From an archaeon (GTDB lineage: Archaea > Thermoproteota > Nitrososphaeria > Nitrososphaerales > Gagatemarchaeaceae), in assembly GCA_021819035.1 (NCBI GenBank), contig JAKASL010000001.1, positions 558,001 to 622,000 on the forward strand: DNA of 64,000 nucleotides, given 5' to 3'. Within the stretch, counting starts at the first letter, position 1. Each line of letters starts with the position of its first letter. Positions 1 through 64,000 of this stretch are shown here, in pieces. The notes under the pieces were generated by a model that saw nothing but the letters and a program-made list of their open reading frames with translations, ran no database searches and had not been told where the DNA came from. Both the position numbers and the translations under genes were made by a program.

Positions 1-83
1 TCCCCCCTCCCCCTCCGTCCCCATGCCCGACGAAGACCTCGTCCCCATCCCGCGCCGCCTGCTCGAGGCCTGGCTCGAAGAGC

Positions 84-1175
84 TCACGTCGCTGCGGCGG
101 CTTGCCTCCGGAGAACCTCAGCCAGCTGCGCCTCCAGCTGTGCGACCCTCCTCCCGAACTCCGCCCTGATCTTCTCCTCCGCCTCCTTGACGTCCCTGTA
201 CTCGGTCACAGAGAGGACAGGCACCGCCTTCAGGTAGTCCTCAAGCAGCTGCGCCTCCGTGGGCCTGTAGTAGGCGCTGCTCACCCCTGTCGAGTGCCCC
301 ATCAGCATCTCCACGTGGATGGGGCGCATCACCTGCTCGGCCTGGGTCTTGAACCACTTCCTGTACCCGTGCGCCGCCTTCCACTCGTACCTCCGCCTCC
401 GCTCCTGCCTCAGCCCCGACTTCCCCAGTATCCTGAAGAGCTCCCTCTCTATCTCCCTGGACCCGAGCCTCTTCACCACGGACGCCGTCCCCTTCCGCCC
501 CTGGGAGACGGCGAACTCGTCCCTGACCAGCGGCGCCCCCGGGAGCACGTCCTCCCCGTGGGCCCTGCGGTACTCGAGGTACTGCCTGCAGACCCCCCAG
601 GCCTCGGGGGTGACGTAGGTGAAGTACTGCTCCGGCTCCCCCCTGTAGACGGTCACCTTCGCTGCGGCCACCCTCCCGTCCCTCTCCACCGGCTCCACGT
701 CCCTGACGCACATGTAGTCCCAGGCCCCCACCCTGAAACCCCCGGAGGCCATCATCTCCACGGCCACCTTCATCCTCAGGGTGCAGAGGTTGAGCACCCT
801 CCTGATCTCGTCCCTGGTGGGGGCCCTGTCGTCGGCCCACTTCCTGCTCTTCGGTATGGTCCTCGAGATGAAGTCCCAGTCGAGCCTGCACCTGTTCATC
901 ACGCAGAAGAGCTTGATCGGGGTCGCCCTGGCCCTCACGGAGGAGAGCGCTATCTCCCCCTTCTCCGCCCTCCCCCTGAGGTGCCCCACGTACCCCTGGA
1001 CCAGCCCCTCGGCCTTCTCGGGGTCCCCCTTCGCGAGCCTCACGAACGCCACGTTGTCCAGCCCGCAGTGGGCGAAGAAGTACTTCATGGATAGGGCGTA
1101 GACCTTCCTGGTGGCCTCGTTCGGCATGGCAGCCAGGAACCTCCTCCAGTCGTCCGAGTCCTCGACTACGCTCAT
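84..1175 (-). CDS. Tyrosine recombinase (integrase) of an integrated element
   Basis: A 363-residue tyrosine recombinase that would integrate or excise a mobile element. The catalytic set is visible: Arg148 in GGFRVGAW, His269 and Arg272 in HGYRKW, His294 in MGHSTG, and the Tyr302/303 pair in SSAYYRP. An N-terminal SAM-like core-binding region occupies roughly residues 1-105, and the last 35 residues look like a coiled coil. A TATA-like box 25 bp upstream of the ATG suggests a leaderless transcript. The gene is not split, unlike SSV-type integrases. It begins about 30-50 bp from the truncated end of a HerA-like ATPase gene, as expected for an integrase next to its attachment site. The body of the element would lie to the left, outside the window. 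Confidence 0.9.
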   Translation of the reverse strand: MSVVEDSDDWRRFLAAMPNEATRKVYALSMKYFFAHCGLDNVAFVRLAKGDPEKAEGLVQGYVGHLRGRAEKGEIALSSVRARATPIKLFCVMNRCRLDWDFISRTIPKSRKWADDRAPTRDEIRRVLNLCTLRMKVAVEMMASGGFRVGAWDYMCVRDVEPVERDGRVAAAKVTVYRGEPEQYFTYVTPEAWGVCRQYLEYRRAHGEDVLPGAPLVRDEFAVSQGRKGTASVVKRLGSREIERELFRILGKSGLRQERRRRYEWKAAHGYRKWFKTQAEQVMRPIHVEMLMGHSTGVSSAYYRPTEAQLLEDYLKAVPVLSVTEYRDVKEAEEKIRAEFGRRVAQLEAQLAEVLRRQAAAAT

Positions 1176-1196
1176 CGAAACAGTACCCCCGGGGCG

Positions 1197-1204
1197 GATA
1201 TAAC
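1197..1204 (-). promoter_or_regulatory. TATA box of the integrase gene
   Basis: GTTATATC on the minus strand is centred about 25 bp before the ATG at 1175, the usual archaeal TATA-to-start spacing. It lies on the integrase side of the presumed insertion junction (about 1205-1225). Confidence 0.5.
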
Positions 1205-1210
1205 GGCCAA

Positions 1211-2124
1211 GCTTGACGCATAGGGGAGAAGATGTCGGAGACCATGGCTATGTGCTCGGCGGGATCTGTGTCCGGCCCCCCTTCCAGTGGGTTCAGGGAG
1301 AAGTCGTCCTTCCCGGGCGCCACCACCTTCCCCCCGACCGACCGGGCGGTCGCACCGTACTCGTTGTGCCAGTCGAGTATCATCACCGGGAGCCCCGCCT
1401 CCGCCGCCTGCTTCACGATGGCGGCTGCCGTCGTCGACTTCCCCGAGCCTGTCATCCCGAGGACGCTCACGTGCCTCCGCAGGTCGTCCAGCTGCAGCCT
1501 GATCTCGTGGTACTCCCTCCCACCTGACTTCAGCGACCCGAGGAGGAGCCCGTCCTGCCCCGACTCCGCCGCGTTGGGGATGTAGAAATCAGGAGACCTC
1601 TCCAGGTTTGCGGAGAGCGGCGACATCTCATCGAAGGTGCAGAGGGCTCCGACTGCGGTGGGGGACCCCCTCTGCGAGAGTTGCCTCACTCCGGGGAGGA
1701 GCATGGACCTCATGAACCCGGCCAGGTCCTTCCTCAGCAGCCTCTCCACGTTGGCAGTGGGGAGAGCCACGCTCAGGGCCGCCGACAGTATGCTCGCCCG
1801 CTGTTCCAGCGCCTGGCTCTGGTCCTCCTTCTTCTTGCCGTCCACCCACGTCCCGACGACAAGGTCGAACTCGAGGACAGGGGGCGCTTCGCCTTCGCCT
1901 TCGGCCTCGTCCATCAGCATGACATAGACGAAGGGGAGCCCTGCCCTCCGGAGACCCTCGAAGAGGCCCTTCATCCTCTGTTGCTGAAGCGTCGTCTTCA
2001 GGGCGGCGGAGTAGTCCATCCTTGGGTCTTCGGGGACGTCAGGGACCCCGACCCTGAACAGCGCCATGCTCCTGACCTTCGACCCGTCGGCCGAAGAGAC
2101 GTACTTGCCGTCGGCTACCCTCAT
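1211..2124 (-). pseudogene. HerA/DUF87-type ATPase, C-terminus lost at the element junction
   Basis: The first 300 residues read as a HerA-like hexameric ATPase. An N-terminal beta-rich/linker region is followed by Walker A GMTGSGKST (residues 223-231) and a Walker B-like segment MILDWHNEYG, then the post-Walker helix ending HIAMVSDIFS. Similarity stops at about 1225. Beyond that the frame stays open to 241, but it only mirrors the integrase gene in another frame and has an implausible Arg/Gly-rich composition. The C-terminal half is therefore missing, including later motifs and the arginine finger. The coding sense may begin upstream of the ATG at 2124: the frame is open back to the pilin stop, and a CTG at 2199 follows GGTGAGG. 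The position suggests a motor in the pilus locus, but the family also includes DNA translocases. Confidence 0.7.
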
Positions 2125-2205
2125 CTCCTCTATGCCGAGTCTGGCCTGGGGCCGGAGCTTCCAGGCGACCTGGGACGCCAGCTCATGGGCGGGGTGCAGC
2201 TTGCC

Positions 2206-2415
2206 TCACCAGTGGAACAGGGACCCGAATATGCCGTTGAGCGAGTTGGTGATCGAGTTCCACACGTTCGAAGTGTATGCCGAGCTCTGCTTGAGGATCG
2301 ACTCGATCCCGCCGACGAGCAAGGACAGCGCCACAAGGGCGACCGAGATCAGCAGCGCTTCTTCGATCAGCTGAACCCCGCGCCTGCTCCGCCAAAGCCT
2401 GCGACCGACTTTCAT
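2206..2415 (-). CDS. Type IV pilin-like major subunit
   Basis: A 69-residue pilin precursor. Residues 1-13 are a basic leader (RRLWRSRRG). The mature-like part begins VQLIEEALLIS, with Glu at position +5 after the Gly and then a hydrophobic helix, which is the type IV prepilin layout cut by a FlaK/PibD-type peptidase. The tail is short, so this would be a small Flp-like pilin. The start at 2415 was chosen because a TATA box at 2436-2444 lies 25 bp upstream; an ATG at 2430 adds five residues. It sits downstream of the TadC/TadB/ATPase genes with its own promoter, as expected for a subunit needed in excess. No prepilin peptidase gene is in the window. Confidence 0.7.
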   Translation of the reverse strand: MKVGRRLWRSRRGVQLIEEALLISVALVALSLLVGGIESILKQSSAYTSNVWNSITNSLNGIFGSLFHW

Positions 2416-2435
2416 GCAATTGAAGCCCATGTTCC

Positions 2436-2444
2436 ATATTTAAC
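2436..2444 (-). promoter_or_regulatory. TATA box of the pilin gene
   Basis: GTTAAATAT on the minus strand is centred 25 bp ahead of the ATG at 2415, between the TadC-like stop and the pilin. It indicates independent transcription of the pilin. Confidence 0.5.
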
Positions 2445-2447
2445 CTC

Positions 2448-3071
2448 CTACAGGGCTGCCGAGGAGACCGAGGCCAGAGGGGCCGCTGCGGCGGCTATGG
2501 CAGCGAAGACGGCCATCGAGAGAAGGACGTTCACGAAGAACCTCCTCCCTGACATGAATGCGCCGAGCATCCCCGAACCCATGGCTGTCATGGCGGCCGA
2601 CCCGTAGACGAGTGCCCCGGTCCCCACCGGGCTTCCGCCCAGACCCAGGCTCCCGACCACTGGGCCAAGGGCCGTCAGCATCCCCATCACAGCGCCGAGC
2701 ACTGCCGATGTCACCAGGCTCCTGAACCTCATCACCTTCTGTTCCATGACCTCGCTGTCTCTGGATTTGACCCATCCCTCCAGTGTGACTGCGAGGGATT
2801 CGCCGCTCCTCCCGACCAGGGGGGCGCTGCTCCTGGGCGCGGCGACTACGAGCGACGCCAGCATCGAGACTTCCTCACCCCCTTCTTCTACCAGAGGTTT
2901 GAGGGCCCGGCTGAGGGGGAATCCCAGCAGGAGGAGCCTCGCCCCTTCCCTCCCGAGGGGCCCGGCCCTGGGCAGCTCCTCCACGGCGGACCTCGCAAGG
3001 CCCTTCCCTTCGCCTGCGGATTTCAACGCCCTCCCCAGCGAGTGCATCGCGTCGAGCTCGGCGCTCATCAC
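2448..3071 (-). CDS. TadC-like (T2SS GspF-type) pilus platform protein
   Basis: A 207-residue membrane protein forming the second half of a Tad-type inner-membrane platform. The N-terminal half is an amphipathic GspF-like segment (AVEELPRAGPLG, PLSRALKPLVEEGGEE). At least three hydrophobic stretches follow, near residues 118-145, 150-170 and 180-205. The start overlaps the stop of the TadB-like gene by four bases (ATGA), so the two are translationally coupled. The assignment rests on order (ATPase, TadB-like, TadC-like, pilin) and topology more than on sharp motifs. Confidence 0.6.
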   Translation of the reverse strand: MMSAELDAMHSLGRALKSAGEGKGLARSAVEELPRAGPLGREGARLLLLGFPLSRALKPLVEEGGEEVSMLASLVVAAPRSSAPLVGRSGESLAVTLEGWVKSRDSEVMEQKVMRFRSLVTSAVLGAVMGMLTALGPVVGSLGLGGSPVGTGALVYGSAAMTAMGSGMLGAFMSGRRFFVNVLLSMAVFAAIAAAAAPLASVSSAAL

Positions 3072-3763
3072 CTTGGCCTCCCGGGGGCGCCGAGATGGAA
3101 CGCCAGGTCAAGGACAGCCAACTCGAAGGCTCCCAGCTCTGCGAGCCTCACCGCGCCGTAGGAGTGCGTGAGGACCGTATACAGTAGCAGCATGATGGGG
3201 GTGAAGAACGACACGGTCATGACCATCGGCATCTTGGTCTCCCTGCTCAGAGCCGCTGACCCAGCCAGCCCGCGTGCCTCCTCGTCGTCCGGGTCCGGTC
3301 CGCCCTTCCTGGGCTCGGCCAGTCCCCTCAGCGCGGCCGCGACTGCGTACGACGCGAGCGACCCCGACGCGGCGCCGACTGACCTGGCCACGCTTTCGCC
3401 GAGCAGGATCGTCTTCGAGGCCCGCGCCACGGCCGCCGCTACGTCGCTGTCCCTGGGTCGCAGGAGGAGGACGGACCTCGACCTGGACCGGGTCACCTCA
3501 AGCAGGGCCTTCGAAGAAGAAGCGAGGAGCACTGCCTCCTTCGCCTGGCTCACCCGCCCCCTGTCCAGCAGGCGCCTCGGCGTGGTCACGACGATGTAGA
3601 AGACGGCCGCGGCCACTATGAGCAGGACCAGCGAGCCGGCTCCTCCGAGGGCATCCCCGAAGGCGAGGTCAGCGACGAGCCACGACGCGGACGAGGACGC
3701 GAGGCCCACCGCGGCTACCCTCCAGGCGGAGAGCCCGAAGTGGTCCAGCGATGCGAACTTCAA
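3068..3763 (-). CDS. TadB-like (T2SS GspF-type) pilus platform protein
   Basis: A 231-residue membrane protein. Two hydrophobic segments near the N-terminus (about residues 13-33 and 42-60) are followed by a long soluble GspF-like region with a cluster of Arg/Lys, and then by hydrophobic segments at about 178-198 and 205-222. It overlaps the ATPase stop by four bases at its start and the next gene by four at its end, so the three are one tightly coupled operon. It should anchor the cytoplasmic ATPase in the membrane. Some archaeal pili split the platform into two half-size proteins as seen here. Confidence 0.6.
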   Translation of the reverse strand: MKFASLDHFGLSAWRVAAVGLASSSASWLVADLAFGDALGGAGSLVLLIVAAAVFYIVVTTPRRLLDRGRVSQAKEAVLLASSSKALLEVTRSRSRSVLLLRPRDSDVAAAVARASKTILLGESVARSVGAASGSLASYAVAAALRGLAEPRKGGPDPDDEEARGLAGSAALSRETKMPMVMTVSFFTPIMLLLYTVLTHSYGAVRLAELGAFELAVLDLAFHLGAPGRPR

Positions 3764-5205
3764 CCCGGGTTGCCCCCCCGGGAGATCCTGGCCGACGCCT
3801 GAGCGACCTTCATTCCCAGCATCTCGGCCAGCACGCCGTTCGGAGGGCGTGGCCAGCCTGGCCCGGCGACGTTCCTCAGCCTGTGGTCGCGGTCTCGCAT
3901 GTAGATCTCCTTGATCCTCGGCGACCCGCCTTCCTGGGTGACCTCTACCACCCTGTGCACATATCTCTCCTGCCTCAGCCTGTCTGGCCTGGCCATCTGG
4001 ACGAGTATTCCGAGATCCAGCAGGCTCTGTTCGGCGATGTGGTGCATCGTCAGCCAGCGCCTCACCGCCTGCTCTATGGTGGAGGCGTGGAACGTCTGGA
4101 CCCCCCTCGCACCCGAGGCGAGGGCCTGAAAGAACGCCCTGCTGTGTTCCTCTGACTGTATCTCGCTCAGAATCACGATGTCAGGAGACCTGTGCAGCGC
4201 TTTCACTATCTCGGACTCCTTGGTCCTCTCCGAGACCTCCCCCCTGTCGTATGGGTCGACCTTCACCTTCACCTGATGGTACCCGTCCGCGAGCATATCC
4301 TTGGTCTCCACCGCGTCCTCGATGTAGAGCCGCCGGAGCCTCCTGTCCACCTGTTCGTCGAGGGCGTTGAGGAGGGTCGTCTTCCCGGTCCCCGTCTCGC
4401 CGACTATCGTGACGTTCCCTCCTGCTTCCAGCCACCCCACGAGGACGGACGCCGCCTCCTCGGAGATCAACCCCCGCCCTATCAGCTGGGGGAGGGTGAG
4501 TGTGGAGACGTTCAGCCTCCGCACGTCCAGGGCGAAGCGGTTCACCGCCACAGGTTCGAGGTCGACCGAGACCCTGAGCGCCGCGCCCCCGACCACGAGG
4601 TCGTTCTTCAGGGACGGGGTCCGAAAGTCGAGGGTGTAGCCGCTGAACGTGTCGAGGTGGGTCTCGAGGGCCTTCCTTTCCCTTTCTGTAAGAACGATCC
4701 CTGATTCGCACCTCCCGAACGACATGTGGTCCAGGTACACGGGGGTCGATTCCGAGTCGACGTAGAACTCGGTCACCTTAATGTCCTTGGCAAGGGCAAG
4801 GATCCTCGAAAGGCCGACCGCTTCGTACGCCGCCAGTTCGGAGAGGTCCCTGATTCGGTGGCTGATCCCCGACGCGGCGATTCTTCTAGCCGATGCCTGT
4901 GCCAGAACATCGATGAGCCGGGTGAACGTGAGCGGCTCGACGTCGCCCGGATCAAGGTCGTCTGACGCTCCCCGTACCACCTCCCGCAGGGTCATGACCA
5001 TCCTGGGAGGGAGGGTGCACCCGACCTGGTAGAACGGCACCGGGCCTTCTCCTGTCACCCTGTACGTGAACGGGAACGACCCCGGGTCAGGGGACCCGCG
5101 CCAGTCAGGCCTCTCGAAGAGCTCCAGGAGGAGGGGCGGGGGCTCGACAGCGGGCGCAGGCTTGCGGACGGCGCTGAGGAAATTTCTCGCGAGCCTTGAC
5201 ACCAC
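3760..5205 (-). CDS. Secretion/pilus assembly ATPase (TadA/GspE/VirB11 superfamily)
   Basis: A 481-residue cytoplasmic ATPase that would power pilus assembly. Visible motifs are Walker A GETGTGKT (269-276), an Asp box LYIEDAVE (293-300), a Walker B region DIVILSEIQ (342-350), and a His box QTFHAST (370-376). The 200-residue N-terminal domain is typical of archaeal GspE2/TadA proteins. The start is a GTG with a TATA-like box (TTTTATTG, 5233-5240) about 31 bp upstream. It is the first gene of the minus-strand pilus operon and is divergent from the small pilin-like genes. Confidence 0.85.
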   Translation of the reverse strand: MVSRLARNFLSAVRKPAPAVEPPPLLLELFERPDWRGSPDPGSFPFTYRVTGEGPVPFYQVGCTLPPRMVMTLREVVRGASDDLDPGDVEPLTFTRLIDVLAQASARRIAASGISHRIRDLSELAAYEAVGLSRILALAKDIKVTEFYVDSESTPVYLDHMSFGRCESGIVLTERERKALETHLDTFSGYTLDFRTPSLKNDLVVGGAALRVSVDLEPVAVNRFALDVRRLNVSTLTLPQLIGRGLISEEAASVLVGWLEAGGNVTIVGETGTGKTTLLNALDEQVDRRLRRLYIEDAVETKDMLADGYHQVKVKVDPYDRGEVSERTKESEIVKALHRSPDIVILSEIQSEEHSRAFFQALASGARGVQTFHASTIEQAVRRWLTMHHIAEQSLLDLGILVQMARPDRLRQERYVHRVVEVTQEGGSPRIKEIYMRDRDHRLRNVAGPGWPRPPNGVLAEMLGMKVAQASARISRGGNPG

Positions 5206-5232
5206 GGGTCCTCAATGGGGGGCACCACCCCG

Positions 5233-5263
5233 CAATAAAACGGGCAAGGTGGCTCGTTAAATC
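5233..5263. promoter_or_regulatory. Divergent promoter region of the pilus locus
   Basis: Two TATA-like boxes lie back to back: TTTTATTG (minus strand, 5233-5240) for the ATPase operon and CGTTAAATC (plus strand, 5255-5263), 26 bp before the ATG at 5285. Their closeness suggests joint control of motor and minor-subunit genes. Confidence 0.5.
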
Positions 5264-5284
5264 CCCCACGCCGCCTTTCTCTCG

Positions 5285-5644
5285 ATGGTCGAAGTCCTGG
5301 AGTACTGCCTCGTGGTCATGGTGTCATCCCTCTTCGTCGCCGGCTCGGTGGCCACCTATGGGTCCTACTCCGGTTTCGTCTCCGGGGTGCAGTTCAAGGC
5401 GGCCTCTTCAGCCGTCTCCGCGCTCGCCATGGAAGCCCAGGTCAACGGCTCGTCCCGATCCGACCTGACCCTCCCCCCTTCAACCATCGGGTGTCAGGGA
5501 GGCGTCCTGACGATCACCTCTGGGAAGCGGGTCGCAGTGGACGACCTCCATACGACGTGCAGCTTCAGGGTAGTCGTCTCCGCAGGGCCGCACCAGGTCC
5601 TCTTCAGAAGCAACGGGTCCGCCCTCGCCCTGGAGGTGGAGTGA
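5285..5644 (+). CDS. Small membrane-anchored pilin-like protein
   Basis: A 119-residue protein with one N-terminal hydrophobic helix (about residues 8-28) and an extracytoplasmic beta-rich domain with two Cys. The N-terminus, VEVLEYCLVVMV after the initiator, resembles a mature type IV pilin with Glu at +5 but has no basic leader peptide to cleave. The start is fixed by a TATA box 26 bp upstream. It is the first of five closely packed plus-strand genes and is probably a minor pilin or pilus-associated protein. Confidence 0.55.
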   Translation: MVEVLEYCLVVMVSSLFVAGSVATYGSYSGFVSGVQFKAASSAVSALAMEAQVNGSSRSDLTLPPSTIGCQGGVLTITSGKRVAVDDLHTTCSFRVVVSAGPHQVLFRSNGSALALEVE

Positions 5645-5645
5645 C

Positions 5646-6023
5646 TTGCCCTCAACCACCATAGCGGCCGAAGGTTCATGGGGGGCGTATCTCGCCGCCG
5701 CGGCCGCCCTCCTCCTGGTCATCACTCCAGCGATATCAGCTGCCGCCAGGGCTTCTCGCGCGGGCGCGGACTGGCGCTACGCCGACGGCGTAAGGGCGGT
5801 CCTGGACTCGTTGAGCCCGGGGGTGACGGTCAGGTTCTCCTACGGCTCCGCGCCTTCCGCTGACGAAATCCTCCTCGCAGGAGACACTGTGAGTATCTAT
5901 GACGGCGTGGGTTTCATCGCCTTCGAGACGAGCCACCCGGTCCCCACCATGTTCCTGCAGCCGACCGTCTCCTACTCTGCCGAGCTCGTCGGAGGGGAGG
6001 TGGAGGTGAGCAGGGTCGTCTGA
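5646..6023 (+). CDS. Membrane-anchored pilus-locus protein
   Basis: A 125-residue protein starting at TTG one base after the preceding stop. A single hydrophobic segment (about residues 14-34) is followed by a soluble domain of about 90 residues. No family is recognised. Position and topology suggest a pilin-like or pilus-accessory protein. An Ala-rich transmembrane segment precedes RASRAGADWRYADGV, which resembles the start of the long helix in pseudopilins. Confidence 0.5.
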   Translation: MPSTTIAAEGSWGAYLAAAAALLLVITPAISAAARASRAGADWRYADGVRAVLDSLSPGVTVRFSYGSAPSADEILLAGDTVSIYDGVGFIAFETSHPVPTMFLQPTVSYSAELVGGEVEVSRVV

Positions 6024-6024
6024 G

Positions 6025-6123
6025 GTGGAGACGTACATAGACGTCGCCATCATGTACGCCGTGTTGATCACCATGGCGCTCCTTGCGCTGGCGATCCTTC
6101 TCCCGGAGCTCTTCCCGGTTTGA
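6025..6123 (+). CDS. 32-residue single-helix membrane protein of the pilus locus
   Basis: A very short gene, GTG start, encoding VETYIDVAIMYAVLITMALL followed by LALAILLPELFPV. It begins one base after the previous stop, and its TGA overlaps the TTG of the next gene, so it fills the gap with operon-like spacing. The protein is essentially one transmembrane helix with an acidic N-terminus resembling its two pilin-like neighbours. It could be a processed-pilin-like subunit or a small platform component. Confidence 0.45.
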   Translation: METYIDVAIMYAVLITMALLALAILLPELFPV

Positions 6124-6482
6124 AGTATGTCGACGTCGCAGTGGCTGTACTCGTGGGCGCGTCGGCGATCGCAGGCATCCTCTTCTGGACGCCGAGGACC
6201 GGCGACCTCCGGGCCGGCGAGCTGGCTGCCAGGGCAGAGCTCAGCGACCGGGTCGCGGGTGTGATCCAAGCGAAGGGGATGGGCTGGTTCCTGAGCACGC
6301 CGCCGCGGCCCGTCTGTTCCTATCTTGCGAGCCTGTCCAACTCCACGGTCCATCTCTTCGCCACTGTCGGGGGAGTAACCTGCGGGGACGCCCCTCCGGC
6401 AGGCGCCGACCAGGCGTCCATCGCGTTCAGGCTCGTCAACCTCCAGGTGGACGTCGGGGCATGGTCAGACGCCGGGCCGTAG
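6120..6482 (+). CDS. Small membrane-anchored pilin-like protein
   Basis: A 120-residue protein starting at a TTG that overlaps the previous stop. The N-terminus KYVDVAVAVLVGASAIAGIL is a hydrophobic helix with an acidic residue near +5, and the rest is a soluble domain with two Cys (residues 66 and 87), which could form a disulphide outside the cell. Its 3' end overlaps the next gene by 22 bases. Function is inferred from context only. Confidence 0.5.
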   Translation: MKYVDVAVAVLVGASAIAGILFWTPRTGDLRAGELAARAELSDRVAGVIQAKGMGWFLSTPPRPVCSYLASLSNSTVHLFATVGGVTCGDAPPAGADQASIAFRLVNLQVDVGAWSDAGP

Positions 6483-7270
6483 GCGCGACCATGGTGGCGG
6501 CGGTCGTCTTCTCGGCCCTGCTGGCCTGCGACCTCGCAGTGTATGTCGCTTCGCAGGACATGGGGGTTCTCTATTCTGAGGCATACGCCTCCGACGTCAT
6601 GGGTCAGCGCTTCCTGGTCCTAGAGGCTGCCGAAGGGGCCGACATCCTCCACGGTGCCGGGCTCCTGCTCGCCTCCTCGGCCTTCCAATGCCCTACGGCC
6701 GCATCGGAGATAGCCCGCGGCGTCGGGGGGCTGTCTGACTCCCAGGCGAGCGGAGGCGTCAGTGTTTCGGTCTGGGCCAGCGTCGGGGGAGCAGGGGACC
6801 GGGGGGACAACCTCTCCGCCCTCTCCCCGCTCGACGGGTGGGTCCCAGGGGAGCTCGACATCGTCCTCCACTACGACGCTTCCGGGAGCGACGGCCCTGG
6901 GGTCACCTTCACGAAGGGCGAATCGCACTACGTCCACCTCGGGGTGCGGATTCACGACGCGGTCTCACGATGCGAGGCTGCCACGGCGGCCGTCGCGCAG
7001 GCGCTGTCTCGCCCCACTGACAACTGCACCGCCGCGTCCCTGGGAGTGGAAGCGGACGAGGCAATCCGGACCCAGGTCCGCTCCGCGTCGGAGGAAGGGT
7101 TCGTCCTCTCGATTTCGTATTCGGTCACGGCATCGCCGACCTGCTCAGTGAGCTACGACGTACGACTCGTCCAGGCCGGTGTCCGAGGCGTCTCTTCGAC
7201 CTTCGGGGTGACGTTCTACGAGGAAGGCGTCCTCACAGTCCCTTCGCCAGCTCAGCCAGCTCAGGGGTGA
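6461..7270 (+). CDS. Exported pilus-locus protein (TadE-like topology)
   Basis: A 269-residue protein, the largest of the plus-strand set. A basic N-terminus (VRRRAVGATMV) and one hydrophobic helix precede a large extracytoplasmic domain with several Cys. RRRAVG followed by a hydrophobic helix could be a prepilin-type leader. The ATG at 6461 was chosen because the longer upstream frame is only a shadow of the preceding gene. It overlaps that gene by 22 bases and converges with tfb, sharing 38 bases of 3' end. It is a candidate adhesin or tip component. Confidence 0.5.
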   Translation: MVRRRAVGATMVAAVVFSALLACDLAVYVASQDMGVLYSEAYASDVMGQRFLVLEAAEGADILHGAGLLLASSAFQCPTAASEIARGVGGLSDSQASGGVSVSVWASVGGAGDRGDNLSALSPLDGWVPGELDIVLHYDASGSDGPGVTFTKGESHYVHLGVRIHDAVSRCEAATAAVAQALSRPTDNCTAASLGVEADEAIRTQVRSASEEGFVLSISYSVTASPTCSVSYDVRLVQAGVRGVSSTFGVTFYEEGVLTVPSPAQPAQG

Positions 7271-8174
7271 AGAACATGGCGCACTGCTCCCTGACGGTGT
7301 ACTCAGAGGTCCCCCCGCAGTCTGCCATCTCCCTCTGGGTCACCCGCCTCCCCCTGCCCTCGGCCATCGCAAGGGCCGCCTCCGCGGAGTACACCGCCGA
7401 AGCCGCCAGGGCGCACGGCCTCCTCCCTCCCATTGAGATCCTGTCGCAGCGGGACAACAGGTCGAGGGCGAGCGACCGGACCGCGTTGAAGTAGGCCGCC
7501 TTCGCGACCCCTGCCCTCGCCAGCTTGGAGTCGAGGTTCGGGTTCATGGAAAGCTTCGCGAGGACCCTGGTCACGTAGTCCTCGGGGCCTTTGGCGAACG
7601 TCTTCACAGGGGAGTCCAGGCTGAGCTGGATGATGGAAGATGTGGTGACCCTCCTCCCAAGCACGGCGTGGGCGGCGAGTATCTCGCCCGCGTTCGAGGA
7701 CGTCACCCCTTCTATCCTGCATGCCGCCATCAGCGAGTATGCCGAGATCTCCGCGACGGTCATCCTCCTCTTGGTGCGGGCCGACCTCGAGACCTTCCTC
7801 GCTATGGCCGCGGCCTGGAGGCCGACGAACCTCGGTAGGGCGAGCTTCTCAGCCACCCTTTCGATCATCTTCGCGCACTCGGTCTCCTGTCCATTCTCCC
7901 GCCCCGTGAAGTCGGACACCGTCTTCAGGTAGCCGTAGTTCCTGCTCGAGCCTGTGATCCCCTTGGTGGCCCTCTCGGACCTCGTCCCCCACACCGTCCC
8001 CATGAAGCTCCCCAGGGGGTGCGGCCCGTAGCGCTGGCTAGGCTGCGAGCCGGGGATGGCGGAGGTTCCGGCCTTCTCCTTCACCATCCCGCAGTTCGGG
8101 CAGGCGAGCTCATCCCATGCGTCCAGGAGGGGGACAGAGCAGTCGGGGCACGACTCGGCTTCGAGAGACTGCAT
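7233..8174 (-). CDS. tfb: Transcription initiation factor B (TFB) paralogue
   Basis: A 313-residue TFIIB homologue that bridges TBP-bound DNA and RNA polymerase. The zinc ribbon ligands are Cys9, Cys12, Cys25 and Cys28 (CPDC and CPNC). The B-reader/linker region holds the conserved-type segment SRNYGYLKTVSDF. Two cyclin folds follow, at about residues 105-200 and 205-305. Archaea of this group often carry several TFBs, and neighbours here do not show whether this is the housekeeping copy. The 3' end overlaps the convergent pilus gene by 38 bases. Confidence 0.9.
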   Translation of the reverse strand: MQSLEAESCPDCSVPLLDAWDELACPNCGMVKEKAGTSAIPGSQPSQRYGPHPLGSFMGTVWGTRSERATKGITGSSRNYGYLKTVSDFTGRENGQETECAKMIERVAEKLALPRFVGLQAAAIARKVSRSARTKRRMTVAEISAYSLMAACRIEGVTSSNAGEILAAHAVLGRRVTTSSIIQLSLDSPVKTFAKGPEDYVTRVLAKLSMNPNLDSKLARAGVAKAAYFNAVRSLALDLLSRCDRISMGGRRPCALAASAVYSAEAALAMAEGRGRRVTQREMADCGGTSEYTVREQCAMFFTPELAELAKGL

Positions 8175-8336
8175 GGACTCCCCTGGCAGGGAGGGCCTCT
8201 TCTCCCACCAGGGACTTCAAAGTAGGGCGTGGGGGCGCCAGGGGGCGCGGGCGGAGATCCAAGAGGAGCAGAGAGGGGCCCGCGTCCCGAAACTGGCGCA
8301 GAACGGTTAAAATCGCAAGCTCTGGCGGAACCGCCC

Positions 8337-9296
8337 ATGACGGGCACGCCGAAGCTAGAGAAGGTGCGGGACTACCACGTGTCCGCATCCCCCGACCTGG
8401 CCTCGCTGCTGGAGGGGATGGGCAAGGGGGGCGGCTTCATGGGGAGGAACCTCTTCGACGTCGCTTCGACCTTCAGCGCCATGTGCGCCAGAGAGGGGTG
8501 CACGAAGTTCCTCTCCTTCCCGGCCGCTATCGTCGCCACCGGCCTCAGAGGGGTCCTGGTGGACATGGTCAGGGCGGGGCTGGTGGACGCTATAATCACG
8601 ACGTGCGGCACCTTGGACCACGACATAGCCAGGACCCTCGGGGACTACTACGTCGGCAGCTTCGGCATGGACGACGCCCGCCTGAAGAAGGCCGGGTATC
8701 ACAGGCTTGGCAACGTCCTCGTCCCACTGGAGGGCTACGGCCCGCTCATCGAGAAGAGAATGCAGCCCCTCCTCGGCCGCATCTACGAAAGGCGGCGCTC
8801 GGTCACAACCGAGGAGCTCGCCGCGGAGATAGGCAGAGACCTTGCCTCAGAGCGCTCGCTGCTTTATTGGGCCCAGAAGAAGGGGGTGCCCGTCTTCGTC
8901 CCCGGTATCACAGACGGAGCCGTGGGGAGCCAGGTCTGGCTCTTCTCTGAGAGCCACAGGGATTTCCGCTTAGACCTGCTGGGGGACGAGAGGCGCCTGT
9001 CTGACATATTCTCAGACGCGAAGGAGACCGGGGCCCTCGTCCTAGGGGGAGGGATCTCGAAGCACCATACGATCTGGTGGGCGCAGTTCAGGGGGGGGCT
9101 CGACTGGGCCTGCTACGTCTCCACCGCCCAGGAGACGGACGGGTCCCTCAGCGGAGCCCGCATCAGGGAGGCCGTATCCTGGGGGAAGGTGAAGGTCGGG
9201 GCGAGGCAGGCCGCCATCGACGCCGAGGTGACCACAGTCCTGCCCTTCATAGCGTCCTACGCCCTCACGAAGCGCGGAAGACGCCAGATTCCTTAA
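8337..9296 (+). CDS. dys: Deoxyhypusine synthase
   Basis: A 319-residue enzyme that transfers the aminobutyl group of spermidine to a lysine of aIF5A, the first step of hypusine formation. Family marks include FPAAIVATGLRG, TTCGTLDHDIAR, VLGGGISKHH, VSTAQETDGSLSGAR and the active-site Lys segment AVSWGKV. Length is normal. The ATG at 8337 is preceded by a TATA-like TTAAAA about 27 bp upstream, which rejects an open-frame extension to 8229. It is a stand-alone gene. Confidence 0.92.
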   Translation: MTGTPKLEKVRDYHVSASPDLASLLEGMGKGGGFMGRNLFDVASTFSAMCAREGCTKFLSFPAAIVATGLRGVLVDMVRAGLVDAIITTCGTLDHDIARTLGDYYVGSFGMDDARLKKAGYHRLGNVLVPLEGYGPLIEKRMQPLLGRIYERRRSVTTEELAAEIGRDLASERSLLYWAQKKGVPVFVPGITDGAVGSQVWLFSESHRDFRLDLLGDERRLSDIFSDAKETGALVLGGGISKHHTIWWAQFRGGLDWACYVSTAQETDGSLSGARIREAVSWGKVKVGARQAAIDAEVTTVLPFIASYALTKRGRRQIP

Positions 9297-9332
9297 TTCT
9301 TTTAAAGGGAACTTCAAAGCCGCACCGTCCGA

Positions 9333-11501
9333 TTGGCTTTCGACTACGGCTACCTCGCGGTCGGCGGCTCCGCGGTCGCGCTGGCGTACGCGCTCTACCT
9401 CGTCTACTCCGTCAGGAGGCAGGACCCTGGGAACGCCAGGATGGTCGAGATAGCCACCGCCGTCAGGCAGGGCGCTGACGAGTTCCTCAGAAGGGAGTAC
9501 AGGGTGATCACGCCCATAGCGGCTGTGATCGCCGTGCTGATATTCGTCTTCATCGACCTCCCGCTGAAGACAAACGGAGCCACGGCAGCCGGGTTCCTGG
9601 TAGGCGCGTTCCTCTCTGCCCTGGCAGGCTACGTCGGCATGGCCATGACGGTCCGGACCAGCTCGCGGACCGCCGAGGCGGCGCGGAAGGGGCTCGGGAG
9701 CGCGCTGACCGTGGCCTTCCGAGGGGGCGGGGTCATGGGCATGGCCGTGGTGGGGTTTGGGCTCCTTGGCGTCTCGCTCTTCTACATCGTCTTCCAGAAC
9801 GCCATAGTGACCACACCGGCGATCCTCGCCGGGCTCGGCTTCGGCGCTTCCCTGATCGCGATGTTCATGAGGGTCTCAGGGGGGATCTACACCAAGGCGG
9901 CCGACGTCGGGGCGGACCTCGTGGGGAAGACTGAGGCTGGGATCCCCGAAGACGACCCGCGCAACCCCGCCGTCATCGCTGACAACGTGGGGGACAACGT
10001 CGGCGACTGCGCCGGGATGGGGGCCGACATCTACGAGTCGTTCGTAGTCATCTCCGTCGCGGTGCTGATACTCGCGGCCCTCATCACGTCGGGGAGCTCC
10101 GCGTTCGGGTCGCTCGCTTCACTCATCTCAGCCAACCAGCTCTTCGTGTTCCCGCTCCTCCTCGGAGCGTCAGGGATAGTGGGGTCCATCCTCGGAGGCT
10201 TCTACATCAGGAAGGGGATCTCGAAGAACCCGATGGGCGCGCTGAACACTTCGCTGCTCATCTCCGCTGCCATCGCCGTGGTCATAGACGCTGTCGCCAG
10301 CGAATACGTCTTCAAGGGGAGCTCGCTCGGCTGGTCCCTCCTGGCAAGCGCGATAGTCGGCATCGTCGTGGTGGTGGCCATCGAGAGGGTCGCGGACTAC
10401 TTCACCTCCTACAACTACAAGCCGGTGAGGTTCGTGGCCGAAGCCAGCCAGACGGGGGCAGCGACCAACTTCCTGGCAGGGTTCTCGACAGGGCTCCAGA
10501 GCACAGCCCCGTCGGCTGTGGTCCTGGTCCTCGCGATACTGGTGTCGTACTTCATAGGCTACTACGCCACCCCGGCGACCGTCGCGGAGCCGTCAAGGGT
10601 CCTGGTCGGTGTCTACAGCACGGCGGTGGCTGCCATGGCGGAGCTTTCGCTCACCGGGGTGATCATGTCGATAGACTCGTTCGGGCCGATCACGGACAAC
10701 GCCAACGGCATCGTCGAGATGGCTGGGCTGGAGGCGGGGGTCAGGGAAGTCACCGACGAGCTCGACGCCGTCGGGAACACCACCAAGGCAACGACGAAGG
10801 CCTTCGCGGTCATGTCTGCGGCCCTGGCGGCAGTGGCCCTCTTCTTCGCGTTCCAGGACGAGGCCAACAAGCTCATCGCCCAGCACAACCTCTTCGCGAA
10901 GTACGGCTTAGCCCAGGGGGCGAGCCTCACATTCGCCCTGAGCGACCCGAGGGTGGTGATAGGCATCTTCGTGGGGGCCCTCCTCCCGTTCTACTTCTCC
11001 AGCTTCCTGATCCAGGCGGTCGGGCGCGCCGCCATCAAGATGGTGAACGAGGTCAGGCGCCAGTTCAAAGAGATCCCTGGTATCATGGAAGGGACGGCCA
11101 AGCCAGACTACGCCCGGTGCGTCGGCATCAGCACCACTGCGGCGATAAGGGAGCTGGCCAAGCCTGCGCTCCTTGCGGTGGCGACCCCGCTGGTGGTCGG
11201 CTTCATACTCGGGCCCTTGGCCCTCGGGGGCCTCCTCATCGGGAGCGTCGCGTCCGGGGTGTTCCTCGCGTTCATGATGACCAACGGCGGGGCCGCCTGG
11301 GACAACGCGAAGAAGTACATCGAGCTTGGCAACTTCGGCGGTAAGAACACCCCCGTCCACGCCGCGGCTGTGATGGGGGACACGGTCGGCGACCCGTTCA
11401 AGGACACCGCTGGGCCTGCCATCAACTCCCTGATCAAGGTCCTGAACACAATCTCCATAGTCTTCATCTCCGCCATAGTCCTGTTCGCCCTCTTCGTGTA
11501 G
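9333..11501 (+). CDS. hppA: Membrane proton-pumping pyrophosphatase (K+-independent type)
   Basis: A 722-residue polytopic protein (about 16 membrane helices) that couples PPi hydrolysis to ion export. The PPi-binding signature is intact, with DDPRNPAVIADNVGDN and CAGMGADIYES around residues 208-235. Lys485 in GNTTKATTK occupies the position that is Ala in K+-dependent and Lys in K+-independent enzymes, so this should be a K+-independent H+ pump. The start is TTG with TTTTAAAG about 29 bp upstream; no ATG fits. Confidence 0.95.
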   Translation: MAFDYGYLAVGGSAVALAYALYLVYSVRRQDPGNARMVEIATAVRQGADEFLRREYRVITPIAAVIAVLIFVFIDLPLKTNGATAAGFLVGAFLSALAGYVGMAMTVRTSSRTAEAARKGLGSALTVAFRGGGVMGMAVVGFGLLGVSLFYIVFQNAIVTTPAILAGLGFGASLIAMFMRVSGGIYTKAADVGADLVGKTEAGIPEDDPRNPAVIADNVGDNVGDCAGMGADIYESFVVISVAVLILAALITSGSSAFGSLASLISANQLFVFPLLLGASGIVGSILGGFYIRKGISKNPMGALNTSLLISAAIAVVIDAVASEYVFKGSSLGWSLLASAIVGIVVVVAIERVADYFTSYNYKPVRFVAEASQTGAATNFLAGFSTGLQSTAPSAVVLVLAILVSYFIGYYATPATVAEPSRVLVGVYSTAVAAMAELSLTGVIMSIDSFGPITDNANGIVEMAGLEAGVREVTDELDAVGNTTKATTKAFAVMSAALAAVALFFAFQDEANKLIAQHNLFAKYGLAQGASLTFALSDPRVVIGIFVGALLPFYFSSFLIQAVGRAAIKMVNEVRRQFKEIPGIMEGTAKPDYARCVGISTTAAIRELAKPALLAVATPLVVGFILGPLALGGLLIGSVASGVFLAFMMTNGGAAWDNAKKYIELGNFGGKNTPVHAAAVMGDTVGDPFKDTAGPAINSLIKVLNTISIVFISAIVLFALFV

Positions 11502-11553
11502 GGGAGACTCCGCCGCGAGGCAGACCCGGGCCCGCCCTCCTATGTCGCGGGAA

Positions 11554-11585
11554 AATGACTAAAGGATAGCCTTTATCAAGTCATT
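11554..11585. promoter_or_regulatory. Palindromic operator over the arsR promoter
   Basis: A two-tier inverted repeat: outer arms AATGACT and AGTCATT, inner arms AAAGG and CCTTT around ATAG. Its right half includes the TATA-like CCTTTATCA, about 28 bp before the arsR ATG. A dimeric winged-helix repressor bound here would block TBP, which suggests autorepression. Confidence 0.6.
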
Positions 11586-11602
11586 ACTTTACTTCCTCGG
11601 CC

Positions 11603-11947
11603 ATGGATGCGTTCTATGCGTTGGCGGAGCCGCGGAGGCGCAGAGTCTTGGAGCTGCTCGCATCACGAGGGAGGCTGACCGCCACTCAGATTTGCAGAGA
11701 GTTCGAGGTGACCCCCCAGGCCGTCTCACAGCACCTGAATGTCCTGAGGGAGGCCGGTCTGATCAGCATGGAGAAGCAGGGGCAGAGGCGCATCTACGGC
11801 ATCAATCCGGAGCGCACGAGGGATGTGGAAGAGTGGGCTGATGAAGTTACTTCGACGTGGAACAGGAGGTTCGATGCGCTTGGCGGGGCGCTCGACTCAG
11901 AGAAGAAGGCGAGAGCCACTAGGAAGGGAAGGGATCGACGTGGGTGA
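11603..11947 (+). CDS. ArsR-family winged-helix repressor
   Basis: A 114-residue HTH regulator. The DNA-binding winged helix spans about residues 6-75, with LEPRRRRVLELL-type first helix, recognition helix region TPQAVSQHLNVL and wing GQRRIYGINP. No metal-binding Cys motif is seen. It is the type usually paired with an AHSA1/SRPBCC protein, and a frameshifted copy of exactly that partner overlaps its 3' end. The leaderless start is placed by the TATA element inside the upstream palindrome. Confidence 0.85.
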   Translation: MDAFYALAEPRRRRVLELLASRGRLTATQICREFEVTPQAVSQHLNVLREAGLISMEKQGQRRIYGINPERTRDVEEWADEVTSTWNRRFDALGGALDSEKKARATRKGRDRRG

Positions 11948-12438
11948 TGAAAAAGACGCCGTAGTGGTCGCCCGTGTCTTCGACGCTCCCAGAGACCGTC
12001 TTCCGCATGTGGACGGGCCCCGCTAGCGCGGCGAAGCGGTTCGGCCTCCCGAGATGCGCGGTGAACGAGGAATGCGAAATAGACACACGCCCAGGGGGGA
12101 AGATGCGGGCGGACTCCAGGAACCTCGACGGGTCTCCCTACTCCATGCTGGGGGCCGTGGTCGAAGTGGTCCCGCCCCGGCTGATGGCCCTCAGGTCCGA
12201 GTCCCCCCTCGCAGCCTTCACTAGGACCACCCCCACCGACTGGGGTGCGGCCTGGGGGTGCGTCAACAGGGCGACGTCCGAGGAGGAGGCGAGGGGGGAC
12301 CAGGGTGACAGTCGAGGTTCGGCTCGTCCATTGCGCCGTCGACCCGAAGGAAGACATGCTGGCGGGGTTCGAGTCAGGCTGGGGAGAGAGCCTCGACATC
12401 TCGAAGAGGGCATCTCGCATGCCCATCCCTCCAGCTAG
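11940..12438 (+). pseudogene. SRPBCC/AHSA1-type protein, broken by frameshifts
   Basis: Three consecutive reading frames together spell one SRPBCC (START-like) protein of the kind encoded next to ArsR repressors. The first gives GDEKDAVVVARVFDAPRDR from the GTG at 11940. The second gives TVFRMWTGPAS, ECEIDTRPGGKMR and VVEVVPPRLMALRSE from about 11990. The third gives GGTRVTVEVRLVHCAVDP and AGFESGWGESLD from about 12285. At least two frameshifts are needed and there is no single open frame, so the gene looks dead unless the assembly is wrong. The GTG overlaps the arsR stop by eight bases, so the pair was an operon. It ends at the tRNA-Cys gene. Confidence 0.7.
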
Positions 12439-12439
12439 A

Positions 12440-12548
12440 AGGTGGGGATGGGATTCACGGCGGCTGCCGCCGCTTTCGAACCCATGTGAATGCGCTCACT
12501 GACGGCATGCGACTGCAGGCGCACGCGTAACCGCTCCGCCACCCCACC
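12440..12548 (-). tRNA. tRNA-Cys(GCA) with two apparent introns
   Basis: Acceptor strands GGTGGGG (12548-12542) and CCCCACC (12447-12441) pair, followed by discriminator U73, the tRNA-Cys identity base. The D arm is GCGGAGCGGTTACGC. The anticodon stem TGCGC/GCGCA closes only if a 16-nt segment is removed after position 37, giving loop CTGCAGA with anticodon GCA. The T arm ATGGG/CCCAT with loop TTCGAAT forms only if about 21 nt, itself a GC-rich hairpin, is removed after A58. The mature length would be 72 nt. The first intron is at the canonical 37/38 site; the second is non-canonical, in the T loop. CCA is not encoded. Confidence 0.8.
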
Positions 12549-12652
12549 GCGAAGGCGCCTCCCCGGGGACGATAATTATGCCTTACACAGGGGAAACCTC
12601 AGGCGCCCCCCTCGAGGCAAGAGTAAATACGGCGGCCGGGCTGCGTGACGCC

Positions 12653-13636
12653 ATGAGCAAGGACGACGGGAACGTCTTCCCCGGGAACTGGGACGTAGTC
12701 TCCGAGACGCTCCTTCGGACCTACGACCTGTGGTTCCCCCAGAACTGGGGCCCCGCCGACCTCCCCTGGGACGAGTGCGACGCGAGCAACTACTCTTCCG
12801 ACGAAGGCGTTGCCCAGGCGTACTGGCTGTCCAAGCTCGCCCTCTTCGAGAAGTCAGGGATAGGTGCCTTCGGCGCTGCCGCCGTCCAGGCCGCGACCCA
12901 CCAGTTCGAGGACCCGACCAAGAAGTTCCTCTCGGCCGTCGCCTTCGACGAGTGCAGGCACGACGAGGTCTGCCGCAGGGCCTGCGCCCGCGTCTGCCCC
13001 AACTTCCCCTACAGGTTCAAGCCGAAGTCAACCCTCGAGGAGAAGGCGCACCGCAACATCATGGCCCTCTACGACAACGGGGCGCGCTACTGGAGCGCCT
13101 TCAACCAGGCATGGGGGAAGTACCCCCTGGAGCTGATATTCTCCAGCTTCTTCTTCGCGGAGATAGGCGCCCAACTGATCTTCAAAGAGGTGGGGGAGAG
13201 GTCCACCAACAAGGTCTACTCCACGGCTTTCAAGAACATAACCAGGGACGAGTCCAGGCACCTGACCGGGACGCTGGCGATGCTCGAGCGGCTCGCAGAG
13301 AGGATGAGCAACGACGACAAGGCGATGATATCGAGGCAGCTCAAGCACGGCTTCATCTACCTCTCCCCGCTCCTGTTCAGGCCGATGGACGACTTCTGGA
13401 AGCTCCCCGAGGACTTCTTCGAGTACGACCAGAAGCTCGAGGAACTGGCCGCCAAGTCCGGGCTGGGGGTCCCCAAGGCGGAGGACCGGTCCGAAGCATG
13501 GCTGAAGGCCATATCGCGTCACAGGTCGAAGATAGAAGAGCTTGGGATACCCGTCCCCGAGATCAAGGAGATCGGCCTCGCCGGGCTCGAGGTCAACGTA
13601 AAGAAGGGGGACGACATAATCGCTACGCCGCTCTGA
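12653..13636 (+). CDS. Ferritin-like diiron carboxylate protein (R2/BMM-like)
   Basis: A 327-residue helical protein with two ExxH motifs typical of dinuclear iron oxidases: DECRH (Glu100, His103) and DESRH (Glu200, His203). Upstream helices carry candidate ligands Glu66 and Glu170. This is the layout of ribonucleotide reductase R2, R2-like oxidases and related oxygenases. No radical-transfer Tyr can be assigned and no R1 subunit is nearby, so a ribonucleotide reductase role is not supported. The ATG at 12653 lies about 27 bp after TATA-like AGTAAATA, which rejects an open extension to 12578. The 3' end overlaps the MFS gene by 14 bases. Confidence 0.65.
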   Translation: MSKDDGNVFPGNWDVVSETLLRTYDLWFPQNWGPADLPWDECDASNYSSDEGVAQAYWLSKLALFEKSGIGAFGAAAVQAATHQFEDPTKKFLSAVAFDECRHDEVCRRACARVCPNFPYRFKPKSTLEEKAHRNIMALYDNGARYWSAFNQAWGKYPLELIFSSFFFAEIGAQLIFKEVGERSTNKVYSTAFKNITRDESRHLTGTLAMLERLAERMSNDDKAMISRQLKHGFIYLSPLLFRPMDDFWKLPEDFFEYDQKLEELAAKSGLGVPKAEDRSEAWLKAISRHRSKIEELGIPVPEIKEIGLAGLEVNVKKGDDIIATPL

Positions 13637-14813
13637 CCCGCCAGGTCTCCACCATGAGGAGGACTGGGGCCACGAAGGCCAGGGTCAGGACCCCGGACCA
13701 GACCCAAGCCAGCCGATACCCGTATGCCTCGACCATGTAGGAGAAGAAGATAGGCGGGAAGAAGGACCCGGTCAGCGAGAGGCTGTTGACCCAGGCGACG
13801 GCCAGGCTCTCGTACTCCCTGCCGGCCCTGTTGAGCTCCCTCGCCCCAGCGAAGGCGAAGGTGTATCCGACCCCGGAGACCAGCCCGGCCAGGGATGAGC
13901 AGACAGCAGCCGCCAGCAGCGAAGGGTAGGCCGCCAGGGCGAGGGCTGCCGCGCTCCCGATCAGCGACGCGACCATCACCATCCTGTGCCTTGCGAGGAC
14001 GTCGAAGGCCCGCCCTCCCCAGAGCGAAGTGAATATCGGGACGACGTACACCAGCGAAGTTGCCCCGCTGGCCAGGGCGCCGGAAACCCCGAGCGACCTG
14101 ACGCCGTAGAGGGTCATGAACCCGGCTATGACGGTCGCCGCTATCCCGAATCCGACCGTCCCGAGCCCCAGAAGGACGAGCTGCCTGTCCGCTAAAACCG
14201 CAGCTAGCGCCTTCCTGTCCACTTTGGGGGTCTTCGCCGTCCGGTCGCCTGGAACGAAGAGCGCCACCATCGCCCCCGTCGCCAGGCCGAACGCCCCTGA
14301 AAGCACGAGGCTGGGCCTCCAGCCGGTCACCGACGCCACCACCACCCACCCGAAGATCCCGACGATCCCTCCAAGGTCGAACGTCGAGTTCATCACGCCG
14401 ACCCCCATCCCAGACTTCTCTCCGCGGAGCAGGCGAGCTACGATTATCGTCGCAGGCGCGAAGACGAACGCCATCCCGCATCCCACGACGAACCTGAGGA
14501 CGGCCACCTCGGCTACGCCAGCCGCGGAGGCGGTGGCGAGGGCCGAAGCGGAAGAGATGAAGATCCCGAGGACTACGACCCTCTTCGGCCCCCACCTGGC
14601 GGCGAGGACCCCGCCGGGGACCTGGAACAGCCCGAGCCCGAGGTAGAACGTCGCTGTGATGAGCCCGAGCCCCGAGACCCCGGCGCCCAGGTCCGGCCCC
14701 ATCAGGTAGAATATAGCACCGACGTTGACCCAGTTGATCGCGTAAACGACCCTGGCGGTGACCAGCGACCCGAAGGCCCGCCGACTCTGCATCGTGCTGG
14801 TCAACTGCGGCAC
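13623..14813 (-). CDS. Major facilitator superfamily transporter
   Basis: A 396-residue protein with about 12 hydrophobic segments in two halves, a short basic N-terminus and a basic loop GVLAARWGPKRVV at the TM2-TM3 position (MFS motif A-like). The substrate cannot be told from sequence. The centre contains a charged loop (RTAKTPKVDRKAL) that divides the two six-helix bundles. It is transcribed convergently to the diiron protein and no regulator is adjacent. Confidence 0.85.
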   Translation of the reverse strand: MPQLTSTMQSRRAFGSLVTARVVYAINWVNVGAIFYLMGPDLGAGVSGLGLITATFYLGLGLFQVPGGVLAARWGPKRVVVLGIFISSASALATASAAGVAEVAVLRFVVGCGMAFVFAPATIIVARLLRGEKSGMGVGVMNSTFDLGGIVGIFGWVVVASVTGWRPSLVLSGAFGLATGAMVALFVPGDRTAKTPKVDRKALAAVLADRQLVLLGLGTVGFGIAATVIAGFMTLYGVRSLGVSGALASGATSLVYVVPIFTSLWGGRAFDVLARHRMVMVASLIGSAAALALAAYPSLLAAAVCSSLAGLVSGVGYTFAFAGARELNRAGREYESLAVAWVNSLSLTGSFFPPIFFSYMVEAYGYRLAWVWSGVLTLAFVAPVLLMVETWRVRAA

Positions 14814-15130
14814 GCCCCGCCATGACGCTCCTAAAACCGAATCGCCGCGTTTGGAATCTGCCCCTCCCAGAGCTGCGAGGCATGAATCTCGTCAATCTGT
14901 TCCAAATCGCACCGACGCCAAGGACAAGCCCGACGGCTCCTACCTGCGAGCCCGGCCGCGTTTGGCGAAATCAGAAATGAGTGACGGTAGGGCGCTCCCC
15001 TAGCCGCCGAATCTCGAAGAATCTGGGACGGTCTCGCTTCGGCGCCTAGCCGTTGGAATCCCAAAACGCCTCCAAAACAGCCCCAGGCCCGAAAAAACCT
15101 CAATTCAGGCCCCGTTGGCTCAGGTTTATA
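14814..15130. other. Intergenic region without recognised gene
   Basis: No convincing coding frame; a minus-strand open frame here has no family features or start signals. The tract is less GC-rich than its neighbours and contains six GAATC sites between 14839 and 15060 and a repeated GCCGCGTTTGG at 14843 and 14955. A TATA box (TTTATATAG) near 15124-15132 serves the following small gene. Confidence 0.4.
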
Positions 15131-15167
15131 TAGCAAACTGCCCGGATTGGCTGCCGAGGCAATCGCA

Positions 15168-15317
15168 GTGGTAACCGGATACTGCGTCTACGAGAAGAAG
15201 AAAAATCGGGAGATCAAGAATCCCAAGCAAATCAAACTGAAGAACGGCCGCCCCGCCATCAAGGGGACCTGCGCCTCGTGCGGCAAGGCCATCTTCAGGA
15301 TTGGCAAGCTGAAGTAA
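15168..15317 (+). CDS. DUF5679 small zinc protein
   Basis: A 49-residue protein, VVTGYCVYEKKKNREIKNPK through AIKGTCASCGKAIFRIGKLK. One Cys near residue 6 and the C-x2-C pair fit the DUF5679 family of tiny zinc proteins common in TACK archaea, whose function is unknown; the CxxC half resembles transcription-factor zinc ribbons. GTG at 15168 gives the usual TGYC start; a TTG at 15147 would add seven residues. A strong TATA box lies about 40 bp upstream. Confidence 0.75.
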   Translation: MVTGYCVYEKKKNREIKNPKQIKLKNGRPAIKGTCASCGKAIFRIGKLK

Positions 15318-15479
15318 TTCCTGATCTCCCGTTCCTTTTATTTCGCTGTCCCCGGCGTGCGCTCTAAATCAACGCCGACTTGCGCTGAGCTCCCCGGTCG
15401 TCCACTCGTCGCTCGCGGCGGCTCACCCGTCTCGGACATCCTCTAACTTTTATCTGAACGGGGGGAGGCTCCGCAGACC

Positions 15480-16880
15480 TTGCTCCGGCTCTTCAACAGC
15501 CTCGGGCGCGAGATGCAGGAGTTCAGGCCCATCAGGGACGGCGAGGTCAGGATATACAACTGCGGCCCGACCGTGTGGAACTACGCCCACGTCGGGAACT
15601 TCAGGGCCTTCGTCTTCTACGACGTGCTGAGGCGGCACCTGAAGTTCAAGGGGTACAAAGTCACTTCAGTGATGAACATCACAGACGTGGAGGACAAGAT
15701 AATCAGGGCGGTGGGACAGACCGGGAAGTCCCTGAGGGAGCTCACGGAGTTCTACATCGCCGCATTCATGGAGGACCTCGCTTCCCTCAAAATCGAAAAG
15801 ATGGAGGCGATGCCTAGGGCGACGGAGCACCTCCCTGAGATACTCCGCCTCGTCCGCACCCTGGTCGAGAAAGGGTACGCCTACAGGACCGCCGACGGCT
15901 CGGTCTATTTCGACGTGTCCAAGTTCAAGCGCTACGGCGCCCTCTCGGGGGTCAGGCTCGACTCGCTCAGGCCGGCCGGGAGGGTGTCCAGCGACCACTA
16001 CGAGGAGAAGAAGGAGGCCGCTGACTTCGCCCTCTGGAAGGCCTGGGAGCCTGGCGACGGGGACGTCTTCTGGGAGTCAGAGTTCGGCAGGGGGCGCCCC
16101 GGCTGGAGCGTCGAGTGCTCCGCGATGTCGATGAATTACCTCGGAGAGACCTTCGACATCCACACCGGGGGGGCGGACCTGAAGTTCCCCCACCACGAGA
16201 ACGAGATCGCCCAGTCTGAGGCGGCCACCGGGAAGAAGTTCGTCAACTACTGGCTCCACTCCGAGTTCCTCAACGTCAGCGGAAGAGAGATGCACAAGTC
16301 CAGCGGCAACCTCGTCACCCTCCGGGAGCTCTTGACGCTGGGGTGGGACCCTCTGACCGTACGCGCGTTCCTCGTCTCGGGGAGATACAGGGACCAGGTC
16401 GACCTCACCGAAGCGGCACTGTCGCAGGCGAAGGCGCAGAGGGGACGGCTCCAGGAGCTGCTGGCGAGGCTGCGGGGGGTCAAGGGGGGGACGGGGGAGG
16501 TCCCGGGCGCCGTAGGAGAGTTCCTCGCAGGGTTCGAGGCGGCCATGGACGACGACCTGGACACCCCCCGCGCTCTGGCCGCCATGCTGACCTTCACCAA
16601 GGAAGCGAACGCCATGATAGACTCCGGAGAGATCGGGGGGGCCGGCGCCCAAGCAGCGATGCACGCCCTCGCGAGGGCGGACTCGGTCCTCGGGATCCTC
16701 AAGTTCGGGGAGGATGACCTGGAACCGGAACTCGCGGAGCTGGTCAGGGAGAGGGAGGCCGCCAGGCAGAGGAGAGACTTCGCCGAGTCGGACAGGCTGA
16801 GGGCGGAGCTCTTAGCCGCCGGGGTCGTCGTGGAGGACACCCCGGAAGGGACCCGGTGGAAGAGGGTCCGAGGTGGTTAA
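15480..16880 (+). CDS. cysS: Cysteinyl-tRNA synthetase
   Basis: A 466-residue class I synthetase that charges tRNA-Cys. The HIGH-type motif is HVGN (37-40), Cys28 starts the zinc site, and the central signatures WSVECSAMS and [13 protein letters not shown] are present. The KMSKS-type loop is MHKSS (271-275). The C-terminal helical domain is complete. The TTG start is set by a TATA-like ACTTTTATC about 28 bp upstream. Direct charging means no SepRS/SepCysS route is needed. The tRNA-Cys gene lies 3 kb away. Confidence 0.95.
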
Positions 16881-16951
16881 CGGAACGTCTCCAGCAGCTC
16901 AACTCCAGTAAATCCTCCTGATATTATCCCGCCTAAGGCACAGTCCCAGGC

Positions 16952-19258
16952 GTGGCTGCGACAGCAGAGTCGGTCTCGGCCTCCGCCGGTTTCAGGTCCT
17001 CGGCCTTGAAGCGCCCACTGACCCTCCACTCGGGTGGTTGCAGGCTGCTGGTTGACCCGGACGGAGCGGTCAGGTCGTTGGAGTCGCTCCCAGAGAAGAG
17101 GGCGCTCTTCGGCCTCGAGCAGGTCTGGGTCTACAAGGTCCAGGCGGGGGTGGTCGTCCCGGCCCAGAGGCCCGACTGGCTGGTGAGGCTCGCCCCGAAG
17201 ACTGCGAGCCTGGCAGGGAGGATGTTCGAAGTCGACTTCCTCCAGTCCATGGAGTTCTTCCCCGGTCCTTCTTCAGGCTTCGTCAGGCGGGTGACCCTGA
17301 GGAACTCCGGCCGCTCCCAGGTGAGGCTCAGGGTCATCCGGGTCAGCGACGTGGCGGCGGCCCACTTCGAGACGCCGTCGCGCTGGGGCTCCCTGGGGGT
17401 CAACGCCTTCAACAGGGAGAGCCACGTCGCCATGGACGAGGTCTCGGACCCGCCGGCGGCCAGGGTCATCGGGGCGCACCCCTCCCCGTCGAGGTACTTC
17501 ATGACGACCAGCAAGCAGCGCGCCCTTGACGCCGTCGCCTCAGGCGAGGTCCCCGAGAGGACCGCCGGGATGTCCGGACAGGTCATCGCCCTCTCGGTCC
17601 ACGAGTTTGACCTCGCCCCAGGCGAGGTCAGGGAGGTCGAGTTCGCGTCCATCTACACCCCGGGGAAGCTCGAGGAGGCCCTCGCCGAGTTCGGACGGCT
17701 CCGCTCAGCAGAGGGCGAGGCGCGCCCACGCCCCGCCGAGCTCTCCTGCTCGGATCTTTCGGTCTCCGAGGCTGCGTCCTGGGCCTTGGAAGCCCTCAGG
17801 GCGGCCCCCTGGGCCGACGACCTGCTCGACAGGTACGAGTCGCTGAGGGCTCTCCACTATTTCGAGCCGAAGCTCGCCTCCGCCGTCATTTCAGAGGCCA
17901 GGTCCCTGGCGCGCAGGGACGGGTCCCTCCCCCACTCCCTGGACAGATCCAAGCCAGGGGTCCTCGAGAGCGCCGTCTTCCTCCAGGCGACTTCCTATGC
18001 GCTGCTGCTGGGCCAAGACAGGAGGGCGTCGAGGTCGTCGTACCCTTTCCTCAGGAAGCTCGCCGCCTTCCTCATGGCGGATTCGAAGGATGCGGCGGTG
18101 ACCACCGACCCCTCCCTCCCCCAGGGGTGGCGAAGGCGACTCGGGCGGGGGTACCCCACCAACGAGCTCACGGAGGTGTCCCTCGCCGCGGCCGGGGCGC
18201 TCGAAGGGGTCTCCCTCGTAGCCCGGGCGACGTCGAAGCCGGGGGACGCGGCGAAGTTCCTCGAGCGCTCGAAGCTGATCGCTGACCGCGTACGAAGGAG
18301 GCTCCTGGACGAGAGGGGGTTCATCTCACTCTGCAGGGACTCATCCGGGCGGCTGAGGTCAGACGAGACGGCTGACATGGCGGTCGCAGCCTATCGACAC
18401 GCGTTCATGGGCTCCGCGGAGCAGGCTGCGGCCCACAGGCTGACTGAAAGGGACTTCGACACGCCCTACGGCCCCAGGACCGTCCCAACCTCGAACGTGA
18501 TGTATTTCAACGGCTCCTACGGCGACGGCCAGCTCGGCGGCGTCTGGACCAGGGCCACCCTGGCACACGCCCTCCTCTGCTACCGGACAGGCCTGGCGGG
18601 GGTGGGGGGGCTCGCGGTGGCGAAGGTGGCGAGGACGGTCGTCGACGACTCGTTGAAAATCGGCGCCCCTCCAGGCTTCTTCCCCTCCTGGGTGGACGCC
18701 GACGCCAAGGAGGCCCACGGCGAGGGCCCTGACCCGGTAGCCGCCGCCAGGTTCCTCCAGTGCCTGGTCGAAGGGGAGCTGGGCCTTCCCCAAGGCGCTG
18801 AGAAGGGCGCTATCGCCCCGCCCTCCTCCTCGGCCTTCGACTGGGTCATGGCCGCAGGCTTCTGGGCCGGAGGGGACTCTGCCGCCTTCGTGGGGAGGGG
18901 GGGCGGGAGGGGGCACCTGTTCTTCAGCGGTGGGAAGCTCGAATCGAAGGGGGGCTGGTCCTTCTCGGGCTGGGAGCGCGTCGAGTCGGGGGCGAAGTCG
19001 GTCAGAGGCGTCGGCTTCCACACCCCCGGGCAGGTGGTCTGCCTGGGGAACGTTTCTTCCGCGCCAGCGAAGGCGTCCGTCACAGTCCGGCCCAGAGCCG
19101 CGGAGCTGGCGAGGCGGCTCAGCACCCCGCTGGAGGAGTTCGACCCGGTCAGGGGCTCATGGACGAAGATAGGGACCGTCCGCGTCTCGACCGCGATGGG
19201 CTTCGAGGCCTCCCTCGGGCCCGCGGGTTGGAAGGCATACCGGGTCTCTACACCTTAA
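16952..19258 (+). CDS. Six-hairpin glycosidase-like protein
   Basis: A 768-residue cytoplasmic protein with no signal peptide. The first 260 residues are a beta-sandwich-like domain (FVRRVTLRNSGRSQVRLRV). The rest is helical with repeats typical of (alpha/alpha)6-barrel carbohydrate enzymes such as debranching enzymes, GH15 and GH63. Acidic candidates include VLESAVFLQ and GQLGGVWTRA, but the catalytic pair cannot be assigned. Start is GTG, with TATTATCC about 28 bp upstream. A role in glycogen or trehalose-type glucan metabolism is inference only. Confidence 0.55.
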   Translation: MAATAESVSASAGFRSSALKRPLTLHSGGCRLLVDPDGAVRSLESLPEKRALFGLEQVWVYKVQAGVVVPAQRPDWLVRLAPKTASLAGRMFEVDFLQSMEFFPGPSSGFVRRVTLRNSGRSQVRLRVIRVSDVAAAHFETPSRWGSLGVNAFNRESHVAMDEVSDPPAARVIGAHPSPSRYFMTTSKQRALDAVASGEVPERTAGMSGQVIALSVHEFDLAPGEVREVEFASIYTPGKLEEALAEFGRLRSAEGEARPRPAELSCSDLSVSEAASWALEALRAAPWADDLLDRYESLRALHYFEPKLASAVISEARSLARRDGSLPHSLDRSKPGVLESAVFLQATSYALLLGQDRRASRSSYPFLRKLAAFLMADSKDAAVTTDPSLPQGWRRRLGRGYPTNELTEVSLAAAGALEGVSLVARATSKPGDAAKFLERSKLIADRVRRRLLDERGFISLCRDSSGRLRSDETADMAVAAYRHAFMGSAEQAAAHRLTERDFDTPYGPRTVPTSNVMYFNGSYGDGQLGGVWTRATLAHALLCYRTGLAGVGGLAVAKVARTVVDDSLKIGAPPGFFPSWVDADAKEAHGEGPDPVAAARFLQCLVEGELGLPQGAEKGAIAPPSSSAFDWVMAAGFWAGGDSAAFVGRGGGRGHLFFSGGKLESKGGWSFSGWERVESGAKSVRGVGFHTPGQVVCLGNVSSAPAKASVTVRPRAAELARRLSTPLEEFDPVRGSWTKIGTVRVSTAMGFEASLGPAGWKAYRVSTP

Positions 19259-19287
19259 ATCCAGACCGAACGGTCGGTCTCCGTATC

Positions 19288-20283
19288 TTGGGGGGCGCGT
19301 CAGTCACAGCCAACGGCGGGATCCAGGTCGACCTGGAGGGGAAGCGCTACGTCCTCGACCCACACTCGCACGTCCGGGCAGACTACACGTTCGTCTCCCA
19401 CGCCCACATCGACCACATGCACCCACCGTCGAAGAACGAGAGGGTCATCGCGTCGTCAGTCACCGGGGAGCTGGCCAGGGCGAGGGGGTATGACCTGGGG
19501 GAGACCACCGAGGCCGTAGAGGGGGTCGAGCTGCTGGACTCCGGGCACATACTGGGGTCCAGGGCGATAAGGATAGCAGACGAGGTGTACTACACCGGGG
19601 ACGCCTCAGGGAGGACTAGGGCCTTCCTCGGCAAGTGCAGGACGCGCCAGGCGCGGGTCCTGGTGATGGAGACCACCTACGGGGCTCCGGAGTACGTCTT
19701 CCCCCCCACGGCGAAGCTGGTGAAGGAAGTCAATTCGCTGATCGCTTCCGTCTACGACAGGGGGAACCCCGTGATCCTGATGGGCTACCCGCTGGGGAAG
19801 GCCCAGCTCCTCTCCTACTTCTTCTCCAGCTGGGAGCCGCTGATCTACCACGAAAAGGTGGCTGCGATGAACCACATCCACATCGACCACGGTGTCCCGC
19901 TGAAGCGGGGGGCGACCTTCGACCCGTCCAAGGACCTGGACAGCCTCCCCAGAGGCCCCTGGCTGATGATCAGCCCCATGGCGAGCGGCAGGGGGAAGAT
20001 CATGTCCCACCTGAAGAAGAAGTACGGCGCCGTCGTCGTCGCGTTCAGCGGCTGGGCGTTGGGCAAGGGATACAGGTTCACCATGGGGGCCGACTACTCC
20101 TTCCCGCTGAGCGACCACTGCGACTACCAGGAGCTGGTCAGTCTCGCCAAAGCCGTCTCCCCGGAGATGGTCTATACGGTGCACGGGTTCGCCGCCGAGT
20201 TCGCCCAGGACCTAAAGCGCCTCGGCTTCTCGGCGAGGCCCCTTGCGGCATACCAGTCGTCCCTCTCTGACTTCGACGTCTGA
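19288..20283 (+). CDS. Metallo-beta-lactamase fold exonuclease-like protein (beta-CASP/SNM1-like)
   Basis: A 331-residue protein. The metal motif SHAHIDHMHPP is the H-x-H-x-D-H box, and further metal ligands are in GHILGSRAI, YYTGDAS and the C-terminal LSDHCDYQELV/TVHGF region. Such proteins act as RNA or DNA nucleases related to CPSF and SNM1; this is a short version. The TTG at 19288 fits a TATA-like CTTAAATCC about 28 bp upstream. The open frame back to 19159 is a shadow of the glycosidase gene's 3' end. Confidence 0.75.
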   Translation: MGGASVTANGGIQVDLEGKRYVLDPHSHVRADYTFVSHAHIDHMHPPSKNERVIASSVTGELARARGYDLGETTEAVEGVELLDSGHILGSRAIRIADEVYYTGDASGRTRAFLGKCRTRQARVLVMETTYGAPEYVFPPTAKLVKEVNSLIASVYDRGNPVILMGYPLGKAQLLSYFFSSWEPLIYHEKVAAMNHIHIDHGVPLKRGATFDPSKDLDSLPRGPWLMISPMASGRGKIMSHLKKKYGAVVVAFSGWALGKGYRFTMGADYSFPLSDHCDYQELVSLAKAVSPEMVYTVHGFAAEFAQDLKRLGFSARPLAAYQSSLSDFDV

Positions 20284-20345
20284 GCCTGTTAAATAATCTG
20301 CAAACCCGGCCTCCGCACCGCCCCGCGGCGGAGCATGTTGACAAA

Positions 20346-20777
20346 ATGGACCCCAAGAAGATTCTGAAGCTGAGCTACTGGCTGAAGTTCATCAAGTTCA
20401 ACGTGGTGGGGCTCTCTGGCGTACTGGTCAACGAGGGGCTCCTCCTCACGCTGGTCTACGAGGGGGTGTACTACCTGCGCGCCGACGCCGTGGCCATCGA
20501 GGCGGCCATCCTCTCTAACTTCTTCCTCAACGACTACTGGACCTTCAGGGACAGGCGCCACGGGCACATCATTGTCCGCCTGCTGAAGTTCAACGCCCTG
20601 ATGGTCGTGGGGCTGGTCGTCAACCTGGCGATCCTCTACGCGTTCACCGCCTACCTGGAGGTCAACTACGCCGTCTCGAACCTCTTCGGGATAGCAGTCG
20701 CCTTCCTGCTCCGCTACTGGCTGAGCGTCAGGTTCACCTGGATAAAGAAGGAAGAGGCGTCGACTTCTCCGGCTTAG
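20346..20777 (+). CDS. GtrA-family membrane protein
   Basis: A 143-residue protein with four hydrophobic helices. It matches GtrA-type proteins: FIKFNVVGLSGVLVNEGL near the N-terminus, LSNFFLNDYWTFRDR in the middle and a C-terminal FLLRYWLSVRFTW. GtrA proteins help move polyprenyl-linked sugars across the membrane during glycan or S-layer glycoprotein assembly. No glycosyltransferase partner is adjacent. It converges with ileS, sharing four bases at the stops. Confidence 0.85.
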   Translation: MDPKKILKLSYWLKFIKFNVVGLSGVLVNEGLLLTLVYEGVYYLRADAVAIEAAILSNFFLNDYWTFRDRRHGHIIVRLLKFNALMVVGLVVNLAILYAFTAYLEVNYAVSNLFGIAVAFLLRYWLSVRFTWIKKEEASTSPA

Positions 20778-23700
20778 TCTATCTTGAAGTAGACCGGCCT
20801 CCCGTCCAGCTCCGCCTCCGACCACCCTCCCCCCGCCTTCTCCGCGGCCACGCTCACCCTCTTCGCCCTCACCAGGTAGGCTAGCTTCTCCCTCAGGGGG
20901 TCGAGCAGCTCCAGGTCCTCGGGGTCAAGCCCGGCGACCGACGCAGACCGGAGCATCGCGGCCGGGACGAAACCCTTCTCCTTCCTCATGGCCTGCAGCC
21001 TCCTGGCCAGGTCCCTCACAAGCCCCTCGGCCACCAGCTTCTTGTCCCTCTCCATGGGGATGGCGACGAACACCCCTCCCTTCTCCGCCACCTCGAACCC
21101 CTCCCTGGGGGTGACCGACAGGTCGTAGGCCGAAAGAGGGACGTCGAAGGACCCGGCCCTGACCGGCCTCCCCGAGAAGTAGGCGGCGAGTGCCTCCACC
21201 CCCTCCATAGGCCTGAGCAGAGGGAGCACCTCTTTCGTCCTTTCCTTGAACAGGGCCCCTACCCTGGAGGTGTTCGCCCTGAGGACGAAGGACGCCGGGA
21301 ACCCCTCCGGTTCTGTCTTCACCGCGACGTCGCTGACGTTGCATAGAAGGGCCACCGTCTCCCTCGCCCTCCTGGCTACCCTTTCAGCCGCCCGCTGCAC
21401 GAGCAGCTCCGCCACCCTGAGGGGCCACCGCCGCTTGAGCTTCGCCCTGGCCCTGGCAGAGTTGCACGCCTCCTCCACCGTGAGGGAGAAGTCGACGACC
21501 TCCTCGGCCTTCTTCGAGCCACGCCCGGCCGACTCCCCCATCCCCTTCGCCAGGATAGGGGTCGACCACTCCCCACCCTCGAACACCTCTTGGCAGAGGT
21601 ACTCCGTCACGAAGGGGGCTATGGGGTGCAGCAGCTCGTCGGCCCTCCTGAGCGAGTGTCCTAGGACCGCATAGATCGCCAGGCGCCTGCCCTTCCCCGC
21701 GGGGTCGTCGTCCCAGAGCTCGCTCCTCACCAGCCTGACGTAGGTCTGGCTGAGGCGGGTGATCACCAGCTCTTCTATGCTCCTCGCCGCCTCGTTGTAC
21801 CTCCCTGCCGAATAACATCTCTCCACGCCACGCTGCGCCTGTTCCAGCTTCTGCAGCATCCACCTGTCCACCGAGGTGAGGGCCCTCCGCTCGGCCGCCC
21901 AGGCCAGGTGGTGCTTCTCCGGGGCGTAGCCGTCCAGGGCCCCGTTCTGCTGAAGGTACAGGTGCAGGTGGTAGAGGGTGTTCATCACCTGGTATGCCCT
22001 CCCAGACATCTCCTTCGGGTCGAAGTTGATAGAGTCCTCGGGGGACGACTTGGCGAGTACGTAGAACCTGGCGACGTCCACCGAGTTGTTGCGGAGTAGG
22101 TCCAGCCCCTGCACCACGTTCCCAAGCCTCTTGCTCATCTTCTGGCCGTTCTCGTCCAGGACGTGCCCCTGGAACAGGAACGCCTTGTAGGGGGCTTCGG
22201 GCTTCCCTGTCCGAATCACGTTCAGGAGGAGCAGCGTGTACGCCCACCCCCTGGTCTGGTCTATGGCCTCGGTGAGGAACTCGACGGGGACGAGCTCGGC
22301 GAACTCCCTGTCGGTGAGCGAGGAGTAGGGGGCTGCCCCGCTGTTGTGCCAGGTGTCCAGGACGTAGGGCTCGCGCTTCGCCCTCCCGCCGCACTTCGGG
22401 CACCGGAGGACGACCCTGTCCATCCAGGGCCGATGGAGCTCGAACTTGGGCCCGTCGGGGAGCTCCAGCGCTTGGGCGACGACCGCCCTCCTCGTGAACG
22501 CCCCGGTCTTCTCTCCGCACGCTTCGCAGACCCATATGGGGAGCGGGGTCCCCCAGACCCTCTCCCTGGTCACGCACCACGCGGGGGACTCGGCCAGCCC
22601 CGCGAGGAACCTGTTCCTTGGCCCGTCAAAGAAGTACTCCACCTTCTCGGCAGCCTCCACCACGTCCGCCCTGATCCTGTCCACCCAGTAGAAGTACTCG
22701 CGCCGGGCGAGCCACACGAGCCTGTCGTCCGACCTCCAGCAGACGGGGTAGTCGTGGACTATCCTCCCGGACCACACGACCGCCCCCCTCGCCTTCAGCT
22801 CGTCTATCACCCCCTGGTCCGCGTCCCTGGCGAAGAGCCCGGCGAACCTCCCGGCCTCCTGGGTGAACCTCACCCTGTCGTCGAAGGGGGCGAAGACAGG
22901 CACCCCCCTCTTCTGGGCCACGGCGAAGTCCTCCTCGCCGTTGGCCGGGGACATGTGCACCAGGCCTGTCCCCGTGGTCACGTCCACATACTCCTCGGCC
23001 ACCACCCTGTGCACCCCCCCGCTCAGCTTCAGCTCCGCCAGCCCGGGTATGACGTCGAGCAGGGGGTGCTCGTAGCTCAGCCCTTCGAGCTCCTCGCCCC
23101 TCACCCGCTTCTTGGTCTCGCCGAACTCGACCCCGAGCTCCTTGGCCAGCGCCTCCTTCCTCTCTGCGTTGACCACCCAGACCTCGTCCCCCGCCGCCAC
23201 GTACTCGTACTCAGACCCCGGCTTCACCCCCACCAGCTCGTCGGTGACGACAGTGAACGGCATCGTGGTCCAGACGATCAGGTAGGCCCCGTCCCCGGCC
23301 TTCACCTTGTAGTAGAGGCTCGGGTCCTCCAGCTTCTCGTACCCCCCGAGGCTCACCTCCCCCGCGCTCAGGGCGGTCTGGCACCTTGGGCAGTAAGGGA
23401 CCACCTTGAACCCCTCCCCGAGGAGCCCGCTCTTCCACGCCTTCTCAAGGTAGGACCACTCCCGCTCTATGTAGTCGTCCCGGTAGGTCATGTAGGCCCG
23501 CTCGCGGTCGAGCATCAGCCCCAGGAGGGCGTCTGCCTCGTCCCAGTCGGCCCTGTACCTCCCTATGATCCGCTTGCATTCGGCGACCAGCCTGTCGACC
23601 CCTATCTTTTCCAGGTCTTCCCACTTGTTCCCCGAGAGTCCCAGCTCCTTCTCTGCCTGCAGCTCCACCGGGAGCCCCTGGGTGTCCCACCCGCCGCGGA

Positions 23701-23971
23701 AGACTATGTTGTCCCCCTTCATGGTCCGGTACCTGTACCAGAGGTCCTTCATCATCCGCCCCCTCACGTGGCCGACGTGGGGCTGGTTGTTCAGGGTCGG
23801 GGGCCCTTCGACGTAGCCGAGAGGCCTGCTCTTGGACACCGCCTTGGCCGTCTTGGCCTTCGTCCGCGGGGACGCATAAAATCGCCTGACCTTCGCTTCG
23901 ATCTTCTTCCAGTCGTAGTCCTGGCTGAGCGTGGTCCGCTTCCTAGCGCGTCGGGATAATTTTGTAACCAC
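20774..23971 (-). CDS. ileS: Isoleucyl-tRNA synthetase
   Basis: A 1065-residue class I synthetase. The HIGH motif is HVGH (65-68), followed by GWDTQGLPVE. The editing CP1 domain contains IVWTTMPFTVV. Zinc-type Cys pairs occur in CPRC, CEAC and CPKC. The isoleucine-family LDTWHNSGAAP and the KMSKR loop (611-615) are present. The C-terminal anticodon and junction domains are complete. The start is a GTG and no better in-frame start exists, so the first 15 basic residues are uncertain. Confidence 0.95.
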   Translation of the reverse strand: MVTKLSRRARKRTTLSQDYDWKKIEAKVRRFYASPRTKAKTAKAVSKSRPLGYVEGPPTLNNQPHVGHVRGRMMKDLWYRYRTMKGDNIVFRGGWDTQGLPVELQAEKELGLSGNKWEDLEKIGVDRLVAECKRIIGRYRADWDEADALLGLMLDRERAYMTYRDDYIEREWSYLEKAWKSGLLGEGFKVVPYCPRCQTALSAGEVSLGGYEKLEDPSLYYKVKAGDGAYLIVWTTMPFTVVTDELVGVKPGSEYEYVAAGDEVWVVNAERKEALAKELGVEFGETKKRVRGEELEGLSYEHPLLDVIPGLAELKLSGGVHRVVAEEYVDVTTGTGLVHMSPANGEEDFAVAQKRGVPVFAPFDDRVRFTQEAGRFAGLFARDADQGVIDELKARGAVVWSGRIVHDYPVCWRSDDRLVWLARREYFYWVDRIRADVVEAAEKVEYFFDGPRNRFLAGLAESPAWCVTRERVWGTPLPIWVCEACGEKTGAFTRRAVVAQALELPDGPKFELHRPWMDRVVLRCPKCGGRAKREPYVLDTWHNSGAAPYSSLTDREFAELVPVEFLTEAIDQTRGWAYTLLLLNVIRTGKPEAPYKAFLFQGHVLDENGQKMSKRLGNVVQGLDLLRNNSVDVARFYVLAKSSPEDSINFDPKEMSGRAYQVMNTLYHLHLYLQQNGALDGYAPEKHHLAWAAERRALTSVDRWMLQKLEQAQRGVERCYSAGRYNEAARSIEELVITRLSQTYVRLVRSELWDDDPAGKGRRLAIYAVLGHSLRRADELLHPIAPFVTEYLCQEVFEGGEWSTPILAKGMGESAGRGSKKAEEVVDFSLTVEEACNSARARAKLKRRWPLRVAELLVQRAAERVARRARETVALLCNVSDVAVKTEPEGFPASFVLRANTSRVGALFKERTKEVLPLLRPMEGVEALAAYFSGRPVRAGSFDVPLSAYDLSVTPREGFEVAEKGGVFVAIPMERDKKLVAEGLVRDLARRLQAMRKEKGFVPAAMLRSASVAGLDPEDLELLDPLREKLAYLVRAKRVSVAAEKAGGGWSEAELDGRPVYFKID

Positions 23972-24085
23972 CGGCTCTGTTCCCCAAGACTCCCGCCAAA
24001 AGTCAGCCAGGCGGGGGTCTTAAGCATAACCTCGTCCAGGGGCCCAGCCCTACGTCTCGGGGCTGGCCGAGTCCCCCTCGAGGGC

Positions 24086-24772
24086 TCATGTCCCAGTGCG
24101 CAGCCTCTGAGAGAAGGATTCGGGGAGCCCGGCGTCGAGTATCTTCTTCGCCGCCCCCTCGACGTCGTACTCGACCCTCCTCTCCTCCACCTCCACACGG
24201 CCGCCGTCGAATGTGACGACCGCGAACGCCGCCCTCCAGTCGCCGTCCCTGGGCTGCCCCACCGAGCCTGGGTTGAACACGGTGCGCCCCCCGTCCTCCC
24301 AGACGTAGGGGACGTGGGTGTGCCCCAGCCCGATGGACCTGGCCCCGACCTTATCCAGGTAGTGGCCGAAGAGGTCCTGATGCGTCCTCGGGTCCACGTA
24401 CTCCCACAGCCTATCGTCCGGGCTCCCGTGCGCGAAGTACACCTGCGCCCCGCCCATCTCCTCATTCAGTTCCAGGGGGAGCCCCTCGAGGTACCGCCTG
24501 CTCTCCTCCGTGAGGTGGTCCGCCGTCCAGACCGAGCCCATGGCCGCCCTCGCGTTGAACCCTGACCTGTCACCCGTAAGCGCGGCCACGTCGTGGTTCC
24601 CTGCCACGCCCCTGGCCCCCGCGTCCTTCAGCGCCTCGATGACTTCGTTGGGTTGGGCCCCGTAGTCGACGTAGTCCCCGAGGCAGTACACCTCGAGCCC
24701 CCCCGCCTGGCGGAGGACGGCGCTCAGGGCCTCAAGGTTCCCGTGGACGTCCGACAGTATCGCGACCTTCAC
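24086..24772 (-). CDS. Calcineurin-like metallophosphoesterase (YfcE/MJ0936-like)
   Basis: A 228-residue phosphodiesterase or phosphatase. The five metal motifs are in order: ILSDVHGN, CLGDYVDYG, AGNHD, FAHGSP and GLGHTHVP. The GTG at 24772 directly precedes KVAILSDVHGN and follows GGCGG. An upstream ATG at 24826 would add an unlikely Arg/Pro-rich extension. The substrate cannot be told; small members of this family hydrolyse cyclic nucleotides or diadenosine compounds. Confidence 0.85.
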   Translation of the reverse strand: MKVAILSDVHGNLEALSAVLRQAGGLEVYCLGDYVDYGAQPNEVIEALKDAGARGVAGNHDVAALTGDRSGFNARAAMGSVWTADHLTEESRRYLEGLPLELNEEMGGAQVYFAHGSPDDRLWEYVDPRTHQDLFGHYLDKVGARSIGLGHTHVPYVWEDGGRTVFNPGSVGQPRDGDWRAAFAVVTFDGGRVEVEERRVEYDVEGAAKKILDAGLPESFSQRLRTGT

Positions 24773-24916
24773 GCCGCCACACCGGCCAGGGGGGGAGAAA
24801 AACCTCGGCCTCTGACCGCGCGTCAAGAAAAAAGAACAATAGTTAATGAGTTGGTGAACCAGATTATACTACCCCCCACTTAGAGAATTTGGGGCCGTTG
24901 ATGCTCGAAGCTACCT

Positions 24917-25570
24917 ATGTCCACGTTCGCAGGTAAATGGGAAAAGCAAAACAGCCAGAGTTTCGGAACTCGGGTGAAGGATTCCGTGAGGAACCCCGGG
25001 CCCCTGAAGCCGAGACTAGACCTCGCAGTCCGCCAAATCCAAGTCCAGGTCGCCAAACTCGACTCCACATCCACCAAACTCAGAGAGAGGGACAACTCGA
25101 TCTTCACAAAGGTCGTCAGCTCTCTACAGAAGCACGACACACAGCACGCGTCCGTCTTCGCGAACGAGCTTGCCGAGATCAGAAAGATGAACAAGATGGT
25201 CACCCAGGCAAAGCTCGCTCTGGAGCAGATAGTGCTCAGACTCAACACCATCACAGAGCTGGGGGACATCGTCGTCACCCTGACACCGGCCATGTCGGTA
25301 ATGCGCAACGTCAAGCAAGGCTTGGTGGGCGTGTTGCCAGAGGCCGAGAACGAGATCGGCGAGATCTCTGGTCTGCTCAGCAGCATCCTGGTGGACGCAG
25401 GGACCGTAGGTGGGTACTCCCTCAACTTCGAAGCCGCCAACGAGGACGCCGAGAAGATCTTGGCTGAGGCCTCGGCCGTGGCGGAGACGCGCATGCGCGA
25501 GAAGTTCCCGGACATCCCCTCGTCTCTCCCGTCTGCCGAATCTGCTTCCACCGAGGGTGCCTCGTACTAG
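24917..25570 (+). CDS. ESCRT-III/CdvB paralogue without winged helix
   Basis: A 217-residue Snf7-like protein of the archaeal Cdv division machinery. The ESCRT-III core of alternating charged helices covers about residues 20-180, including LQKHDTQHASVFANELAEIR and KLALEQIVLRLNTITELGD. It lacks the C-terminal winged helix of the main CdvB; the Ser/Pro-rich tail may be a short CdvC-binding segment, but no clear MIM motif is visible. It lies 1.6 kb upstream of the cdvB-cdvC pair. Paralogues of this type form the constriction filament in Sulfolobus. The GC content is lower than its surroundings. Confidence 0.85.
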   Translation: MSTFAGKWEKQNSQSFGTRVKDSVRNPGPLKPRLDLAVRQIQVQVAKLDSTSTKLRERDNSIFTKVVSSLQKHDTQHASVFANELAEIRKMNKMVTQAKLALEQIVLRLNTITELGDIVVTLTPAMSVMRNVKQGLVGVLPEAENEIGEISGLLSSILVDAGTVGGYSLNFEAANEDAEKILAEASAVAETRMREKFPDIPSSLPSAESASTEGASY

Positions 25571-26257
25571 ACGGGGACCCTCGCTCCTTTGTTTTCTGAT
25601 GCTAGGCAGAGCGGCGAGCTCTGTAGCCAGTCAGCCCATCGCGGCAGCTTCTGAGAAGTCCTAGTTCGAATGATGGACGTCGCATGTCAGACGAGCCGTG
25701 AACGTAGGCCAGACAACTCCGTCCGAATAGGGGGACAGACCTCTCGAAGAGCACGCTAAGAGCAGGCAGAAGAGCGTCGAAGGGGCCGTCAGGGCTGTGG
25801 TCGGAGAAGAGGTGACAGCCGAAGACCGCGTCTTCAGCGAGCCCCCGTTGCGACGAGGACAGGGAAGACGGACGCCTGTTAGGTCGAGCGAGGGGGTGAA
25901 GGTCGCGCGTGTGACGGGGGCCTGTTCAAGAGGCCCCCAGGTGTTTCGGTGCTCCGCGAAGGATGGGTGGAGCTTCACCGTCTGTGCTGGCTCCGCCCTG
26001 ATGGAAGAGCTTTAGGTGTCAGACGAGTTCTAGTTCGACGGGCGCTTCGAAGAAGAGGCAGGCTTTGCGGCCATCCCTTCGGGCAAGGCAAGACCCCCTG
26101 CGCCTTCGCTTGCCTCCATGCATACAATGGAGGGGGCTCCTGCCCGGCTCAGAGCTCCGCCTCCGCGAGTCCCAAGCGCTTGGGCGAGGCCCCGACAACC
26201 TGAGGGGCAGAAGGCCCCGTCCATCGCCTCAAGTCGCCTGATGGGTCGGCCCGAGCC
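25571..26257. other. Long intergenic stretch between two division genes
   Basis: No supported gene in 687 bases. Several open frames of 60-105 codons have no family features, start signals or plausible composition. Two short motifs occur twice in swapped order: CTAGTTCGA (25661, 26030) and GTCAGACGAG (25686, 26018). A decayed insertion or an unrecognised non-coding RNA are both possible; no tRNA, SRP or RNase P RNA core was found by eye. Confidence 0.4.
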
Positions 26258-26914
26258 CTAGGCGAGCCCGTAGAGCCGTACCGCGGTGACCAGCGACGAA
26301 CCGAACACCGCCAGCATGGCCGCCCTTTCAGCGAGCCCCGCGACGCCGAGGGACACGGCCACGTCCAACCCTGCAAGGGCGAAGGCCGCGAGCAGCGAGA
26401 GGAGCATCGGCAGGAAGGCCCTCCAGCCTCGGTTGACGAGGAGGACACCCATGGAGGCGGAGGCGAAGAAAGCCACCCCCACGAAGTCGTGTACGGCTCC
26501 GTGGAGGGCGGGGGCCGCCCCCGCGACGTCGGCGTGGAAGACCCCGTCCAACGCCAACGCGACCCCGGAGACGAGGAGCAGGACCGGCCCTGCGGCCCCC
26601 CATCGCCCTCTCCTCGCAGAGTAAGCGGCAATGGACAGGGCGGCCATGGCGACCCCCGCCAGGAACAACCCCGAGTTCATCAGGGGCGCGTAAGCCCCGA
26701 CCCCGTAGGCCCCCACATACTCCGTGACAGGGTCGTAGGCGGTCGCGGTCAGGCTGAGCGCCAGGACGACCAGACCGAGGTACCCCACTCCCGCCGCCGC
26801 CAACGCGCAGAGGACCCTCCCTGCAACGGACCTGCCGGGGGGCTCGTCGGTGCTGATGTAGGCGTTCGGGAACGCCCTGGTGCAGGGGGAGCCCCATCGG
26901 AGCCTCCTGGACAA
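26258..26914 (-). CDS. DUF998-type membrane protein
   Basis: A 218-residue protein with about six membrane helices. It begins its domain near GVGYLGLVVLALSLTATAYDPVTEYVGAYG, read in two parts here (GVGYLGLVVLALS and YDPVTEYVGAYG), which is typical of DUF998, a family of unknown function. The frame is open to 26998, but the TTG at 26914 lies after a TTAAC box about 34 bp upstream, so the Arg/Pro-rich extension is probably untranslated. A start near 26850 is also possible. Confidence 0.65.
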   Translation of the reverse strand: MSRRLRWGSPCTRAFPNAYISTDEPPGRSVAGRVLCALAAAGVGYLGLVVLALSLTATAYDPVTEYVGAYGVGAYAPLMNSGLFLAGVAMAALSIAAYSARRGRWGAAGPVLLLVSGVALALDGVFHADVAGAAPALHGAVHDFVGVAFFASASMGVLLVNRGWRAFLPMLLSLLAAFALAGLDVAVSLGVAGLAERAAMLAVFGSSLVTAVRLYGLA

Positions 26915-27155
26915 GCGAATTCGGACGGGTCCGGCAGGCGGCGGAGTTAACCCTTCGCCGGTCCGGCGTCGACGAGGCCGCGATGGTGCGGGACTCATCC
27001 GACCGATGGCGACCAGCGCCCGGCAGGGCGCCTGCGTCAGGAGAAGGGCGGACGGCCGAAGCCCTCATAGCTTTCATGACGCTAAATTCACCTGTTAGTC
27101 TTGATAGTCTTGACCCATCCCGTGATTATCGCCGGGGAACTCTGAAGCGGCGTAT

Positions 27156-28019
27156 TTGTCCGCCCGTGCACCTCTGAGGCTACTGGGTATAGGCCGAGAG
27201 GACGCCATAAAACCGAAGGTCACGTCGACCATCAAAGAGATCGAATACCACCGCAAGGAGCTGGAGAACATCCGGGCCCGGGTCGAGCAGAGGCGGAAGG
27301 CGCTCTTCGACACGGCCCTGAGGGCCATGAAGACCAAGGACCAGTCCAAGGCGAGCGTCTACGCCAACGAGTGGGCAGAGCTCAGGAAGGTAGGGAAGGT
27401 GGTATACGCGAGCGAGCTCGCCCTGACCCAGGTGGTCCTGAGGCTCGAAAGTATAGCCGAGGTCGGGGACGTGATGTCTCACATGAGCACGGCCTTCAAG
27501 GTACTACACAAGGTCAACAAGACGGTCCAGGGGATCGCCCCGTCGCTTGACCACGCGTCCGACGAGATAAACACGGCGCTGAGCGAGACCATGGCAGGTA
27601 TGGGGAAGGTCTCCCCCGACATCCAGCTGAACATCCAGACAGACGACGCCGGGGAGCTCATCGAGCAGGCGAGGAGGCTCGCCGAAGAGAGGGCCGACGA
27701 GATGAAGCGGACGCTAATGGTCTCCCCCAGCGTGATCAAGCGCGAGGCCCCCGAGCTGCAGGAGCGGACCCCGCTGCTGGCGGCAGGCGACGACGACGAG
27801 GAGGAGTCCCAGATACTCGGCGCCCTCTACTCCCCACGGCCTCACCCCGACGACGCCGAGGAGCGGGTGCTACAGTACGCGGCCATACACAACGGGAACG
27901 TCGACATCACAGACGCCTCCTCTGTCCTTAAGATGCCCTCCGACGAGGTGGAGCAGGCGATGCTGACGCTCATGGCCCAGGGGAAGGTCAAGCTAGGAGA
28001 GGGGGGGTCGGAGAGTTGA
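27156..28019 (+). CDS. cdvB: ESCRT-III-like division protein CdvB with winged helix
   Basis: A 287-residue division protein. The Snf7-type core spans about residues 20-185 (IEYHRKELENIRARVEQRRK, SVYANEWAELRKVGKVV). A linker with PELQERTPLL may be the MIM2-like site for the CdvC MIT domain. The C-terminal winged helix lies at about 232-283 (EERVLQYAAIHNGNVDI, PSDEVEQAMLTLM). In Sulfolobus the winged helix binds CdvA; no cdvA is in the window. The start is TTG. The stop overlaps the cdvC start (TTGA), so CdvB and CdvC are translationally coupled. Confidence 0.88.
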   Translation: MSARAPLRLLGIGREDAIKPKVTSTIKEIEYHRKELENIRARVEQRRKALFDTALRAMKTKDQSKASVYANEWAELRKVGKVVYASELALTQVVLRLESIAEVGDVMSHMSTAFKVLHKVNKTVQGIAPSLDHASDEINTALSETMAGMGKVSPDIQLNIQTDDAGELIEQARRLAEERADEMKRTLMVSPSVIKREAPELQERTPLLAAGDDDEEESQILGALYSPRPHPDDAEERVLQYAAIHNGNVDITDASSVLKMPSDEVEQAMLTLMAQGKVKLGEGGSES

Positions 28020-30337
28020 GCGTGGTCGCCGCCAAGGAGCTGGAGGACGACGCGAAGAAGTACGCTTCAGAGGCTATCAGGCTCGACTCGCAGGGCGCCC
28101 ACGGCATGGCGATCCAGATGTACCAGAAGGCGATATCGACCCTGGTGAAGCTGGTGCACCTGTACCCGGACTATCGGCTCAACAGGCAGTACACCGAGCG
28201 CGCCATGGCCTACCAGGAGAGGGTCAGGGCCATCCAGGCGGCCCACGGCCTCATCCCTCAGGACCAGCCCACCGAGACCGAGTGGACCCCCACGGTGGGA
28301 GCGAAGCCGGGCCCTGCCCAGGGCCCTACGTCTTCGACCCCGAACTCCCCAGCGGGACCGCAGGTGGTGCAGCAGCTGAAGGCCTCGTTCAACGAGCTCG
28401 TCGTCACCGAGAAGCCCGACGTCAAGTGGGACGACGTCATCGGCCTCGAGGACTGCAAACAGGCCATCCGCGAGTCGATAGTCTTCCCCTTCCTCCGCCC
28501 CGACCTGTTCAAGCTGGGGTGGCCCAGGGGGATACTCCTCTACGGCCCGCCGGGCTGCTTTGACGAACAGACAGAGATCCTTACCAAAAGGGGGTGGAAG
28601 AAATACACCGAACTGGCCGACGACGAGGTCGTGGCCACGCTCAACCCCGCCACGAACGAGCTCGAGTACCACCCGATCGTACGAAAGATCCAATATCGCT
28701 ACGAAGGGAAGATGTACCGCCTGGAATCCGCCCAGGTCAGCCTGATGGTCACACCAGACCATCAGCTCTGGGTGGGGAAGAAGGCTCAGCAGGGCAACGT
28801 GAAGTACGATTTTGCCCACCCAGACGACGTGTTTGGAAGTGAGGACGGGGGGACTTGTCCATACTACAAGAAAGATGCCAAGTGGCGCGGTATCGGCAGG
28901 GAATTCGTTCTCCTCCCCCAGCGCGAGTCAGGGAGTGGGCGAAATCATGAGGAGATCAGGATACCGATGTCCGAATGGGCCCCGTTCTTCGGGCTTTGGC
29001 TTGCCGAGGGCTACACCGCATACTGGGGAGGCAATTACCACGTCGGGATAAGGAACGTGGACCAGGACCTCCTCGACTTCGCATACGACAGCCTCAAGAA
29101 GTGGGGGCTCGACCCGCATTTCTCTTCAGACGGGCGCGTGACAGTCCTCAACAAGCAACTATACGAGCTCCTCCGGCCGATCGGCGACAAAGACACCAGA
29201 TACATTCCAGATGAAATCAAGGACCTGCCCCCAGCCCTCCTGCGAAGCGTCCTGGAGTATTACGCGAGAGGCGATGGGGCGCACGAGGTAGACGAAGCCG
29301 AGGTTGGCGCCACCGGGGTGCGTTGCCAGACCTCCTCGCCGCGCTTGCGGGACGACCTGATGGAGATTTCCCTCAAGGCGGGACTGGCGTGCAACTATGT
29401 GGTCCAGACGGAAGCCGGTGCCGCAGCCACCATCGTCGGAGCGGATGGAAAGGAGACGACGATAGCTCGGACGACGGCCAACTTCAGGCTGAGTATCCTG
29501 TATCGCAGAGGCGAAACGCGAGTCGACAAGCCCAGCATAGAGCAATGGGAGTACTACTCGGGGATGGTCTGGGACGTGACCGTCCAGAACCATGTCATCT
29601 ACGTCAGGCGCAACGGCAAGGCCGTATGGAGCGGCAACTGCGGCAAGACGATGGTGGCGGCGGCCACGGCCGCTGAGATAGACGGCTACTTCATCTCCGT
29701 CGACGCGGCGTCGATCATGAGCAAGTGGCTCGGCGAGGGGGAGAAGAACGTGGCCAAGCTCTTCAACAACGCCAGGAAGATGCTGTCAGACAACAAGCCG
29801 GTGATAGTGTTCGTAGACGAGATAGACTCCCTGCTCGGCACCAGGGGCCAGGAGGTAGGGGGGGAGGTGAGGGTCAGGGACCAGTTCCTGAAGGAGACCG
29901 ACGGCATCAACGACAAAGGGAAGAACCTCCACATGTATGTCATAGGGGCCACGAACAAGCCCTGGTCCCTCGACCCTCCCTTCCTCCGCCGCTTCGCCAA
30001 GAGGATACTCGTCCCACTCCCTGACAACGAGGCGCGCATGGCCCAGTTCAAGCTCTATACGGCGCCGCTCACCCTGGCCGAGGACGTCGACCCCGCGACC
30101 CTGGCCAGGCTGAGCGAAGGGTACTCGGGGAGCGACATCAAGGACATCTGCCAGGGGGTCCAGCTGAGGGTGGTCAGGGAGCTGTTCAAGTCAGGGAACG
30201 CCCTCGACAAGGAGTCGACCCCGCGGCCGATAGACATAAGCGACTTCAAGGAGATAATGAGGACGAGGAAGCCTTCTGTGTCCCCTGAGATGCTCCGCGC
30301 CTACCAGCAGTGGACGAACAACTTCAGCGCGCTCTAG
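28016..30337 (+). CDS. cdvC: Vps4-type AAA ATPase CdvC containing an intein
   Basis: The precursor is 773 residues; removing the 361-residue intein leaves 412, normal for CdvC. An N-terminal MIT domain covers about 1-80, followed by a Pro-rich linker. The AAA domain starts near DVKWDDVIGLEDCK. Walker A is GPPG/CGKT, split by the intein after Gly180. Walker B is VIVFVDEIDS (596-605) and the arginine fingers are in FLRRFAKR. The Vps4 C-terminal helix is present. CdvC remodels ESCRT-III filaments in cell division, and it is inactive until splicing restores the P-loop. The TTG start overlaps the cdvB stop. Confidence 0.95.
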   Translation: MSVVAAKELEDDAKKYASEAIRLDSQGAHGMAIQMYQKAISTLVKLVHLYPDYRLNRQYTERAMAYQERVRAIQAAHGLIPQDQPTETEWTPTVGAKPGPAQGPTSSTPNSPAGPQVVQQLKASFNELVVTEKPDVKWDDVIGLEDCKQAIRESIVFPFLRPDLFKLGWPRGILLYGPPGCFDEQTEILTKRGWKKYTELADDEVVATLNPATNELEYHPIVRKIQYRYEGKMYRLESAQVSLMVTPDHQLWVGKKAQQGNVKYDFAHPDDVFGSEDGGTCPYYKKDAKWRGIGREFVLLPQRESGSGRNHEEIRIPMSEWAPFFGLWLAEGYTAYWGGNYHVGIRNVDQDLLDFAYDSLKKWGLDPHFSSDGRVTVLNKQLYELLRPIGDKDTRYIPDEIKDLPPALLRSVLEYYARGDGAHEVDEAEVGATGVRCQTSSPRLRDDLMEISLKAGLACNYVVQTEAGAAATIVGADGKETTIARTTANFRLSILYRRGETRVDKPSIEQWEYYSGMVWDVTVQNHVIYVRRNGKAVWSGNCGKTMVAAATAAEIDGYFISVDAASIMSKWLGEGEKNVAKLFNNARKMLSDNKPVIVFVDEIDSLLGTRGQEVGGEVRVRDQFLKETDGINDKGKNLHMYVIGATNKPWSLDPPFLRRFAKRILVPLPDNEARMAQFKLYTAPLTLAEDVDPATLARLSEGYSGSDIKDICQGVQLRVVRELFKSGNALDKESTPRPIDISDFKEIMRTRKPSVSPEMLRAYQQWTNNFSAL
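28556..29638 (+). mobile_element. Intein with LAGLIDADG homing endonuclease in the CdvC P-loop
   Basis: Intein residues 181-541 of the CdvC precursor. Block A starts at Cys181 (CFDEQTEILT). Block B has the TxxH motif T246-H249. Two dodecapeptide endonuclease motifs are FFGLWLAEGY (acid Glu331) and LLRSVLEYYARGDG (acid Asp420). Block F has DVTVQNH with His526. Block G is SGN/C with Asn541 and +1 Cys542. The penultimate residue is Gly540 instead of the usual His. Both endonuclease acids are present, so homing may still be possible. Codon use is less GC-rich than the surrounding extein. Confidence 0.93.
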
Positions 30338-30412
30338 GCCGCCGCTGACCCCCCTGGCCGGGGTTCCGCATCGCTTAAAAGCAGACCCTGACAGGCGGGG
30401 CTGTCAAGCCTG

Positions 30413-30772
30413 TTGGAGTTCGAAAGGTTAGCCATCGAAGTCGGCGCCACAAAGGCGGGTCTGAAGCCCGTCGTCCCCCGCACCGTTCAGGGAGAGTCGG
30501 GGGTGGTCCACTCCTTCAGCCTCCTCTTCTCCGACGGGGGCCGCGTCCAGGCCTTCGACATCTACGATTCGGTCTCCGAAATCGAGGTCGTGAAATCCTA
30601 CGCGAAGAAGCTTGACACTGGCTGCCCGGTCAACATCGTCTGTCCGGAGGGGAATGTCACCGAGGGCGCGGGCCGGCTCGCAGCGAGCTACGGCATCAGG
30701 ATCGTCTCCCCCGAGGCCGCCGCCGCCCTACTCGCCCCCGAGAAGGCCCACCTCCAGCACCGTTCCAACTAG
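30413..30772 (+). CDS. Hypothetical small protein
   Basis: A 119-residue soluble protein of mixed alpha/beta composition with one Cys pair (CPVNIVC). No family is recognised. The segment with CPEGNVTEGAGRLAASYGIR followed by IVSPE resembles the end of restriction-endonuclease-like folds, but no catalytic D-E-K set can be assigned. TTG start; a TATA-like CTTAAAAG lies about 36 bp upstream. It precedes aspS by 42 bases and may be co-transcribed. Confidence 0.6.
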   Translation: MEFERLAIEVGATKAGLKPVVPRTVQGESGVVHSFSLLFSDGGRVQAFDIYDSVSEIEVVKSYAKKLDTGCPVNIVCPEGNVTEGAGRLAASYGIRIVSPEAAAALLAPEKAHLQHRSN

Positions 30773-30814
30773 GCCGTCGAATCTATTTCTACTACTCCAC
30801 CAGGAGCCCGTGCA

Positions 30815-32128
30815 TTGCAAGAGCCGTTCTCGCCGGCCGACCTCAAGGCAAGGATAGGCAGGCAGGTCCGCCTCGAAGGGTGGGTCCATGACGTCAGGGC
30901 CTTAGGGGGGATAAGCTTCGTCCTCCTCCGCAACTCCAGGGGGGTGGTCCAGGTGGCAGTCCCCAAGAAGGCGGTCCCTCCGGAGGTCTTCGCCCTAGTC
31001 TCCGGGCTCCACCAAGAGGACGTCATCAGCTGCGTCGGCGAGGTGAAGGAGAGCAAGGCAGCAAAGATGGGCTTCGAGTTGCTCCCGTCCTCCGTCGAGG
31101 TCCTGGCCAGGGCCGCTGCCCCGCTCCCCCTCGACCCAAGGGGGGTCACCCCGGCCTCCCTGGACACGCGCCTCGAGTGGAGGTCCCTGGAGCTCCGCCG
31201 GCCGGAGACGGCGGCTGTGTTCGTCATCGAGAACGCCCTGGTCCAGGGGTTCGAGGAGTACCTCCAGGGGTCAGGGTTCATCAGGGCCTTCACACCCAGC
31301 ATCATAGGCGGGGTTTCGGAGGGGGGTTCCGAAGTCTTCAAGATAGACTACTATGGGAGGGAGGCTTTCCTCAGGCAGGACCCTCAGCTCCACCGGCAGC
31401 TGACAATAGCCGGGGGGTTCGACAGGGTGTACGACCTGGGGACCAACTGGCGGGCCGAGCTCTCGCACACCCCCCGCCACCTGAGCGAGCACAGGACCAT
31501 CGCCCCTGAGATGGGGTTCATCGCCGACGAAAAGGACGTGATGCGCCTGGAGGAGGAGATGATGGTCCACGGGATAGAGAAGGCGAACAAGCGGTGCGCC
31601 GGGGAGCTCTCGCTGCTGAAGCGCGAGCTCCCTATGCCAAGGCTCCCCCTCCCTGAGATAGACTTCCCTGAAGTCTACGGAATCCTGGAGTCGAAGGGGA
31701 AGAGCCTCCCCAGGGGGGAGGACCTCGACGAGGAGTCGAAGGACGTCCTGGCGGCGTACGTCAAGGAAGAGCACGGGTCCGACTTCTTCTTCGTCAACCG
31801 TTTCCCGTCGAAGCCGAAGCCCTTCTACATCATGAGGTACGACGACGACCAGGAGTTCGCCAGGTCCACCGACTTCTTCTTCGGCAGCCTCGAGCTCTCG
31901 TCTGGCGGGCAGCGCGAGCACCGCCATGAGAAGATAATGGCGCAGATCAGGGAGAAGGGGATGGACACGAAGGCCCTCGAATGGTTCACCGAGCCCTTCC
32001 GCTACGGGGTCCCGCCCCACGGAGGGTTCTCCTTCGGCATAGAGCGGTTCGCCGCCAAGCTCCTCGGCATCGAGAACGTCAAAGAGGCGGTGCTCTTCCC
32101 GAGGGACCCGGAGCGGCTGCAGCCCTAG
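30815..32128 (+). CDS. aspS: Aspartyl-tRNA synthetase (archaeal type, possibly non-discriminating)
   Basis: A 437-residue class IIb synthetase. The OB-fold anticodon domain is at 1-105. Motif 2 is YDLGTNWRAE with FRAE-like spacing, and motif 3 is FSFGIERFAAKLLG. Length is normal. In the OB fold the sequence reads GWVHDVR; discriminating archaeal enzymes have Trp at this His position, so the enzyme may also form Asp-tRNA(Asn) for GatCAB. That step is inference. TTG start. Confidence 0.93.
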   Translation: MQEPFSPADLKARIGRQVRLEGWVHDVRALGGISFVLLRNSRGVVQVAVPKKAVPPEVFALVSGLHQEDVISCVGEVKESKAAKMGFELLPSSVEVLARAAAPLPLDPRGVTPASLDTRLEWRSLELRRPETAAVFVIENALVQGFEEYLQGSGFIRAFTPSIIGGVSEGGSEVFKIDYYGREAFLRQDPQLHRQLTIAGGFDRVYDLGTNWRAELSHTPRHLSEHRTIAPEMGFIADEKDVMRLEEEMMVHGIEKANKRCAGELSLLKRELPMPRLPLPEIDFPEVYGILESKGKSLPRGEDLDEESKDVLAAYVKEEHGSDFFFVNRFPSKPKPFYIMRYDDDQEFARSTDFFFGSLELSSGGQREHRHEKIMAQIREKGMDTKALEWFTEPFRYGVPPHGGFSFGIERFAAKLLGIENVKEAVLFPRDPERLQP

Positions 32129-32226
32129 GGCTCGAGCCCGCCGCAGGCAGCATGCACGGCCTCGACGGCTCCGGGCGCGAATTCATCCCGTCGCTGCCTT
32201 GTCCGGTATGGCCTGCCTCTGCTCCC

Positions 32227-32790
32227 CTACGGGTGGAGGCTGGCCGCGACCTCGCGCTCTGTCTCCACCAGCAGGTCGATCCCCCTGGCGCGCTTGACCG
32301 TCTCCCTGAGCTTGTCGAAGTCCCCCAGCCTCCTCTCGCTCCTCTTGGCCGGGACAACCACCTTAGTCTTCTTCTCGCCGTCCGGGAGCCAGACGGTGTT
32401 CACCGTGAGCACCCTGGCCGGGTAGAATACCTCTTCGAGGAACTGCCTGTCGCTCACCCCGGCCCCAACCAGGTACGCCTTGCCCTTCAGCGCCGCTTCC
32501 AGCTCCTCGTGGAGCTGCGGGTTGGACCTCAGCGGGCCCATGTCAGACTGCTCGAACTCCAGCACGTAGGACCCGCGGGTCTCCGATGCGCGCTTCAGGG
32601 TCGTCTTCCCCAGCTCGGGGAACCGGTCGGCCAGGCTCGCGATGGCCTTCGACGCCTTGACGTCGGCCTCGGTTATCTCCCCCTTCGAAAGCCGCGCTTC
32701 GCAGTTCCCGCAGAGTATCCCGGTCTTCGCATCGAAGGCGCAGATGGGGAGCTTCGGCTGCATCTCTGTGAGCGCTCGCGACACGCGCAT
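32227..32790 (-). CDS. Archaeal NusA-like KH-domain RNA-binding protein
   Basis: A 187-residue protein. The N-terminal segment KLPICAFDAKTGILCGNCEA has a Cys-x2-Cys zinc half-site, followed by a helical region and a divergent KH-like fold around LRSNPQLHEELEAALKGKAY. The C-terminal RVLTVNTVWLPDGEKKTKVV is a strong mark of the archaeal NusA-like family. It probably acts in transcription or translation. The start is ATG, right after a stretch matching TTTTTTATG. It stands alone on the minus strand beside alba. Confidence 0.75.
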   Translation of the reverse strand: MRVSRALTEMQPKLPICAFDAKTGILCGNCEARLSKGEITEADVKASKAIASLADRFPELGKTTLKRASETRGSYVLEFEQSDMGPLRSNPQLHEELEAALKGKAYLVGAGVSDRQFLEEVFYPARVLTVNTVWLPDGEKKTKVVVPAKRSERRLGDFDKLRETVKRARGIDLLVETEREVAASLHP

Positions 32791-32905
32791 AAAAAATATT
32801 CGGAGGCCCTCGCCCCCCGGGCGCGGCTGCGCGCCTACTTGGCCTCACAGCCGACGCTGGACAAAGCGGTAAAGCGGGGCGTCCGTCGGACGTCTCCTGG
32901 GGTTC

Positions 32906-33214
32906 TTACTTCCCGAGTTTGATCTCTATGGAGGAGACGTTGCTCATGCCGCCGGTCACGGTGCTCTTGACCTGCTCCGTGTTGATGGCGATGTTCTGCA
33001 CCCGCACATCTGTGGCGAACCTCTTGGTCAGCACCTGGGCCACGTCGACCGCCCGCGAGATGGCTCTTCCGCGAGCCTTCACGGTGACCGGGTTGGACCC
33101 GTTGTTGATCTGCGTCAGGACGGCGAGGACGTAGTTCATCGTCGGCTTCTTCCCGACGTAGATGGTGTTTGGTTCGCGTGGTTGCGCTTCTTCGTGTTCT
33201 GGTTGGTTGGACAT
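32906..33214 (-). CDS. albA: Chromatin protein Alba
   Basis: A 102-residue DNA/RNA-binding protein. After a hydrophilic tail of about 15 residues, the fold starts NTIYVGKKPTMNYVLAVLTQ, with the Lys pair that is acetylation-sensitive in Sulfolobus Alba. RGRAISRAVDVAQVLTKRF and a C-terminal SSIEIKL strand complete the fold. It binds as a dimer and packs the chromosome. It is divergent from sucC. Confidence 0.95.
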   Translation of the reverse strand: MSNQPEHEEAQPREPNTIYVGKKPTMNYVLAVLTQINNGSNPVTVKARGRAISRAVDVAQVLTKRFATDVRVQNIAINTEQVKSTVTGGMSNVSSIEIKLGK

Positions 33215-33329
33215 TGATACATCGCCCCGCCGCGGCCTATTTATCCGCTATGGACATTTCGTCCACCCGCGCCGCTCCCGGGTCGGCCTTTCAGGAAGAC
33301 TTATTCCCGCGCTGGGGCCGGCTCCTTCT

Positions 33330-34427
33330 ATGAGGCTCTATGAGTATCAGGCGAAGTCTCTGTTCAAGGAGTACGGCCTCAGCGTCCCGAAGTCGATACT
33401 CGTCCACGACCTGGAAGGGGTCCGGGGAGCGTTCGCTTCGCTCGCCCCTCCGGTCGCTGTGAAGTCGCAGGTCCTGGCCGGCGGCAGAGGGAAGGCGGGG
33501 GGGATAGCGCTGGTGGACGACCCGTCGAAGGCGGAGCACGAAGCTGCGCGGATATTCGCCCTCCCGATCGGCGGGGAAAAGCCCGCGTCGCTCCTGCTCG
33601 AGGAGGGGTATCCCCACGAGCGCGAGATGTACCTGTCAGTCACCCTCGACAGGGGGGAGCGCTCCTACGTCGCCATCGCCGCCGCGGCGGGCGGGGTCGA
33701 GGTAGAGTCAATGAAGGGTAAGGTGATCAGGAAGGTCCCGGTCGGGGGGATCGACGCCGGCTTCGCAGCCGAGATGGCGTCCGAGCTGAAGCTCCCGCCG
33801 GGGGAGTCCTCCCAGTTCGTGAAGATACTGCTGTCCCTCGAGCGGCTCGCAAGGGAGAAGGAGTGCGAGCTGACCGAGATCAACCCCCTGGCCGTGGGGA
33901 AGGACGGGACGCTGATGCCGCTGGACGCCAAGGTGATCGTCGACGACAACGCGCTCTTCCGCCACCCCGAGTTCGCCAAGCTCCACCCTGAGGACGAGTT
34001 CGAAGGCGAGGCGTCCCGCCAGGGGTTCGCCTTCGTGAGGCTCGACGGGGACATCGCCGTGGTCGGGAACGGCGCTGGGCTGGTCCTCTCTACGCTCGAC
34101 CTGGTGGGGGACGCCGGCGGCGAGCCGGCTTGCTTCCTCGACCTCGGGGGCGGGGCGCAGCAGGACAGGGTGGAGGCGGCGATACGCCTGGTCAACCGGC
34201 TCCCCGGCGCCAGCAGGATCCTGGTCAACATATACGGGGGAATCACCCGCAGCACCGACGTCGCCGCGGGGATCAGGGCGGTCATCTCCGGGGGCGGGCT
34301 CAAGCCGCTCTACGCGAGGGTCAGCGGCGCCGAAGAGGAGGAGGCCCGCCAGATGCTCGCAGGGACCGCGGTGAAGATGTACAAGACCGCCCCCGAAGCG
34401 GTGGCGGCGGTGGTGAAAGGGGCATGA
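33330..34427 (+). CDS. sucC: Succinyl-CoA synthetase beta subunit
   Basis: A 365-residue ATP-grasp subunit of the citric-acid-cycle enzyme that interconverts succinyl-CoA and succinate with ATP formation. Family marks include MRLYEYQAKSLFKEYGL, AVKSQVLAGGRGKAGG, ECELTEINPLA and ILVNIYGGITR. The ATG at 33330 lies about 28 bp after a TATA-like ACTTATTC and starts the conserved RLYEYQAK. The stop overlaps the sucD start (ATGA), so the subunits are co-translated. Confidence 0.95.
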   Translation: MRLYEYQAKSLFKEYGLSVPKSILVHDLEGVRGAFASLAPPVAVKSQVLAGGRGKAGGIALVDDPSKAEHEAARIFALPIGGEKPASLLLEEGYPHEREMYLSVTLDRGERSYVAIAAAAGGVEVESMKGKVIRKVPVGGIDAGFAAEMASELKLPPGESSQFVKILLSLERLAREKECELTEINPLAVGKDGTLMPLDAKVIVDDNALFRHPEFAKLHPEDEFEGEASRQGFAFVRLDGDIAVVGNGAGLVLSTLDLVGDAGGEPACFLDLGGGAQQDRVEAAIRLVNRLPGASRILVNIYGGITRSTDVAAGIRAVISGGGLKPLYARVSGAEEEEARQMLAGTAVKMYKTAPEAVAAVVKGA

Positions 34428-35296
34428 TGCTCCCGAGGGGAGGGGACCCGGTCATCGTGCAGAACATGACAGGGAGGTACGGCAGGCTGCACACGAAGCT
34501 CATGCTCGACTATGGGACCAACGTGGCGGCCGGGGCCGCCCCGGGGAAGGGGGGGGAGTCTGTGGAGGGGGTCCCCGTGTACGACACGGTGGCCGAAGCC
34601 GTGGCGAAGACTAAGGCGAGGGCCTCGGTCTGCTTCGTCCCCGCGGAGTTCACGCTCGCGGCGGGGGTGGAGGCCCTCGACGCCGGGATCGAGCTCCTCG
34701 TCATAATCACCGAGCACGTCCCGATCAGGGACGAGCTCAAGCTGGTCCAGCTGGCCCAGGCAAAGGGGGCGACCATCATCGGCCCGAACTGCCCGGGGAT
34801 AATCGTCCCGTCCGAGAAGGTGAAGCTGGGGATCATGCCCGCCCCGTCCTTCTCGCCAGGGAAGGTCGCCCTCTACTCGAGGAGCGGGACCCTCACCTAC
34901 GAGATAGCCGGGGAGCTGACGGCGAGCGGCCATGGGCAGTCTGTGGCCGTGGGGATAGGCGGTGACCCGATAAACGGAAGCACGCCCATCCAGTGGATGG
35001 ACTTCGTCCAGGGGATGGAGGAGACCGACGCCGTGGTGGTGGTGGGAGAGATAGGCGGGGACGCCGAGGAGCGCCTTGCCAGGCACATCGAGAAGTCCGG
35101 GTACAAGAAGCCCATAGTCGGATACATCGCCGGGAGGCACGCCCCAAAGGAGAAGAAGATGGGGCACGCCGGGGCGATAATCTACGGCGACTACGGCACC
35201 GCAGACTCGAAGATAAGGGCCCTGACCGCGGCCGGGGTGAAGGTGGCGAAGACCCCAATGGACGTCCCAAGGCTCGTCAGGGAAGCCCTGGGATGA
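34424..35296 (+). CDS. sucD: Succinyl-CoA synthetase alpha subunit
   Basis: A 290-residue CoA-binding subunit carrying the active-site phosphohistidine in KMGHAGAIIYG. The Rossmann part has VIVQNMTGRYG, YDTVAEAVAK and GPNCPGII, and GIGGDPINGSTP follows. Two tandem ATG codons (34424 and 34427) both fit the frame; a GAAAGG stretch precedes them. It is translationally coupled to sucC. Confidence 0.95.
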   Translation: MMLPRGGDPVIVQNMTGRYGRLHTKLMLDYGTNVAAGAAPGKGGESVEGVPVYDTVAEAVAKTKARASVCFVPAEFTLAAGVEALDAGIELLVIITEHVPIRDELKLVQLAQAKGATIIGPNCPGIIVPSEKVKLGIMPAPSFSPGKVALYSRSGTLTYEIAGELTASGHGQSVAVGIGGDPINGSTPIQWMDFVQGMEETDAVVVVGEIGGDAEERLARHIEKSGYKKPIVGYIAGRHAPKEKKMGHAGAIIYGDYGTADSKIRALTAAGVKVAKTPMDVPRLVREALG

Positions 35297-35370
35297 GCGG
35301 AATCCCTCCGCAGGCCCCGCCCCCCGACGAAGACTTATAGTCGGGACTCGGAAGGCGAACGAAATCAGTC

Positions 35371-35538
35371 ATGCCCATAGCTGACGCCACGAAGAAGCAG
35401 ATCGCCCAGAAGCGGAGGCTCTTCCTCCAGGTCTGCCTGAGGTGCGGCGCCAGGAACCCGCTGAACGCTGAAAGGTGCAGGAAGTGCAAGTCCTCCGACC
35501 TGAGGCTCAAGAACAGGTCGGTGGGCCTGAAGAAGTAG
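35371..35538 (+). CDS. rpl40e: Ribosomal protein eL40
   Basis: A 55-residue zinc-ribbon protein of the large ribosomal subunit. The four Cys lie in QVCLRCGARN and ERCRKCKS, matching the C-x2-C-x10-C-x2-C pattern of archaeal eL40. The rest is basic. A TATA box (ACTTATAG) lies about 33 bp ahead of the ATG. Confidence 0.9.
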   Translation: MPIADATKKQIAQKRRLFLQVCLRCGARNPLNAERCRKCKSSDLRLKNRSVGLKK

Positions 35539-35912
35539 CAGGCGCGTCCGGGCCAGTACCACTTCCTTTCGTCTGCCTGGGAGTGTTGACGCAGCTGGCC
35601 TCCGCCGGGGCCCCTCTATCTCGGGCGGACTAACAGGATGTTCTCGGGATGATCGCGGGCCGGCCGTCTATCATCGTCTTGTCGCCTGCGCTGCCTCCTC
35701 CCCCGCATTCGCGGAGAAGCTCGTCCCGGCTGTCGCCGGTGGACCGGCGTACGCGGGGTGCTGCGCAGGATACCTGGCGGTGAACAGAGATGCGGTCACC
35801 CTGACCGTCGGGATGAGTCGGACCGCCAGAATAGAGCCCCGGGCTGGAGCAGGGGCTCCCCTGGGGGCGGTTCAAGCGCTTAAATGCGGTCCCCTCTCGG
35901 CGGAATCTGCCT
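35539..35912. other. Intergenic region without recognised gene
   Basis: 374 bases with no supported coding frame. The 3' end contains the promoter of the antiporter gene (GCTTAAATG, about 28 bp before the ATG at 35913). No RNA gene is recognised. Confidence 0.4.
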
Positions 35913-37166
35913 ATGGCGGATGCCATACTGGTCTTCGCAGTGGTCGCGGCCATCGTCTTCCTTGGGTTCCTGGGGGAGCTCCTCTTCAGGCGGACGGGTG
36001 TCCCGTCGTTCCTCTTCCTGATACTCATGGGGATAGTCCTCGGGCCTGGGTTCCACGTCTTCTCCGGGACGGAGATTAGCCCTGTCCTGGGGCTCTTCGC
36101 CGAGCTCACCCTGATAATGATCCTGTTCTACAGCGGGCTCCAGCTGAGGCTCAGCCGCCTCACCCAGGGGGGGAGGGCTGTGGCCCTTGTGGCGATGTAC
36201 TTCTCCCTGTCCATGATAGGGATAACTGTCTTCGGCCGCTACGTCATGCACTGGAACCTCCTGGAGTCAATGATATTCGGCTCCATCATAGCAGGGCAGA
36301 CCAGCACCCCCGTCGTGGTCCCGCTCGCCAGGTCCCTGAAGTTCTCGGCGGACACCGTCTCCCTGGTGACAATAGAGTCTGTGCTGAACTCCATCGTGGG
36401 GATCATCACCTTCCTCGCCCTGGTCCAGATCTACTCCTCCCCGGTGGTCAGCTTAGCCCTCTCGCTTACCAAGGTCGCCGCGACCTTCTCCATAGGGATC
36501 GTCCCTGCCGTCGCTTTCTCCTTCGTATGGCTCTTCATACTCGAGAGAGTCCAGGAACAGAGGTACACCTACGTCCTGCTGTTGGGGATGGTCCTCGTCA
36601 CCTACGCGGGGACCGAGGCTCTGGGGGGGAGCGGGGAGCTCGCTGTGTTCATCTTCGGGCTGATATTCGGCAACTACAAGGTCCTGAACCTCCTCAGGAC
36701 CAAGCAGGTAGACATCGACCCGCTGATGTCCAGGGTCTCAGGGATCCAGGAGGAGATCGCCTTCCTCCTCAACACCCTGTTCTTCGTCTTCCTCGGGCTC
36801 ACCTTCGACCTCGGGCTCCGGAGCGTCTTCATGGGGGTGACCGTCGGTCTGCTCCTGACGGCGGGGCTCCTGGGGGCCAGGTCTGTCTCCGTGGTCGCCG
36901 CGACCGCCGGGGCCGGCCCCTCAAAGAACAGGGGGGAGCTGATCCTCCTATCGGCCCAGGGGGTGACCCAGGCGACCCTGGCCATCCTGGCGCTCAGCTA
37001 TGCCCTCCCCCTCGCGACCACGTTCCTGGGGCTGGTCTCCTACGTGATCATCTTCACCAACTTGGTCACGACCATAGGCGCTGCCTGGTTCAGGCACAGG
37101 GCTTCGTTCGGGTTCAGGGACTTCATGGCCTCCCTGCAGGCTGAGACCCCGGGGGTGACCGGGTGA
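35913..37166 (+). CDS. Monovalent cation/proton antiporter (CPA family)
   Basis: A 417-residue protein with about 12 membrane helices, related to NhaP/Kef-type exchangers. The two helix-break regions are recognisable: GQTSTPVVVPLA (about 129-139) and the E-S-x-x-N motif IESVLNSIVG (Glu155, Asn159). The residue after Asn159 is Ser160, where NhaP-type antiporters carry the ion-binding Asp (ND motif). The exchange activity is therefore uncertain. A short C-terminal cytoplasmic tail has no TrkA-type domain. Confidence 0.85.
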   Translation: MADAILVFAVVAAIVFLGFLGELLFRRTGVPSFLFLILMGIVLGPGFHVFSGTEISPVLGLFAELTLIMILFYSGLQLRLSRLTQGGRAVALVAMYFSLSMIGITVFGRYVMHWNLLESMIFGSIIAGQTSTPVVVPLARSLKFSADTVSLVTIESVLNSIVGIITFLALVQIYSSPVVSLALSLTKVAATFSIGIVPAVAFSFVWLFILERVQEQRYTYVLLLGMVLVTYAGTEALGGSGELAVFIFGLIFGNYKVLNLLRTKQVDIDPLMSRVSGIQEEIAFLLNTLFFVFLGLTFDLGLRSVFMGVTVGLLLTAGLLGARSVSVVAATAGAGPSKNRGELILLSAQGVTQATLAILALSYALPLATTFLGLVSYVIIFTNLVTTIGAAWFRHRASFGFRDFMASLQAETPGVTG

Positions 37167-37204
37167 AGCAAAGGCAAATATCGGGTTCGGGGGCGGCACC
37201 GCCG

Positions 37205-37279
37205 GGGCCCGTGGTCTAGTCTGGCTATGACGTCGCTCTCACACGGCGAAAATCCCCGGTCCGAGTCCGGGCGGGCCCA
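37205..37279 (+). tRNA. tRNA-Val(CAC)
   Basis: A 75-nt cloverleaf without intron. Acceptor GGGCCCG/CGGGCCC with discriminator A, anticodon stem TCGCT/GGCGA (one T-G pair), loop CTCACAC with anticodon CAC at 37240-37242, and T arm CCCGG-TCCGAGT-CCGGG. CCA is not encoded. It follows the antiporter gene by 38 bases. Confidence 0.92.
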
Positions 37280-37305
37280 TCCACGCTTGCATCGACTCTC
37301 TGGGG

Positions 37306-39339
37306 CTAGGCCAGGGCGCCCCGCGCCGCGGCTGGCCTCCGTCTGAGCGCGACCGCCAAGACGGCTACCAGGACAGCCCCAGCCACTGCCCCGATTGCCC
37401 ACAGGGCCGGGTAGTCGTACCCGAAGGTCCCTTCGACAGCGGCCGGGCCGGAGAGGACGACCGTTTCCACAGGGCTCCTCGTCCCCCCGGCCCATCCCGA
37501 GAAGACGTGGAGGAACGCGGCCTCTGCCGTGAGGTTGACCGCGGTCCCAGCCGGGGCGTAGACAGTCCTCGACCCGGCGGCGACTTCGCCGCTCTTACCC
37601 TGGTAGGAATAGGCGACCGTCCCCCCCGGACCGGCCGTGATGGTCAGCCCAGGAAAGAACAGCGCGCTTTCGTTCAAGGGGGCGTCGACAGTGGGCGTGG
37701 GAGAAGCCGCGCCCCCCGAGTAGGCGTCCGCCCCCGACCCGGTCCACCCCTGAAACTCCCAGCCCTGGCTCGCGACCGCGCCCAAGGACACCGTCCCCCC
37801 CGCGTCGACCCACCCCGGGCCAGGCGTGACCTCTCCTCCAGCAGCGGGGAGCGCCGCGACCGACACAGCGTATTGGTGGACGTACGTCTCGGTGACCGTC
37901 CCGGGCTCGCCGACCGGGATGGCTGGGTCTGAAGCCACCCACCTCTGCTGCTGGGTCGAGCCCGCGAGGGTGGTGGGGAACGTGACGTTGGCCCCTGCGT
38001 CAACCCAGGCGGCGGTCCCGGAGGCCGTGCTGTTGGCGAGGCCGAAGGACGTGAACCTTACCGCGGGGAGGGAGTATCCGGTCCCTCCACCGACGACCAC
38101 GGCCCGCAGGGAGACGCTGTACTGATGATAGAACACGAAGCTCAGGGTCTGGGAGGCGGAGGCCACCCCGCTGCTGGCGTTCGCCGTCGCCCACCTCTCC
38201 CCTGGCCCTGACCCCGGGAGCGCGGCTGTGACGTTCCACGTGCTCCCGAGGTCGACCAGGTAGGTGGAGGGCGTGGAGGTTAGAGACGCCGTCCGGACCG
38301 ACCCTCCCTGGACGTAGCCGAACACAGGAGGCAAATACGTCCCCCCTCCGACCACCGAGTATCCAACGGTCAGGGCGACGGTGGACTGGTTCAGGGTCCC
38401 GGTGACGAAGGTGTACGCGTCGCTGAGCTCCGTCGCGCCGTGGGAGCCGAACCGGATGAGCCGGGTCGGGGGGACGTAGTAGACCGGGCCGTCCGTGGAC
38501 GCCGAGAAGAGGGGGGTCCGGGTGGCGCAGCTCGATGCGCTGCAGGAGAACTCGTCTATCCACATCCACGCGGACGCCTGAGCCAGGGCTGTGGAGTACT
38601 CCGTCGCGTCCTGGTCCCCGAAGTACGCGGCCCCGCGGTACCACTCGGTCATCAGCCCGGTGAAGAAACCGTCAGCGTTCGCAGTGCTCGAGGGGCTCCC
38701 CACGAAGCTGGTCGCCCCTTCCGCGCTGTAGGTCTCGGCGGCGTAGGCGCTCGTGTTCCTGTCTTCGGCGAGCATCACCACCTCGCCGGACTTGAAGTAT
38801 AGGTTGAGCGCGATGGAGTCCCCTGGGCTGACCGGCCCGTTGAACTGCAGGAGCCCGCTCCCTCCGCTGGTGGGGAAGATGGAGCTCCCCGAGGGCCCGA
38901 ACACCTCGTAGTTCATGGCGAACCCCTCTCCAGGGCTCCAGTCCCACGACGCCCCCACCTGGTACCAGTACCCTGACGCGGTCAGCCCGTTCAAGAGGTA
39001 AGCAGGGCCCGTCCCCGACACCGGGTCGCTCTGGGGGACTGCGGTTACGTTGTAGAGCATGGACACGAACCCCTGGGTGAACGTGAGCCCCATCTGCTCG
39101 TCGTAGAGGGTGGACGGGGAAGGCTGGGCGGGGAGCTCGGGGGCAGGGGGGGACGCCGACGCGCCCGAAGGCGCCGCGGCGGCGGGGTCGCCCGAGGCCG
39201 TGGCCGCGGGGACCAGCGGGGGGCGCACGGACGCCTTCGGACCCTCTCCAGCCGCCATAGAGTGCCCGGGGGCGGAGCCGAGCAGGAGGGCGGCTACCGC
39301 CAGCACCATCGCGGCACCTGGGCCTCGACGCGTCCGCAA
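37306..39339 (-). CDS. Large exported protein with glycine-rich repeats and C-terminal membrane anchor
   Basis: A 677-residue surface protein. The N-terminal signal peptide (about 1-30) is followed by an Ala/Pro/Ser-rich linker to about 75. A folded domain at about 80-300 has aromatic-rich strands (GYWYQVGASWDW) as in lectin-like or peptidase G1-like sandwiches. Repeats of about 80-90 residues follow, with motifs QYSVSLRAVVVGGG, QYAVSVAALPAAGG and EFQGWTGSG, similar to InlB/Listeria-type B-repeats. A final hydrophobic helix and RRR tail (about 650-670) anchor it. No catalytic motif was assigned. Confidence 0.7.
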   Translation of the reverse strand: MRTRRGPGAAMVLAVAALLLGSAPGHSMAAGEGPKASVRPPLVPAATASGDPAAAAPSGASASPPAPELPAQPSPSTLYDEQMGLTFTQGFVSMLYNVTAVPQSDPVSGTGPAYLLNGLTASGYWYQVGASWDWSPGEGFAMNYEVFGPSGSSIFPTSGGSGLLQFNGPVSPGDSIALNLYFKSGEVVMLAEDRNTSAYAAETYSAEGATSFVGSPSSTANADGFFTGLMTEWYRGAAYFGDQDATEYSTALAQASAWMWIDEFSCSASSCATRTPLFSASTDGPVYYVPPTRLIRFGSHGATELSDAYTFVTGTLNQSTVALTVGYSVVGGGTYLPPVFGYVQGGSVRTASLTSTPSTYLVDLGSTWNVTAALPGSGPGERWATANASSGVASASQTLSFVFYHQYSVSLRAVVVGGGTGYSLPAVRFTSFGLANSTASGTAAWVDAGANVTFPTTLAGSTQQQRWVASDPAIPVGEPGTVTETYVHQYAVSVAALPAAGGEVTPGPGWVDAGGTVSLGAVASQGWEFQGWTGSGADAYSGGAASPTPTVDAPLNESALFFPGLTITAGPGGTVAYSYQGKSGEVAAGSRTVYAPAGTAVNLTAEAAFLHVFSGWAGGTRSPVETVVLSGPAAVEGTFGYDYPALWAIGAVAGAVLVAVLAVALRRRPAAARGALA

Positions 39340-39381
39340 CGCCCTCGAACCTCGCGCGGGAGCTGATAAACGTGCGACCTG

Positions 39382-39801
39382 TCAGCGACGGTCTCTGCGG
39401 ACCTGCTCATAGGCGAACCTTGTCAGCAGGTCTGCCTCGTGGTTCCGCTCCCGCGGTATCCACTCGAACCTCAGAGGCCCGAACTCCTTGATCAACTCCC
39501 TCGCCTCCTTCAGCCTGGCCAGGTACATCCCTCCCTTGACCTTCCACCCCTCCCCCATCTGCCCGACCAGGAGCTTCGAATCGGACCTGACAAGGACGTC
39601 CCCGGTCATCCCGAGCTCTTTCAGCTTCTTGAGGGCCTCGACGAGGGCGGTGTACTCCGCGAAGTTGCTGGTGACGTCGTATCCGGCCACCCCTGAGCCT
39701 TCCGCAAGCTTCTTGGGCCCGTCGTAGATCAGGTACCCGTAGGTCCCCGTCCCGGGGTTCCTCGGCTCGGCGAGGCCGTCGACGTACACCGTGACCGTCA
39801 G
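39382..39801 (-). CDS. rnhA: Ribonuclease HI
   Basis: A 139-residue RNase H that cuts RNA in RNA-DNA hybrids. The DEDD set is complete: Asp in VYVDG, Glu in SNFAEYTAL, Asp in VRSDSKLL and Asp in NHEADLL. The first strand TVTVYVDG needs a start at or before 39801; the only candidate is a CTG preceded by GAGGTGG four bases upstream. A GTG at 39789 would remove most of the strand. It lies eight bases downstream of the CBS gene. Confidence 0.85.
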   Translation of the reverse strand: MTVTVYVDGLAEPRNPGTGTYGYLIYDGPKKLAEGSGVAGYDVTSNFAEYTALVEALKKLKELGMTGDVLVRSDSKLLVGQMGEGWKVKGGMYLARLKEARELIKEFGPLRFEWIPRERNHEADLLTRFAYEQVRRDRR

Positions 39802-39809
39802 GGCCCACC

Positions 39810-40238
39810 TCAGAACCAGGGGGCCTGGAGGCGGCTGATCTGGGTCGAGACCTTGTCGACGTACTCGTTCATGTGCGCCATCATTATCCTCGACGTGATG
39901 AACCCTATCACCTGGTCCCCCTCCTTGACGAGCAGCCGCCGCACGCCGTGTTCCGTCATCATCTGCGACACCATCGACAACCCAGCCCCCGCGTCGATGC
40001 TCAGCAGCTCCTTCGTCATCACCTGGCCGAGGGTGACCTTCTGCGGGTCGAGCCCCTCTGCGACCACCTTGGACAGGACGTCCCACTCGGTCACCAGCCC
40101 CTGCGGGTCCGCTGGCGTCCCTACCAGGACGAAGCCGCGCCTCCGCGCCTTCATCGCCTTCGCCGCCTCGACGATTGTGCTCTCGGGGGTGAGCGACAGG
40201 AACTCCTTCTCTACTATGTCCTTGGCGTAGAGGACCAT
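39810..40238 (-). CDS. CBS-domain pair protein
   Basis: A 142-residue protein made of two CBS motifs, at about residues 1-62 and 68-130. Such pairs bind adenine nucleotides and act as energy sensors; no effector domain is attached. TVTEWDVLSKVV and GFITSRIMMAHM are the typical ends of each motif. A TATA box (GACTAAATC) lies 26 bp before the ATG. It is followed by rnhA. Confidence 0.85.
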   Translation of the reverse strand: MVLYAKDIVEKEFLSLTPESTIVEAAKAMKARRRGFVLVGTPADPQGLVTEWDVLSKVVAEGLDPQKVTLGQVMTKELLSIDAGAGLSMVSQMMTEHGVRRLLVKEGDQVIGFITSRIMMAHMNEYVDKVSTQISRLQAPWF

Positions 40239-40472
40239 TGGCGCGCGATAGATGCAAGTCGATTTAGTCTTTTCCTCGGGGTTGCGTTGCTGAATGGCTC
40301 ATCAGATCGCCGCCTGGTGGTGGCTCCCATGAGGACGGCTTGCCAACGCGCTGGACGATGCTAGCGTGGGCGCGATGGTTATCCGACAACCCTCTCCTGG
40401 TCTCCTTCCGCATATCGTCAAACGATGGTCAACGGAACTACCAGAGAAAGGGCCCGCCGTGGTCAGGAAAGG

Positions 40473-41432
40473 TCAGAAACCTGTGCACCCGTTGGTGCAA
40501 GAGAACCAGGCTTCCGCGACCGTTCCCGCCACCACAGAGAGCGGGTTCGAAGTCTCCTGGGAGACGCCGAGCGTCCCCCCTGTCCAATAGTTGAATACCA
40601 CGTCATGGGTAGAGCCGTGGCAGAGGTCGCAACTGGTCGCATAGAGATAGTACGTCTTCCCGGGGGCGAGCCCGTTGAAGGTCAGCCCCCATTCGTCGGC
40701 GAACCCGGCCTGAACCACGTTCCCAGCCGAGTCCTTCAGGATGAAGTACATCGAGGCTCCAGGACCGGTGCCAGCGCTGCAGACAGTGGCGAAGCAGGAG
40801 GCCCAGTAGGGCGCGGGGATCCTGTTGGCGTAGACCGTCACCCCATCGGTCGGAGGAGGCGCTGTGCTCCCGTCGGAGCACGCCCCCGCGCAGAATACAG
40901 CGTCGAAGCTCGACGAGGAGGAGAGCGAGACGTTCGTAGAGGCGTTCACCCAGTTCGTGCCGCTCCAGTACTGGAAGTAGGCCGAGCGGTACCCTTCGAC
41001 CTCCACCTGATATTGCTGGCCGTTGTTGAGAGAGAACTCGACGGGGGTGTATCCTGCAGCTACCTTGGCCCCTGACTGGTATAGGATTGCGTAGAGCCCT
41101 GTTATCGTAGTGCCGTTTGTCCACTCGCTCCCGACCGTGAGGTGCGAAGGCCCTGAGGACGAGGTGATTGTGAGGGCAGAAGATGCGGAGGTTGCGGTCG
41201 ATGACGAGGAAGAGGGGGTCGATGACGAGGAAGAGACGGCCGAAGTCTGGCTCGACAGGTCGGACTGGGAAGTGAGCTCAGGCCCAGTGGACGGCGCCGT
41301 CCGTGAGGAGGGACGAGGCATGAGTATGGCGTAAGATGCGGAGAGAAGTATGATCGAGACCGCGATGACGCTCAACGCTATCTTTGCCCTCCCCTTCCTT
41401 TCGCCGGCACCGGGCCAGAGCCTGGATGACAT
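40473..41432 (-). CDS. Secreted or membrane-anchored Ser-rich protein
   Basis: About 319 residues. An N-terminal hydrophobic segment (ALSVIAVSIILLSASYAIL) is followed by a Ser/Thr-rich linker of about 60 residues, likely glycosylated, then a beta-rich domain with several Cys pairs. Function is unknown. The ATG at 41432 or the TTG two codons before it are the only starts after an in-frame TAA at 41455-41453. A strong AAGGAGG lies upstream of that TAA. Confidence 0.6.
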   Translation of the reverse strand: MSSRLWPGAGERKGRAKIALSVIAVSIILLSASYAILMPRPSSRTAPSTGPELTSQSDLSSQTSAVSSSSSTPSSSSSTATSASSALTITSSSGPSHLTVGSEWTNGTTITGLYAILYQSGAKVAAGYTPVEFSLNNGQQYQVEVEGYRSAYFQYWSGTNWVNASTNVSLSSSSSFDAVFCAGACSDGSTAPPPTDGVTVYANRIPAPYWASCFATVCSAGTGPGASMYFILKDSAGNVVQAGFADEWGLTFNGLAPGKTYYLYATSCDLCHGSTHDVVFNYWTGGTLGVSQETSNPLSVVAGTVAEAWFSCTNGCTGF

Positions 41433-41486
41433 GCGCAAAAGGAGCGCCGCCGCAGCAGATTAGGCGAACCGATGAATCATGCATAT

Positions 41487-41510
41487 CCTCCTTCGGGAAC
41501 AAAAAGGAGG
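41487..41510 (-). promoter_or_regulatory. Hairpin that would pair an AAGGAGG ribosome-binding site
   Basis: On the minus strand CCTCCTT is followed by a 10-nt loop and AAGGAGG. The second arm is a perfect Shine-Dalgarno six bases before an ATG that opens only a six-codon frame (MIHRFA, then TAA), upstream of and in frame with the secreted-protein gene. Confidence 0.35.
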
Positions 41511-41623
41511 GGGTATGTTCTCGTTGACCGACGATGAATGTCGGGCCCTGCGGCAGCAAAATCAAAACGGTGCGGCCGTCGTAAAAGACGAGCCGCCAGT
41601 CCGGGACAAGGGCCTTGGGGGCC

Positions 41624-41998
41624 CTACGCTCCCTGCTCTTCGCTCTCGCTTGTGGAGGCCTGACCGTCGGCGCCAGACATGCCCTCAGACCCGCCAACGA
41701 CCGCGCCGGTGGCGAACCTGTTGGCTACCTGGGTCACCTTGATCTTGCCCTGCCAGCCCTGCTTGGCGCCGGACACGAAGATGACGAAACCGTCAATCTT
41801 CGCGATGCCGTCACCGCGCCTGCTGATCTCGGAGATAGTAACGTCGTACTCCTTCCCGACCTCAACAGGCTTTGGCTTGAAGGACCTGAAGCCGCCGCTT
41901 CCGCCGCTGCTGCTCCGCCCGTAGCCTCCTCGTCCGAAACTCGTCTTTTCACATCCTAGCTGCTTTCGGTGCCGCTGAATCCCCGCCCTTCTCCACAA
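41624..41998 (-). CDS. TRAM-domain RNA-binding protein
   Basis: The C-terminal 80 residues are a TRAM (OB-fold) domain: VEVGKEYDVTISEISRRGDG, then AKIDGFVIFVSGAKQG and GKIKVTQVANRFATG. A Gly/Ser-rich stretch (FGRGGYGRSSSGGSGGFR) precedes it, as in archaeal TRAM proteins that act as RNA chaperones. The start is unclear: a TTG at 41998 is in frame but only about 10 bp from the TATA-like TTAATAA, and true initiation may be nearer 41930 at a non-standard codon. A C-terminal Ser/Glu tail ends the protein. Confidence 0.7.
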   Translation of the reverse strand: MWRRAGIQRHRKQLGCEKTSFGRGGYGRSSSGGSGGFRSFKPKPVEVGKEYDVTISEISRRGDGIAKIDGFVIFVSGAKQGWQGKIKVTQVANRFATGAVVGGSEGMSGADGQASTSESEEQGA

Positions 41999-42230
41999 GT
42001 TATTAAGTTTGACTAGTCCGGGTTCCGGAGCCGATCGCGAGTCACTCTCACATGCCATCATTCTAAATTGCCTCGGTACGCGTTTTGCTACATCGTCAGA
42101 CACCTGGTCTGTGTATTCCGACCCAGTCCAGTCTGACTGCTCCGGAACTGGAAACGCCGACGGCTCTCCGAAACAGAATCGCACGAAGATCAGGAAAACA
42201 GGGGGCGGAGGGCTGGGGCCCTCCCATTGG

Positions 42231-43592
42231 TTACGATGGCGGTGAAACGAGGTTCGGAATCAGGTTGGCTACGTTGGGAGTTCCCCAGCCAGACGCGTCG
42301 TCCCAGCCGGGACCGGCTTTGTAGCCGAACGGTGTCCCGACGAGCTGGTTGTTCCCAACGGTTATGTCGTGGAACGAGGCGGCGTACGTATTCGTGTCCT
42401 TCCCGATGGCGTAGATGACCTTGTTGAGGTAGCCGAGCGGATGGCCCGCCGCTTGGTCAGCTAGTGCCGCTATAGCGGCCCACTGAGGAGAGCCAGCGCT
42501 TGTCCCGCCCACTATGAAAAAGACAGGCCCGGTGGCGCCTATGCACGCGGGGCAAGCGCTCCACACTACGAGTACCCCGCCGTTAACCGCCGCGTTGTAC
42601 GACACGTCAGGGGTCGCTCTGCTCGTCAGCCCGAGGCCGCTTTGGAAGCTGGGGGTCGAGAAAAGTAGGCTCTCGGCTCCCCCGCTTGCGGCGCCAAAAG
42701 AAGGTTCGTTCCAGACCTGCTCCCCGCCGTACCCGGAAGGCGTGCAGCCCCCGCTGGCAGAGCACGAGCCAGCGGCCAACCCCGCAGGGTACGGGTCCCC
42801 CATGGTGCCGCCGACCGCCGTGACCAGTGGGTCCGAAGCTGGAAAGTTGGCGTTGGGTGTCGCTATGCCGTTGGTGGCACCCGAGTCCCCTGCCGAAGCG
42901 AAGACTGTCCACCCGTCCGCAGCCGCTGTCCTGTAGTTCTGTTCGGCCTGAAGGACCTGCGCGTTGTTGTTGTGGATCAGATACTCGGGGATGCCGAAGC
43001 TCTGCGACATTATGGCGCCTGGGAACATCGGTATCACGGTGCTCTCGGCGACGTTGATGGCGTTACCTGCAGGGGACGCGGCGACGTCGAGGACTATATT
43101 GGCGCCTGGGGCCATGGCATGCGCATATTCGACGTCGAGGCTGGTTTCAATCGACCAGCCGAAAGGTCCGAGGGGGTTCTTGGAGCTGTACGAAGGCGTC
43201 GGGCAGCCGCCTGGCGGGCAGATGATTGTGAACGAAGGTGGCGGAGGTATGTTGAAGGAGGTGTCGAATAAATTGAGGTCGCTCACGATTGTGGGGCTGC
43301 CGTAAGCGTCGACGATCACTATCGTTTGGCCCGCCCCGTCGAGGTTGCTCGGGAAGTCATAGGCCGAGCGGATGAACTGGGGGGAGTAGCAGACGAGGCC
43401 CGCACTCGCGCAAAAAGTGAGCGGATTGAAGTTGGGGGACGACGTCACAGTCTGCGTGCTGGCCAATGTGTAGATGTCCATAGGTATGTAGTTGAAGTCG
43501 CCGCCCCCAGAGGTAGACACGGCGAAGGCAAGGGGGCTGGCGGCCAAGATGACGGAAAATGCAATTGCAGTGAATAACAGGTTTTTCTTCAT
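42231..43592 (-). CDS. Sedolisin-like (S53) serine-carboxyl peptidase, secreted
   Basis: A 453-residue protease with a Sec signal peptide (1-24). The S53 catalytic residues are present: Glu149 and Asp153 in IETSLDVE, oxyanion Asp236 in SAGDSG and nucleophile Ser365 in GGTSAGSP. A calcium-site-like C-terminus (DITVGNN, GWDDASGWGTP) is also present. The N-terminal pro-kumamolisin domain of about 150-180 residues is absent; only about 65 residues separate the signal peptide from the catalytic domain. It probably degrades protein outside the cell, optimally at acid pH if like relatives. The promoter is divergent from the eL38 gene. Confidence 0.88.
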   Translation of the reverse strand: MKKNLLFTAIAFSVILAASPLAFAVSTSGGGDFNYIPMDIYTLASTQTVTSSPNFNPLTFCASAGLVCYSPQFIRSAYDFPSNLDGAGQTIVIVDAYGSPTIVSDLNLFDTSFNIPPPPSFTIICPPGGCPTPSYSSKNPLGPFGWSIETSLDVEYAHAMAPGANIVLDVAASPAGNAINVAESTVIPMFPGAIMSQSFGIPEYLIHNNNAQVLQAEQNYRTAAADGWTVFASAGDSGATNGIATPNANFPASDPLVTAVGGTMGDPYPAGLAAGSCSASGGCTPSGYGGEQVWNEPSFGAASGGAESLLFSTPSFQSGLGLTSRATPDVSYNAAVNGGVLVVWSACPACIGATGPVFFIVGGTSAGSPQWAAIAALADQAAGHPLGYLNKVIYAIGKDTNTYAASFHDITVGNNQLVGTPFGYKAGPGWDDASGWGTPNVANLIPNLVSPPS

Positions 43593-43612
43593 CGGCGCGC
43601 TTTACCATCAGT

Positions 43613-43657
43613 CGATATTTACGATATTCGGTCACCCTGGCTGGCAGGGTTCATATC
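43613..43657. promoter_or_regulatory. Divergent promoters of the S53 protease and eL38 genes
   Basis: AAATATCG (minus strand, 43613-43620) lies 25 bp before the protease ATG. CATATC (plus strand, 43652-43657) lies about 27 bp before the GTG at 43681. Confidence 0.5.
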
Positions 43658-43680
43658 CCCCTCCGCCTGGGGTTGGGCCT

Positions 43681-43875
43681 GTGCCCAAAGAAGTCAAAGG
43701 CAAAGACGAATTCATCAAGCTCCTGGAGGGTGCGACTGAAATACGCGTGGCGCGCCACGGCGACCAGGCGAAGGTCAAACTAAGGACCAGGGATGCGCTC
43801 TACACCCTCAGGACCACCTCCGAAGAGGCAGACGCCCTCATCAAAGGGGTCAAGAAGCCAGTCGTAGAGTTCTAG
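43681..43875 (+). CDS. Ribosomal protein eL38-like
   Basis: A 64-residue basic protein: PKEVKGKDEFIKLLEGATEI, then VARHGDQAKVKLRTRDALYTLR and a short helix. The order (N-terminal helix, K-x-K-x-R-T strand, LYTL strand, C-terminal helix) matches eL38 of the large subunit, present in many TACK archaea. The GTG at 43681 is fixed by the TATA box. The stop overlaps the convergent presenilin-like gene by four bases. Confidence 0.75.
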   Translation: MPKEVKGKDEFIKLLEGATEIRVARHGDQAKVKLRTRDALYTLRTTSEEADALIKGVKKPVVEF

Positions 43876-44753
43876 ACAAGATACCGCAGCACCACCAGGA
43901 CCCCGAGCAGCATGGGTATCGGGAGCCCGGGGAGGAGCCTCCGCCTCGAGAGCAGGAAGAGGGTGATTACCATCCCGACGTCGATGGCGGCCGTGGTGAG
44001 GACGGCCGGGACCGCCCCGGACGAGTTGTAGAACTGGAAGAGCGCCAGCGACGGGAGGAGGGTGTAGAAGACCACGTCCCCCAGACCAAGGGTGAACTCC
44101 CCAGCCCTGATGGACATCCCGACAAGGGCGATCCCCTGGTTGGTCCCCACAAGCGCCTTCAGAGGCCCCCTGAATACGGCGTAGATGTCGTAGACCGCGA
44201 AAGCTACGGGGAGCGCCAGCGCGGTCCAGGTGGGGAGTGTGACGGCGAAGAAGCTCCCCACCTCGGCCCCGACGAAGGCTAGGGTGACAGTCGCGACCCA
44301 GCTGACGTTCCTCACGAATATGACGTAAGCGATGGCGGCCACCACCGCCGCCGGGACGCCGTATGCGACAGGGAGCGCCATGTCGGCTGGGAGGTAGTTG
44401 TACGCGAACTGCCCTGCGGTCACCAGGGTGAGTATGAAAGCCGAGAAGGCGACCGACCCGAAGATGAGCACCTTGAACGGGAGGACCATCTTCCTCCTAA
44501 GCAGCCACACGAGGGCGAGGGTCAACACGAAGGCGAAGGCGACCAGGAGGGCCGCGTTCAGGGCGGACCCAGCGAGGGACGTCCCCGCAGGCGCGTAGCT
44601 GGGCCCCGTCGTGGCAACAACGATGGAGTACACAGGGATGTTCTGGCTGGTTATCAGCAGGGCCGTGACCTGGATCGCTGCGACGACGGCCGTGGCTATG
44701 AGCAGGTTCGCAGGGGTTATCCTCTTCGCGTCGGGGGGGGCTTGGTCGCTCAT
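43872..44753 (-). CDS. Presenilin/signal-peptide-peptidase-type intramembrane protease
   Basis: A 293-residue protein with about nine membrane helices. The two catalytic aspartates are in the A22 motifs: YD (Tyr188-Asp189) in FAVYDIYAVF and GLGD (223-226) in LGLGDVVFY. A C-terminal Pro-rich segment GLPIPMLLG takes the place of the PAL motif. Archaeal homologues (PSH) cleave transmembrane helices and were the structural model for presenilin. Its substrates here are unknown. Confidence 0.88.
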   Translation of the reverse strand: MSDQAPPDAKRITPANLLIATAVVAAIQVTALLITSQNIPVYSIVVATTGPSYAPAGTSLAGSALNAALLVAFAFVLTLALVWLLRRKMVLPFKVLIFGSVAFSAFILTLVTAGQFAYNYLPADMALPVAYGVPAAVVAAIAYVIFVRNVSWVATVTLAFVGAEVGSFFAVTLPTWTALALPVAFAVYDIYAVFRGPLKALVGTNQGIALVGMSIRAGEFTLGLGDVVFYTLLPSLALFQFYNSSGAVPAVLTTAAIDVGMVITLFLLSRRRLLPGLPIPMLLGVLVVLRYLV

Positions 44754-44779
44754 CTCAGGAGACGACCTCTATATGCCGC

Positions 44780-46036
44780 CTAGACGGTGAATTCCTGTCC
44801 GGGCATGGCCGCGGTCGCCTCCGCCCCGAAGCCTTCATGGAGCTCCTTGGCGAGGGCCAGGCACGACTCCTCTTCGCCGTGGACAGTAAGGAACCTCGGA
44901 TTCCCCTGGATGCCCTTGAGGTCGCTGAGGAGGGTGGACCTCCCTGAGTGGGAGGAGAAGTCGAAGCGCTTCACCTCGGCCTTCACCTTGGTCGGCTTCC
45001 CCCTGTAGATGGTCAGCCCTTTGTCTATCAGTGTCCTCCCCGGCGTCCCGGGGACCTGGAAGCTCACTATCCCTATCCCGTTCTTTTCGTCCATCGAGAG
45101 GTGCTCGTTGTAGAATATGGACGACCCCCCCACCAGCATCCCTGCAGGGGATATGATCACCCCCGGCCTCTTCACCAGGCTCCTCCTCTGGGTCCAGCTG
45201 GTGACCTCCTCTATGTTTTCGAGCATCTTCCGCAGGGCCGCCGGGTCTCGGAGGAACTCCTGGTACCTGAGCAGTATCCCGTTGACTTTCAGGGCCATCC
45301 CGTCCATGGCTACGGGGTGCTTGAAGCCGTTCTTCACAAGCGTCATGGCGACCTCCTGAGCGCGCCCTACCGAGAACGCAGGGATGAGCAGGACGCCCCC
45401 CCTCTCCACTACCGTATTCGCGAACTCCACCAGCTCGGTCTCGGCCTTCAGCCTCCCCGGGTGGTCGGCCTGGGCGTAGGTGCTCTCGGTGATTACCATG
45501 TCCGCCTCCCCCAGGTTCTTCCAGGACCCCGGCATGAGGTTGGTCTCGTCCCCGTTGATGTCCCCTGTGTATATGAGGCGCTTGTTCCCCGCCTCCACGG
45601 AGATGATGGCCGACCCAGGTATGTGCCCGGCGTCGTACAGCTGGATGGTGAAGTCCCCCACCTGGAAGGGCTCCATGTAGCCGTGGTGCACCGTGTTGGA
45701 GTTCATGGCCATGAGGTCGAGGAACTCGAACGGGAGGTACTGCCCTGATATCTTGATGAAGTCCTGGATGAGGAGGTTGGCGAGCTCCGAGGTGATCGGC
45801 GTAGCGTGGAGCTTCATGCTACCGCTGAGGAAGTTCAGCGGGGCGGCGCCAGAGTGGTCCAGGTGGGCGTGAGAAAGGATGATCGCGTTGATGTCCTTCG
45901 GGGGGACGTGCATGGGGAACCCAGGGACCTTCGTGGTCAGGGCCCCATAGTCAAGCAGGATCTTGCTGTTGTTGTGCGACACGAGGAACGCGGAGCGGCC
46001 GACCTGCCTGGCAGCTCCCAGAACCTTAACTTCCAA
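44780..46036 (-). CDS. Beta-CASP ribonuclease of the archaeal CPSF/RNase J group
   Basis: A 418-residue RNA nuclease. The metallo-beta-lactamase motif SHAHLDHSGAAP is intact, with GHIPGSAI, YTGDINGD and the beta-CASP insert (ESTYAQADHPGR, PAFSVGRAQE, VIISPAGML). It lacks the N-terminal KH domains of aCPSF1, so it belongs to the KH-less aCPSF2/RNase J-like set that processes RNA ends. The start is TTG. Confidence 0.88.
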   Translation of the reverse strand: MEVKVLGAARQVGRSAFLVSHNNSKILLDYGALTTKVPGFPMHVPPKDINAIILSHAHLDHSGAAPLNFLSGSMKLHATPITSELANLLIQDFIKISGQYLPFEFLDLMAMNSNTVHHGYMEPFQVGDFTIQLYDAGHIPGSAIISVEAGNKRLIYTGDINGDETNLMPGSWKNLGEADMVITESTYAQADHPGRLKAETELVEFANTVVERGGVLLIPAFSVGRAQEVAMTLVKNGFKHPVAMDGMALKVNGILLRYQEFLRDPAALRKMLENIEEVTSWTQRRSLVKRPGVIISPAGMLVGGSSIFYNEHLSMDEKNGIGIVSFQVPGTPGRTLIDKGLTIYRGKPTKVKAEVKRFDFSSHSGRSTLLSDLKGIQGNPRFLTVHGEEESCLALAKELHEGFGAEATAAMPGQEFTV

Positions 46037-46099
46037 CTAATCGTAAACTCTTGAGAAAACCTGACGCCGATGCGTAGTTAAGCCTTTCCCCGCAATGTT

Positions 46100-46613
46100 C
46101 TGTCAAGAACTCGGCTTCTGACCACCTGAGTTTTGTCCGTCAACTTTCGGCTCCTGCCTGGACTTCGCCTTCTGGATGATTGTGAGCCACTTGTTCCGAC
46201 CCTCGACCTTGATTCTCGCCGCGTCCGAGGGTGTCCTCCGGTCCAAGCCTTCATGCGGCTTGATGAAGTTGTGGTTGATTTGAACACACCTCATGGTGAG
46301 TGCGCCCGCCTCCCCCAACCCGCGCCTCGCCTTCCTCCTGTCTCGGGCTTCAGTTCATCCTCTCAATCCTATTGTTGTAGACGTGCCGCTCCTCTTGATT
46401 CCCTTGGCGCATCTTGGAATCCGCTAGGCTCAGCCTGAGCATCGGCCCCCAGTGCCTAGGTTCACTGTTCGGGCCAGGCCTCAACGTCTGCACCAGGGCT
46501 TGCGTACCTGGCCTCAGGGTCTTTGGAAAGACCGACTCTCCTCGGCCACCGGTTTCTCTTCCAGACCCAGAATTTATGTGACAAGAAGTGATGCCGAAAT
46601 CTCGAGCTGACAA
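46100..46613 (-). pseudogene. Decayed DDE transposase (IS6/IS240-like)
   Basis: Two frames together give the C-terminal part of a DDE transposase. One ends QEERHVYNNRIERMN at a TGA near 46350. The other continues one frame over with ARDRRKARRGL and VQINHNFIKPHEGL, then RRTPSDAARIKVEGRNKWL. The NNRIER...RDR...FxxPHxGLxxxTPxxxA order is that of archaeal IS elements. One frameshift plus a missing N-terminal half show it is dead. No terminal repeats were found. It sits directly upstream of the second sedolisin gene. Confidence 0.65.
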
Positions 46614-46726
46614 CAGAGCCTATGCCGGCTTCTCGTCCATTTCCAAGGCGCTCTGGGCGCGAGGCGTCTCTTTCCGTCCGCTCGTCTGGGATTTCCTTAT
46701 ATTTCGGGCCCTGGCGCTGCTTCTCA

Positions 46727-49700
46727 TTGAAGTCCTCCGGGGGTCGCAGCCTCCTCCCTGCGGCCGCCCTGGCACTGCTGCTTCTGATGCTGCTTGAGCC
46801 GGTCCCTGCCTTCGCGATAGCCCCGTCTGCCCAGGCGCCGAGCGCGGCCCCGTCGTCCCCGCCCCCGACGGGGGTCCCAGCCTTCAGCCCCACCTACGAG
46901 ATACTCGGGAAGCTGGCAGGGACTCAGGTGGTCCAGTCCCACCTCCCCAACTCGGTCCCGCTCGCCCAGGGGATGCAGTTCGCGGCCACCTACTACACCC
47001 CCAAGGAGATACAGTCGGCCTACAACGTGACCGGGCTGATCTCGCAGGGGTACGGCGGCAAGGGGGAGACCATAGCCATCATAGACGCCTACGGCGACCC
47101 CACCATCTACCAGGACGTGGCCTCGTTCGACGCGCAGTTCGGCCTCCCGGCGGTGAACCTGACCGTCATCCCTGTCGGCCCCTACCAGCCGGCCAACGGG
47201 ATCACCTTCGGCTGGGACGCTGAGGTTGCCCTCGACGTCGAGGCCGCCCACCTCGCCGCCCCCTACGCGCACATCAACCTCCTGGTCGCCTCGAACGCCA
47301 GCAACGCTCTCTTCGACGCGGTCAAGGTTGCCGTAGACCGGCACCTGGGGGACGTCGTGACCATGAGCTGGGGGCTCGGCGAGAACTCCTTCGGCGAGTC
47401 AGGGTTCTCAGTCGCCGGGAGCCTGAACTACGCCTACCTCGACTACTACTTCCAGAAGGGCGCCGCCGAGGGGATAAGCTTCTTCGCGTCGTCCGGTGAC
47501 AACGGGGCCTTCGGCGGGACGACCACGGTGACCGCAGACTTCCCGGCCACCTCGCCCTTCGTCACAGGTGTGGGTGGGACGACCCTCTACCTCGCCACCG
47601 ACTCGGGCTCCGCCCTGTCCCCCAACGCCACAGCCACCTACCAGGGCGAGGCGGCTTGGAGCGTCTCGCCGCAGTACGTCGGCGCCCAAGGGGTCAGCTC
47701 CGGAGGGGGGTACAGCACCTTCTTCGCCAGGCCATACTACCAGTCGGGGGCGGTCTCGTCGGCCGCAAGGGCGTCGCCAGACGTGGCCGCGGTGGCCAAC
47801 CCATACACAGGGCTAGTCATAGTCCTCGAGGGGGTCGACTACGCCATAGGGGGGACCAGCCTATCCTCGCCTCTGTGGGCCGGGATGACGGCTGACATGA
47901 ACCAGTACGTCGGGCGGAACCTCGGGCTGCTCAACCCGTACCTCTATTCGATCTACGCCGACAAGGCTGAGTACTCCTCAGCCTTCAACCAGGTCACGTT
48001 CGGCTTCAACGGGGTGTACCAGGCCGGCCCCGGCTACAACCTGGTGACAGGGCTCGGGTCACCCAACCTCCCCGTCCTCGCCGCCGACATCAAGGATCAG
48101 GCCCAGGGGCTGCAGATCACCGTCAGCACCACCAGGAGCGCGTCCCAGTCGGCCCCCGCCCAGTACAAGTACGGTGAGACCTTCACCATCTCTGCACAGG
48201 CGACCGGGCCTGGGGGGGTACAGGTGACATCGGGTGAGTTCAGCGCCGACATCATGGCTACCGGCGGGATGGTCGCGTCCGTGCCACTCTCGTTCAACGG
48301 CATCACCTGGACCGGGTCCTACACTGTGGGGCCCTCCGACCCTCCAGGCTCCTGGACCATCCAGGTCTATGGGAGCGCAGGGTCCGCGTCGGGGTACGGC
48401 ATCGCCGACGTCTCAGTCGGTGACAGCCTGGGGATAGCCACCCCCGTCCCCTACCCGTTCGCCAACGCCGTGATCCCAGGCGTCCCGTTCACGATCTCGG
48501 CCGTGGCCGAGACCCCCAACGGGAGCGCGGTCGACGGGCTGACGCTGAAGGCGCACCTCCTCTACGAGGGGTCCGTCGTCCAGGACGTCGCGCTGAACTC
48601 GACCGGCGGAGGGTTCTACTCGGGGACGGTAACCGTGGGGGCCGCCCAGCCCCAGGGCTCCTACACCCTGGTCGTCGAGAGCCCCGGGGTCGGGAGCGTG
48701 TACTCCTACGTCTACGTCGGCGAGGAAGTGACTGGGGTGATGCTCACCCCGCTCGACACGGCTGTCCCATCGGCCGCCCCCGGCCAGCAGGTGGTGCTGC
48801 TAGCGAAGACCCAGACAGCGGCGGGGGCGGGCCAGTACACCTCCAACGTGACGGCGAAGGTCTACAGCCTCGCAGGGGCGCTGATGGCCTCGGTGACCCT
48901 GAAGCCGTCCCCTAACACCGCCCAGTTCGGCGTCTTCGACTTCTTCGGGTACAACCAGGCCAACTACACCGTCCCGTCCAGCTTCGCCCCCGGCTTCTAC
49001 AAGCTCCAGTTCATCTCCTCGTATCAGGCAAACAGCACCGCCACGGTGCAGCTCGGCAACTACACGACCGGCTTCTACGTCTCCGGTCCGACCCTCGCAT
49101 ACAAGGTCTCCGCTCCCGCGGCAGTCTACGAAGGCCAGACGGTCAGCATCGTAGCCCGGGTCACCAACTCCACCGGGGGGCAGGTAGACTCAGGTGTCTT
49201 CTTCGCGACAGCCATCCCATCGGGATACACCTTCGAGTCGTACGCCACCGACGCCCTCGGCGACACCGGGACCCCGATGCAGTACAACTCCACCATGGGG
49301 GCGTGGGTGGGCGAGGTCCAGGTCCCTTCCCCGTTGACCCCGCCCAGCCCCTTCGTCGGTAACATCCCAGCGATCGCAGCCGGCCCCTGGACTGTCTTCG
49401 TCACCGGCCAGTCAGCGGCCGCGACAAGCGTCGTCCCGGTCGAGTCATACCTCGACGTCCTCCCCTACATCTACTACACCAACGACACGTTGGGTCCCTC
49501 CAACATAGCCGTCGCCCCCCTGGTGGCCGCCAGCGGAGGGGGGTACACGCTGTCGGGGATCCGCGCCGACACCCTCACCGTGACAGGCGTCAACATCACC
49601 CTGGCAGGGGTCTCCATCGGGGACCTGACGATCCACAACGCCACCGTGACCCTGGTCGGGTCCCAGGTGACCAAGTTGACCGCCAGCGGATCCAAGCTCT

Positions 49701-49921
49701 CGCTCCTCCAAGGGACTGACGTCGGGTCTGTCTCGCTCTCTTCCACCTCCCTCACCTCCTCCGACTCGTTCTACGGGTCGACGGCGGCCCCTGCCTCTGA
49801 GGACTACCTGGCCTACGCCGCGGCCGCGGTGGCAGTCGTCGCCCTGGTGGTGGCGGTCTTCTCCTACACGAGGAAGGGGGGGCGGGCCCAGCCAGGGACC
49901 ACGCCGACCCCGCAGGTTTAA
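46727..49921 (+). CDS. Large cell-surface sedolisin-like (S53) protease
   Basis: A 1064-residue surface protease. The signal peptide covers 1-30. The catalytic domain is at about 85-490, with Glu166 and Asp170 in DAEVALDVE, Asp258 in SSGDNG and Ser378 in GGTSLSSP. About five beta-sandwich repeats follow (500-930), then a region resembling a short beta-helix (LTVTGVNITLAGVSIGDLTI) and a final membrane helix with an RKGGR tail. No pro-kumamolisin domain is present. The TTG start is set by a TATA box (CTTATATTT) 27 bp upstream; the open frame back to 46622 is outside the transcript. Confidence 0.88.
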   Translation: MKSSGGRSLLPAAALALLLLMLLEPVPAFAIAPSAQAPSAAPSSPPPTGVPAFSPTYEILGKLAGTQVVQSHLPNSVPLAQGMQFAATYYTPKEIQSAYNVTGLISQGYGGKGETIAIIDAYGDPTIYQDVASFDAQFGLPAVNLTVIPVGPYQPANGITFGWDAEVALDVEAAHLAAPYAHINLLVASNASNALFDAVKVAVDRHLGDVVTMSWGLGENSFGESGFSVAGSLNYAYLDYYFQKGAAEGISFFASSGDNGAFGGTTTVTADFPATSPFVTGVGGTTLYLATDSGSALSPNATATYQGEAAWSVSPQYVGAQGVSSGGGYSTFFARPYYQSGAVSSAARASPDVAAVANPYTGLVIVLEGVDYAIGGTSLSSPLWAGMTADMNQYVGRNLGLLNPYLYSIYADKAEYSSAFNQVTFGFNGVYQAGPGYNLVTGLGSPNLPVLAADIKDQAQGLQITVSTTRSASQSAPAQYKYGETFTISAQATGPGGVQVTSGEFSADIMATGGMVASVPLSFNGITWTGSYTVGPSDPPGSWTIQVYGSAGSASGYGIADVSVGDSLGIATPVPYPFANAVIPGVPFTISAVAETPNGSAVDGLTLKAHLLYEGSVVQDVALNSTGGGFYSGTVTVGAAQPQGSYTLVVESPGVGSVYSYVYVGEEVTGVMLTPLDTAVPSAAPGQQVVLLAKTQTAAGAGQYTSNVTAKVYSLAGALMASVTLKPSPNTAQFGVFDFFGYNQANYTVPSSFAPGFYKLQFISSYQANSTATVQLGNYTTGFYVSGPTLAYKVSAPAAVYEGQTVSIVARVTNSTGGQVDSGVFFATAIPSGYTFESYATDALGDTGTPMQYNSTMGAWVGEVQVPSPLTPPSPFVGNIPAIAAGPWTVFVTGQSAAATSVVPVESYLDVLPYIYYTNDTLGPSNIAVAPLVAASGGGYTLSGIRADTLTVTGVNITLAGVSIGDLTIHNATVTLVGSQVTKLTASGSKLSLLQGTDVGSVSLSSTSLTSSDSFYGSTAAPASEDYLAYAAAAVAVVALVVAVFSYTRKGGRAQPGTTPTPQV

Positions 49922-49951
49922 GACCGCTCGCGGTCGGGCCGGCTGACAGGC

Positions 49952-50647
49952 TTGAAGATCGTACCACAGGGGAGCAGGATAGACGGCACCTCGCTGATAG
50001 CGGGTTTCCATGGGATAGGGGCGACGGGCTATTGGACCGTGAAGTTCCTCGTCACCGAGCTGAAGGCCCAGCGGAGGTGCTTCATCGATTACGAGCACGC
50101 CCCCGCTGTGGCGTCGCAGATAGAGGGGAGGATCGCGACCCCCTACGAGGTGTACTCGGCTGGGGAGCTGTCCCTGCTGAAGGCCGAGGTCTCCCCGGTA
50201 AGGGAGAAGGAGAACGAGTTCTACCACCAGCTCGCCGAGTGGATAATGTCCTCGGGGGCGAAGGAGGTGGCCCTGGTGGGGGGCCTCGACGAGTCTCTGC
50301 GGACAGACGGCGGGGCTTACAGGGTGGCGATGACAGGGGCGATGTCTGCCCTTGGCGGCCTCCCTGGGGAGCCCATCTTCGAGGAGGACAGGATGATAGT
50401 CGGGCCGGTGGCCTCCCTCCTCAACGCCTTCGAGATGAACTCCTTCCCCGCCTACGCCGTCCTCGCCTACTCGAACACCGAGAGGGTCGACCCCAGGGCC
50501 GCGGCCGTGGCCGTGGAGTTCCTCGCCAGGAGGTACCGCTTCACCGCCAACACCGCCCCGCTGATCAAGGGGGCCGAGGTCATCGAGAGCGAGCTGAAGA
50601 TGATCGAGGAGAAGGAGAAGCGCCCCGCCGGCTCCGTCTACTCCTGA
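49952..50647 (+). CDS. PAC2-family protein
   Basis: A 231-residue protein of the PAC2/proteasome-assembly-chaperone-like fold: SLIAGFHGIGATGYWTVKFL near the start, VALVGGLDE in the middle and NAFEMNSFPAYAVLAY near the end. Archaeal members are related to proteasome chaperones, but some act as ATP-grasp partners, so the role is open. TTG start. The 3' end overlaps tgtA by 68 bases on the other strand. Confidence 0.8.
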   Translation: MKIVPQGSRIDGTSLIAGFHGIGATGYWTVKFLVTELKAQRRCFIDYEHAPAVASQIEGRIATPYEVYSAGELSLLKAEVSPVREKENEFYHQLAEWIMSSGAKEVALVGGLDESLRTDGGAYRVAMTGAMSALGGLPGEPIFEEDRMIVGPVASLLNAFEMNSFPAYAVLAYSNTERVDPRAAAVAVEFLARRYRFTANTAPLIKGAEVIESELKMIEEKEKRPAGSVYS

Positions 50648-52076
50648 CGCGCCTGGGCCTCCGACCGGCGCCCCCTTCGGCGACCACCCTGGTGTAGCCC
50701 AGGGCCTTCAGCCGCCTCTTCGCTCCTTCGAGGTCTACTTGCACCTTGGACGCGTCTGTCTCGGTCTGGCTGAAAGGGTACATGAACTCCAGTTCCGATG
50801 GATACGGCCCCAAGACCGGGTGCACCCTGTATGCATCGAACCCCCTCCGCCCTTCGGTCGAGCGTCCAGGCTTCCTCCCCGTCAAAAGGAGGGCCCGCTC
50901 CGACGACCTGTGGTACGCCCCTGCCAGCCTCGACGCAGCCGCGACGACCTCCGGCCGCGCCAAGTCCTCCTGGCTCCTCACGAACAACCCCCTCTCCTTC
51001 AGCGCGGGGGTCCCCGCCGTGAGCTCCTTCGAGCGCTTCGACAGTTCGGTGAAGGCCTCCCGCAGCCTGGGGTGGGCCGTGGCGCGCTCCTCTACGAGGT
51101 CCCAGAGCCTCCCCTCAGCTATCGCTTCCTTGCACGATTCGAGCTCCCCCCTGAGGACGTGCAGGTTGTGGACCGCGAGCCCCTTCGTCCTCTCGCCAGG
51201 GTCAAGCTCGAGGAGTCCCTTCACGCTCGTCCTGGAACAGACAGGGCAGCTGCAGGGGAGGTATTTCATCGACTGCAGCTTCATCACGCCCCCCCTCGTC
51301 ATGTACCGCCCAGCCCTCGCGAATATCACATAGCTCGCGGAGTCGAAGGTGTCGCACCCCAGCGCCACAGCCATGGGCATGGTGAGGGGGTGCCCGGCCC
51401 CGAAGAGGTGGAGAGGGACGGAGTAAGGCATGGCCAGCCGGGCGGAGAGGATCATCCTGACGAGGTCGGAGAACATGTAGTCCTCCATCACTTGGACGGG
51501 GCTCCCGAGAGCGAGGAAATCGAAACGGCTCTCGACAAGGGACTTCGTCGACTTCCGGACGAGGTCCCCGTAGACCCCCCCTTGGATAGGCCCGACCCAG
51601 GTGGTCCTCCTGTCCCCGAACTCATCCATCGTGGCGACCGCGTTCTTGAGGCTGTACTCCACCGTCTCCCTGGCCTTCCGCTTCGTCTGGGGGTAGCCGG
51701 TCGGCCTGTCCAGCGTCACCGCCAGGTCGGAGCCTATGTCTGCCTGGAACGACGCCACCTCGCGGTAGCCTATCTCCAGGTCCCCGTAGACGAGTACCTG
51801 GTACCCACCCGAGTCGGTCATCACCACACCGTCGAAGTCGATGAGCTTGTGTATCCCTCCGGACAGCGCCTCATCCTTCCTGCGGGAGTAGGCGATGTAG
51901 GAGTTGGTCATGAGCCCTTCGAAGCCCATCGCCCGCATTTCCGCCGTCGGGACGATCTGACTGACGGGGTGGACGACAGGGAACATGTAGGGGGTCTCCA
52001 GCGTCTTCCCCGAGACCTTCAGGGTGCCGATCCTGCCCAGGAGGTCGGATTCCTTGACCTCGAAGGAGAAGCTCAA
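50580..52076 (-). CDS. tgtA: Archaeosine tRNA-guanine transglycosylase
   Basis: A 498-residue enzyme that swaps guanine-15 of tRNA for preQ0, the first step of archaeosine formation. Active-site segments include VVMTDSGGYQVL and the nucleophile region VTLDRPTG. Zinc ligands are in CSCPVCSRT with a downstream His (HNLHVL). The C-terminal 120 residues are a short arcTGT-specific region, and the last 35 residues are Arg/Ser-rich and overlap the PAC2 gene, so the true end may differ. The TTG at 52076 lies 29 bp after a TATA box (GCTTATAG); the upstream open frame is not part of the gene. Confidence 0.92.
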   Translation of the reverse strand: MSFSFEVKESDLLGRIGTLKVSGKTLETPYMFPVVHPVSQIVPTAEMRAMGFEGLMTNSYIAYSRRKDEALSGGIHKLIDFDGVVMTDSGGYQVLVYGDLEIGYREVASFQADIGSDLAVTLDRPTGYPQTKRKARETVEYSLKNAVATMDEFGDRRTTWVGPIQGGVYGDLVRKSTKSLVESRFDFLALGSPVQVMEDYMFSDLVRMILSARLAMPYSVPLHLFGAGHPLTMPMAVALGCDTFDSASYVIFARAGRYMTRGGVMKLQSMKYLPCSCPVCSRTSVKGLLELDPGERTKGLAVHNLHVLRGELESCKEAIAEGRLWDLVEERATAHPRLREAFTELSKRSKELTAGTPALKERGLFVRSQEDLARPEVVAAASRLAGAYHRSSERALLLTGRKPGRSTEGRRGFDAYRVHPVLGPYPSELEFMYPFSQTETDASKVQVDLEGAKRRLKALGYTRVVAEGGAGRRPRRVRSRRSRRGASPSPRSSSARSR

Positions 52077-52315
52077 TTTCGCCGGTGCGGAAAGCGGGCC
52101 GCTATAAGCTCTGAGAGGCCACCCTGCGCCAGGGATGACGAGCACCGCAGTCAGAGCCTGCGCCGCCACGTCGCAATGCTGCCGGCAGACTGGGTCTGAC
52201 CCAGCGGCGATGCCCTCACTTAGCCCGATCTCGGCTGTCCCGTCCCCGTTGCCCCTCGGCCTTGCCCGCTGCTTCGTGCAAAGCATAAACGTCGGCCGTG
52301 GCAAGAAGCTGCGCG

Positions 52316-52768
52316 ATGCCCTCAGACGAAGACGCTAACAAGGAGCTGGTCGGCAGCTGGGTGAACGACGTCCTGCGAAGGCCGGCCAAGAACGCGGGCG
52401 AATGGTTGACGTGGGTCAGGAGAAGGGCACCCGAGTACTGGGACGAAAACTACGTCGCGCACCACGACCCGACTGCGAAGGGCCGCGAGGGCTTGGTCGA
52501 CAGACTTGCTGCTCTGTCCTCCGCCTTCTCAAACACGCAGGTGGAGCTTCTTTTGCTCTTCGCGAAGGGGGACGTGGTGTCTGATTGCTTGCGCATCACC
52601 GGCGACCATACGGGGAGTTTCCTCGGCATCCCACCTTCTGGGAAGAAGGTCTCTTGGCTCCAGAACGAGATATTCCGACTGAAAGGGGGGAGGATAGTGG
52701 AAGGGTGGGTGACCAGGGACTGGCTCGGCCTCCTGCAGCAGCTTGGCGCCCTCAAGACGGCCAGATAG
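52316..52768 (+). CDS. SnoaL-like/NTF2-fold ester cyclase-type protein
   Basis: A 150-residue protein of the SnoaL-like polyketide-cyclase fold, with the usual NYVAHHDPTAKGREGLVDRL segment and SWLQNEIFRLKGGRIVEGWV in the second half. The family includes enzymes and non-enzymatic binding proteins; no substrate is clear. The ATG at 52316 is 30 bp after a TATA-like CATAAACG; a GTG at 52298 would be too close to it. Confidence 0.75.
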   Translation: MPSDEDANKELVGSWVNDVLRRPAKNAGEWLTWVRRRAPEYWDENYVAHHDPTAKGREGLVDRLAALSSAFSNTQVELLLLFAKGDVVSDCLRITGDHTGSFLGIPPSGKKVSWLQNEIFRLKGGRIVEGWVTRDWLGLLQQLGALKTAR

Positions 52769-53026
52769 CGGAGCAGGCGCTGCCTCGCCCAGACCCCTCC
52801 GCGCCGTCGCGGTCTTCGCCGCCGTCCCGTTGGGGCAGGGCCCCCGTGCCGCGGCCCCGCTTGTCTGCTCCTGCGTGGAGCATCAGGGGGTGCAAGCCTC
52901 TGGCGTGTCTGTCGCCTGCGGGGTGGCCGTCCAGGCTATGCCGGATCGAAGGCCTGTCTGGCCCGGGGTGGGCGACATGCCCCGAAAGCGGTGAGCGCTT
53001 AACTAGCGGGGTCGGAAGCAGACAAC

Positions 53027-54055
53027 ATGCTGGGGGGGAGACAGGAATCGGGTCCCGGCCCCGCTGGTCCCGGACCATCTGCGAGCGGCGGGGACCTGAA
53101 CGTAAGGTGGATCCACGGGTCGCCCTCCCCATGGCACAGGACCGACCCCCCCATCCAGGTGCAACGGTACGACGAGCGCACCTTCATCCTCAGACAGAGC
53201 AAGGACGTCTCCTACGAGGCCCCTTTCATGTACCTCCTTGTCGGGGACGAAAGGGCGGTCCTCTTCGACACCGGGGCGACGAAAGACCCCGCCTCGTCCC
53301 CTCTCCGCGCCACCGTCGACCGGCTGTTGGATGAGTCCTCTGCCAACGGCCACGGCCCCGTCCGAGGGCTGGTGGTGGCGCACACACATGGGCACGGCGA
53401 CCATGTGGCCGGGGACCCGCAGTTCCTGGGGAGGCCGGACACCGCGGTCGTCGCCAGGGACGTGGACGCGGTCAGGGAGTTCTACCGCATCCCGGGCTGG
53501 CCCGACGGCGTCGGGCGCATCGACCTAGGGGGGCGCGTGCTTGACGTCCTACCCACCCCCGGGCACCACCCGTCGGCCGTCGCCGTCTTCGACCCTCGGA
53601 CGGGATTCGTCCTGACCGGAGACACAGTGTACCCTGGGCGCCTGTACGCGTTCGACCCTCCGGCGTTCGCGGCCAGCCTAGAAAGGCTCGTCTCCTTCGC
53701 GGAAGACAGAGAGGTGAGCCACGTCATGGGGTGCCACATAGAGATGACCCGCACCCCGGGGAGGGATTACCCGATCGGGACGCGATACCAGCCGGACGAG
53801 CCTCCGCTGCAGATGTCCATGGGGCAGCTCGTCTCCGTGAAGGAGGCCGCCTTGAAGGCAGGCGGGAGGCCAGGGAGGCACACCTTCGACGACTTCGTCA
53901 TCTTCAACTCCCCTTGCCGTCGGGCGCTCCTCGCCTCTGCCCTCGGGGGGGTCGGGAGGAACCTCGGGCGCCGTCTCGGCCTCTCCCAGGGCGCCCCCGG
54001 GGAGGCGCGCCTCAGGGGTCCGCATGTCAAAAACCAACGGACGGAGATAGACTAA
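53027..54055 (+). CDS. Metallo-beta-lactamase superfamily hydrolase
   Basis: A 342-residue cytoplasmic hydrolase. The metal-binding motif HTHGHGDH is complete and is followed by PTPGHHP, FVLTGDTVYPG and HVMGCHIE with further ligands. The first 25 residues are Gly/Pro-rich and may be disordered. A TATA-like CTTAACTAG lies about 28 bp before the ATG. The substrate is unknown; glyoxalase II-like or lactonase-like activity are both possible. Confidence 0.8.
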   Translation: MLGGRQESGPGPAGPGPSASGGDLNVRWIHGSPSPWHRTDPPIQVQRYDERTFILRQSKDVSYEAPFMYLLVGDERAVLFDTGATKDPASSPLRATVDRLLDESSANGHGPVRGLVVAHTHGHGDHVAGDPQFLGRPDTAVVARDVDAVREFYRIPGWPDGVGRIDLGGRVLDVLPTPGHHPSAVAVFDPRTGFVLTGDTVYPGRLYAFDPPAFAASLERLVSFAEDREVSHVMGCHIEMTRTPGRDYPIGTRYQPDEPPLQMSMGQLVSVKEAALKAGGRPGRHTFDDFVIFNSPCRRALLASALGGVGRNLGRRLGLSQGAPGEARLRGPHVKNQRTEID

Positions 54056-54090
54056 TTTAGAGTCCCGTGCAACTCCTACGCTGGGGGAGT

Positions 54091-54831
54091 ATGAGCAGGG
54101 TCGCAGACGTCAAGACGCGCATCTCAGCGGTCGAGCTCCTGGCGACCCTGAAGAAGAGCTACAGCTACAAGGAGCTCTCCGCAGTCCTGGGGCTCTCCGC
54201 ACCGATCCTCAGCAGGTACGTCCGGGGGCACGTCCTCCCCAGCGCGGCCCGTTCAGAGAAGTTCATCGCGACTTTCAGGGAGACGATGCTCAGGAAGATG
54301 GTCCTGGACGCGGTCAAGGTGACCTCGGACGGGTCCTACGACATCAGCGGGGTTGTGAACAACGTCGGCCTCCTGAGGCAGATAGCGAAGGTGGTGTACA
54401 GCGAGTTCAGCGTGGCCACCGTGAACCGGGTGGTGACCATGGAGGTCGACGGCATCCCGCTCGCCGCCGAGGTCGCCGGGGAGTTCAACGTGAACCTGGC
54501 GGTGGTCAGGTCGGAGAAGGAGCTGGGGGTGGAGGAGTTCGTGGAGCAGAAGGCGGTCTACTCGCCCTCGTCAGTGAAGTACCTGTACCTCCCAAAGACG
54601 GCCATCAAGAGGGGGGAGCACCTGCTGGTGGTCGACGACCTGGTGCGGTCGGGGACGACGATCGAAGCCCTGGCCAGGATGGCGGAGAAGGCGAAAGCAA
54701 GGATAGTAGGGGTCTTCGCCATAGCCTCTCTCGACCAGTCGATGCAGAAGCTGAAGGGGAGGCTGGGGCTCACCTGCCCCATAGAGTCCCTTGTCACCCT
54801 GGAACAGAAGCAGAGGCGCTACAGCTACTAG
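54091..54831 (+). CDS. HTH-phosphoribosyltransferase-type transcription regulator (GfcR-like)
   Basis: A 246-residue regulator. A helix-turn-helix at about 10-50 (YSYKELSAVLGLSAPILSRY) is fused to a phosphoribosyltransferase domain with the PRPP loop LLVVDDLVRSGTT. Archaeal proteins of this build include GfcR, which senses sugar or nucleotide intermediates. The ATG at 54091 fits a TATA-like CTAATTTA about 33 bp upstream; a GTG at 54067 is less likely. The next gene starts immediately after its stop. Confidence 0.8.
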   Translation: MSRVADVKTRISAVELLATLKKSYSYKELSAVLGLSAPILSRYVRGHVLPSAARSEKFIATFRETMLRKMVLDAVKVTSDGSYDISGVVNNVGLLRQIAKVVYSEFSVATVNRVVTMEVDGIPLAAEVAGEFNVNLAVVRSEKELGVEEFVEQKAVYSPSSVKYLYLPKTAIKRGEHLLVVDDLVRSGTTIEALARMAEKAKARIVGVFAIASLDQSMQKLKGRLGLTCPIESLVTLEQKQRRYSY

Positions 54832-55701
54832 TTGGTCGCCTTGGAGAGGATAATCATCGACGCCGACTTCGTCTCCAGGGCGGTCCCGCCCAGGAGGAGG
54901 GACGCCCACAAGGGGATGAACGGGACCGTCTGCGTCGTCGGCGGGAGCAGGTTATACCACGGGGCGCCTTTCCTCTGCGCCAGCGGCGCGATGAGGGTGG
55001 GTGTGGACCTGGTGTACGTAGCCGTCCCCGCGCAGATCGCAGGGGCGGTCAGGTCCCTGTCCCCCGACTTCATAGTCGTCCCGCTCCCGGACGCGAAGCT
55101 CACAAGGGGGAACGCGTCCAAGCTCCTCGCGTGGGTCCGCGGCGCCGACGTCTTCGCGGTCGGCCCCGGCCTGGGGGCGCAGAAGCCGGACGCGGTCGCC
55201 CAGGCCCTGAACCAGATGAAGGGGGACGGCAGGTCCCTGGTAGTGGACGCGGACGCCCTCAGAGAGCAGTCTATCCCATCCATCCGAGGGACCGGGTCTG
55301 TGGTCACCCCCCACGCCAGGGAGTTCGAGCGCCTGTTCGGGGTCAACCTCCCAGACGGGAGGGAAGGGCGCGCCGGAGTGGTCGCGGCCCAGGCCAAGAA
55401 GGGCGGGGTCACAGTGCTGCTCAAGGGACCCACGGACATCGTCTCCGACGGCGAGAGGGTCGCCTTCAACGAGACCCACTCCCCCGCGATGACAGTCGGT
55501 GGCACCGGGGACGTGCTCACAGGGGTGACGGCCGGGCTCCTGGCCAAGAAGGTCCCCCCGTTCGAGGCAGCCTGCGCCGCGGCGTACATCAACGGGGCGG
55601 CGGGGGTCGCGGCGGCGAAGAGGCTAGGCCTGCACATCACCGCCTCGGACGTCGTAGACGAGATAGCAAACGCGATGAAACCCTTCGACAGGCTGGAGTG
55701 A
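54832..55701 (+). CDS. nnrD: ADP-dependent NAD(P)H-hydrate dehydratase
   Basis: A 289-residue ribokinase-fold enzyme that repairs hydrated NAD(P)H. Marks are GTVCVVGGSRLYHGAP, FAVGPGLG, TPHAREFERLFG, VLLKGPTDIV and the anion-hole motif GGTGDVLTG. There is no NnrE epimerase domain; many archaea have a bifunctional protein, so the epimerase may be elsewhere. The TTG start follows the preceding TAG directly, so it is co-transcribed with the PRTase regulator. Confidence 0.88.
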   Translation: MVALERIIIDADFVSRAVPPRRRDAHKGMNGTVCVVGGSRLYHGAPFLCASGAMRVGVDLVYVAVPAQIAGAVRSLSPDFIVVPLPDAKLTRGNASKLLAWVRGADVFAVGPGLGAQKPDAVAQALNQMKGDGRSLVVDADALREQSIPSIRGTGSVVTPHAREFERLFGVNLPDGREGRAGVVAAQAKKGGVTVLLKGPTDIVSDGERVAFNETHSPAMTVGGTGDVLTGVTAGLLAKKVPPFEAACAAAYINGAAGVAAAKRLGLHITASDVVDEIANAMKPFDRLE

Positions 55702-55777
55702 CCGGCGCCCGGGGTCGCCTATCCCCGCCGTCTAGGAGAAACGATTATCACCACTGAAAACCTACCACGGCTCCGGG

Positions 55778-56368
55778 ATGCGCTCATTCGCCGGCTGCTC
55801 CGGCACGACGGGGGCTACACGGCCGCTGAGTTCGGGACCGACCCGGGCAGAAGCGTCGTCGAAAGGGACCGCAGGGGTCGCAGAGGCGTCGCAGAGCGGC
55901 GAGCCCTCCGAGGACGATGGCGGGACAGCGGTGACCTCGGCGGCGGTCATGCTTTCCCTGATCGCAGGGACAGTCATCACAGCCGACAGCATCGCCGCCC
56001 TGGCCTTCTCCTCCCCGTCGCTGAGCTACGGGAACAGCCAGTTCTTCGGGGGGGTGCCATATTACTACTGGTTCGGGCCGTACATCTTCGGCCTCGGCAA
56101 CCACTACTGGTTCTACATCTTCGCCGTGACCAACCTGGTCTCGGGGCTGGCGATCGCCGCGGGGGCAGGGATGCTCTACTTCAGGCCAGGGAGGGCCGAG
56201 CTCTGGGGGGCGGTGATACTCATCTTCGCGATCGTCGGGTTCATCGGGATAGGGGACTTCTTCATCACCCAATTCCTCGGGGTCGCCGGGGGCGCCATCG
56301 GGATCGGCTATGGCAGGCACAGGAGGATGACGGCGCCGGGCGGCTCGGCACCCCCGCTCTCTCCCTGA
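55778..56368 (+). CDS. Membrane protein of unknown function
   Basis: A 196-residue protein. A hydrophilic Ser/Gly/Thr-rich N-terminus of about 50 residues precedes four hydrophobic helices at about 53-75, 92-115, 125-145 and 150-175, the first with loop YGNSQFFGGVPYYYWFGPYI. The last is followed by a basic Pro-rich tail. No family is certain. A TATA-like GATTATCACC lies about 33 bp upstream. Confidence 0.65.
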   Translation: MRSFAGCSGTTGATRPLSSGPTRAEASSKGTAGVAEASQSGEPSEDDGGTAVTSAAVMLSLIAGTVITADSIAALAFSSPSLSYGNSQFFGGVPYYYWFGPYIFGLGNHYWFYIFAVTNLVSGLAIAAGAGMLYFRPGRAELWGAVILIFAIVGFIGIGDFFITQFLGVAGGAIGIGYGRHRRMTAPGGSAPPLSP

Positions 56369-56576
56369 GGCAGCGGACTGGTCATCCCGTGTCAGACGCT
56401 TCGCGTCCGAAATCGGCACACTCGGCGCCGGCTCCGCCCACCCGCCATGCTGCGGAGCGTCCTGCGGCCCTTCGTCGGCCGCGCTGTTCCGTAGGTCGCG
56501 GGGGGGAGCGTGGTAGGCGCCGTCGGAGCGCCTTCTCAGTCGAAGCCGACGCAACACCCCCTTCAGGGGGTCCGCC

Positions 56577-57578
56577 ATGATACGGCGCCGAGGGGGTCTC
56601 CAGACGGCCCTCGAACGCTACTGCGCGAGGGCGGGGGCCAAGGTCGGGGTGGGGTACAAGCCCCTGGGGGGAGGGCGAGGGGCGTGGGTCAGAGGGAGCT
56701 CGACCTTCTCCACCGCGAGCGTCTTCAAGGTCTTCGTCTTGGCCGACCTCCTGCGCCGGTTCGACGAAGGGCGCCTCGACCCGGCCACCAGGGTGGGGCT
56801 CAAGGACGCGGACAGGTCGACTGGGTCGGGGGTGCTGCAGTACGTCGGAGAGGGCGCCGCCCTGACGCTAAGGGACTACGCCAGGCTGATGGTCACCGTC
56901 AGCGACAACACCGCGGCCGACGTCCTCTTCGATTACCTCGGGCCTGACAGCATAGCCGACACGGTATCATGGCTCGGGCTCAGGGACACCGCCGTCCGGT
57001 CTTCGTGCAAGGACATCCTGACCTACGAGCTGCGCGCCGACGAGGTGCGGCGCTACCTGCGCATCCTCGGGCTCGACGGCGAGAGGCTGGCCGAGGAAGA
57101 CGCCTTAGGACTGCTGAGGAAGAACATACACAGGCTGTCGGGGGTCCACCCGGTCAAGGAGCTGGCGGCCATCCTCTCCGAGGCCGAGGCCCGCCCCCCC
57201 GCGGGGCAGAAGGACATGGCAGGCGACGACGTCACCTCGCCGCGTGATCTCGTAACCACCTTCGAGCGGGTCTACTCGGAGCGCGTCCTCGGCACGTTCA
57301 ACGACGAATTCCTAGAGATACTCGCGGCCTGCGAGACAGGGGCCAACAGGATACGGAGGGGGGTCCCTAGGGGGGTCGTCCTCGCCCACAAGACGGGGAC
57401 GCTCAGGGGGGTTGTCAACGACGCCGGGATAGTGATGGACGGGGAACGAGCCTACGCCATCGCCGTCCTTGTGAACGACATCCCGACGGGGGGGAACGTC
57501 AGGTACACGAGGAGGGGGGAGAAGATAATCTCTGACGTTTCGACGATGGTCTGGAGGGCGCACCGCACCCGCATCTGA
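56577..57578 (+). CDS. Class A beta-lactamase-like serine hydrolase
   Basis: A 333-residue protein with all three serine-acylase motifs: Ser48-x-x-Lys51 in ASVFKVFV, Ser109-Asp110-Asn111 and Lys272-Thr273-Gly274 in HKTGTLRG. The SDN-to-KTG distance (about 163 residues) is some 60 longer than in TEM-type enzymes, so an insertion lies between. An omega-loop Glu166 equivalent cannot be placed with certainty. There is no signal peptide, so it would act in the cytoplasm. A function on penicillins is not implied, since archaea lack peptidoglycan. Confidence 0.75.
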   Translation: MIRRRGGLQTALERYCARAGAKVGVGYKPLGGGRGAWVRGSSTFSTASVFKVFVLADLLRRFDEGRLDPATRVGLKDADRSTGSGVLQYVGEGAALTLRDYARLMVTVSDNTAADVLFDYLGPDSIADTVSWLGLRDTAVRSSCKDILTYELRADEVRRYLRILGLDGERLAEEDALGLLRKNIHRLSGVHPVKELAAILSEAEARPPAGQKDMAGDDVTSPRDLVTTFERVYSERVLGTFNDEFLEILAACETGANRIRRGVPRGVVLAHKTGTLRGVVNDAGIVMDGERAYAIAVLVNDIPTGGNVRYTRRGEKIISDVSTMVWRAHRTRI

Positions 57579-57703
57579 GGCGCGCCTCGGGCCGCCGGCC
57601 GGTGCGGCCTGCACGGAAGCCACCTACGCGGGGGTTGACCGCCGAGACTCTCGGCGGGGGGCAGACCGGAAGTTTGAAAACCGCGGCGGGGCGAATCGGC
57701 CCG

Positions 57704-58408
57704 TTGAAGACCAGGCGGGCGGGGCTCCAGGGGAAGTGGGCCTACGTGGTCAACTCCCTCCAGGAGATAGTCCCTTCCTACGAGGACGCGTCGAGCAGGA
57801 TCTCGCTCTTCCAGGACAGGAGGATGCGCTCCGAGGCCGTCGCCTTCGCTGTGAAGAAGGGGGACCTCGTCCTCGACCTGGGCTCCGGGCCTGGGACGAT
57901 GTCGAAGGTGGTGGCAAGGGCCGGCGGGGAGCCGGTCCTCCTCGACGCTTCCAGGGCGATGCTCAGGGCCTCTGGTTTCACCAACTCGGTCCAGGGGGTC
58001 TTCGAGCGGCTCCCGTTCAGGGACGGGGCGTTCGACGCCGCCGTCTCCGGGTTCGCGGTAAGGGACGCCCACGACCTCGAGACCGCCGCCGCGGAGCTCG
58101 GGCGCGTCCTCAAGGCAGGGGGGAGGTTCGCCTTCTGCGACCTCGGTAAGTCTGACAACCCGCTGCAGGCCCTGGCCCTGGGGCTGTACATCAGGGTCGT
58201 CCCGGGGGTCGTAGGCCTGGCGTCTACCGGGAGGTCTGGGCTCCGCTACGGCTCCCTCTTCGACACCTACAACCTCGTCCTCCACAACTCCGAGCTCAAG
58301 GCCCTCCTGGGCCGCTACCTCGGGGAGACGACAATCCATGAGATGCAGATGGGGGGCGCCATAGTGGCCAAGTGCGTCAACGGAAAGAGCGCCGCGGGCG
58401 CGGCCTAG
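57704..58408 (+). CDS. UbiE/MenG-type SAM methyltransferase
   Basis: A 234-residue class I methyltransferase. The N-terminal IVPSYEDASS resembles the quinone-methyltransferase start. SAM motif I is VLDLGSGPGT, motif II region VLLDASRAML and the later SGFAVRDAHD and LGRVLKAGGRFAFCDL fit the UbiE/MenG family. It may methylate a menaquinone precursor. The TTG at 57704 lies after a TATA-like TTTGAAAA; the frame is open to 57602. It ends four bases inside the convergent DHH gene. Confidence 0.75.
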   Translation: MKTRRAGLQGKWAYVVNSLQEIVPSYEDASSRISLFQDRRMRSEAVAFAVKKGDLVLDLGSGPGTMSKVVARAGGEPVLLDASRAMLRASGFTNSVQGVFERLPFRDGAFDAAVSGFAVRDAHDLETAAAELGRVLKAGGRFAFCDLGKSDNPLQALALGLYIRVVPGVVGLASTGRSGLRYGSLFDTYNLVLHNSELKALLGRYLGETTIHEMQMGGAIVAKCVNGKSAAGAA

Positions 58409-59361
58409 ACCTTCTTAGACAGCGCCGCGAGCATCTCCTCCGCCTTCGCAGCCGGGATCCTGCACCCGGCCGCCTTCTGGTGCCCTCCGCCGCTCCCCCC
58501 TAGCTCGCCGGCTATCTTCGAGATCGTCCTCCCGAGATGGACTTTGGCCCTGCTCGTCCCTCTGAGGCTGACCTCGTACCACCCCGGCTGCTTCTGTTTG
58601 AGCGCCACCCCGACGGGGACGTCGAACGCCCCGATCAGGACCTTGGCCACGTTACCGGTCGAGTGCTCCGCCGTGAACATGTACGCCAGCCCCCCCTTCT
58701 TCCTCCCCTGCTCCTTCACGACGGCCTCCAGGCCGGCCTCCTTCTGCAGCTGGCGGACCGCCGCCTCGGGGACCCCAGGTATCTCGTGCGCCTTCTTCAT
58801 CTTCGCCATCTCCGCCGCCATGGACTCGGGGTAGCCCTCCTCGTCCCCCCTGTTGTCCAGGGCCAGCGCCAGCATCGTCGCCTCGGCGAGGACGAATTGC
58901 CTGTCCGTCTTCTCCATCAGCTCCTTCCCCATGGGAGAGTCGTCCATGTAGTCCGTCACGGCCCCGCAGAGAGCGACCAGGGCCGCTCCGGCGGGGAGCT
59001 TGTCCTTGAACGTCTTGTAGGTCAGCATGGAGGCGCACTCTTCGACGTCGTGGACGAGGCGGACCCCGGACTTCATCACCTTCTTCCTGGCGGGCTCGGA
59101 CAGGTAGTGGTGGTCAATGTACGTCACCTCGGCGTGCTTTGCCAGCCGCTGCAGCTCCGAGAGGAACTCTGGGAAGTCTGCGCTGTCTGCGCCAAGGTCG
59201 CTTATCACCACCCTGCTTGCGTCGTCCGGGACCTTCCTCAGGCTCAAGATCATGTCGTCGTAGTCTGTGAGGATGATCTCCCCCCCTGTCGCCGCCGCCG
59301 CGAGGGAACCTGACCCGAGGCCGTCGATGTCCTTCCTGTGGGAGACGCAGTACGCTTTCAT
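58405..59361 (-). CDS. DHH/DHHA1 phosphoesterase
   Basis: A 318-residue phosphodiesterase of the RecJ/NrnA group. Metal motifs include SHRKDIDGLG (motif I), ISDLGAD, the DHH box YIDHH and the C-terminal DHHA1 motif GGSGGGHQKAAGCRIP. These enzymes hydrolyse short RNA, nanoRNA or cyclic dinucleotides. The ATG at 59361 is 28 bp after a TATA-like GTTAAAA, so the Pro/Gly-rich open frame to 59412 is outside the gene. Confidence 0.85.
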   Translation of the reverse strand: MKAYCVSHRKDIDGLGSGSLAAAATGGEIILTDYDDMILSLRKVPDDASRVVISDLGADSADFPEFLSELQRLAKHAEVTYIDHHYLSEPARKKVMKSGVRLVHDVEECASMLTYKTFKDKLPAGAALVALCGAVTDYMDDSPMGKELMEKTDRQFVLAEATMLALALDNRGDEEGYPESMAAEMAKMKKAHEIPGVPEAAVRQLQKEAGLEAVVKEQGRKKGGLAYMFTAEHSTGNVAKVLIGAFDVPVGVALKQKQPGWYEVSLRGTSRAKVHLGRTISKIAGELGGSGGGHQKAAGCRIPAAKAEEMLAALSKKV

Positions 59362-59385
59362 CGCGCCCCGGCCCCCTGACGGCCC

Positions 59386-59422
59386 TTTTAACGGGTCCGC
59401 CCCCGCTGGCAACCGATTTAAC
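59386..59422. promoter_or_regulatory. Divergent promoters of the DHH and dienelactone hydrolase genes
   Basis: GTTAAAA (minus strand, 59386-59392) is 28 bp before the ATG at 59361 and GATTTAAC (plus strand, 59415-59422) is 26 bp before the GTG at 59444. Both transcripts should be leaderless. Confidence 0.55.
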
Positions 59423-59443
59423 GGGGCTCAGCCAGGAAGCGCC

Positions 59444-60217
59444 GTGGACGACTACACCACCGACATGTACGAAGGGATGCTTGCGGAGACAGTGGCATTC
59501 GAGGGGCACGGAGGCAATCGTATCAACGCGTATTTCGCCCGGCCACTAGGGCCCGGGCCGTTCCCGGGGGTCGTCCTTGTCCACCACCGCCCCGGGTGGG
59601 ACGAGTGGTACAAGGAGGTCACGCGGAAGTTCGCCTACCACGGCTACCTCGCCGTCTGCCCCAACCTCTACTTCAGCTACGGCCACGGGAAGCCTGAGGA
59701 GGTGACGGAGAGGATGCGCGCCGCCGGAGGGGTCCACGACGACGACGTGGTGGCCGACGTCGCGGGGGCCGCCGCCTTCCTCAGGTCACTCCCGATCAGC
59801 AACGGGAAGGTGGCCGGGTTCGGCTCCTGCTCCGGGGGTCGCCACGTCTTCCTGGTCGCCTGCCGGACCAGGTCCTTCGACGCCGCGGTCGACTGCTGGG
59901 GCGGGTCGGTGATACAGAGGGGGGACCAACTCACACCTAACGCCCCGGTCTCCCCCCTCGACTACGCCGAGGGCCTCTCTTGCCCCCTCCTAGGGCTCTT
60001 CGGGGACGAGGACACCAACCCGAGCAAGGCGATGGTCGACGAGACAGAGGCGGAACTCAAGAGGCTCGGGAAGAAGTACGAGTTCCACAGGTACCCCAAG
60101 GCAGGCCACGGCTTCTTCTACCACCACTCCCCGCGCTACAGGCAGGAGGAGGCGGTGGACGGGTGGAACAAGGTGTGGGAGTTCCTGGGGCGGACGCTCG
60201 GCCCCTCGCCCCGGTGA
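59444..60217 (+). CDS. Dienelactone hydrolase family protein
   Basis: A 257-residue alpha/beta hydrolase. The nucleophile elbow GFGSCSGGRH places the catalytic Cys, with Asp in FGDEDTNP and His in AGHGFFY, the Cys-Asp-His triad of this family. LVHHRPGWDEW is the oxyanion region. The substrate is unknown. The GTG at 59444 is fixed by the divergent TATA box; the open frame to 59267 lies inside the DHH gene. Confidence 0.88.
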   Translation: MDDYTTDMYEGMLAETVAFEGHGGNRINAYFARPLGPGPFPGVVLVHHRPGWDEWYKEVTRKFAYHGYLAVCPNLYFSYGHGKPEEVTERMRAAGGVHDDDVVADVAGAAAFLRSLPISNGKVAGFGSCSGGRHVFLVACRTRSFDAAVDCWGGSVIQRGDQLTPNAPVSPLDYAEGLSCPLLGLFGDEDTNPSKAMVDETEAELKRLGKKYEFHRYPKAGHGFFYHHSPRYRQEEAVDGWNKVWEFLGRTLGPSPR

Positions 60218-60314
60218 CCTGACAGCCAGGCCGGCCGCCACGGAAGTGCGGGGCCAGGCCTCAGCCCTCGCAAAGCTGAATTATCATCCAGCGCGAGGAA
60301 ACGCGGAGAGCGGG

Positions 60315-62225
60315 GTGTCGGAGGGGCGGCGGCTGGCGGCGGTGATGTTCACTGACATGGTGGGGTACACGGCCCTCACCCAGTCCGACGAGTCGAGGGC
60401 GATGGAACTCCTCGACGCCCACAACCGGATCCTCAGGCCCCTCTTCCCCCGCTTCCACGGGAGGGAGGTGAAGTCCATCGGGGACTCCTTCTTGGTGGAG
60501 TTCGACAGCGCCCTGGACGCCCTCCGATGCGCCGTCGAGATACAGGAGAAGGTCCGCGGCTACAACTCCACGGCGGGCGGAGGGAAGGGGATCAGCATCC
60601 GCATCGGGGTCCACCTCGGGGACGTCGTCCACCGCGGCGGTGATGTCTTCGGGGACGCCGTCAACATATCTTCCCGCATCCAGCCCCTCGCCCCGCCTGG
60701 CGGGGTCTGCATCTCAAGGCAGGTCTACGACCAGGTCAGGAACAAGTTCGACCTCCCCCTGGTCTCCATGGGGGAGAAAGGTTTGAAGGGGGTCGAGGTC
60801 CCCACCGAGGTGTTCGCCGTGGTGATGCCGTGGGAGAAGAAGGACGAGGTGCCCCCCGAAGGGGCGAGAAGGGTCGCCGTCCTCCCGTTCGCCAACATGA
60901 GCCCCGACCCCAACGACGAGTTCTTCGCAGACGGTATCACCGAAGAGGTCATCTCCACGGTCTCGCGCATAGAGGGGACCGAGGTCATCTCGCGGACTTC
61001 TGTGATGCAGTACAAGAAGGCCCCAAAGCCGGTCAGGGAGATATCCAGGGAGCTGGGGGTCGGGACCGTCCTCGAGGGGAGCGTAAGGAAGGCGGGGAAC
61101 AGGCTGAGGGTCACGGTCCAGATGATCGACGCGACGAAGGACAGACACGTCTGGGCCGAGAACTATGACAGGGACCTCGACGACGTCTTCGCCATCCAGA
61201 GCGACATCGCCGCCCAGGTTGCCGGGGCGCTGAAGGCGAGGCTCCCTGGCCCGGCCGCCACTTCCCTCCGCCCCCCCAGCCTGGACGCCTACACCGACTA
61301 CCTGCGCGCGCTCCAGGTTATGAATGAGGCGACCCCCGACGCCCTCAGGGAGGCAACTTCGCTCTTTGAGGCGGCCCTGCGGAAGGACCCAACCTTCGTG
61401 AAGGCATACGCTGAGCTCGCCTCCATCTGCCGCATCGTAGGGCAGTTCGGGGACTACGACGCCTTCATGAGGAAGGCGTGGACCGCCGCCCAGAAGGCCC
61501 TGGAGCTGGCCCCCGACTCGGCCGAGGCGAACGCTGCCATGGCAGAGGCGTGCATGACCAGGGACATGTTCGAGGAGGCAAGGCCTTACCTGCAGAAGGC
61601 CGTCAGCATCAACCCGAACCTCGCCGCCTGCCTCAGGCTCCTCGCGGAGGCTGACGCCGTCCTGGGGGACCTCGGCCCAGCCGCCGAGTCGATGCGGAAG
61701 GCGGTGTCCCTCGACCCGCTCGACCTGGTCAACCACATGGTCCTCGCGGAGGTCTACAGGGTCTCCGGAGACATGCAGGGGGCGCTCGCCATCTACATGC
61801 GCCAGAAGGAGCTGCACCCGAGGGCCCCCGTCGTCTACAGCGGCCTCGTGTCCTGCTACCTGCAGGCGAAGGACTACGCGAAGGCGAGGGCCGTGGCCGA
61901 AGAGGCCGTCAGGGTGAATCCGTCGATGAAGGAGATGGGGCTACTCAAGGGCGTGGTCGCGGGATACTCCGGCGACCGCGCAGGGGCAGAGTCTGCCCTC
62001 GCCGCCTTCCTCAAGGAGGGGAACCAGTTCATGAACGCGACGGCCAAGCTCAACTTCGGGGTGGCCCTCAGGGACTTCGACCTGGCGTTCGAGGGGCTGT
62101 CGGAGCAGGCCAGGCTCCACTCGTGGTTCTTCCTGATGAGGTCGGACCCCCTCTACGCGGACCTCGTCCGCGACCGCCGCTTCGCCGAGTTCAGCCGGAA
62201 GGTCGGGATGCCCGCCCCGGCCTAG
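60315..62225 (+). CDS. Class III nucleotide cyclase fused to TolB-like and TPR domains
   Basis: A 636-residue protein. The cyclase domain (1-165) is catalytically complete: metal Asp14 in MFTDMVG, Asp58 in KSIGDSFLVEF, Lys53 and Asp114 (adenine-selecting pair type), Asn117 and Arg121 in GDAVNISSR. A TolB N-like domain follows (RRVAVLPFANMSPDPNDEFF, about 185-330), then about eight TPR repeats to the C-terminus. No membrane segment. This architecture is common in bacteria and rare in archaea. GTG at 60315 is 30 bp after a TATA-like GAATTATC. Confidence 0.9.
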   Translation: MSEGRRLAAVMFTDMVGYTALTQSDESRAMELLDAHNRILRPLFPRFHGREVKSIGDSFLVEFDSALDALRCAVEIQEKVRGYNSTAGGGKGISIRIGVHLGDVVHRGGDVFGDAVNISSRIQPLAPPGGVCISRQVYDQVRNKFDLPLVSMGEKGLKGVEVPTEVFAVVMPWEKKDEVPPEGARRVAVLPFANMSPDPNDEFFADGITEEVISTVSRIEGTEVISRTSVMQYKKAPKPVREISRELGVGTVLEGSVRKAGNRLRVTVQMIDATKDRHVWAENYDRDLDDVFAIQSDIAAQVAGALKARLPGPAATSLRPPSLDAYTDYLRALQVMNEATPDALREATSLFEAALRKDPTFVKAYAELASICRIVGQFGDYDAFMRKAWTAAQKALELAPDSAEANAAMAEACMTRDMFEEARPYLQKAVSINPNLAACLRLLAEADAVLGDLGPAAESMRKAVSLDPLDLVNHMVLAEVYRVSGDMQGALAIYMRQKELHPRAPVVYSGLVSCYLQAKDYAKARAVAEEAVRVNPSMKEMGLLKGVVAGYSGDRAGAESALAAFLKEGNQFMNATAKLNFGVALRDFDLAFEGLSEQARLHSWFFLMRSDPLYADLVRDRRFAEFSRKVGMPAPA

Positions 62226-62671
62226 GGGACGGCAGGCGGCTCCATTGACGCGCCCCTCCACGCCAGGTAGGACAGCGGGGCCCTCAGGGCCGCCCAGAGG
62301 GACGGCAGGACCAGGACATAGAGCAGGAGCTGAAACTGGAGCCCTATCGTCGTCCCCGCCGCGGTGACCTGAAGGTCTCCCCCGTCGGTCACAAGCCACA
62401 GGTAGGCTGCGCTGAGCAGGGCCGCGCCAGAGATGAAGGGGACGGACACCGCCATCCCCTGGAAGAAGGCAGCCCCTACGTCAAGGATGACGAAGAGCAC
62501 CCCGAACTCAAACACGAAAGCGGGGATCGCGAGCGCCAGGTCAGGGACGACCCCGGAGAGGTACGCCCCCAAGTAGTATGGTATGACGATCCACAGCACC
62601 ACGTTGGCCACCAGCGCGACACCCGCGCTGGTCACCCGCTTCCGCATCGTCACCCTCCGCCCGAAGGACAA
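62222..62671 (-). CDS. Small polytopic membrane protein
   Basis: A 149-residue protein with four to five hydrophobic helices and a basic N-terminus. No family is recognised. The TTG at 62671 follows the stop of the upstream gene directly; an ATG eight codons later (62647) is an alternative. It forms an operon with the exported protein before it and overlaps the cyclase gene by four bases. Confidence 0.55.
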   Translation of the reverse strand: MSFGRRVTMRKRVTSAGVALVANVVLWIVIPYYLGAYLSGVVPDLALAIPAFVFEFGVLFVILDVGAAFFQGMAVSVPFISGAALLSAAYLWLVTDGGDLQVTAAGTTIGLQFQLLLYVLVLPSLWAALRAPLSYLAWRGASMEPPAVP

Positions 62672-63148
62672 CTAGGGGCCTCCTGGCGCCTTGACGAAGG
62701 CGCCCAGGTCCACCCCGATGGTCAGCCCGGCGAACGGGACCAGTCCGATGGCCACCGTCCCGTTGATGCGCGCGCCGGGGGTCGCGAGGAACTGGCTGAC
62801 GTCCGCCACGGCCATGCGGAAGTGCAGCACTCCTTCGCCGCCGGGAGGGACAGACACCTGGGCGGGCTGGCAGGAGACCCCCGGGGTCGGGGCGCATGAC
62901 ACCGTGACGTTCAGGGTGTACATCCCCCTGTTGGGGACGGTGATGTTGATGGACACCACCTCCGCGGAGCCCTGGAGGGTGGCGCTCCCCACGGCGCGGC
63001 CCGGACCCGCCCCGAGCTCCGCCTTCAACCCCGTGTAGTCCTGGTAGGCGGAGTAAGCCACCGTACCGACCACCAGTATGACCACCAGCGCGACGGCCGC
63101 GCTCACCCCCCTCAGGGCCCACGCCCCCCTCGGTGTCCTCGTCTTCAC
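62672..63148 (-). CDS. Membrane-anchored extracytoplasmic protein
   Basis: A 158-residue protein with a basic N-terminus, one transmembrane helix (about 14-35) and an extracytoplasmic beta-sandwich-like domain with two Cys. VVSINITVPNRGMYTLNVTV is typical of LEA-like or Ig-like accessory domains. Function is unknown. The next gene starts at the base after its stop, so the two are probably partners at the membrane. Confidence 0.55.
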   Translation of the reverse strand: MKTRTPRGAWALRGVSAAVALVVILVVGTVAYSAYQDYTGLKAELGAGPGRAVGSATLQGSAEVVSINITVPNRGMYTLNVTVSCAPTPGVSCQPAQVSVPPGGEGVLHFRMAVADVSQFLATPGARINGTVAIGLVPFAGLTIGVDLGAFVKAPGGP

Positions 63149-63173
63149 CCACTGTCCCTCCTATGGCCCCGGG

Positions 63174-64000
63174 TCAAGGGTCCGGTCCGACGGCCGCGAC
63201 CACCCTCCCCTTCTGGTGGTCGAACCACGCCCGGCCCATCGCCTCGGTGTTGAAAGCCGCTCCCACCCTCCCCTTGAGGTCCACGGTGATTATCCCTGCC
63301 GTCCCCTTCCCCCTGACCTTCGTGATGTGCCCAATCGCCCTCGCCGCCGAGCGCTGGGCGTCGTCCGTCCCCATGAACTCGCACGCCTTCAGGCAGAGCC
63401 CCACCCTGATTATCTCCTCCCCTGTCCCGGTGGCGCAGGATGCCCCGAGCCCCGAGTCAGCGAACAGGCCCGCCCCGAGTATCGCCGAGTCACCCACCCT
63501 CCCGGGGAGCTTCATCCACGTCCCTCCTGTGCTGACCGCCGCGGCCGGGACCCCGTCCGACCCGAGGGCCACGGCGCCGACCGTGTCTCCTGCCTCGAAC
63601 CTGCGGACCGTGCGGAGGGGCTCCGAATATTTCGCCTCCCTCTGCAGGGCCTCGAACCTCGCAGCCACCCGCCTCGACGGGGTGAGCTCCTCCACTTCCA
63701 GGCCCGCGAGCCTGACGTAGTCCCTGGTCCTGTCCCCTACGACGAGGACGTGCTTCGTGTTCTCCATCACCCACCTCGCCAAGGTCACCGGGGTGTGGGT
63801 GCTTGTCACGTTCCCCACCCCCGCCCCGGCGAGCCCCTCCCCGCTCATGACGGCCGCGTCAAGCTCGACCTTCCCCTCGGCGGTCAGGTACGCCCCCCTC
63901 CCGCAGTTGAAGAGCCCGGACTCTTCCATGAAGCCTACGGCCGCCACGGCCCCGTCCAGGCCAGACCCTGACCTCATCGCAGCGACCCCTGCTTCCGCCG
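63174..64000 (-). CDS. Threonine-type isoaspartyl peptidase/L-asparaginase (partial)
   Basis: At least 275 residues; the N-terminus is cut by the window end (the frame continues past 64000 as AEAGVAAM). This is an Ntn-hydrolase of the plant-type asparaginase family. GLFNCGRGAYLT and ELDAAVMSG mark the alpha part. The autocleavage site and nucleophile Thr are in GDTVGAVALG. GRVGDSAILGAGLFAD and GTGTGEEII mark the beta part. It would process itself into two subunits and hydrolyse asparagine or isoaspartyl peptides. Confidence 0.88.
   Translation of the reverse strand, partial: AEAGVAAMRSGSGLDGAVAAVGFMEESGLFNCGRGAYLTAEGKVELDAAVMSGEGLAGAGVGNVTSTHTPVTLARWVMENTKHVLVVGDRTRDYVRLAGLEVEELTPSRRVAARFEALQREAKYSEPLRTVRRFEAGDTVGAVALGSDGVPAAAVSTGGTWMKLPGRVGDSAILGAGLFADSGLGASCATGTGEEIIRVGLCLKACEFMGTDDAQRSAARAIGHITKVRGKGTAGIITVDLKGRVGAAFNTEAMGRAWFDHQKGRVVAAVGPDP

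Follow-up and report, generated by a model that had tools for sequence, protein, structure and literature searches.

The gene for the CdvC/Vps4-type ATPase in the analysed archaeal DNA (a stretch of 64,000 nucleotides, hereafter the window) is interrupted within its Walker A motif by a 361-residue intein, which very likely splices and, as a homing element, has very likely spread among members of this genus. The open reading frame (28016-30337, forward strand) codes for 773 residues with the Pfam domains AAA, AAA_lid_3 and Vps4_C above their cut-offs and MIT just short of it (27.2 bits versus 30). The top NCBIfam match of the precursor was cell_div_CdvC (NF041006; E 2.6e-142), with 474 bits at a cut-off of 650, a shortfall that is expected because the CdvC protein is split by the insert. 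The CdvB-like gene immediately 5' of it matched Snf7 with E 3.9e-6 (27.1 bits versus a Pfam cut-off of 27.3) and was the sole Snf7 match in its own assembly (27.7 bits in the genome-wide scan). Based on the domains, the top family match and the adjoining CdvB-like gene, the host is classified as the CdvC/Vps4 cell-division ATPase, its presumed division role being assigned by homology.

The insert comprises 1083 bases (361 codons), is in frame with the host without any stop, and splits the Walker A motif as GPPG/C...GN/CGKT between Gly180 and Cys542, exactly as an earlier note on this DNA had claimed; the open reading frame, the NCBIfam profile TIGR01445 (intein_Nterm; 25.8 bits with the precursor and 27.7 bits with the insert alone, cut-off 24.5) and eight same-site copies agree on this. 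The residues named in that note (Cys1, TxxH, Glu331, Asp420, His526, Asn541/Cys542) were likewise found at their places. Conservation is given below for 56 aligned rows, i.e. the 63 full-length rows (only those matching both ends of the profile, the eight CdvC inteins and a few near-copies among them) minus seven excluded manually, namely near-copies plus three divergent ones. The features are:

27156-28019, + strand: CdvB-like ESCRT-III gene, immediately 5' of CdvC, its stop overlapping the CdvC start (Pfam Snf7)
28016-28555, + strand: N-extein of CdvC with MIT domain, linker and AAA start, ending ...YGPPG (ORF reading, Pfam)
28556-29638, + strand: intein, 361 aa (TIGR01445, eight same-site copies, predicted model matching the TliVMA and PI-PfuI inteins in Foldseek)
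28556-28597, + strand: block A, CFDEQTEILTKRGW, with the putative nucleophile Cys1 (Cys in 56/56 rows)
28751-28762, + strand: block B, TPDH, with Thr66 (55/56 rows) and His69 (56/56 rows)
28976-29011, + strand: LAGLIDADG stretch 1 (WAPFFGLWLAEG), acid Glu151 (precursor Glu331) at 29006-29008
29240-29278, + strand: LAGLIDADG stretch 2 (LLRSVLEYYARGDG region), acid Asp240 (precursor Asp420) at 29273-29275
29324-29326, + strand: Cys257, specific to CdvC inteins (8/8 CdvC rows, 0/48 others)
29390-29392, + strand: Cys279, specific to CdvC inteins (8/8 CdvC rows, 0/48 others)
29567-29593, + strand: block F, VWDVTVQNH, with His346 (precursor 526; His in 8/8 CdvC rows, 36/56 of all rows)
29627-29638, + strand: block G, WSGN, ending Gly360-Asn361 (precursor 540-541; Asn in 56/56, Gly in 53/56 rows)
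29639-30337, + strand: C-extein of CdvC, first residues CGKT (Cys+1), with AAA, lid and Vps4_C (Pfam, NCBIfam)

Judged by its sequence, the insert is an intein of class 1 type that contains a LAGLIDADG homing endonuclease. Cys1, the Thr66/His69 pair and the Asn361/Cys+1 junction are present in all eight CdvC inteins. Inteins of class 3 are described as having no nucleophile at position 1 and a WCT triplet (PMC5050341), and this mechanism was rejected on account of the invariant Cys1; block F position 340 is occupied by Asp in seven and by Cys in one of the CdvC rows, and by Cys in 41 of the 56 rows overall. The predicted model contains the two LAGLIDADG helices (residues 138-151 and 226-240), each ending in an acid: position 151 is Glu or Asp in 52/56 rows and position 240 is Asp in 50/56, the CdvC inteins having Glu151 and Asp240 without exception.

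The penultimate His that is usual, albeit not obligatory, in class 1 is replaced by Gly360 in all eight CdvC inteins, from which slow or conditional splicing had been proposed beforehand. This proposal found no support: the C-terminal pair was Gly-Asn in 60 of the 63 full-length rows (Ser-Asn in two, Leu-Asn in one) and, when the CdvC inteins are set aside, in 52/55 relatives from other hosts, so that the insert belongs to an intein family in which a penultimate Gly is the rule. The mycobacteriophage RDF intein, equally with a penultimate Gly, is described as fully spliced at time zero, its Gly-to-His mutant requiring more than 5 hours for about half splicing; the same paper states that the block F His can assume the role of the penultimate His and that other inteins react differently to such changes (PMC5050341). 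Since a class 1 intein is thus documented to splice completely without the penultimate His (PMC5050341), Gly360 is no bar to class 1 membership and an interpretation as splicing defect was rejected; the RDF precedent removes the reason to doubt prompt splicing rather than proving promptness.

A CdvC match (E<=1e-50) was obtained in 21 of the 31 genomes of the genus searched, eight of them with the intein and 13 with an empty site. The remaining ten genomes are the same ten in which the neighboring AspRS gene is lacking, and the CdvC region is therefore probably missing from these assemblies. All eight inserts consist of 361 aa with Cys as first residue, Gly-Asn preceding CGKT, and no stop (the G118 copy reaches the contig edge 14 codons beyond the intein), whereas the 22 intein-free CdvC loci fetched from genus, family and order all read GPPGCGKT. 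As seven further congeners possess a homologue of identical length at the same codon boundary and these 22 loci are uninterrupted, a chance origin of the insert is excluded; the 13 empty congeners among them show that splicing would restore the native motif. Among the matches listed for 201 genomes of the order, the CdvC frames outside the genus were not long enough to hold an intein this large, and among those listed for 398 genomes of the phylum no CdvC other than that of the window was broken at the P-loop.

Each of the eight intein-bearing genomes yielded a single CdvC match at E<=1e-50; a second, intein-free copy was rejected for these incomplete assemblies (the window's own is 88.2% complete) at this threshold. 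In consequence, CdvC activity should depend on splicing, and in this respect the earlier note was right; its extension to cell division depending "entirely" on splicing was overstated, because the genome also contains two ORFs of the tubulin/FtsZ family besides CdvC. The kind of intein is known, and P-loops are, as had been assumed, well known as preferred intein sites (PMC5874633, PMC5050341). For CdvC as host protein, the literature searched (InBase and most subscription papers lying outside) contained no report of an intein, nor for archaeal Vps4, i.e. the allele is not an already well documented one there. The genome described in PMC3189178 is given there as devoid of inteins and of ESCRT.

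Among the intein-bearing G000, G163 and G094, omega was 0.03-0.08 for CdvC and 0.05-0.12 for the splicing blocks of the intein; for CdvC of intein-free congeners the median was 0.10 (dS was usable in 48 of 78 pairs). An ATPase with a permanently interrupted Walker A motif would be unlikely to keep such constraint, and purifying selection on CdvC thus indicates that the intein very probably splices. That the gene is instead non-functional, with the insert unspliced and CdvC being lost, is scarcely credible: apart from the interruption itself nothing points in this direction, the omega values of the interrupted genes do not exceed those of the intein-free lineages, and none of the eight copies contains an internal stop.

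The distribution of the intein within the genus requires five presence/absence changes on the CdvC+AspRS tree of the 21 genomes, at least four of which are forced by the starred branches; G025, for instance, is intein-bearing and its near sister G044 (100/100) is empty. Presence on the tree was neither scattered nor clustered beyond chance (56 of 500 label shuffles were as low). As the unrooted topologies of intein and host hardly differ, the case for transfer rests on divergence and not on branching order. Synonymous divergence was compared in ten chosen pairs out of 28 (in the broader genus set of 28 pairs, those with G118 lack CdvC values). Between G000 and G025, dS amounted to 0.21 (0.15-0.27) for the intein, 0.82 (0.68-1.06) for CdvC and 0.77 (0.58-0.95) for AspRS; the respective values were 0.27/0.66/0.78 for G151-G025 and 0.27/0.60/0.62 for G000-G151, and in all pairs of these three genomes the bootstrap intervals of the intein were separate from those of both genes. 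Intein dS was also below CdvC dS, with separate intervals, in G163-G025 and G094-G025; for G151-G118 the intervals overlapped (0.80 versus 1.07). In the other four of the ten pairs (G000-G163, G000-G094, G109-G097, G000-G097) the intein was as diverged as CdvC or more, and it is therefore not simply a slowly evolving sequence. Identity rises at the edges of the intein (e.g. 87 | 96 ... 97 | 87 percent for G151-G025), and its GC3 (0.72-0.82) was lower than that of CdvC (0.79-0.92) in 8/8 genomes, by 0.06-0.17 in all but G118, where the deficit was 0.02. Pure vertical descent combined with losses, although allowed by the branching order, was rejected because of the dS contrasts; according to these sequence comparisons, intein transfer between at least three lineages of the genus would be the simplest account. 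The G094 intein is more diverged than the G094 CdvC, so that the continuous presence of one copy in the clade of G094 is an assumption.

The endonuclease region evolves under looser constraint in this clade (omega 0.24-0.35 among G000, G163 and G094, compared with 0.09 for G151-G025), which makes homing by the very copy of the window less sure. It is possible, if rather unlikely, that the intein of this genome still splices while its endonuclease has lost its activity or is losing it, the copy persisting by descent after an earlier sweep; this reading shares its splicing half with the preferred one, and the probabilities assigned to the two overlap. Besides the endonuclease values it can draw on a linker omega of 0.43-0.89 among the same three genomes, on the near-congruence of the intein and CdvC trees, and on the Pfam profile LAGLIDADG_3, which reached 15.2 bits in the window copy (cut-off 22.5) and exceeded the cut-off in six of seven other intein-bearing proteins scanned (from other hosts). 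A Pfam cut-off is, however, a profile threshold and no catalytic feature; both catalytic acids are retained in all eight CdvC inteins, the upper bound of the endonuclease omega was below 1 in 7/7 bootstrapped pairs, and intein dS is low across lineages, all of which speaks against decay.

The two cysteines confined to the CdvC inteins, Cys257 and Cys279, are the only hint of a special regulation. Together with the P-loop site, at which the RadA intein of Pyrococcus horikoshii with its conditional splicing also resides (PMC5790916), they could suggest that conditional splicing, e.g. redox-dependent, controls CdvC, and hence division, at the post-translational level in the manner of a switch. 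This is improbable, since 13 of the 21 congeners with CdvC manage without the intein, the penultimate Gly is ordinary in the family, and both cysteines lie within the endonuclease half; that regulated CdvC splicing, perhaps through these cysteines, would gate ESCRT disassembly and cell division is more improbable still.

For a splicing and homing intein, the following course would be expected. Once the precursor has folded, Cys1 would form the thioester at the N-terminal junction; the P-loop Cys of CdvC itself would act as +1 nucleophile, and Asn361 would cyclise aided by the block F His346 instead of a penultimate His, releasing a seamless CdvC with GPPGCGKT. The endonuclease would cut empty cdvC alleles at the DNA coding for the P-loop, and the intein would be copied into the cut allele by repair.

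In the intein tree, the CdvC inteins are monophyletic (100/100), with inteins hosted by TIGR00375-family proteins as their sister group (97/96). Relatives of 24-36% identity occur on viral contigs and within archaeal proteins that belong to other families; an intein profile searched against 398 genomes of the phylum gave matches in at least 20 including the own one, which was the only match located in CdvC among the loci inspected. Among genome contigs, eight relatives were found, namely the seven other intein-bearing congeners and a distant full-length copy (28% identity, end CGN/C) on a contig of an Oscillatoriaceae cyanobacterium (L041). Hosts identified by scanning were a TIGR00375-family protein, a Hel308-like helicase, PurD and UDP-sulfoquinovose synthase (seven proteins scanned; others named by shared flanks). 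PurD carries inteins of similar kind at two sites, PSTGEMG/ (L133-L137, L139, L143) and PLEWT/ (L140, L149, L151), the host having been scanned for L133 and L140 and assigned by common flanks for the remaining loci; UDP-sulfoquinovose synthase carries a related intein in three congeners (L146, scanned; L147 and L148, by identical flanks). Beyond the window, the own genome has another intein-like insert (contig C3, 301228-302388), which ends FCGN/T; it lies in an ORF for NAD+ synthase that matched NF010587, NAD_synthase and, weakly, Hint_2. The archaeal family seems to be rich in inteins within metabolic enzymes.

With CdvC, the ESCRT/Vps4 cell-division machinery joins the proteins invaded by inteins, again at a P-loop. 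The eight occupied and 13 empty alleles of one genus constitute a natural set on which one can test directly what it costs a division ATPase to carry an intein and how the intein passes from species to species.

The AlphaFold model of the intein (mean pLDDT 89.1, pTM 0.88; HINT and LAGLIDADG intein match) resembles complete inteins with endonuclease: its best PDB matches in Foldseek were TliVMA, PhoVMA, 2cw7, PI-SceI and PI-PfuI (E 1e-15 to 1e-9, TM-score 0.50-0.64 by query length); a PDB search by sequence returned a single insignificant match (E 0.63). TliVMA, PhoVMA, PI-PfuI and PI-SceI have the two-domain fold in common with the modeled CdvC intein and differ from it in sequence (9-15% identity) and host protein, the CdvC intein moreover having a penultimate Gly. 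The latter feature is shared with the mycobacteriophage RDF intein, a class 1 intein without penultimate His (PMC5050341); the mycobacteriophage class 1 inteins reside, in contrast, in viral proteins, and the likeness is one of described residues (PMC5050341). Nearest to the CdvC inteins are those in the TIGR00375-family protein from other Thermoproteota as well as from a different genus of the family, with 33-36% identity and the same Gly-Asn ends, but with another host gene and another site (S/C...GN/SDPPMNW, Ser+1); this host family was scanned for L131 only (206.9 bits versus a cut-off of 326.6, the protein being split) and assigned to L086-L090 by the flanking motif. The nucleotide-binding loop is occupied as well in the Hel308-like helicase of the same archaeal family (L091, L132, L138; host scanned for L091), where the intein lies immediately 5' of the P-loop SGKT. 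These inteins group elsewhere in the intein tree, where their placement is weak, and direct derivation of the CdvC intein from the Hel308-like P-loop intein of the same genus was rejected on this grouping, the deep branches of that tree being weak. The RadA intein of Pyrococcus is also located in the nucleotide-binding loop, like the CdvC intein, but is a mini-intein without endonuclease (PMC5790916), unlike the two-domain element predicted here.
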